The notes under the pieces are model-generated. The model was given only the letters and a program-made list of their open reading frames with translations, made no database searches and had not been told where the DNA came from. DNA of 22,335 nucleotides, taken from the IMG/VR virus record IMGVR_UViG_3300005617_000378, positions 1-22,335 of that record, one strand, 5' to 3'. This DNA comes from a virus. A program made the position numbers and the translations under genes. Below, in pieces: positions 1 through 22,335 of this stretch (positions are counted from its first letter, which is position 1; every line of letters starts with the position of its first letter).

Positions 1-4
1 CATG

Positions 5-202
5 TCAGCTCCCCTTAGCTTTGATTAGTGCATCGAGACGGGCCTTCGCGGCATCGTCGGCCGCCACGAGCGTATTGAGCTCATTGTCGGTGACGTCCCT
101 GCCCTCCGCGTGGGCCTTGGCGAGCAGCGCACTAAACTGCTGTACTTGGGTCGTGGCCTGCAGGAGGAGCTGCGTGAGTAACAAGGCGTTGCCCATGGTC
201 AT
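5..202 (-). CDS. Small helical protein of the lysis-side gene run, unknown function
   Basis: This 65-residue protein has no signal peptide or clear membrane segment. It reads as two amphipathic helices: a Gln/Leu-rich one at about residues 7-30 and an Ala/Asp/Lys-rich one at about 40-63. Its ATG overlaps the stop of the upstream lipoprotein gene as ATGA, which implies translational coupling. The gene ends TGA at 5-7, and bases 3-1 read ATG on the minus strand, so another gene probably starts here and continues outside the window. Neighbours are a lipoprotein and an endolysin, so a late or lysis-associated role is possible, but nothing in the sequence names one. I do not recognise the family with certainty. 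Confidence 0.75.
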   Translation of the reverse strand: MTMGNALLLTQLLLQATTQVQQFSALLAKAHAEGRDVTDNELNTLVAADDAAKARLDALIKAKGS

Positions 203-552
203 GCACCTTTTGTGTGGGACTGCAGATATGCTTGCAATGCGGTCAGTCCAGTTACGACAGCGTCGAGCTTGGCATCCCCAACGGTCGGGTTCGTCGCATG
301 GATCTGGCGCGCGAGGTCGAGGCCAGTGCGGGCGTTATCCAGCTGCGATTGAATCTGCTGCGCTTCCTGTGCTGACACCTTGCCGGAGGTCAGCAGGGTT
401 GCGGTCGTGTCGCGCGCCGCGGTCACCGTTGAGTACCCGGCAGCAAGTCTCTCGTTAAAGGTCTGAGGCGTGGCAACACCGAGCGTCTGGCACGCAGTCA
501 GGGTGATGAGCAGGGCCGCCCAGAAGGCGGCGTAGATCGGTTTACGGAGCAT
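199..552 (-). CDS. Predicted lipoprotein of the lysis-side region (possible outer-membrane spanin-like partner)
   Basis: This 117-residue protein starts with a basic n-region (RK) and a hydrophobic stretch, ending in the lipobox LTAC with the lipidated Cys at residue 21 (seen). Residue +2 is Gln, not Asp, which by the usual Lol rule predicts outer-membrane sorting. The mature part, about 96 residues, is Ala/Gln/Thr-rich and looks all-helical, with likely coiled-coil stretches at about 35-75 and 85-110. The start overlaps the preceding gene by 11 bases. It lies two genes downstream of the endolysin, where o-spanins often sit. O-spanins are usually shorter and proline-rich, so that role is only a hypothesis. 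It could equally be a virion-unrelated phage lipoprotein of unknown role. Confidence 0.8.
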   Translation of the reverse strand: MLRKPIYAAFWAALLITLTACQTLGVATPQTFNERLAAGYSTVTAARDTTATLLTSGKVSAQEAQQIQSQLDNARTGLDLARQIHATNPTVGDAKLDAVVTGLTALQAYLQSHTKGA

Positions 553-763
553 TTTGTTTTGTCTCTGGTGGTGGTGGATCTGAGGTGCGTTGACGCATGA
601 ACCAGAAGGCGGCCACGAGCATGATGAGATCCTTCAGGCCGCTTGCGGTGCCGGGAGTGACGAGCTTCATTCCTTCGCCGACAACGACGCCGAAATAACC
701 CACGAAGATGAGGTAGCTAAGTCCAACCTGAGCGGTGGCGACGGCATGGTGGGAGAACTTCAT
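542..763 (-). CDS. Small two-TM protein, holin candidate
   Basis: This 73-residue protein has two hydrophobic segments, about residues 11-29 and 43-57, separated by a short loop that contains Pro and Gly. Its C-terminus is polar and proline-rich (PPPP at about 63-66). The ATG at 763 overlaps the endolysin stop as ATGA, and the next gene overlaps its 3' end by 11 bases. Size, two-TM topology and direct coupling to a lysozyme that lacks a signal peptide fit a class II-type holin. Holins are too diverse to assign by eye. The 62-residue protein on the other side of the endolysin is the competing candidate, and one of the two could be an antiholin. Confidence 0.75.
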   Translation of the reverse strand: MKFSHHAVATAQVGLSYLIFVGYFGVVVGEGMKLVTPGTASGLKDLIMLVAAFWFMRQRTSDPPPPETKQNAP

Positions 764-1176
764 AGCCACTCCCCGGTACGAAACATCTGCATCTGACGTT
801 GGGCGCGAGCAGGCGTCTGCCTGGCCCACAATGAGTCCAATCCGGCATCCGCAGCTGCGTTGTACTCGCCAGCGGCGACGGCATTACGGAAGTTCGTCCA
901 GGCCGCCAGTGAGCCCAATTGAAAGCACATCGAGATAAGGACCGCCTGCCGCACCTCGTTGCACTGCTCAAAGCCTGCGAGCCCCCCTGCTCGTTCACGA
1001 GCTGACTTCAGGTCGTGTTCGAGCTGCGCGTCGATCGCTTCATCACACAGCCTTCCGCCCTTACGCTGGTCGATCAGACAGCCGACTCCGATCGTGAGAT
1101 AGCCCAGTTTGTCCGGGTACGCGTACGGAACGCGCCCCTCTTCCTCCGAGACCAACTTGAAAGCGAGATCGTTCAT
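760..1176 (-). CDS. Endolysin, GH24 (T4/P22-type) lysozyme
   Basis: This 138-residue muramidase would cleave the N-acetylmuramic acid/N-acetylglucosamine bond of peptidoglycan at the end of infection. The GH24 catalytic spacing is intact: Glu13, eight residues, Asp22, five residues, Thr28, in the context EEGRVPYAYPD and LTIGVG. The length matches compact phage lysozymes. There is no signal peptide or N-terminal membrane anchor, so it is probably a canonical endolysin that needs a holin to reach the cell wall. I placed the start at 1176 because that ATG overlaps the upstream stop as TAATG. A longer in-frame reading upstream would run far into the preceding gene. Small membrane protein genes flank it on both sides, forming a recognisable lysis cassette. 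Confidence 0.95.
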   Translation of the reverse strand: MNDLAFKLVSEEEGRVPYAYPDKLGYLTIGVGCLIDQRKGGRLCDEAIDAQLEHDLKSARERAGGLAGFEQCNEVRQAVLISMCFQLGSLAAWTNFRNAVAAGEYNAAADAGLDSLWARQTPARAQRQMQMFRTGEWL

Positions 1177-1364
1177 TAGTCTCTCTCGAGCTTCGGCAGA
1201 TCGAGCCCCATTTCCTTCGCGATGAGCGCGATGCACAGGAGCGCGTACTGCACATGCTGGGCATGGGAGTGCTTCGCCTTGCGTAGTTGGCGGATCTCGT
1301 AGAGGAGACCGCCGTAGAGCAAGGCGAGTACGCCGAGCAGGAGCTGTTGAACGAGGTCGCCCAT
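1176..1364 (-). CDS. Small membrane protein, holin-like
   Basis: This 62-residue protein has a strong hydrophobic segment at residues 5-22 and a weaker apolar stretch at about 39-50. Between them is a basic linker (RQLRKAKH). The C-terminus is charged. The ATG lies five bases downstream of the previous stop, and the gene's own TAA overlaps the endolysin ATG. Being directly upstream of and coupled to the endolysin is the commonest position for a holin, and the size fits. One clear TM with a basic follower would suit a class III-like or atypical holin. It could instead be an accessory membrane protein, with the 73-residue protein after the endolysin acting as the holin. Confidence 0.75.
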   Translation of the reverse strand: MGDLVQQLLLGVLALLYGGLLYEIRQLRKAKHSHAQHVQYALLCIALIAKEMGLDLPKLERD

Positions 1365-1369
1365 TTGAG

Positions 1370-1588
1370 CTACGGATTCTCCGCGCTCATCACGGCCTTA
1401 TCGAGCGCCCAACAGATAAAGATCTTCTCATCGAAGGTGAAGCTCGAAGGTACCGGGCGATTGCGAAACTCATCGATACGCGCGAGCTGATGCGGCGTGA
1501 AGTGGTCACGCACGCCCGCATACTCCACGCTGGCGGGGTCGAAGATTTCGAGCAGCGAGTTCTGAATGATGACGATCGAGTGGCTCAC
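1370..1588 (-). CDS. Small soluble protein of unknown function
   Basis: This 72-residue protein has no signal peptide or TM segment. It has mixed charge with two aromatic/apolar stretches (about 5-15 and 51-64). The start is GTG at 1588, chosen because it forms a GTGA overlap with the stop of the upstream gene; no in-frame ATG lies nearby. It sits between two TM/coiled-coil genes and the holin-like and endolysin genes, so it is probably expressed with them. I do not recognise the family. Reality is supported by the overlap geometry and by the absence of a competing frame. Confidence 0.7.
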   Translation of the reverse strand: MSHSIVIIQNSLLEIFDPASVEYAGVRDHFTPHQLARIDEFRNRPVPSSFTFDEKIFICWALDKAVMSAENP

Positions 1589-1917
1589 TTGGACTCTTCC
1601 TCTGCATGTACGTTGGTTTCGATGCCGCGTTTGGCAAGCGCGTTCTGCATGACGCGAATGTCCTCGCGTGCGAGAGCCGAATTTCGCTCGGCGATCTGGA
1701 CCCGATCTCTCAAAGCCTCGGTGCGCTCGCTATAGACCATGGGCAACACAATCGCCATGCCGAAAGCCATTGCCGAGAACACCAGTGCGATGACAGCCAG
1801 ATAAAGGCCGGTGCGGTCGTGGATCGTGGCTTCCCCGCCGTGTGCGATATTCCCAGTGTTCTCTTTGCTCGACTTGTCTGGCGACTGGTGCTGTCGATTC
1901 ATGGTCGGTTCATTCAT
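1585..1917 (-). CDS. Single-TM protein with C-terminal coiled coil (second of a similar pair)
   Basis: This 110-residue protein has a polar, His/Lys-rich N-terminal 36 residues, one long TM segment at about 37-61 and a charged helical tail (65-97) with heptad-like spacing. It ends EEESK. The first ATG at 1917 overlaps the upstream stop as ATGA; a second in-frame ATG lies five codons later. The layout of soluble head, TM and coiled-coil tail resembles the gene just upstream, although the sequences are not obviously homologous. The two may form a complex. An N-in topology with a periplasmic coiled coil would be compatible with an i-spanin, but the long cytoplasmic head is unusual for one. Function is unassigned. 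Confidence 0.75.
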   Translation of the reverse strand: MNEPTMNRQHQSPDKSSKENTGNIAHGGEATIHDRTGLYLAVIALVFSAMAFGMAIVLPMVYSERTEALRDRVQIAERNSALAREDIRVMQNALAKRGIETNVHAEEESK

Positions 1918-2231
1918 GGGCGCCTCAGCTGCTGGATGAGTGTGTCCACCTGATTTTGCAGTCTGGCGATCTGGGTTGTCTGCGCATTTTGATTCGCTTC
2001 GAGTGCTGACATCTTCCCGTAGACAGCTACTCCACCACACACGCCCATGAGGGCAAGGCCACCACAAAGGGTCACGAGCCACTTCTGCCAGGCGTTACCG
2101 TTGTCTCCATTACTGTAGTGCCGGTGCCCGCCGTACTTGATTGCCAGGCGAACGATGCGGTCGATGTCCTCATCCCCTAGCAGGGGCGCGTCAGGATCAG
2201 GCCCGCGGTCCTTGTCGTTTCTTATGCTCAT
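1914..2231 (-). CDS. Single-TM protein with C-terminal coiled coil (first of a similar pair)
   Basis: This 105-residue protein has an acidic/basic N-terminal domain of about 48 residues, a TM at 51-71 rich in Gly, Leu and Val, and a short C-terminal Gln/Leu heptad helix (75-103) ending QQLRRP. It is the first gene after the tailspike, with a 28-base gap that contains nothing recognisable. Its stop overlaps the next gene as ATGA. The Shine-Dalgarno upstream of its ATG is weak. The domain layout is shared with the next gene, suggesting partners in the inner membrane. No family is recognised. Possible roles are lysis (spanin-like) or an infection-related membrane function, neither demonstrated. 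Confidence 0.75.
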   Translation of the reverse strand: MSIRNDKDRGPDPDAPLLGDEDIDRIVRLAIKYGGHRHYSNGDNGNAWQKWLVTLCGGLALMGVCGGVAVYGKMSALEANQNAQTTQIARLQNQVDTLIQQLRRP

Positions 2232-2259
2232 CGTGATGCCTAATGGGGCGGTTCGCTCA

Positions 2260-3684
2260 TCAGGAAACCTTCACGGCGGCAAGGTAGCCTCTATAGGCGA
2301 GATTGCCCGCACCTGAGAATTTCAGGAACACCCGTAAGTAGATCGTCTGAGCACTGCTCGTCGTGTTCTGATATAGCCTCATGCACGATAGGCGCAGATC
2401 CATGCTGCTGCCGGGGTTGTAGGTCTGCTCGTCGGCGCCCTGGAAGAAGCTGCTCGTGCTGGTCTGCGATCCTGAATCGCCGACGTTTGTGGTGATACAA
2501 CAGGCTGCCTGCTGCATTCCGCTGGCGGTGGACTGTAACGTTTGCGCCGTGGCAAAGATCATCCATGCCCCCGGCGGCAGGCTCAGCGATGTGGCCGTCA
2601 CATCGACTCCCCCGGTAGTGGATGTCAGGAGCTGCCCGCTATCGGCGAGCAGTACGCGATTGGCCAGGGGGATAGAGGGAGTGCCGAGCAGGGAATTTGA
2701 CGTGCCAAATGACACGTCTATCCAGTTCGAGTTGTAGTCGATGACCGTACTGCCGCCATAGCACGACTCAACTTTAAGACCGATGCCGCTCGAGGTGGAC
2801 CAGTCGAGGAATTTCCCTCCGCTGCCAAATTCCTGGTAGACGTTGATGAAGGACAGCGAGCGATTGTCCCCGCCGATCCAGATGCCTTTCGTAGACTCGA
2901 TGATCGAGTTCGTTATGGAGATCGAGACGCCGTACTCGATCCATACCCCATACCCATTGGGGCAGGAACCGAACTGACACGCTCCGCTCGTGGAGACTGT
3001 CGTCGAGGGGTTACCAGAAAGATCGTAGCCTTGAATCATCAGTGAGTGAAGTCCTGCCGACAGGCAGCGCGTGGAATTGATCGAGGTGTATCCCGATCGC
3101 TCGATGTAGATATGGCAACGCTTAGCGTTCTGGAAACCGCAGTTGTGAATATCGATCACGTATGGGAACGACGGAGCAGCAGCCTTCGCCGAAACGATAT
3201 CGCCTGTTTGTCCCGCCGTGACTCCATCCCATCCGCCATCCACCCGGAGATTGATGAGCCGGGTGGATCCGGTAGTGGTAATGACGTCGAACTGTGCGCT
3301 GCTTGCCTGGATGTGGATGGTTTCGCCGTATCCGTACACGTCACACAGGCTGAAATCCAGCGAACTACTGACGAGGCAGGGACCATCGTTTTCGAAGAAA
3401 ACTTGCGCCTGCCGGCTCGGATAATTGAAGCGCGCGATCCGGGCTGCGGTGTTGATCGCAGCTGTCATGTCGGTCACGCCGGGGGTAGTGTTCGCGCCGT
3501 AGCGATACACATGGCCCGGTTTATAGGCGTAGTTGACCGGCGTCACCCCGGCGGCGATCTCGGCCGCGGTGCGCACCCGCGAGTCATCGAACTGATGCGT
3601 CAGGATCTTGTTAGTAATCTCGCGATGACGGCGGCGATGATTCACATCATCGAGGCCGGTCGTTGGGAGCTGCTGGAGAGGCAT
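2260..3684 (-). CDS. Tailspike/tail fibre protein with beta-helix
   Basis: This 474-residue protein is probably the host-recognition spike, binding and perhaps cleaving a surface polysaccharide. Residues 1-60 look like a basic attachment/leader segment. The stretch YRYGANTTPGVTDMTAAIN at about 61-79 is the typical entry into pectate-lyase-like right-handed beta-helix spikes. The middle (about 80-340) is rich in Ser, Thr, Gly, Asn and Ile in rung-like repeats. The last 130 residues look like a beta-rich C-terminal domain. The start codon at 3684 has GGGAGG upstream at a slightly long spacing of about 11 bases. It lies 34 bases from the divergent lipoprotein ATG, so the two 5' ends share regulatory DNA. 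Catalytic residues cannot be assigned by eye. Confidence 0.85.
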   Translation of the reverse strand: MPLQQLPTTGLDDVNHRRRHREITNKILTHQFDDSRVRTAAEIAAGVTPVNYAYKPGHVYRYGANTTPGVTDMTAAINTAARIARFNYPSRQAQVFFENDGPCLVSSSLDFSLCDVYGYGETIHIQASSAQFDVITTTGSTRLINLRVDGGWDGVTAGQTGDIVSAKAAAPSFPYVIDIHNCGFQNAKRCHIYIERSGYTSINSTRCLSAGLHSLMIQGYDLSGNPSTTVSTSGACQFGSCPNGYGVWIEYGVSISITNSIIESTKGIWIGGDNRSLSFINVYQEFGSGGKFLDWSTSSGIGLKVESCYGGSTVIDYNSNWIDVSFGTSNSLLGTPSIPLANRVLLADSGQLLTSTTGGVDVTATSLSLPPGAWMIFATAQTLQSTASGMQQAACCITTNVGDSGSQTSTSSFFQGADEQTYNPGSSMDLRLSCMRLYQNTTSSAQTIYLRVFLKFSGAGNLAYRGYLAAVKVS

Positions 3685-3692
3685 GCTAGGCT
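3663..3692 (+). promoter_or_regulatory. Candidate promoter for the plus-strand lipoprotein cassette
   Basis: On the plus strand TTGGGA (3663-3668) and TAGGCT (3687-3692) are 18 bases apart, and TGC directly before the second hexamer resembles an extended -10. Transcription would start near 3699, about 20 bases before the lipoprotein ATG. A plus-strand gene inside a minus-strand operon needs its own promoter, which is the main reason to propose this one. Both hexamers are imperfect. The site lies partly inside the first codons of the tailspike gene. Confidence 0.3.
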
Positions 3693-3718
3693 AACCCTCC
3701 CAACGCATTGGAGGCGTT

Positions 3719-4228
3719 ATGACAAGAACAACGATGCTGGTAGTGATCACTATTCTGTCGGGCTGCGCGCAAATGGAGCGCGCTCTTCAGTCGCGAGTGC
3801 GGCAGAACATCGCTACGTACGAATCCAAATGCATAGCCATGCCGTTTGCTACGTATGGTTCCTGTATTCGCAATGGGCTCAACGCTGGATACCCTAACTG
3901 GAACTCCGATGAGCATGCGGATTTGGTTGAGGTGTATCTCTCTTGGCTGGACGCTGCTGGAGCGCGAGTAACTGCCGGAACTATGAGCGAGCCCGATGCA
4001 CGACTCGGAGCAGCGGAGATGAAATTGAGAGTGCAGCAAATCGCTGCCGAGCGCGCCACGAACGCAGCTCTTCGGCAACAGGCTGGTATTCAACAAATGC
4101 TGGCGGGCCTCGCGCTGCTGGAGGCGTCGCAACCGGCCTACATTCAGGCTCCGGCTCAAAATCAAATCATCTGCACGCAATACCCCACGAACCGTATTTC
4201 TGGCATCACACAGACGGTTTGCCACTGA
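3719..4228 (+). CDS. Plus-strand lipoprotein of unknown function (moron-like)
   Basis: This 169-residue protein is preceded by GGAGG with good spacing to the ATG at 3719. Its short signal peptide ends in the lipobox LSGC, with Cys16 followed by Ala, so outer-membrane sorting is predicted. The mature part contains two Cys (38 and 48) in an N-terminal region with YPNWN, then a long helical Ala/Gln/Glu-rich section. The C-terminal tail has two further Cys (CTQYP and TVCH). The overall plan resembles a group of small bacterial and prophage lipoproteins of unknown role. It is transcribed against all neighbouring genes except the 42-residue ORF behind it. It looks AT-richer than the head genes. Superinfection exclusion or surface conversion is a guess. 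Confidence 0.85.
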   Translation: MTRTTMLVVITILSGCAQMERALQSRVRQNIATYESKCIAMPFATYGSCIRNGLNAGYPNWNSDEHADLVEVYLSWLDAAGARVTAGTMSEPDARLGAAEMKLRVQQIAAERATNAALRQQAGIQQMLAGLALLEASQPAYIQAPAQNQIICTQYPTNRISGITQTVCH

Positions 4229-4232
4229 CCCA

Positions 4233-4361
4233 ATGCGCATTCTGGTCGTCATCGGCTGCTGCGCAGGAGTTACGTTGTTGCTGGGCGCAGTGAATATCTG
4301 GCTCGGCGTTCTATCGCTGCCCATCACGTACGGTCTGGCGCAGTCCTTACTGTCCAAATAA
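4233..4361 (+). CDS. 42-residue membrane protein, second gene of the plus-strand cassette
   Basis: The ATG lies four bases after the lipoprotein TGA, and the frame stays open for 42 codons to a TAA. The peptide starts MRIL, is almost entirely hydrophobic through residue 37 (one long or two short TM segments with a CC pair at 9-10) and ends QSLLSK. The 3' end overlaps the convergent ejection-protein gene by 15 bases. No strong Shine-Dalgarno precedes it, so translation by reinitiation from the lipoprotein gene is likely. The TM-like composition and tight spacing argue that it is real. Its small size keeps confidence moderate. Confidence 0.5.
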   Translation: MRILVVIGCCAGVTLLLGAVNIWLGVLSLPITYGLAQSLLSK

Positions 4362-5891
4362 ATCCTCCGCGCCCGCCTGCGAGCCCATAAGAAGTCCCGG
4401 CGGAATGCCACCGGGTGAAGCCGTTGCGAGCGCCTGGCCTGTAGGTGACAGAAGTCCGGCGCGCACGCCAAGGCGTGCAAACGGATAGATCAGCGGCCAC
4501 GTGCTCTTGTCCATCACTGCGGCAAGGCCTCCAAGGGCCACGTCCGTGTTGCGAACGGAGCCACTGTCCATGAGCGGCTTGGCGACGGCAGGGAATGCCT
4601 GCCCGAACTCTGCGGCAGTTCTCAACGGGCCACTGAGGGGCTTCCCCTTCGCGAGCTGGTTCGCCAATTGAGCCGCTGAAACACTGCCAGTCTGCGGGTT
4701 CAGTGCTTTCTCAACCGTGAAAGTTTTCGCCATCAGTACACGGCCCTCTCTAAAGCGAGCGAGCAGATCCGCACCATCCTTGCCGAGACCTTCTAGGTGT
4801 CGCTCGATCTGGTCCTCGAGCACCTTCGAAAGTGCGCGCAGTCCCTTTCCTGTCTCAGCGTCACCCTTCGCATACGCGGCCGATGCGCGGTCACGCAGCA
4901 CCTGAACTGCGTCGACCGCGTCACTGGCAGGGAACGAGTTCTTGAAGGATTCGGCGATGTCCTTCACTTCGGTCTGAGCGAGCTTGTCAGACACACCGCC
5001 AGCGCTCTTGAACTTCGCGAGTACTTCATCAACGCCAGTTTTAAAGGCTGCGTCAGTGTCGATCGTGCCGGTTCCACGAATAGCCCGGTTCGGCGCCGCC
5101 GCTTCTGCACGGATGTTCTTCAAAAGTTCAGGCGTGATCGCGGCGTCGTCCTCGAGACCGAGGGCGCGAGCGGCGAGCTTGTTGGTAACGCCCTCGTTCA
5201 TCGCTCGAGCATCTTGGGCAAGCCCTGTCTTGCCACCGAGCGACTCGAGCATCTTGTTCGTGACGCTTGGGTTCGTCGTCGCCGGAGGAACGACGTAGCC
5301 CGCATCCTGAGACTTCTCCAGCGCCAGCTGTCTGGGTGTCGTGACAGCTCGAACGAAGCCCTCCGGAGCCTGCTGGGCAGCCTGAGGGCCGGGAATAGCT
5401 CCACCTACGAGCGCGGTGCTTGCGAACTCTGCGGCCTTACCCGGGAAAGTCTGGGGCGGCGCATACATCGCATCGATGGTGGGCCGGTACTCAGACGAGA
5501 ATGAGCCGTAATTGCCTGCCTGTGGACCCTGCGGAAGCAGCGCCGCCAGCATCTCACTGTCGCCGGCTAAGTGCCGATTGGCAGCGTAGATCGCATCCGC
5601 GAACTGCGGCATGAGCTTGTTGACGCCACCCTCGGAGAGATTGCGCAGCCCGACGCCAGCGTTCGCCGCCATCTCAGGGATGCCGCCAACGGCGTTCAGC
5701 ACAGGGCGCATGGCGGCGCTGAGGAAATTGCGACCGATGTCTGCGAGCGAAGTGGGCTGCTCCGGTTGCGCGGGCGGCGCGGTTCCGTTGAGTTGCGCCA
5801 GCAGCGCCGGATCGGTCACCTGAGTGGGCGCAGCCGGTCCCGGCGCATTCAGCTGCGCAAGGATTGCCGGATCTGTGACCTGCTCGCCCAT
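4347..5891 (-). CDS. Large predicted internal virion/ejection protein
   Basis: This 514-residue protein is the last gene of the minus-strand run before the plus-strand insert. The N-terminus has a duplicated 12-residue motif, QVTDPA(I/L)LAQLN, at 4-15 and 24-35, separated by a Pro/Ala linker. The rest is helix-rich: Ala/Gly segments at about 50-100 and 155-180, long charged helices at 225-380, and an apolar Gly/Pro/Leu C-terminus (about 440-505). Large, helical, Ala-rich proteins between the tail genes and the tailspike are commonly ejected into the host envelope with the DNA in podophages. No lytic transglycosylase or peptidase motif is evident. The ATG overlaps the upstream stop as TAATG. 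The role rests on position and composition. Confidence 0.75.
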   Translation of the reverse strand: MGEQVTDPAILAQLNAPGPAAPTQVTDPALLAQLNGTAPPAQPEQPTSLADIGRNFLSAAMRPVLNAVGGIPEMAANAGVGLRNLSEGGVNKLMPQFADAIYAANRHLAGDSEMLAALLPQGPQAGNYGSFSSEYRPTIDAMYAPPQTFPGKAAEFASTALVGGAIPGPQAAQQAPEGFVRAVTTPRQLALEKSQDAGYVVPPATTNPSVTNKMLESLGGKTGLAQDARAMNEGVTNKLAARALGLEDDAAITPELLKNIRAEAAAPNRAIRGTGTIDTDAAFKTGVDEVLAKFKSAGGVSDKLAQTEVKDIAESFKNSFPASDAVDAVQVLRDRASAAYAKGDAETGKGLRALSKVLEDQIERHLEGLGKDGADLLARFREGRVLMAKTFTVEKALNPQTGSVSAAQLANQLAKGKPLSGPLRTAAEFGQAFPAVAKPLMDSGSVRNTDVALGGLAAVMDKSTWPLIYPFARLGVRAGLLSPTGQALATASPGGIPPGLLMGSQAGAEDLFGQ

Positions 5892-7273
5892 TACTGCACG
5901 CGCCAGCCGTCAGGAAGGCCGGTGAGGTTGATGTAGGTGACGCCGTTGATGACCTTGGTCTGTCCCTTCGGGATCGGCGTCGGGGCGACATCCACCGGAC
6001 GCGTGCCCTGAGTGTTCCCGATGTTCGTCATCGACTGACCCGCAGCACCGACCTGATCGCGGATCGCATTCTTGCGGAACTCGAACTCGGTATTGAGCCG
6101 GTTAACCACGCGCTTGATCTGCGCGGCGTTCATGTTGCCGCCGATTATTTCCTGCATCTCATGACGCGCGGAGTCGGACAGGATGCCGGTGAGGTTCGGG
6201 TTGTTGATGATGCGCGCGGCTTCCGTCTGATACTGCGCGAGTACCGATTGGAACTCCGCCTGATCTGGGTCGCCAACCGCTTTCTGCGCGCGGCGCGCAT
6301 AGCCTTCGAGTACCGGGATTCCCGTGTTATCGATCTTGTCGACGAGGTCGAGCAGTCGCTGACCATTGAACTTCGCGGTCTGTTCGTAGGCTTCGATCGC
6401 ATTCAGCTGCGGAACGAGCTTGTTGATGCTGCCCGCCTGCGCCTTGAACGACGCGCGCATGTTGCCGAGGTCGGCTGGGTTCATCCCGGCGTCTTTCAGC
6501 TTCTTGGCCACCGCGGAGTTGATCTGGTCCCGGCGCGCCTGACCGGCCTTCCCGAAGCTTGCGAACTGACGCATCTGGTTCGGGTCCGTCATGACGGTGG
6601 TCGCAGCGAGGTCGAGATCTTCCGGCGAGAGATCATCGCCAACCGACTGAACCGCGCTCTTCTGCTTCAGGTAATCGAGGTACGTCCCCTTAAACCCCTG
6701 CGACTGCGCGAGCTTGTAGCCCTGAATCTCTGAAGAGTCGGCCGGCGTTTTCTTCTGCGCAACCCAGTCGGAGTAGGTGCCCTTGAACCCCTGTTTCTTG
6801 GCGTACTCGTACTCGCGCACATCGGTAGGCGTATCCGATGCCTTATCCACTCGCACGAGTTTGGAGTAGTCCGGCGTTCCGCTTGCTACGGATTTTTGAA
6901 ATTCGGCAACCGACTCCGGCGTGTAATCTGACGGCGTCACATTCCCAATGGCGGAAGGCTTTGCCTGCAGGGCTTTCAACTGCGCTGCGATGAGCTGCTG
7001 CTTCAGTTGCTGCTCCTGAGCGCCGGCTGCCATCTGCTGGGCGTTCAGCGCGCTCTGCGCAAAGATCTGACCGAAATTGCGCGGGGTGGTCGAGTAGCCT
7101 GAGTTGGCGAGCAACTGCAGGCCGAGGTTTCCAGCGCCTCCGAACTTGTCGAACTGGCTGAGTACGCCAGCAAGCTTGTTTTGCGGAGGCAGAGCACCGA
7201 CCGGACGCTGTGTGATGACGACCGGATCGATCTGATCGTCATTGCTGCCAGTGAGGAAGTCGAGGAGCCCCAT
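5891..7273 (-). CDS. Predicted internal virion protein with duplicated YxxAxxQGFKGTY motif
   Basis: This 460-residue protein starts at the ATG at 7273 (MGLLDFL), two bases after the previous stop (TGACATG). A longer upstream reading overlaps the previous gene and is less likely. An apolar/Gln-rich helical region covers about 45-105. Two copies of a motif with core QGFKGTY sit at about 155-175 and 186-206; this type of short repeat is seen in phage virion proteins. Residues 230-430 are predicted helical with a conserved-looking stretch around RIINNPNLTGILSDSARHE. The C-terminus ends in an ITYINLTGLPDGW-like segment. Together with its neighbours it probably forms the internal core or injection apparatus. 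No enzymatic motif is recognised. Confidence 0.75.
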   Translation of the reverse strand: MGLLDFLTGSNDDQIDPVVITQRPVGALPPQNKLAGVLSQFDKFGGAGNLGLQLLANSGYSTTPRNFGQIFAQSALNAQQMAAGAQEQQLKQQLIAAQLKALQAKPSAIGNVTPSDYTPESVAEFQKSVASGTPDYSKLVRVDKASDTPTDVREYEYAKKQGFKGTYSDWVAQKKTPADSSEIQGYKLAQSQGFKGTYLDYLKQKSAVQSVGDDLSPEDLDLAATTVMTDPNQMRQFASFGKAGQARRDQINSAVAKKLKDAGMNPADLGNMRASFKAQAGSINKLVPQLNAIEAYEQTAKFNGQRLLDLVDKIDNTGIPVLEGYARRAQKAVGDPDQAEFQSVLAQYQTEAARIINNPNLTGILSDSARHEMQEIIGGNMNAAQIKRVVNRLNTEFEFRKNAIRDQVGAAGQSMTNIGNTQGTRPVDVAPTPIPKGQTKVINGVTYINLTGLPDGWRVQ

Positions 7274-7274
7274 G

Positions 7275-8021
7275 TCAGCCTCCGTATGCGCCCAAGAGAC
7301 CGCCGCCGATTGCACCCAGCCATCCGGCCCATGGCGAACTTGATCCACCCAGAGACGAGCCGAGCTGCGCGCCAGCCAGCGCTCCTCCAGCGATCGCGGC
7401 GCCAGTGTTTCGATACAGCGGTGAGGTTGTCGTAGATCCCGCGGGGATTGCCCCCACCTGACCGAGGTACTGATTCAGGGCGTTGGCAGGTTGCGCGGCG
7501 TATTCCTGCGCTAGTCCCTCGACCGATTGCCCTGCGCCTCGCAACTGGGCAAGGTCAACATAGTCCTGATTGGCAAGCGGAATCGCCTGACCGACTGCCT
7601 GCTGCTGCAGGCCGCGCTCGAACTGGTAGTTACCGCCGTAAATCTTCGTAGCCAAGTCGTTCAGCTGCTGCGAACGCAGGCCCTGCGAAGCGTCGACGTT
7701 ACGGCCCGCCCCCGCGAACTGGCTCGCGAGTTGATTCTGCGTGGCGAGCGCTGCCTGGTTAAATGTGTCGGTGAGGTACGGATTGCTCCCGAGAAAACCA
7801 CCCTGCAGCGACTTCGTGACGTAGTCATTGGCCGCATTGACGACCGGCGAGCCGTTCTGCGCGCGCGTTGCCGTGCCCTGAATGGCCTGTTCGCTGTAGG
7901 GCGAGAACGGCACAATCGGCGTGCCGCCGTTCTGATACAGGTCCTGCGCCTGACCGAGCCCGTACTGAAGATACGGAAGTTGCCATGCCGGAGGACCACT
8001 GGTGACTGTCTGGGTAGCCAT
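7275..8021 (-). CDS. Predicted virion (internal/ejection) protein with Gly/Ala-rich C-terminus
   Basis: This 248-residue protein has a polar Gln/Asn/Gly-rich body (1-190), with the stretch QQAVGQAIPLANQDYVDLAQ in the middle. A final 45-residue Gly/Ala/Leu-rich segment has small-residue zipper character (AGAQLGSSLGG, IGGGLLGAYGG) and could insert in a membrane. The ATG has GAGGAAAGGAA directly upstream, a strong Shine-Dalgarno. Similar proteins with a C-terminal Gly-rich apolar tail sit next to ejection proteins in many podophages and are usually annotated hypothetical. A role in forming a trans-envelope channel is inference. The stop lies one base before the next gene's ATG. Confidence 0.75.
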   Translation of the reverse strand: MATQTVTSGPPAWQLPYLQYGLGQAQDLYQNGGTPIVPFSPYSEQAIQGTATRAQNGSPVVNAANDYVTKSLQGGFLGSNPYLTDTFNQAALATQNQLASQFAGAGRNVDASQGLRSQQLNDLATKIYGGNYQFERGLQQQAVGQAIPLANQDYVDLAQLRGAGQSVEGLAQEYAAQPANALNQYLGQVGAIPAGSTTTSPLYRNTGAAIAGGALAGAQLGSSLGGSSSPWAGWLGAIGGGLLGAYGG

Positions 8022-8030
8022 TTCCTTTCC

Positions 8031-8840
8031 TCACCCTCCGAAAATCGACGTGAGAGTGTCGTTGTACTTCTGCTCCCACCCAGACTGATCGCCATCCGGA
8101 TGGAAGACCGCGCCGTACCAGGTGCCGGAAAGCTCATCGAGCTGCTTCTGAGTGACGACGCGATTGTTGAACTGCTCCGGCAGCACGTAATTGCCGTCCT
8201 TGTTGACGGTTGTGCCGGGAAATGTCTGGTTGAAGGCGTTCCAGTTGCGCTTCTTCGAGCCGCCACTATGGAAAAGGCTCGATGGATCGAGCACCGTGCC
8301 AAGCACAGAGTTCGACTTGATGCCAGCTTTCGACGCGAGTGATGCGGCAGGGTTAGATGCAAGGCGTGCGAGGTCCTGCTGCTTCCATGCATCGTCCATC
8401 GTCTTGCCACCGAACCCTGAGGCGGAGATCGGGTTAGCATCCTTCACACCACCAGCGGCTCCGTAGCCCAGCGCGCCACCGATAATGGCGCCGGGCCAGC
8501 CCCCGATCTTGAGCCCGGTAAGCGCTCCACTACTAGCGCTGGAGAAACGCTGGTTATCCTCGCCGCCGAGGATGCCATTCTGGCCCATCAGGCCTTTCTG
8601 CACGCCTTGGCTGCCATCCGATCCGGGTGCGAATGCAGGGCCGCCATAAAGCGGTCGCCCTGGTCCGGGTCTCCATCCCGCACCACCTGCAAGGCCCGCG
8701 GCCTGCTGCGAGAGTGCGCCGGGCGCCTGATTCATGAATCCGAGGATGGCCGGCGATTGAGGTGAGCCCACGAGACTCCCCGGTGCCTGCTCGGGAATCG
8801 TCACGCGCGGATCATTCGCCCACCATTGCAGGACACCCAT
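8031..8840 (-). CDS. Predicted virion protein with Gly-rich membrane-like segment
   Basis: This 269-residue protein has an N-terminal Pro/Gly/Gln-rich half (1-90), a Gly/Ala/Ile-rich apolar stretch at about 108-132 (IGGWPGAIIGGALGYGAAGG) and a more ordinary globular C-terminal half. That half contains a Trp/Asn-rich region and the segment YVLPEQFNNRVVTQKQLDEL. I chose the ATG at 8840, which overlaps the upstream stop as TGATG; a GTG one codon earlier is possible. The low-complexity N-terminus and the glycine zipper resemble those of the next gene, so the two may work together in the internal virion or ejection machinery. No family is recognised with certainty. Confidence 0.7.
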   Translation of the reverse strand: MGVLQWWANDPRVTIPEQAPGSLVGSPQSPAILGFMNQAPGALSQQAAGLAGGAGWRPGPGRPLYGGPAFAPGSDGSQGVQKGLMGQNGILGGEDNQRFSSASSGALTGLKIGGWPGAIIGGALGYGAAGGVKDANPISASGFGGKTMDDAWKQQDLARLASNPAASLASKAGIKSNSVLGTVLDPSSLFHSGGSKKRNWNAFNQTFPGTTVNKDGNYVLPEQFNNRVVTQKQLDELSGTWYGAVFHPDGDQSGWEQKYNDTLTSIFGG

Positions 8841-10291
8841 CACATGCCTCCTGTGGGCGTGGCGTCGATCTCGAGCCCCTGCGCCTTGTCGAAGTTGCCC
8901 GCGATATAGACACGCGCACGATGAAACCGAGCGTCGCTACGAAAGTCGGCAAAGCCTGTGCGCGAGGTCGGCGTGGTCGTGCTCGAATAGGAAACTGTCG
9001 TCGCCTGATCGTCACGGCTGCCGACCTGAACGCCGATCGTTGGCGCGGTTCCGCTGCTTGCGATCACGGGCTTGATGCCGTTGATCAGGGCGCATCCACC
9101 GGGTTGCGGCTCAACCTCTCCGCTGGAGATGAGCGCTATTCCTGCGGCCCCATTGAAAAAACCCATTACATTGAGCGTAGAGAAAGCTTGGATTCCCGGG
9201 CTGTTGGGTTGATAGCTGATTGGCCCGCTTTCAACGAAGCACGTGAGAGTTTGCGATGCGTGCGTGAACCGTTTCTCGAGCACGTGATACACCAAAAGGT
9301 GATCTACGTAGCCGCCACTCGCCGCGCTCGATGATGTCGAAATGCCCCAATAGATGAGGTTTTTAAGCTGGTCCACACCTGTTCTGACAAAGCTATTTCC
9401 AGTGTAGAACAGCGCCGCGAGGTAATTGTTGGTCTTATTTTCTCCGATCGGCTGAACCGTCACGCCGTCCGTCGCGAAGACACCTTGCCTGTTGATGAAG
9501 TAGACAATGTTGCCGAACTTTATGGAGCTTCCGGTGTAAAGCGCGCCGATCCCTTCGGCGATCCGGTCAAATTGAAACACCGCAGGAGGGCCGACATAGG
9601 TCATGCGTGTCACGGCCATCTGCTGGAGAATGATCCCGAATTGATCCCCGCCGTGCAGCCCTCTCACGGACCCAAAGTTGGCGTCGAGAAACTGCCTGCC
9701 TGATTGAGTCGCGATAGCGGTGGCACTGGACGGTGTTGGCCATGCCCCTGTTGGATCCCCGATTGGACCCCACTGAACTGCCGCCTCACTGCCGGGGAAC
9801 GTTCCGCCCAGATTCCCTGTCAGGTTCCCCAGAACGACGAATTGCCCCACTACCGCAAGCTCGCCTGCGTAAGGCGAGCTTGCCACGGCAACCATCGTTC
9901 CACCGGTAGACAGGGAGGATGCGGTCCCGTAGTAGAGATTTGTGGTATCCCTGATGGCCAGGGCATATCCCTGGTATTGCGAAAATCGCCATGGGTATGT
10001 GGCGCTACCAACAGTCGCTGTGACCGGTAATGCTACCCATGAAGCACCGTTGTTAGCGGACGCATAGAACCCAGCAGTGACGCCAACAAGCGGAGTTCCT
10101 ATGCCATTCGTGTATGCGCGATATGCTCCTGTCACTTGAGCCGGAACCGTAGCTCCAGATGGATTCAGCGGCAGGAACGGCGCATAGCCGCCTGGAACTG
10201 GAACAACATTCAGCGCTTCTGTGAGTCCTGGATTGCCGAGATCCGGCAGATCCGGCAGCCATTCGCCAAAGCTGAATGCCGTGATGCTCAC
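8840..10291 (-). CDS. Large beta-rich tail (nozzle/hub-like) structural protein
   Basis: This 483-residue protein begins at GTG 10291 (GTGA overlap with the adaptor stop). The N-terminal motif FGEWLPDLPDLGNPGLTEALN at about 7-27, with many short Gly/Ser/Thr beta-repeats after it (for example YAGELAVVGQFVVLGN, RQFLDANFGSVRGLHGGD, IVYFINRQGVFATDG), suggests a beta-propeller-like fold. Following the head-tail adaptor directly, it is most likely the tail-tube or nozzle protein, functionally similar to P22 gp10. The order portal, capsid, adaptor, nozzle is seen in SU10-like and P22-like podophages. Assignment is from order and fold impression, not from a diagnostic motif. Confidence 0.75.
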   Translation of the reverse strand: MSITAFSFGEWLPDLPDLGNPGLTEALNVVPVPGGYAPFLPLNPSGATVPAQVTGAYRAYTNGIGTPLVGVTAGFYASANNGASWVALPVTATVGSATYPWRFSQYQGYALAIRDTTNLYYGTASSLSTGGTMVAVASSPYAGELAVVGQFVVLGNLTGNLGGTFPGSEAAVQWGPIGDPTGAWPTPSSATAIATQSGRQFLDANFGSVRGLHGGDQFGIILQQMAVTRMTYVGPPAVFQFDRIAEGIGALYTGSSIKFGNIVYFINRQGVFATDGVTVQPIGENKTNNYLAALFYTGNSFVRTGVDQLKNLIYWGISTSSSAASGGYVDHLLVYHVLEKRFTHASQTLTCFVESGPISYQPNSPGIQAFSTLNVMGFFNGAAGIALISSGEVEPQPGGCALINGIKPVIASSGTAPTIGVQVGSRDDQATTVSYSSTTTPTSRTGFADFRSDARFHRARVYIAGNFDKAQGLEIDATPTGGM

Positions 10292-10920
10292 GCGACGAGC
10301 ACCTGCATCGCCCCGCCGCTGAACTTCTGCGCCTTCATGAGATCGCGATAGTCGTTCAACGCGGTGTTATAGAACTGCTGCCAGATTGGGATGCGGTTGT
10401 CGTCCTTGAGGAAGGGCACGGCTTCGAGCAGCGCTCCGTACAACAAGAGGTCCGGTGCGTTCACGATGAGAAAGTGCGCGGCGGCATCGCTTGCGAAATT
10501 GCGCAAGAGAACGGGTTTTGCGTAGTAAGTGCCGTTCAGCGTGAAGGTGCCATTGGGCGCCGGACCGAATACAAAGCTCGTGCCGTTGGCGGCGATCCAG
10601 GCGGGAATGCCCGACGCGGCCGCGCGCGGGTACTTCGCGAGCAGCTGCTCAAGGCTCGAATTGATGAGTGGCTGACCCGTCTGGCCGTTGAGGTAGGCGA
10701 CTCGCAGCGCGAGGAAATCGGTTGGGATGGTCGCCGTGGAGCTGAAGGACACTGAGAGAGCGCTATTCTCCATCCAGCGGCCGTAGTTCCTCGGCTGCCG
10801 ATAGAAGCGCTCCTCGAAGTTCTGGATGAACGCTGGAATGAAGCTCGTGAGGTTCGACTTCGCCAGCCAGTCGCCGACCGAGGTCTGCAGAGAGGTGTAT
10901 CCGCTGATCACGCCACTCAT
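10288..10920 (-). CDS. Head-tail adaptor protein (SU10-like)
   Basis: This 210-residue protein would bind the portal from below and connect it to the tail nozzle. The sequence starts with the typical helix YTSLQTSVGDWLAKSNLTSFIPAFI (about 8-32), then ERFYRQPRNYGR, a region with TIPTDFLALRVAYLNG (about 64-79) and the motif YYAKPVLL at about 131-138. A C-terminal helical segment contains DLLLYGALLEAVPFLKDD (about 156-173). This arrangement matches phage adaptor proteins of the SU10 type, consistent with the SU10-type capsid. The ATG overlaps the methyltransferase stop as ATGA, showing that the modification genes and tail genes are one coupled run. Confidence 0.85.
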   Translation of the reverse strand: MSGVISGYTSLQTSVGDWLAKSNLTSFIPAFIQNFEERFYRQPRNYGRWMENSALSVSFSSTATIPTDFLALRVAYLNGQTGQPLINSSLEQLLAKYPRAAASGIPAWIAANGTSFVFGPAPNGTFTLNGTYYAKPVLLRNFASDAAAHFLIVNAPDLLLYGALLEAVPFLKDDNRIPIWQQFYNTALNDYRDLMKAQKFSGGAMQVLVA

Positions 10921-11453
10921 GAGGCCACCTCGATTAGGGGTCTGGCGTACACCACGACGAACGCGTTGTATTCATCCATCTTCTGCATGAGCTGCAAGTC
11001 GAAGCGCTCCCAGATCTTAGGTAGCCACCACTCGATTGGCTGCTGAATCAGGTGCGCGTTGCGCCCATCCGGCAGCACCTTTTTGGCCGGCGCGCTGCAG
11101 ATGCTGAAGATCCCGACTTCGAGTGTCAGTCGCTGAAGGTCGTCGAGCACATCGTCCAAGCAATCGGGCTCGACATGCTCCAGCACATCGATACACGCCA
11201 CCATCTGGTTCGGGATAGGGCGCGCCGAATACTCGGGGATCGCAGGATCGTAGGCCTGCAAGGTCATTTGGTGATCGACCTTCAGATTCGCGAACAGCTT
11301 GCATTTCGCGCAGCCGTAGTCGAGCAGGCTCGTGATCTCGAGCTTGTTGCAGTACATGGATACGATCGGCGCATACGTCAGTGACGCCGTGCCGTAGTCG
11401 TACCGGTCGTGCATCTGCTGCTGCTGCTCGCGGTAGGCTTCACTAAGCAGCAT
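10917..11453 (-). CDS. Class I SAM-dependent methyltransferase-like protein
   Basis: This 178-residue protein starts at ATG 11453, just upstream of and overlapping the 3' end of the glycosyltransferase gene; upstream extension is entirely overlap. Motif I reads LLDYGCAKCKL at about 43-53, then an acidic residue after the second strand (YDP, D69) and motif IV CIDVLEHVEPD at about 87-97. That is the Rossmann-fold methyltransferase pattern. The C-terminal half has NAHLIQQPIEWW at about 132-143. The third Gly position of motif I is Cys, and the second is Ala, compared with the usual GCGKG-like consensus, so cofactor binding may be altered. It is the last gene of the sugar block and could methylate a sugar or protein. 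The target is unknown. Confidence 0.8.
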   Translation of the reverse strand: MLLSEAYREQQQQMHDRYDYGTASLTYAPIVSMYCNKLEITSLLDYGCAKCKLFANLKVDHQMTLQAYDPAIPEYSARPIPNQMVACIDVLEHVEPDCLDDVLDDLQRLTLEVGIFSICSAPAKKVLPDGRNAHLIQQPIEWWLPKIWERFDLQLMQKMDEYNAFVVVYARPLIEVAS

Positions 11454-12066
11454 GGGCCACCTGCAACCAGTCCTTGCGCTTGCCCTTGTAGTGCCACACG
11501 AGTGCATCGGACGTGTCTGAAGGCGCGCCGGGCGACCAGTTATAGCGCTGTACGTCGAGATCGTGAACGAGCCAGTGTCCGCGGCGCGCGGTGAGCCCCA
11601 CGGCCATCTGATCGCCCCACCATCGCTGGAAGCGATGCGGGAGATTGCGGGCCACCATTGCGGCGCGCTCCCAGAAGTCCTGCGAGCGCGAGAACATGAC
11701 GCCCGTGTTGTACGGGCAGCTCTCTGTCATGTTGATCTTCTCGTAATACACCGGGCCCGTTCGCAAGGTGAGGGCCACATCGAAAACATGGCCAAATACA
11801 TGGGACAGATCGCCCTTTACGAGGCAGTCGTCATCGAGGATGAGCATCGTCTCGTGCGGGAAGTCCGCGAGGTGATCTAGCCGAAAGGTCATCATCCGGC
11901 CGTCGTAAGGCTTACGTATCACCTCATCGACGATCGCATCAGTATCGGGATCGCTCATCTGTACGATCCGGGCGTTCGGCACGTGCTCGCGCACGCTTGC
12001 CACCATGAGCTTTGCCCACGGCCTGTCATTGCCCACCAGCACAAATGAGACGACCTCAGGAGGCAT
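11443..12066 (-). CDS. Predicted GT-A-type glycosyltransferase (DDD motif)
   Basis: This 207-residue protein starts at ATG 12066, overlapping the upstream gene by 11 bases. An ATG ten codons earlier is the alternative. The N-terminus has a first beta-strand VSFVLVGNDRPW (6-17) and the metal/nucleotide-sugar motif LILDDDCLV, with DDD at 78-80, preceded by Arg62 in MTFRLDHL. Later elements are PYNTGVMFSR (about 125-134), WGDQMAVGL and WHYKGKRKDW near the C-terminus. This is the layout of small nucleotide-diphospho-sugar transferases (GT-A fold). Donor and acceptor sugars cannot be inferred. Being next to another GT-A gene suggests sequential sugar additions. It is compact compared with typical 250-300-residue enzymes. 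Confidence 0.8.
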   Translation of the reverse strand: MPPEVVSFVLVGNDRPWAKLMVASVREHVPNARIVQMSDPDTDAIVDEVIRKPYDGRMMTFRLDHLADFPHETMLILDDDCLVKGDLSHVFGHVFDVALTLRTGPVYYEKINMTESCPYNTGVMFSRSQDFWERAAMVARNLPHRFQRWWGDQMAVGLTARRGHWLVHDLDVQRYNWSPGAPSDTSDALVWHYKGKRKDWLQVAHAA

Positions 12067-12718
12067 TCTTGAGGCGCTCAATCGTTCGCTTCGCATGCAC
12101 GCTATTGCCCATGAGCTCCTGCCACCGCACCGTGGAGTTCATGATCTTGTGCTCACGCTCCCAGTGCGCGTCCTCTGGTGCGCCCTTGGTCTCGTTCCAC
12201 ACCGGAAGTCCTTCGGTGTAGTGGAAAAGCTTGCCGTCCGGGTTCGGATCGGAGTACCGAACACAACAATTCCATTCCTTCGGGAAGCTGCCGATGCCGT
12301 GGTCTGCCCATTTCATGTCGAACATGGCGTTCGAGGTGTCCTCGATATACGCAGGCGTCAGCATTTCGCAGTTGGAGCAGTTGAAGAGCATGGCTGATGC
12401 CCATTCGAACTCAGGCTGCGCCTTGTTGACCTGAACCGACGCTTTTGTGTCGAGCAGGTAGAAGAGCTCGGCGATGTCTCCCCGCACCACCATGTCGGCG
12501 TCGAGGAAGAGCGCCGGGCCGCGGAAGCCGCACAGGTATGGCACCAGGAACCGCGAATAGGTGAACTCAGTGAGTCCGCGGCGCTTCAGTGGCAACTGAC
12601 GCAGCACGAGCGGCGTGATGCTCACGGGCAGCGAACTGTGACGGTAGATGCTCGAGGCGAGCACACTGAATCCGACAGGCTGCCGAGGGTCGACACCGAT
12701 GAAGATGCGCAGACTCAT
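12056..12718 (-). CDS. GT8-like glycosyltransferase (DAD motif)
   Basis: This 220-residue protein begins MSLRIFIGVDPRQP, typical of a GT-A sugar transferase that binds a nucleotide-sugar in its N-terminal strand. FTYSRFLVPYLCGFRGPAL at about 52-70 is followed by FLDADMVVRGD, with the DxD motif at 73-75. The C-terminal FHYTEGLPVW resembles the HxxGxxKPW-type motif of GT8 enzymes that helps coordinate the metal. The ATG overlaps the TPR-glycosyltransferase stop as ATGA. The length is short for GT8, but the key elements are present. A role in building a glycan on a virion component with its two neighbours is inferred from context, and acceptor specificity is unknown. Confidence 0.88.
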   Translation of the reverse strand: MSLRIFIGVDPRQPVGFSVLASSIYRHSSLPVSITPLVLRQLPLKRRGLTEFTYSRFLVPYLCGFRGPALFLDADMVVRGDIAELFYLLDTKASVQVNKAQPEFEWASAMLFNCSNCEMLTPAYIEDTSNAMFDMKWADHGIGSFPKEWNCCVRYSDPNPDGKLFHYTEGLPVWNETKGAPEDAHWEREHKIMNSTVRWQELMGNSVHAKRTIERLKNAS

Positions 12719-14094
12719 GCGGCCGCCTTTTCACAGAAGAAGCCTTTCACATGGGCCGTGGTCTCACGAATCGTCTGGTCCCACGAGCCGAAGCTATCGA
12801 CGATCTCGACGTTGGGGTGGAACGCGAGGCCCTTGGCGAATTTCCAGCATGGTTTCGGCGACTGCATCGCGTAGCACGGCGTGCCGAGCGCGCCGGCGAG
12901 ATGCACTACCGCAGTCGGCACACTTACAACCAGGTCGAGCGCGGCGACGAGTGATGCTATGTCGTCGTAGTCCTGCGTGAGCGTCGCGTGCGGGTACTGC
13001 ACAAGGTCGATCTCGGGATGCTTCGCGCGGAAGGCGTCGATCTCGGTCTGCGAGTCCTTGTATTGCAGGCTCACCCAATGGGCATCCACCGACTGGAAGA
13101 GCGGCAGGAGCGCATCGAGCGTGCATTGACGGAACTTCGATCCCGTATGCCACAGTCCACCAGTCCAGCCGATGCCGATGATCGGCTTGCGCTTCGTGGC
13201 AAAGAGCGAGCGCCACATCAGCACGCGATCGGCGTCCGCCTTCAGGTATGGCTCCGAGGGGAACTCATCTTCGCTCAGGCGCAAGTATTCGCCGGCCTGG
13301 CTCATGGGCAGCGAGGCATCGATCCGGATACCCGGGTCCCATCGCTGATCGCGCAGGCCGTAGACATCCACGCCCGGGAACGAGCGCTTGAAGAGCCGCG
13401 CAAGGCGCCGGTCGACGTTCAGGATGAGCTTGTCGCAGCGAGCCGCGGCATCATTGACCATCGACGCGAAACACACCTCATCGCCAATTCCCTGATCGCC
13501 GTACAGGAGCACCGTCTGCCCCGGCGCGCCCTCCCACAGCGGCTCTTCAGGATCGTTGTAGATCTGGCGAACCCGCTCTTCTGTGCCGATGAGATGGCGG
13601 TAGTTCTTCCAGCCATTCACCCAGTCGTGACGGGCGAGCTGGCACATGCCGAGGTTGGCGAGAAACTTCGGGTCGTCGGGCTCGATCTCCAGTGCCTTCA
13701 TGAGCATCGGTTCTGCTTCATCGAAGCGGCCGGCGTCCATGTAGATCGAGGCGAGATTCTGGTAGAGCGCCGCGCGATCGTTCGGCAGCTTGGCAACCGA
13801 CAGTCCTTGCTTGGCGGCGCGCTCGCCCTCTTTCTCCCGCTGCATGAACTTGCAGGCCTGAACCATGTTGATCCAGGCCGCAGGATCGCGCGGGATGAGT
13901 TCGCTGAGGCGACGGGCGTAGAGATAGGCAAGCGGGAAGTTGCGCACGCGAACATTGAGAAAGCCCGCGACGATGATCGCCTGCGGGTCCTCTGGATCAT
14001 CGAGCAGGTAACGCTCGATGATGGGCCACGCTTCGCCCGGCCGATTGGCCTCGATGAGCGAGCGCGCCTTCTGCAGGTCATCAGCCTTTGCCAA
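12715..14094 (-). CDS. TPR protein with GT-B (GT9/GT41-like) glycosyltransferase domain
   Basis: This 459-residue protein starts at TTG 14094, chosen because AAGGAG sits seven bases upstream. It overlaps the previous gene by 14 bases. Residues 1-165 form tetratricopeptide repeats, the clearest being AALYQNLASIYMDAGRFDEA at about 108-127. Residues 190-430 resemble the catalytic region of TPR-linked glycosyltransferases. These hold LLYGDQGIGDEVCFASMV at 196-213, a central strand IIGIGWTGG (305-313), VSLQYKD (341-347) and DLVVSVPTAVVHLAGALG at 387-404. In related bacterial enzymes the TPR part binds the protein acceptor, suggesting a virion protein as target, which remains inference. Substitutions from the SPINDLY/OGT consensus make the activity unproven. 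Confidence 0.85.
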   Translation of the reverse strand: MAKADDLQKARSLIEANRPGEAWPIIERYLLDDPEDPQAIIVAGFLNVRVRNFPLAYLYARRLSELIPRDPAAWINMVQACKFMQREKEGERAAKQGLSVAKLPNDRAALYQNLASIYMDAGRFDEAEPMLMKALEIEPDDPKFLANLGMCQLARHDWVNGWKNYRHLIGTEERVRQIYNDPEEPLWEGAPGQTVLLYGDQGIGDEVCFASMVNDAAARCDKLILNVDRRLARLFKRSFPGVDVYGLRDQRWDPGIRIDASLPMSQAGEYLRLSEDEFPSEPYLKADADRVLMWRSLFATKRKPIIGIGWTGGLWHTGSKFRQCTLDALLPLFQSVDAHWVSLQYKDSQTEIDAFRAKHPEIDLVQYPHATLTQDYDDIASLVAALDLVVSVPTAVVHLAGALGTPCYAMQSPKPCWKFAKGLAFHPNVEIVDSFGSWDQTIRETTAHVKGFFCEKAAA

Positions 14095-14431
14095 GGTAGA
14101 TCTCCTTGACCTTCCCGCCGTGGTTCTTTTCGGTCACCTTGAGCCACGGATAGTGGGTGTTGATCTCGGCGCACAGACGCGGGAAGTCGTTCGCCTTGAA
14201 GATGTCGATGCCCTTGTTGAGCAGTTCGAGCTGTACCGTCGTCGGTATCGAGCAGTAGTGCCAGAACCCGGCCTTGATGCCTGGGTCCATGAGTCCGTTG
14301 TCCCGAAGCATCTTCGTGCGCTCGAGCAGCGGCTCGATGTCCTGCTTGTAATGGATATCGAGCCGACCCGTTTCAGGGTCGTAGTCCATGTCGTTCCGAA
14401 CGCCTGTGGTTGGATCGTAGGACAGGAACAT
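14081..14431 (-). CDS. Conserved-looking small phage protein, unknown function
   Basis: This 116-residue protein begins MFLSYDPTTGVRNDMDYDPETGRLDIHY and continues with a helical region QDIEPLLERTKMLRDNGLMD (about 30-49). A Trp/His/Cys-bearing turn (GFWHYCSIP) and a basic C-terminus (KVKEIYLGKG) complete it. The ATG directly abuts the TGA of the 53-residue gene before it, and its 3' end overlaps the start of the glycosyltransferase. The sequence looks well folded and not low-complexity. Proteins of this size are common in podophage head regions, but I cannot name a function. It could be a small capsid-associated or accessory assembly protein. It has no TM or signal peptide. Confidence 0.8.
   Translation of the reverse strand: MFLSYDPTTGVRNDMDYDPETGRLDIHYKQDIEPLLERTKMLRDNGLMDPGIKAGFWHYCSIPTTVQLELLNKGIDIFKANDFPRLCAEINTHYPWLKVTEKNHGGKVKEIYLGKG
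14102..14107 (-). promoter_or_regulatory. Shine-Dalgarno AAGGAG deciding the TTG start of the TPR-glycosyltransferase
   Basis: On the minus strand AAGGAG is followed by seven bases and then TTG at 14094. No in-frame ATG lies nearby, so this near-consensus site sets the start of the gene. It lies inside the 3' end of the previous gene. Confidence 0.7.
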
Positions 14432-14593
14432 TCAGCACTTCCCCGTCATCTTGTGCATCTTGCCGACACCCAGATTGCCGATCGCGCTGTGCATGCCCGG
14501 TAGCTTCGGAAGTGCAGCGGGATTGGGATGCGTGGGCTTGGATGGCGAGCTGAGCTTCATGCTCGGCGCCGCGGTGTGAGACTTCTTGCCCAT
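14432..14593 (-). CDS. 53-residue basic Pro/Lys-rich small protein
   Basis: The frame runs from ATG 14593, preceded by GGAG, to TGA at 14434-14432, which abuts the next ATG. The peptide is rich in Lys, Pro, Ser and Met (MGKKSHTAAPSMKLSSPSKP in the first 20 residues, then LPKLPGMH and KMHKMTGKC), with one Cys at the C-terminus. Its position between the capsid terminator-like hairpin and the next gene, with a good Shine-Dalgarno and no overlap conflict, supports a real gene. It could be a small capsid-binding or DNA-binding protein, but the family is not recognised. Confidence 0.6.
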   Translation of the reverse strand: MGKKSHTAAPSMKLSSPSKPTHPNPAALPKLPGMHSAIGNLGVGKMHKMTGKC

Positions 14594-14601
14594 GACTTCT
14601 C

Positions 14602-14631
14602 CAAAGAAATGGGGGCGAAAGCCGCCCCCAT
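14602..14631 (-). terminator. Terminator-like hairpin after the major capsid gene
   Basis: A perfect 9-bp GC-rich stem (14609-14617 paired with 14623-14631) with a 5-base loop lies seven bases after the capsid stop codon. On the minus strand it is followed by TTCTTT. This is the pattern of a weak intrinsic terminator. Because minus-strand genes continue downstream without an obvious new promoter, it is more likely a partial terminator that lowers expression of later genes relative to the capsid, or a 3' stabiliser of the capsid mRNA. Confidence 0.65.
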
Positions 14632-14638
14632 GGGGTGG

Positions 14639-15652
14639 TTAGCCGTTAACTGCAACGACCTTGGACGAGGCCTTCCAGTTGCGCGCCTCGAGGCCGCCTT
14701 CCCAGATCACCTGATATTTCTCGCCGTCACCGGTCTTTGCGAGCTGTCGCTTCTGGAAGCCGCGCAACTGGGCGATAGACCAGTAGTCGGGGTCCAGACA
14801 CAGCACGACCGAGGAGCGCATGTAGCGATGCAGGATCACCTGATGCACGCCGTAGTCGGACACGTACACGTTCGCAGCACCCACGATGCTTGCCTGTGCC
14901 GACTTGTTCACATCCACGAATCGCGTCGCGATGCCGGTGATGTTGTCGATCGCGACCTTGCCGATGGTGTTCGTCAGGATGACGCGCGGGTTACCGCCCG
15001 CCGTCCATGAGCCACACAGCGCCATGTCGAGCGCGGTCTTCGTGAGCGCACCGAGCGTCGAGCCGTCCGTCGGCGCCGTACCTGCAGCACCCGAGGTCAC
15101 CGCAGGAGTCGTCGTCGTGTTGGCCGTTGTGGTGGAGCGCACCGCGTTGGACGAGCCACCGGTCGAGGGGTCTGCCGTCACACCGCCGATCCAGCTTTCC
15201 ATGCCCGCGGTCGAGCGGCCGGTACCGGCGCCACCGACGGTCGAGATCTGGTTCTGCGTGAGCGCCTGCTCGATGTCGCGCTTCAACTCGCGCATCTTCA
15301 CGACCATGACACGCGCGGCTTCCTTCGCGCGGCCCGCACGGTTGGTCGCTTCGAGCGAGTCGGAGATCAGGAAAGTCTTCGAGGCGATCTGCGTGTATGT
15401 GCCGTACCGGGCAGGAGCCGCCGCCGCCGCGAACGAGGCATCGTCACCTTCGATCTGGATGTTGGCCGCGGGAGCTGCCAGCTGCTGGCCGAGCCACTCG
15501 TGGAACGTCGACGTGGCATCCGTCTTGTCGAGATTCGTGAGCGCCCAGGTGTCCTCCGGGAAAAGGTCCCAGATTTTGTCTTCCAGATCCTCACGGATAC
15601 CGCCGGCGGTACCGATGTTGTAGGTCTGGGTCGTATTCGTCAGAACAGTCAT
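14639..15652 (-). CDS. Major capsid protein, SU10-type HK97-fold
   Basis: This 337-residue capsid protein carries the family's N-terminal signature GIREDLEDKIWDLFPEDTWAL (about 18-38), followed by a Trp/Gly motif (STFHEWLGQQL, 48-58) and IEGDDASF (67-74). A long spine-like helical segment SDSLEATNRAGRAKEAARVM runs to RDIEQAL (97-131). The C-terminal half has VILTNTIGKVAIDN (224-237) and ends GLEARNWKASSKVVAVNG. Between about 163 and 199 is a Ser/Thr-rich stretch (see findings). It follows the scaffold by nine bases, with a GAGGAAAGG Shine-Dalgarno. No separate protease gene is visible. The family match is by recognised motif pattern (SU10 major head protein, DUF5309-like). Confidence 0.93.
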   Translation of the reverse strand: MTVLTNTTQTYNIGTAGGIREDLEDKIWDLFPEDTWALTNLDKTDATSTFHEWLGQQLAAPAANIQIEGDDASFAAAAAPARYGTYTQIASKTFLISDSLEATNRAGRAKEAARVMVVKMRELKRDIEQALTQNQISTVGGAGTGRSTAGMESWIGGVTADPSTGGSSNAVRSTTTANTTTTPAVTSGAAGTAPTDGSTLGALTKTALDMALCGSWTAGGNPRVILTNTIGKVAIDNITGIATRFVDVNKSAQASIVGAANVYVSDYGVHQVILHRYMRSSVVLCLDPDYWSIAQLRGFQKRQLAKTGDGEKYQVIWEGGLEARNWKASSKVVAVNG

Positions 15653-15661
15653 TGCCTTTCC

Positions 15662-16546
15662 TCAGCGAAAGGAAGCTTCCAGTCGCGCCTGAATGGCCTT
15701 CGCCTTGTCGGACGAGGTAGTGGCGGACTTCTGCGCCTTTCGCAAACTCAAATCGTTTTTGACCTGTGCAGGCATCGGGTTACTGGCGCCCGGTTTCACG
15801 ACAGCGACGGGCTTCGGCGCTTTCACTGCAGCCTTCTGCAAGCGATCGAACTGCATCGCCTTCCAGAGGGTCTTCGCGTGGCGCGGGTCCCAGATCGAGT
15901 CGATTTCCTGCTTCGTATAGCCTTCAGTGATCGCGTGTTCGGCGATGTCCTTGGCTACCTGCTCGGTGAAGTTCGGGATCGACTTGCGTACGACATCCCT
16001 CGCCTTCTCCTTGAGCTCGTTCGCAATCCGCTGCTGTTCGTGGCTGAACTGCTGACGCTTCTCGTTGATGCCCTGCTGGAGCGTCTGCATCTGCTTGTCG
16101 AGCAGATAGACCTCCTGCTTGTCTTCCATCGAGAGCGTGTTCCAGCGCGCGATGAGGTCCTTCTGACGGGCCTCGGTTGCGGCGAGCTGATTGAGTTCCG
16201 GCGCAATGGAGCCGGTAAAGGCCTGTTCGGCCTGCGCAGCTTTCATCGCATCCTGGAGTAGCTCGACGTTCCGACGCGCGTTTGCGACCTCCTGGGTCTT
16301 GGAGGTGTAATCGCCTTTCTGAATGATCGCCTCTTTCAAGGGAGCCGGGACCTTGTAGGTCTGGCCCTCGTATTCGACTTCCTCGAGGCCATCGCCGACT
16401 CCCACAGGTGACTCTTCCGTCCCTTCGGCGGCGGCTTCCTGTGGCTCGGTCGGTTCTGGTTCGGGGCCTTGGTCGAAACTCTTGGCGAGTTGATCCACTA
16501 GCGACTCCGCTTTAGGGGCGGCTTGGTCGACTGCTGCTTCAGGCAC
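15662..16546 (-). CDS. Scaffolding protein
   Basis: This 294-residue protein has the typical composition of a head scaffold. An acidic, Pro/Glu/Ala-rich N-terminus (1-55) leads into VEYEGQTYKVPAPLKEAII, then YTSKTQEVANAR (80-91), a characteristic segment of phage scaffold/capsid-assembly proteins. A long charged coiled-coil helix spans about 85-215. The C-terminal basic tail (Lys/Ala/Arg, about 240-294) likely binds the capsid protein. The start is GTG 16546, with GGAG eight bases upstream and an 8-base overlap with the previous gene. Position directly before the capsid gene is standard. It acts inside the procapsid and leaves or is degraded before maturation. Confidence 0.88.
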   Translation of the reverse strand: MPEAAVDQAAPKAESLVDQLAKSFDQGPEPEPTEPQEAAAEGTEESPVGVGDGLEEVEYEGQTYKVPAPLKEAIIQKGDYTSKTQEVANARRNVELLQDAMKAAQAEQAFTGSIAPELNQLAATEARQKDLIARWNTLSMEDKQEVYLLDKQMQTLQQGINEKRQQFSHEQQRIANELKEKARDVVRKSIPNFTEQVAKDIAEHAITEGYTKQEIDSIWDPRHAKTLWKAMQFDRLQKAAVKAPKPVAVVKPGASNPMPAQVKNDLSLRKAQKSATTSSDKAKAIQARLEASFR

Positions 16547-16832
16547 GGTTACGTCTCCATGGGAACTTAAATTCGAGGTCGCGCTTCTTGCGCTCTTCCT
16601 CGAGGTTGAACTTCACAAGCTGCCCATCGCGGACGGCCTGCTCGAAATTGGATTTGAGATCGCGCAGGAGCTTCAGCATCACGCGCATCTTCTCTGCGCC
16701 TTCGGTATCCGCCATGGGTGCGGATTCGATGCGCTCGAGGATCGCGTTACGCACGGAGGCGAAGGCTTCCTGCAATAGCGGGTCCTTCAGGAGCTGCTCG
16801 GCGTGCGCAGCGCGTTCGAGAACGTCGGTCAT
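16539..16832 (-). CDS. Small helical protein between portal and scaffold
   Basis: This 97-residue protein starts at ATG 16832 (MTDVLERAAHAEQLL), chosen because it overlaps the upstream stop as ATGA. It is strongly helical and charged: DPLLQEAFASVRNAILERI (about 19-37), then MRVMLKLLRDLKSNFEQAVRDGQ, and a basic C-terminus (EEERKKRDLEFKFPWRRNRA). Small helical proteins of this size near the portal and scaffold are frequent in podophages and are generally uncharacterised. It may assist packaging or assembly. No TM, signal peptide or enzymatic motif is present. Confidence 0.8.
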   Translation of the reverse strand: MTDVLERAAHAEQLLKDPLLQEAFASVRNAILERIESAPMADTEGAEKMRVMLKLLRDLKSNFEQAVRDGQLVKFNLEEERKKRDLEFKFPWRRNRA

Positions 16833-17146
16833 GCCGGCACCATTCGCACCGACCATTTGCCGCAGAAATACGTCAGTGCGCGCTGCATGAAGACTAAGCG
16901 GTCAAAGTCGACGGTGTAGTCGGGTTCCCAGCTCCACGACGGCAGGCGCAGGAAGAAGTAACGACCCAATTGAGGATCTGCGAGGTTCCAACGATTGTCA
17001 TTCCAGCGCAGTACAGGACCCCATGAGGTGGGCATGTGCAGCAGGCAGTCGCCTTCTATGTAGGGCACATCGCGCTGATAGAACCACTGCTGAACCAGCT
17101 CAATCAGCAACGGAAGGCCAGTCAGCGAAACGATGAACGCCCTCAT
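16829..17146 (-). CDS. Trp-rich 105-residue protein after the portal, unknown function
   Basis: This 105-residue protein overlaps the portal stop as ATGA and the next start as ATGA. It is notably rich in aromatic residues: seven Trp, including QQWFYQR, SWGPVLRWNDNRW and PSWSWEPDY, plus CGKW near the C-terminus. The N-terminus MRAFIVSLTGLPLLIELVQ is apolar but lacks a clear lipobox or cleavage site. It is not a TM protein by appearance after residue 20. Such Trp-dense small proteins could form a binding surface on a head component. I do not recognise the family. Confidence 0.75.
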   Translation of the reverse strand: MRAFIVSLTGLPLLIELVQQWFYQRDVPYIEGDCLLHMPTSWGPVLRWNDNRWNLADPQLGRYFFLRLPSWSWEPDYTVDFDRLVFMQRALTYFCGKWSVRMVPA

Positions 17147-19530
17147 GCCGGCACCACCTGCTCGATCTTGCCGTCCTTACCCCGAATCGCTTTCTTGGGC
17201 CCGGAAAGCTTCTGCAGATGACCTACCATCTCAGTCATCATTCCCTTCATCTGCTCGGCGTGATCGGCATGCGCCTTCATCACGTGCTGAATGAGATCGC
17301 CGTGTTGCTTCGCTGTATCCGAGCCCGTTTTCGCTTCAGTCGTCTTCGGGTCGAGAGCGGCGCCGATCGCCGCCAATCCCGCTGCATGGTCGCCCTTCAA
17401 CTGCTCAAGGAAGCGCTGATGAGCCGTCTCTGCCTGATGCACGAGGAGTTCCACTTGGGCGCGCTGGTCGGCGATGTATTTCTGCAGTGTCGTCGTGCGC
17501 TGGGATTCGAGTTCCTGCTGCTGCAGCTCCGCCTGCTTCTGCTGCGCGTCGAGTTGATGCTTCTGCGTGTCAGCCTGCGCTTTGATCTGCGCCTGCACGA
17601 TGAGCGGATCTGGCGGCGGCGGTGGCTTCGGCGGCATCTTCTGCGGGTCGGTCCAGAAGCGGCCACCCGAGGTGAAGTCGGACGCCTTGGCGATCTCCAT
17701 CTGCGTCTCGTAGTAGTTCTCGGGTGTCACGATGGGGATGCCGAGCTGTAGGGCTTCCAACTGCTTGGATGCGATGAGCATCAGCCGCTGCACCATGGCG
17801 TCCTTATTGCCGGCGGCGTAGCCGACCGTCACATCGAAGTCGCTGCGCTTCCTCCACGTGGCAGGGTCGACCTCCACCCACTGGCCACGGATCTGCACCA
17901 TCTCGCGCTTGTGGCCAGACTTCAGGATCACCTCGTGCAGGATCGAGAACAGATCCTTCATCCCATCGCCGATGATTCGGGCAATGAGCTTCACGCGCTG
18001 GGCGGCCATGGTCGTGAGCTGGTTGATTGCGACCCCTGACTGGTTTGGCGCCAGGGAGTTGTTGTCGAGCCCCGAGAAGTTGCGGTTCACACCGCTGCGG
18101 TTCTCGTTCACCGAGCCCATGTATTCGAGAGCTTCGATCGCCTGCGGGAAGATGAACGGCGTCGTGATCGGGAAGATGTGGCCCTGCGCATCGGGCGCAT
18201 CGGTGTCAACACGCACGGGCTGGCCCGGACGCGAGATCAGCACGTCGTCGAGGTTCACCTTGTTGGTGACGCCAACGCGTGCGTTGTTCGCGAGATACAG
18301 GTTATCCAGGCCGCCACGCATGATCGCGCGCTTGATGTCCTGGATATCCATCGTGATGTCGGCGATCGAGAGGCCGATGTGTCGGTGGGGGAGCGTGATC
18401 GGCACAAGTGAGGCGACATGGATGCGGCCCACTTCCTCCCTGTCGAGAATCTCCCGACCCACGCGGATGACGCGCTGGAGTTCAGCGATCCCATCCTGAT
18501 CGAAGTCGTGCTGAATCCAGATGGTGCGCACCTTGACCCGGCGCATGGCAGGGTCCTGCGGCTCATCGTCGCCCACGTTCTCCATGAAGCGGTTGCGGGC
18601 GTACGCCTCCATCGTCAGGTCGTCGTCGTCCCCCGACTCAATGTCGTCCGGCACATCGAAGCCCATCGCGCGCAAGTCGCTGATGGACTTGTAGTCGTAG
18701 TATTCGAAGTACGGGCACTCGGTCAGCTTGAAGTTTGGCGTGCGGTGGCTGACCTTGCAGCGCTCGGGCGGCAGCACATCGATGCAGTAGCGTCCTTCCT
18801 TCTCGGTACGGCGAATCGTGATGTCGTAGAGCATCGCGGGTGCCATGACAGGCACCATCGGCGGGGGCGGAAGCTGCTGGCCGCTTGCCTGAGCCTGCGC
18901 AATCTGCTGCTGCATCCCGGGCGGGATGGGCGCGGGTTGCATCTGCGGCTGGCCATCGGGGCCCATGACAGGCTCCATGCCACCATCCGGATCTGGGTAC
19001 TCCTTGACCGCGATGATCTCGACGTCCGGATTGGGTTTGCCGTTCGGGCCCGTGGTCAGGATCTGGATGCCGGCTTTGGTCTGGCGCTCGTAACGCTCGA
19101 TCTCGACGTTGCGCTTGTAGTCCCGGTATACGTAGACGTACGCATTCCGGGTCAGCATGGCGTCCACGAACCAGTCGATGCAGGTCTGGAACCATGGCGT
19201 CTTCTTCAGCGCCACGAAGTTGAGGTATTGGGCCTCTTGCTTCGCTCCCTTCTCATCCTCGGGCCCGACGGGCGCGAGCGAGATGACATCGTCTCCGTTG
19301 GCAAAGATGTCCACCAGCGAGGGCAGAATCCACTGGATCGTCTCGAATACTGTGCGGTCCACGACCTGCGACCGACCTTCCGGGGCGGGGTCGGTGTTCG
19401 TGCCCATGTAGTAGTCGATCGCCTTGGCCCGGTCGTTCGCGAGCTGGCTGTTATCGTCCGAGGAATAGCTGAACTCCTCGGCCTGATCGATGGCACGGAT
19501 CAGCGCTTCGTTGTCGGCGTCGTCGGCCAA
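17143..19530 (-). CDS. Portal protein, P22-type podovirus family
   Basis: This portal forms the dodecameric DNA gate at a capsid vertex. I chose TTG 19530 because AGAAGG lies nine bases upstream and it avoids overlap with the 55-residue gene. A TTG at 19584 gives an 813-residue alternative. The 795-residue protein has an N-terminal region SYSSDDNSQLANDRAKAIDYYMG (21-43), then the wing/stem portion WILPSLVDIFANGDDVI and FVDAMLTRNAYVYVYRDYKR (121-140). A low-complexity Pro/Gln/Met insert spans about 184-232. Middle segments include GLDNNSLAPNQSGVAINQL, typical of this family. The C-terminal 634-710 is a Gln-rich coiled-coil or barrel-like helix. The 795-residue length fits P22-like portals. Confidence 0.9.
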   Translation of the reverse strand: MADDADNEALIRAIDQAEEFSYSSDDNSQLANDRAKAIDYYMGTNTDPAPEGRSQVVDRTVFETIQWILPSLVDIFANGDDVISLAPVGPEDEKGAKQEAQYLNFVALKKTPWFQTCIDWFVDAMLTRNAYVYVYRDYKRNVEIERYERQTKAGIQILTTGPNGKPNPDVEIIAVKEYPDPDGGMEPVMGPDGQPQMQPAPIPPGMQQQIAQAQASGQQLPPPPMVPVMAPAMLYDITIRRTEKEGRYCIDVLPPERCKVSHRTPNFKLTECPYFEYYDYKSISDLRAMGFDVPDDIESGDDDDLTMEAYARNRFMENVGDDEPQDPAMRRVKVRTIWIQHDFDQDGIAELQRVIRVGREILDREEVGRIHVASLVPITLPHRHIGLSIADITMDIQDIKRAIMRGGLDNLYLANNARVGVTNKVNLDDVLISRPGQPVRVDTDAPDAQGHIFPITTPFIFPQAIEALEYMGSVNENRSGVNRNFSGLDNNSLAPNQSGVAINQLTTMAAQRVKLIARIIGDGMKDLFSILHEVILKSGHKREMVQIRGQWVEVDPATWRKRSDFDVTVGYAAGNKDAMVQRLMLIASKQLEALQLGIPIVTPENYYETQMEIAKASDFTSGGRFWTDPQKMPPKPPPPPDPLIVQAQIKAQADTQKHQLDAQQKQAELQQQELESQRTTTLQKYIADQRAQVELLVHQAETAHQRFLEQLKGDHAAGLAAIGAALDPKTTEAKTGSDTAKQHGDLIQHVMKAHADHAEQMKGMMTEMVGHLQKLSGPKKAIRGKDGKIEQVVPA

Positions 19531-19531
19531 C

Positions 19532-19699
19532 TCAGAAGCCCTTCTGCTTGCCCTTGCTGGTAACGCGCTCCTGCTCGGCGGCAACCAGCGTATCGAGCGG
19601 TGCAGCCTTCAGCGCTTTCAGTTCACCTTCGAGCAGTTCACAGCGCGTCTCGACCGCCTTAACGCGATTGAGGATGACCTCGTACTCGGCTCGGTTCAT
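19532..19699 (-). CDS. 55-residue coiled-coil-like protein before the portal
   Basis: The frame runs from ATG 19699 to TGA at 19534-19532, one base before the portal TTG. The peptide has a helical charged heptad-rich N-terminal two-thirds (MNRAEYEVILNRVKAVETR and then CELLEGELKALK) and a basic tail (TSKGKQKGF). AGGGG lies six bases upstream of the ATG but is part of a hairpin (19705-19738). Tight coupling to the portal and good codon structure suggest a real gene. The family is not recognised. A small assembly or regulatory peptide is possible. Confidence 0.6.
   Translation of the reverse strand: MNRAEYEVILNRVKAVETRCELLEGELKALKAAPLDTLVAAEQERVTSKGKQKGF
19540..19545 (-). promoter_or_regulatory. 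Shine-Dalgarno AGAAGG supporting the portal TTG start
   Basis: On the minus strand AGAAGG lies nine bases before TTG 19530 and within the last codons of the preceding small gene. The next upstream TTG at 19584 has no comparable site, so this favours the shorter portal start. Confidence 0.55.
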
Positions 19700-19704
19700 G
19701 AAAT

Positions 19705-19738
19705 GCCCCTGAGATGACTGGAGAGCTCCAGCAGGGGC
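19705..19738 (-). promoter_or_regulatory. Nested hairpin that covers the ribosome-binding site of the 55-residue gene
   Basis: GCCCCTG (19705-19711) pairs perfectly with CAGGGGC (19732-19738), and inside it CTGGA (19718-19722) pairs with TCCAG (19727-19731). On the minus strand the 3' arm contains AGGGG, the best Shine-Dalgarno for the 55-residue gene. There is no T-run, so it is not an intrinsic terminator. The rest of the 104-base gap (19700-19803) holds two further weak hairpins (CGGGC/GCCCG and a TGCC/GGCA core) and no gene. Confidence 0.5.
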
Positions 19739-19803
19739 CCGACTGACTGCCGTGGCAGGTCGGATCGCGCGTTCGGGCGTGAGCCCGGGAACGGAAGAGG
19801 ATG

Positions 19804-19974
19804 TTAACGCATCCGTGAACTATCGCAAGTCTGGGAGAGCAGACATTCCATGTCTTCTTTGAGAAACCTAATTTGCTGAGCGACCTGCTCGGCAATGCGC
19901 GCTTCCTGCTCTGGCGTATGTGCCGACTCTATGCCGACATCGATGTCGATTTGATCCATGCGATCTTCGGTCAT
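19804..19974 (-). CDS. 56-residue acidic protein after the large terminase
   Basis: The ATG at 19974 overlaps the terminase stop as ATGA, and the frame runs 56 codons to a TAA. The peptide is acidic and helical (MTEDRMDQIDIDVGIES, then TPEQEARIAEQVAQQIRF and LKEDMECLLSQTCDSSRMR). A start coupled to the terminase and an uninterrupted frame argue for a real gene. It is followed by a 104-base non-coding gap. No family is recognised. It could be a small packaging accessory protein. Confidence 0.6.
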   Translation of the reverse strand: MTEDRMDQIDIDVGIESAHTPEQEARIAEQVAQQIRFLKEDMECLLSQTCDSSRMR

Positions 19975-21254
19975 ACAACACCCCGCGTGTCGAGTTTGAG
20001 AGGCTTCATCCGGGGCGGCTTTTCTTCCTTCGCACTCACGCCAGCATACCGGAACGCGTCAGCGCCATGGCTCGCCCAGTTGTGCACCGGGGTCGCCTTC
20101 ATCTCGCCCAGCCGGTCGTTGAAGTCCCAGCGGTAGGCGTTGAGCGCTTCAAGCCCGGGCAGGCATCGCTTCTCATCGAACCAGCACACCTGTAGCAGCA
20201 TTCGCGCGGCGTTGATCCCCGGCTCGAGCCCGATCTCGGGAACGATCTCCACGCGGAACCCGTTGGAGCGCACGATCTGCTCGACGCTCATGTCAGACTC
20301 GATGCGCTTCTGCCTGGCATCGTGCGGTAGCCACATGGTGTCGTAGTTGTAGCCCTTGCCCTTCAGGACCGAGAGGTAGTGCAGGATCGTCGGGCCTGAA
20401 TCCTCGTGGTAGTCGATGAAGCGCTTCTCGCCCGCGATCCATTGATAGAACCAGATCGCGGTCGAATCGCCCCTGCCGAGATCCCAGAACGTCTGCACTA
20501 GCTTGGTCGGGTCATAGGGCACGGAGCGAATGCGCCCGTCCTCGCGCGCCTTGCGTAGCTCCTTGGCATAGATGGCGCCAATTACCGCAGCTTCGAACGA
20601 GCACTCGTATTCCTGCTCGTACTGGTTCTCGCTCATCGTCTTGCGAGCGTCGGCCAGTTCATCCGGCGGCAGGAGCCCGGTTTCGCTCGCCTTCAGGCTG
20701 ACGTGATACCAGTCTGGGTCCTTGGTGGCTTCATCGTAGATCTTGAAGAACGCGTTGCGGCCGCGGGGCGTGCCAATGAATACCGCCCAGCCCTTTCGAT
20801 CTGAGAGACAGGGCCGAATCACCTCGCCCCAGAGCGCGGGCCGCATGTCCGCGTACTCATCGAGCACGACGCCATCCAGGTACATGCCACGCAGTGCATT
20901 CGGATTGTCGGCGCCGAACAGGCGCACCTTGGCGCCATTGATCAACTCGACGCTGAGCTCTGACTCCCTGAAGTCTCTCTCAGGGTCTCGCACCACGCTC
21001 ATGGCGTACTGCTTGAGATAGCCCCACGCGACTGTCTTCGCCTGCTCACGGTAGGGCGCGATATAGGCGTAGCGCGCATTGGTTTTCGAGGTGGCCAGCG
21101 CCCGGGTAAGCAGCTCCATGATGCAGGCGACAGTCTTCCCCGCACGACGGTGGGCCACGATGACAGCCCAGCGCTGCTCCCGGGTGTGGAATGGCCAGAA
21201 CTGGCCGCGCGGGACGTAGCCTACTGATCGAGTTTGTTCTGCGGCAGCGGCCAT
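19971..21254 (-). CDS. terL: Terminase large subunit (ATPase/nuclease)
   Basis: This packaging motor is 427 residues. The ATPase Walker A is AHRRAGKTVA with HRRAGKT at 35-41. Walker B is GVVLDEYAD at 128-136, with catalytic Glu133. The coupling motif is IGTPRGR at 160-166. The C-terminal RNase H-like nuclease has its three acidic positions in QTFWDLGRGDSTA (D258), WLPHDA (D312) and NWASHGADAFRYA (D399). All key residues are visible, so the enzyme should be active. The ATG lies inside the small terminase gene with a 34-base overlap and AGG close upstream. It acts with the small terminase on portal-bound concatemeric DNA. Head-length is typical for compact podophage-type terminases. Confidence 0.95.
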   Translation of the reverse strand: MAAAAEQTRSVGYVPRGQFWPFHTREQRWAVIVAHRRAGKTVACIMELLTRALATSKTNARYAYIAPYREQAKTVAWGYLKQYAMSVVRDPERDFRESELSVELINGAKVRLFGADNPNALRGMYLDGVVLDEYADMRPALWGEVIRPCLSDRKGWAVFIGTPRGRNAFFKIYDEATKDPDWYHVSLKASETGLLPPDELADARKTMSENQYEQEYECSFEAAVIGAIYAKELRKAREDGRIRSVPYDPTKLVQTFWDLGRGDSTAIWFYQWIAGEKRFIDYHEDSGPTILHYLSVLKGKGYNYDTMWLPHDARQKRIESDMSVEQIVRSNGFRVEIVPEIGLEPGINAARMLLQVCWFDEKRCLPGLEALNAYRWDFNDRLGEMKATPVHNWASHGADAFRYAGVSAKEEKPPRMKPLKLDTRGVV

Positions 21255-21670
21255 ATAACCTGCATGGGGCCACCCTCAGCACCCGTATGCTCGATGCGCT
21301 CGCTGTACTTCTTGGGTTTCAGCTTCGAGGCAATCCATTTGCGAGTCTCAACACGCAGCTTCGAGCGCTGAACCGCTTCACCGTTTTCCTTCCAGCCGGT
21401 TACATCGCCCTCCTCGCTCTTGCGCTCCATCCAATCATTGCTGCCATCGTCGGCGATATCGAGCATTTCCTCGACCAATGCGTCAGCAGCTTCGGCTTTC
21501 GCGCGCGTGTATTGGTCGCGGAACATTTCGAAGGTGCGCAACCACCTGAATACTGTCGCCTTGTCGGGCATGTCATCAGCACGACATACAGTCCGCAGCG
21601 ACTCACCCTCCGCCAGCCTTGCGCAAAGGGTATCCGCTATCTCTTGGGTGAACTCACATGGTCGAGACAA
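21221..21670 (-). CDS. terS: Terminase small subunit
   Basis: This 149-residue protein binds packaging-site DNA and stimulates the large subunit. The start is TTG 21670, supported by AGGAG six bases upstream (21677-21681). Residues 9-47 form a helix-turn-helix (EIADTLCARLAEGESLRTVC, then PDKATVFRWL). The middle has DQYTRAKAEAADALVEEMLDIADD (52-75). Then come RVETRKWIASKLKPKKYSER at 106-125, the recognisable oligomerisation segment of Sf6-like small terminases. The C-terminus IWPLPQNKLDQ overlaps the large-subunit start. The family is clear from the HTH plus the RKWIASKLKPKKY motif. Confidence 0.92.
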   Translation of the reverse strand: MSRPCEFTQEIADTLCARLAEGESLRTVCRADDMPDKATVFRWLRTFEMFRDQYTRAKAEAADALVEEMLDIADDGSNDWMERKSEEGDVTGWKENGEAVQRSKLRVETRKWIASKLKPKKYSERIEHTGAEGGPMQVIWPLPQNKLDQ

Positions 21671-21676
21671 GTGCGA

Positions 21677-21681
21677 CTCCT
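21677..21681 (-). promoter_or_regulatory. Shine-Dalgarno AGGAG deciding the TTG start of the small terminase
   Basis: On the minus strand AGGAG is followed by six bases and then TTG 21670. There is no in-frame ATG at the N-terminus, so this site fixes the start. It is one of three TTG starts in the window with a strong upstream site. Confidence 0.65.
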
Positions 21682-21698
21682 GTTACGGCTTGGTCGCG

Positions 21699-22335
21699 TT
21701 ACAACAACATCATCAGATCTTCGTCGTCCTGATCATCGTCAGCGAGCTTCTGGGCGAGGCGCAGTCGGATCTCGGCGTCGCGGTATGCAGCCTTGTAGAC
21801 GTTGGAGATGACCTCCCGGGTCTGCGCGACGACGGAATGCAACTCCGGTGAATGCGTGACGATGTGCGGCCGCTCGATCTTTGGGCGGACGCGTGGATTG
21901 GTCGCAAGGTGCGCCGTGAGACGCTCTTCGGCTTTCTGAGGTGCAACCTGACGGGCAAGCTCCTTGGCCTGGTCGAGCAACGCTCGAGCGTGCTCTGCCG
22001 ATTCGACATCGAACTGCTGCCCGTCGATCTCGACATACATCCGCCGACGGCGCGATCGTCCTGCACCTATAACAACTGCAGCAACCGATACCGTGCCATC
22101 TGCCGTCGCAGAGGCATTGAACGTGAGTGACGCTGCGCCGGTGAGTGCCGCGTCGCCAAGCAGCGTTCCCGATTGTCCAAATGCGAGGGCAGCCGTACCG
22201 ACGAGCGTTCCAGATGGCAGGTCCGCTGTTGCGATGGCTCCGAAGACGAGCGTAGTGCTGCCCGCAAGGGCTCCTGCTCCCGTCAATGCGCCCGTCTGTC
22301 CAAAGGTGAGCGCGCTCGATGCGCTCAGGGCGCCT
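21699..22335 (-). CDS. Repeat-rich protein with C-terminal charged helical domain, 5'-truncated by the window edge
   Basis: The frame is open to the window edge, so the true start lies outside; 211 residues are visible. The first 80 visible residues are Ala/Gly/Leu/Thr repeats with units such as ALAFGQSGTLLG and LTGAGALAG (about 22334-22095). A short basic linker with four Arg (GRSRRRR) leads to MYVEIDGQQFDVESAEHA, and a helical C-terminal domain (LLDQAKELARQVA, later REVISNVYKAAYRDAEIRLR) ends in an acidic tail (DDDQDDEDLMMLL). It is upstream of the small terminase, 28 bases away. The repeat part may be structural (beta-solenoid-like). The ATG at 22040 could be an internal start but the frame continues through. 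Function unknown. Confidence 0.65.
   Translation of the reverse strand, partial: GALSASSALTFGQTGALTGAGALAGSTTLVFGAIATADLPSGTLVGTAALAFGQSGTLLGDAALTGAASLTFNASATADGTVSVAAVVIGAGRSRRRRMYVEIDGQQFDVESAEHARALLDQAKELARQVAPQKAEERLTAHLATNPRVRPKIERPHIVTHSPELHSVVAQTREVISNVYKAAYRDAEIRLRLAQKLADDDQDDEDLMMLL
22095..22334 (-). repeat. Ala/Gly-rich protein super-repeat, two degenerate units
   Basis: Translated on the minus strand, unit 1 (22334-22209, 42 residues) and unit 2 (22208-22095, 38 residues) share the order AL-x-FGQ(T/S)G, then AL(T)GA, then LxF, then ATAD. Unit boundaries are approximate, and the array probably continues beyond the window. The DNA-level identity is low, so this is an old protein repeat rather than a recent duplication. 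Confidence 0.55.

Follow-up and report, generated by a model that had tools for sequence, protein, structure and literature searches.

Gene content and layout of the block

The window analysed here is a 22,335-nucleotide stretch of viral DNA (IMG/VR record IMGVR_UViG_3300005617_000378, positions 1 to 22,335). At 10917-14094 its minus strand carries four genes, for a predicted TPR-containing glycosyltransferase (TPR-GT), a GT8-type glycosyltransferase of the GT-A kind, another GT-A enzyme that is GT8-like, and a SAM-dependent methyltransferase (MT) of class I. The original prediction had described such a block between the capsid-proximal genes and the head-tail adaptor, and this is indeed where it lies. 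All neighbouring features are on the same strand: a major capsid protein (MCP) of SU10 type (14639..15652; PF17236, E 1e-69), which we propose below as the acceptor; a terminator-like hairpin between MCP and HC (14609..14631); the small capsid-adjacent gene HC (14081..14431), found also in relatives that have no block; then the four genes; and, as the downstream boundary, an adaptor of SU10 type (10288..10920; PF24175, E 8.5e-23).

The genes had been thought to be joined throughout by ATGA-type or short overlaps. All five junctions do overlap, by 4-14 nt, but ATGA occurs at two of them only. In the annotated ORFs, HC overlaps the start of TPR-GT (12715..14094) by 14 nt, and the TPR-GT/GT8 and MT/adaptor pairs share 4 nt each, in both cases ATGA. 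For the third and fourth genes the annotated frames, open from 12096 and 11507, begin too early; the conserved internal ATGs at 12066 and 11453 are the likely starts, giving genes at 11443..12066 and 10917..11453 and overlaps of 11 nt at the two remaining junctions. Co-translation with late structural genes, another element of the original prediction, would apply to HC and the adaptor, to which the block appears to be coupled; it is probably not coupled directly to the MCP gene, because the terminator-like hairpin (14631-14609) lies 3' of that gene, though hairpins of this kind are no commoner in the region than in shuffled sequences (4 against 3.8 expected).

In comparison with the nearest relative (L001), dN/dS is 0.10-0.15 for the four block genes and 0.09-0.20 for MCP, HC and the adaptor; the block genes appear to be under purifying selection. 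Recent acquisition of the block was considered and rejected, as its GC and GC3 match those of the neighbouring genes.

The TPR glycosyltransferase

TPR-GT is a predicted protein glycosyltransferase, with a TPR superhelix at approximately residues 1-168 and a GT-B domain at approximately residues 188-459. The N-terminal part matches Pfam TPR families with E-values down to 7e-13. The C-terminal domain matches Glyco_transf_9 (PF01075) with E 0.006 and 17.4 bits, below the cut-off of 22, and the same family is matched by 21 of 55 homologues at E<=0.01; no GT41 family is among the Pfam matches listed. A QGxGD motif is invariant across 109 homologues.

The predicted-structure evidence within the block is the AF2 model of this protein, built from 109 sequences (pLDDT 97, pTM 0.93) in place of an earlier and poor model from 7 sequences (pLDDT 62). 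VIA comparison relates the model to GT9 structures (Z 17.6 to 3tov and 17.2 to 1psw, with about 255 residues superposed at rmsd 3.0-3.3) and to TibC (Z 16.7), and the GT domain is predicted to adopt the GT-B fold seen in heptosyltransferases. WaaF/WaaC are among its closest folds. XcOGT (2vsy) aligns with the whole model at Z 17.4 but with rmsd 9.7, and human OGT and SPY likewise align along its full length at rmsd 14 A, so that their similarity to TPR-GT is domain by domain. The HMM and structure searches for which the original prediction had called thus place TPR-GT in the GT9-type GT-B fold and the methyltransferase in class I, and the glycosyltransferase and methyltransferase assignments are borne out by motifs, family matches and the fold of TPR-GT.

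The GT8-type enzymes

The gene at 12056..12718 codes for a predicted glycan-extending enzyme. It matches PF01501 with E 2e-4 and 21.4 bits (cut-off 24.3), and 42 of its 48 homologues match the same family at E<=0.01, the best with 1.2e-7. The DAD at residues 73-75 supplies the DxD metal motif; none of the 48 homologues departs from D73, D75 or the downstream H166, and the window protein has all three. The profile of this family matches PDB 5gvv, "Glycosyl transferase family 8", with E 5e-5, and also WbbM.

The second GT-A-like protein (ORF 11443-12096), searched alone, gave no significant match. It has a DDD at residues 88-90, both outer Asp residues being invariant in 14 homologues together with D162 and H202, and it also has GDQ and HxKG motifs. 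Profile alignment with the GT8 family by hhalign gives probability 72 and E 3e-5, and single members of the family match PF03407 and PF01501, the latter in 1 of 14. The gene is accessory, being carried by a minority of relatives. Judged by these residues, the motifs of the block's glycosyltransferases appear intact.

The methyltransferase

The methyltransferase (ORF 10917-11507) matches phrog_24759, a methyltransferase family, with E 1.5e-20, and 41 of 48 homologues match Methyltransf_23. The window protein has motif I and the DVLEH motif, with D63, G65, D107, E110 and H111 all present. Position 67, a near-invariant Gly of motif I (46/48), is Ala in the window copy, a substitution that counts against reading the block as a glycan module. 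Eleven loci lack the usual methyltransferase; in 9 of them a methyltransferase of another family occupies the interval.

Distribution in phages

Relatives were gathered by an MCP-anchored survey of IMG/VR. TPR-GT lies between HC and the adaptor in all 25 relatives with MCP identity of at least 45%, and the methyltransferase is found in 24 of these; more distant SU10-capsid phages have HC only. In every block-bearing relative with both flanks the block sits within the head operon, and on the MCP tree a single split (SH-aLRT 98) separates phages with the block from those without. The original prediction had asked if the block is conserved in related phages or was inserted; these patterns answer that it is a stable module, shared across the clade, which arose (or was lost) once on that tree. 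The carriers are a large group of uncultured podophages. A DNA search in cultured phages returned a sole match, of 143 bases, to the Caulobacter phage CcrSC methyltransferase, and a literature search on glycosyltransferases of SU10-type podophages returned nothing relevant.

Bacterial relatives

The closest bacterial relatives of TPR-GT that we found occur at 74 loci (L308-L381), mainly in Betaproteobacteria, and are arranged as islands. A type IV pilin gene is present at 26 of them, mostly less than 400 bp from the TPR-GT gene. PF00114 pilins number 0-7 per genome of 3.1-6.2 Mb in 16 of the genomes concerned, from which we estimate that about 0.4 pilin-adjacent loci would be expected by chance. 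Flagellin, rejected as the main neighbour, is found at only 3 of 74 loci, and the remaining 45 have neither gene by the motif used. This last count and the Glyco_transf_9 match below the Pfam cut-off were both counted against the glycan-module reading. Many of the loci also carry the MT and GT8 families of the block, so that the islands beside pilA or fliC have protein families in common with the phage module and adjoin the gene of a surface-filament subunit; unlike the phage block, they contain several tandem TPR-GT genes and lack virion genes. A literature search for TPR glycosyltransferases with pilin returned nothing relevant.

Evidence for the proposed acceptor

Divergence of the TPR domain is correlated with that of MCP (partial correlation 0.43-0.63, permutation p 0.003-0.005), and its partial correlation with HC, the adaptor, scaffold, portal and the tail proteins Tail1 and t3 is at most 0.12. 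Control pairs gave 0.48 (portal-MCP) and 0.40 (HC-MCP), and MCP could contribute in part simply as a cleaner evolutionary clock. MCP has a Ser/Thr-rich segment at approximately residues 158-200. Ser/Thr enrichment as a sign of the acceptor was rejected: over all phages it is greater in those with the block (p 1.5e-4), but it does not separate the two groups at equal capsid identity. A test for a TTPG-like motif offered just one independent pair on the MCP tree.

Proposed function and alternatives

On balance, we think it probable that the four genes form an FlmG-like module for O-glycosylation of protein in the cytoplasm, modifying a virion protein, most likely MCP, with a glycan extended by GT8-type enzymes and capped by methylation. 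MCP would be modified while heads are being assembled or earlier. TPR-GT would act first, its TPR superhelix binding the acceptor and its GT-B domain attaching the initial sugar, taken from a nucleotide-sugar of the host. Further sugars would then come from the GT8-type enzymes, and the methyltransferase would methylate the glycan. Sugar donors probably come from the host, since GDP-mannose dehydratase, the sole donor-synthesis family searched, did not turn up in any of 18 relatives (34-48 kb); "self-contained", as the system had been called, is therefore too strong. Decoration of a virion protein, the central idea of the original prediction, gains support from the fold, the motifs, the conserved location, the pilin- and flagellin-adjacent relatives and the TPR-MCP covariation; the replacement of the methyltransferase at loci without the usual one also favours the module. 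The acceptor, the enzyme activities, the kind of sugar and its linkage, the sequence of the steps and any benefit to the phage, evasion included, are inferred. More tentatively, and with somewhat less than even confidence, we suggest that a widespread lineage of SU10-capsid podophages uses such an FlmG-type system, like those found in bacteria beside pilin and flagellin genes, and that an MCP-tuned TPR domain would start an O-glycan, capped by methylation, on each capsid subunit.

The pilin and flagellin genes next to the nearest bacterial relatives suggest another target, as a glycosyltransferase of bacterial pilin type could act on the pilin of the host: the phage enzymes might glycosylate host pilin or flagellin late in infection, hiding the receptor from released progeny or from competing phages. 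We regard this as unlikely, given that the block sits in the head operon of every carrier with both flanks present and that the TPR domain tracks the phage's own MCP more than the general phage phylogeny; if expression is late, moreover, there would be little time to remodel pili. The tail fibre or spike, as the glycosylated virion protein in place of the capsid protein, is exposed and could benefit, and fibres diverge too far to enter the covariation test; the TPR domain covaries with MCP and shows no such relation to Tail1 or t3, and we give this version a low probability.

The resemblance to WaaF/WaaC, the match of the GT8 profile to WbbM and the role of GT8 enzymes in LPS core synthesis would fit modification of host LPS or another surface polysaccharide. 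The TPR fusion and the head-operon location speak against it, as does the absence of membrane partners: none of the block proteins has the transmembrane segments usual in enzymes of lipid-linked O-antigen synthesis, and serotype-converting cassettes usually have membrane GtrA/Gtr proteins. We consider such a role improbable. Glycosylation of phage DNA seems to us very improbable indeed. Hypermodified bases are described as frequent targets of phage glycosyltransferases (PMC12619734), yet no member of the thymidylate synthase/hydroxymethylase family, the sole route to hydroxylated bases searched, was found in 18 relatives of that size range, and the fold of TPR-GT is closest to GT9 and to protein O-GlcNAc transferases.

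If the module does modify MCP, virion glycosylation would be inherited as a core trait across a large clade of uncultured podophages, and phage capsids would be linked to the bacterial protein-glycosylation toolkit seen here beside type IV pilin genes. The pairing of TPR domain and MCP makes acceptor recognition by TPR glycosyltransferases testable.

Comparison with known glycosylation systems

TibC is a protein heptosyltransferase that glycosylates an autotransporter protein. Both TibC (PDB 4rap) and XcOGT (PDB 2vsy) have a GT-B fold like that of TPR-GT at about 10% identity each; XcOGT shares the possession of TPRs, whereas TibC has no TPR domain. In Caulobacter, FlmG glycosylates flagellins, which its TPR domain binds, and this domain confers acceptor specificity (PMC7591256); in TPR-GT, binding of the acceptor is predicted. 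Both proteins combine an N-terminal TPR region with a C-terminal GT-B domain, a likeness of domain layout, not of sequence alignment, and both can be classed as soluble, cytoplasmic and lipid-independent (by prediction for TPR-GT). FlmG, of 596 aa, places pseudaminic acid on flagellin, whereas TPR-GT belongs to a phage head operon with GT8 and methyltransferase partners.

In the literature that we found, direct proof of glycosylated virions appears confined to a few mycobacteriophages. In Che8, Corndog and Myrna (Freeman et al. 2023, through PMC12363180 and PMC12619734), phage-encoded glycosyltransferases are described as decorating the phage's own capsid or tail protein, which is the role proposed for the block here. 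Those phages infect another host group, and the available portions of PMC12363180 and PMC12619734 mention no TPR-fused enzyme or methyltransferase module. In the Che8-related phage Maravista the glycosyltransferase genes are reported to lie close to the genome's 3' end (PMC11256854), in contrast to a block placed inside the capsid-adaptor interval. The podophage block would be a new form of virion glycosylation, already known in mycobacteriophages.

Operon context and organization of the block

The window comes from a podophage whose capsid is of the SU10 type and comprises its late operon, which runs on the minus strand in the order terminase, portal, scaffold, MCP (14639-15652; PF17236, E 1e-69), the small capsid-adjacent gene HC (14081-14431), the four-gene block, SU10 adaptor (10288-10920; PF24175, E 8.5e-23) and tail genes. 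As originally predicted, the block occupies positions 10917-14094, and every junction overlaps: HC and the TPR-glycosyltransferase gene (TPR-GT, 12715-14094) by 14 nt, TPR-GT and GT8 (12056-12718) by 4 nt, the two junctions at the third (11443-12066) and fourth (methyltransferase, MT) genes by 11 nt each, with conserved internal start codons, and MT and adaptor by 4 nt. The composition of the block is like that of its neighbors (GC 0.608 vs 0.611). Relative to L001, the closest relative, dN/dS of the block genes is, in order, 0.10, 0.15, 0.15 and 0.135, similar to MCP, HC and adaptor (0.09-0.20), so that the block is under purifying selection as its neighbors are.

A terminator-like hairpin between MCP and HC (14609-14631) may lower block expression relative to MCP. 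The same spacer contains a short ORF (about 14432-14595; MGKKSHTAAPS..., some 53 codons); a different small ORF is found in the L001 spacer.

Enzymes of the block

Family predictions for the four proteins largely held. The TPR-GT model, built from 109 homologs (pLDDT 97, pTM 0.93), has ten N-terminal helices predicted to form a TPR superhelix and a C-terminal half predicted to adopt the GT-B fold. VIA-align matched it to a GT9 enzyme (Z 17.6, 3.0 A, 255 residues), XcOGT (whole model; Z 17.4, 9.7 A, 357 residues), WaaF (Z 17.2) and TibC (Z 16.7), the acceptor of which is a protein; SPINDLY and O-GlcNAc transferases ranked high in Foldseek. The QGxGD motif is invariant in 109/109 homologs. Judging by sequence, the second gene belongs to GT8: all 48 homologs share D73, D75 and H166, 42 of them match PF01501, and its profile finds GT8 structure 5gvv. 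The third protein, expected to be a second GT-A-like enzyme, appears to be GT8-like, with invariant D88, D90, GDQ and HxKG, its family assignment being weaker than that of the second. The fourth is a predicted class I methyltransferase; in the window copy (10917-11507), residue 67 of motif I is Ala, as opposed to Gly in 46 of 48 homologs, and activity may be weak. No clear membrane segments were found in any of the four proteins, and the sole strongly hydrophobic stretch lies within the GT-B fold of TPR-GT.

Distribution among phages

HC followed by TPR-GT separates MCP from adaptor in all 87 dereplicated loci that have both, GT8 being present in 78 and the same MT in 76, but these counts are biased, as the loci were mostly retrieved with block proteins. 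In a less biased survey, anchored on MCP and binned by its identity, TPR-GT was present in 25/25 relatives at >=45% (MT in 24/25), 8/26 at 40-45%, and 0/13 below 40%, where HC is mostly retained and the MCP-adaptor interval is mostly 350-1500 bp. In a tree built from 138 MCP sequences, a single split (SH-aLRT 98%) divides phages with the block from those without it. The block is thus not an insertion peculiar to this phage, nor is it universal; these sequence data indicate an old module kept stably within a single clade, which answers the question of conservation or insertion in related SU10-capsid podophages.

GT8/MT order varies among relatives. The usual MT is missing from 11 loci, nine of which have another methyltransferase family in the interval (FkbM type PF05050, or Methyltransf_11), so some methyltransferase is usually retained although the family changes. 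Alongside such replacements, L091, L159, L167 and L169 have an extra gene within the block, encoding about 256-277 aa; the three copies scanned matched no Pfam family. HNH-endonuclease-like genes occur within the block in L008 (4753-5199), L183 (6504-7004) and L010 (15232-15708; PF13392 match). In block-free L275 (8283-8903), L276, L288, L300 and L303, the capsid-adaptor interval contains a different, GT2-like glycosyltransferase gene with a weak Pfam match; in the cultured Sinorhizobium phage phiM5 (L382, 6397-7707), it contains a GDSL/SGNH hydrolase found in the particle proteome, and the interval may generally accommodate virion-associated genes. In L011-L014 (Caulobacter jumbo phages, Roseobacter phage CRP-9, Tetraselmis viridis virus S20 and phage DSL-LC06), members of the same MT family have structural genes or other glycosyltransferase genes close by.

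Bacterial relatives

Bacterial genomes, scanned once with the GT domain as query, gave 231 relatives, the best 80 of which represent 76 loci, mostly from Betaproteobacteria. Two of these, L306 and L307, come from MAGs labeled Chloroflexota and Pyrinomonadaceae but are phage contigs carrying the MCP-HC-TPRGT-GT8 arrangement of this clade. The remaining 74 (L308-L381) are mostly islands in which several TPR-GT genes stand in tandem, frequently alongside members of the same MT and GT8 families. Of the 74, 26 contain a type IV pilin gene, mostly <=400 bp from a TPR-GT gene, and three contain a flagellin gene. Pilin-family genes are scarce (0-7 per 3-6 Mb genome in 16 genomes of these loci), and chance would therefore give about 0.4 pilin-adjoining loci, by our informal estimate, in which some loci share a genome. 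The islands are possibly a pilin glycosylation system; we found no description of them in the literature searched. The situation resembles that of Caulobacter FlmG, the TPR domain of which binds flagellin, which FlmG glycosylates (PMC7591256).

Probable acceptor and mechanism

If the TPR domain is specific for one virion protein, both should diverge together. In an exploratory test, TPR-domain distances were compared with those of MCP by partial correlation, other structural proteins held fixed (besides MCP, the test covered HC, adaptor, scaffold, portal and the non-fiber tail proteins Tail1 and t3). The TPR-MCP value reached 0.43 when portal was included (36 phages, p 0.005), 0.62 when Tail1 was (43 phages, p 0.003) and 0.63 when t3 was (30 phages, p 0.003); for each of the other proteins covered, the TPR value was <=0.12. 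Divergence of GT8 hardly follows that of MCP, and that of MT does not follow it at all, as expected if the first enzyme alone contacts the protein. As a caveat, MCP may just keep better evolutionary time than the other proteins do; the portal-MCP control correlation is 0.48.

The enzymes might instead glycosylate phage DNA, which is unlikely because 18 relatives of 34-48 kb have no thymidylate synthase/hydroxymethylase, the one base-hydroxylation route covered. Modification of host pilin or LPS is possible, but fits the block location and the covariation less well than does a virion acceptor. Most likely, the block glycosylates MCP: cytoplasmic TPR-GT would bind MCP and start the glycan with a sugar taken from a host donor, the GT8-type enzymes would lengthen it, and the methyltransferase would cap it, all before or during head assembly. 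The predicted decoration of a virion protein agrees with the observed families, fold, conservation, location and TPR-MCP covariation; activity, acceptor, sugar, linkage and benefit are inferred.

Comparison with known systems

Mycobacteriophages are known to glycosylate their virions with enzymes of their own (Freeman et al. 2023, as cited in PMC12363180 and PMC12619734), and Caulobacter is known to have TPR glycosyltransferases of the FlmG type. The limited literature searched has no description of the two combined in a core head-operon module of a large clade of uncultured podophages, related to pilin-linked bacterial islands.
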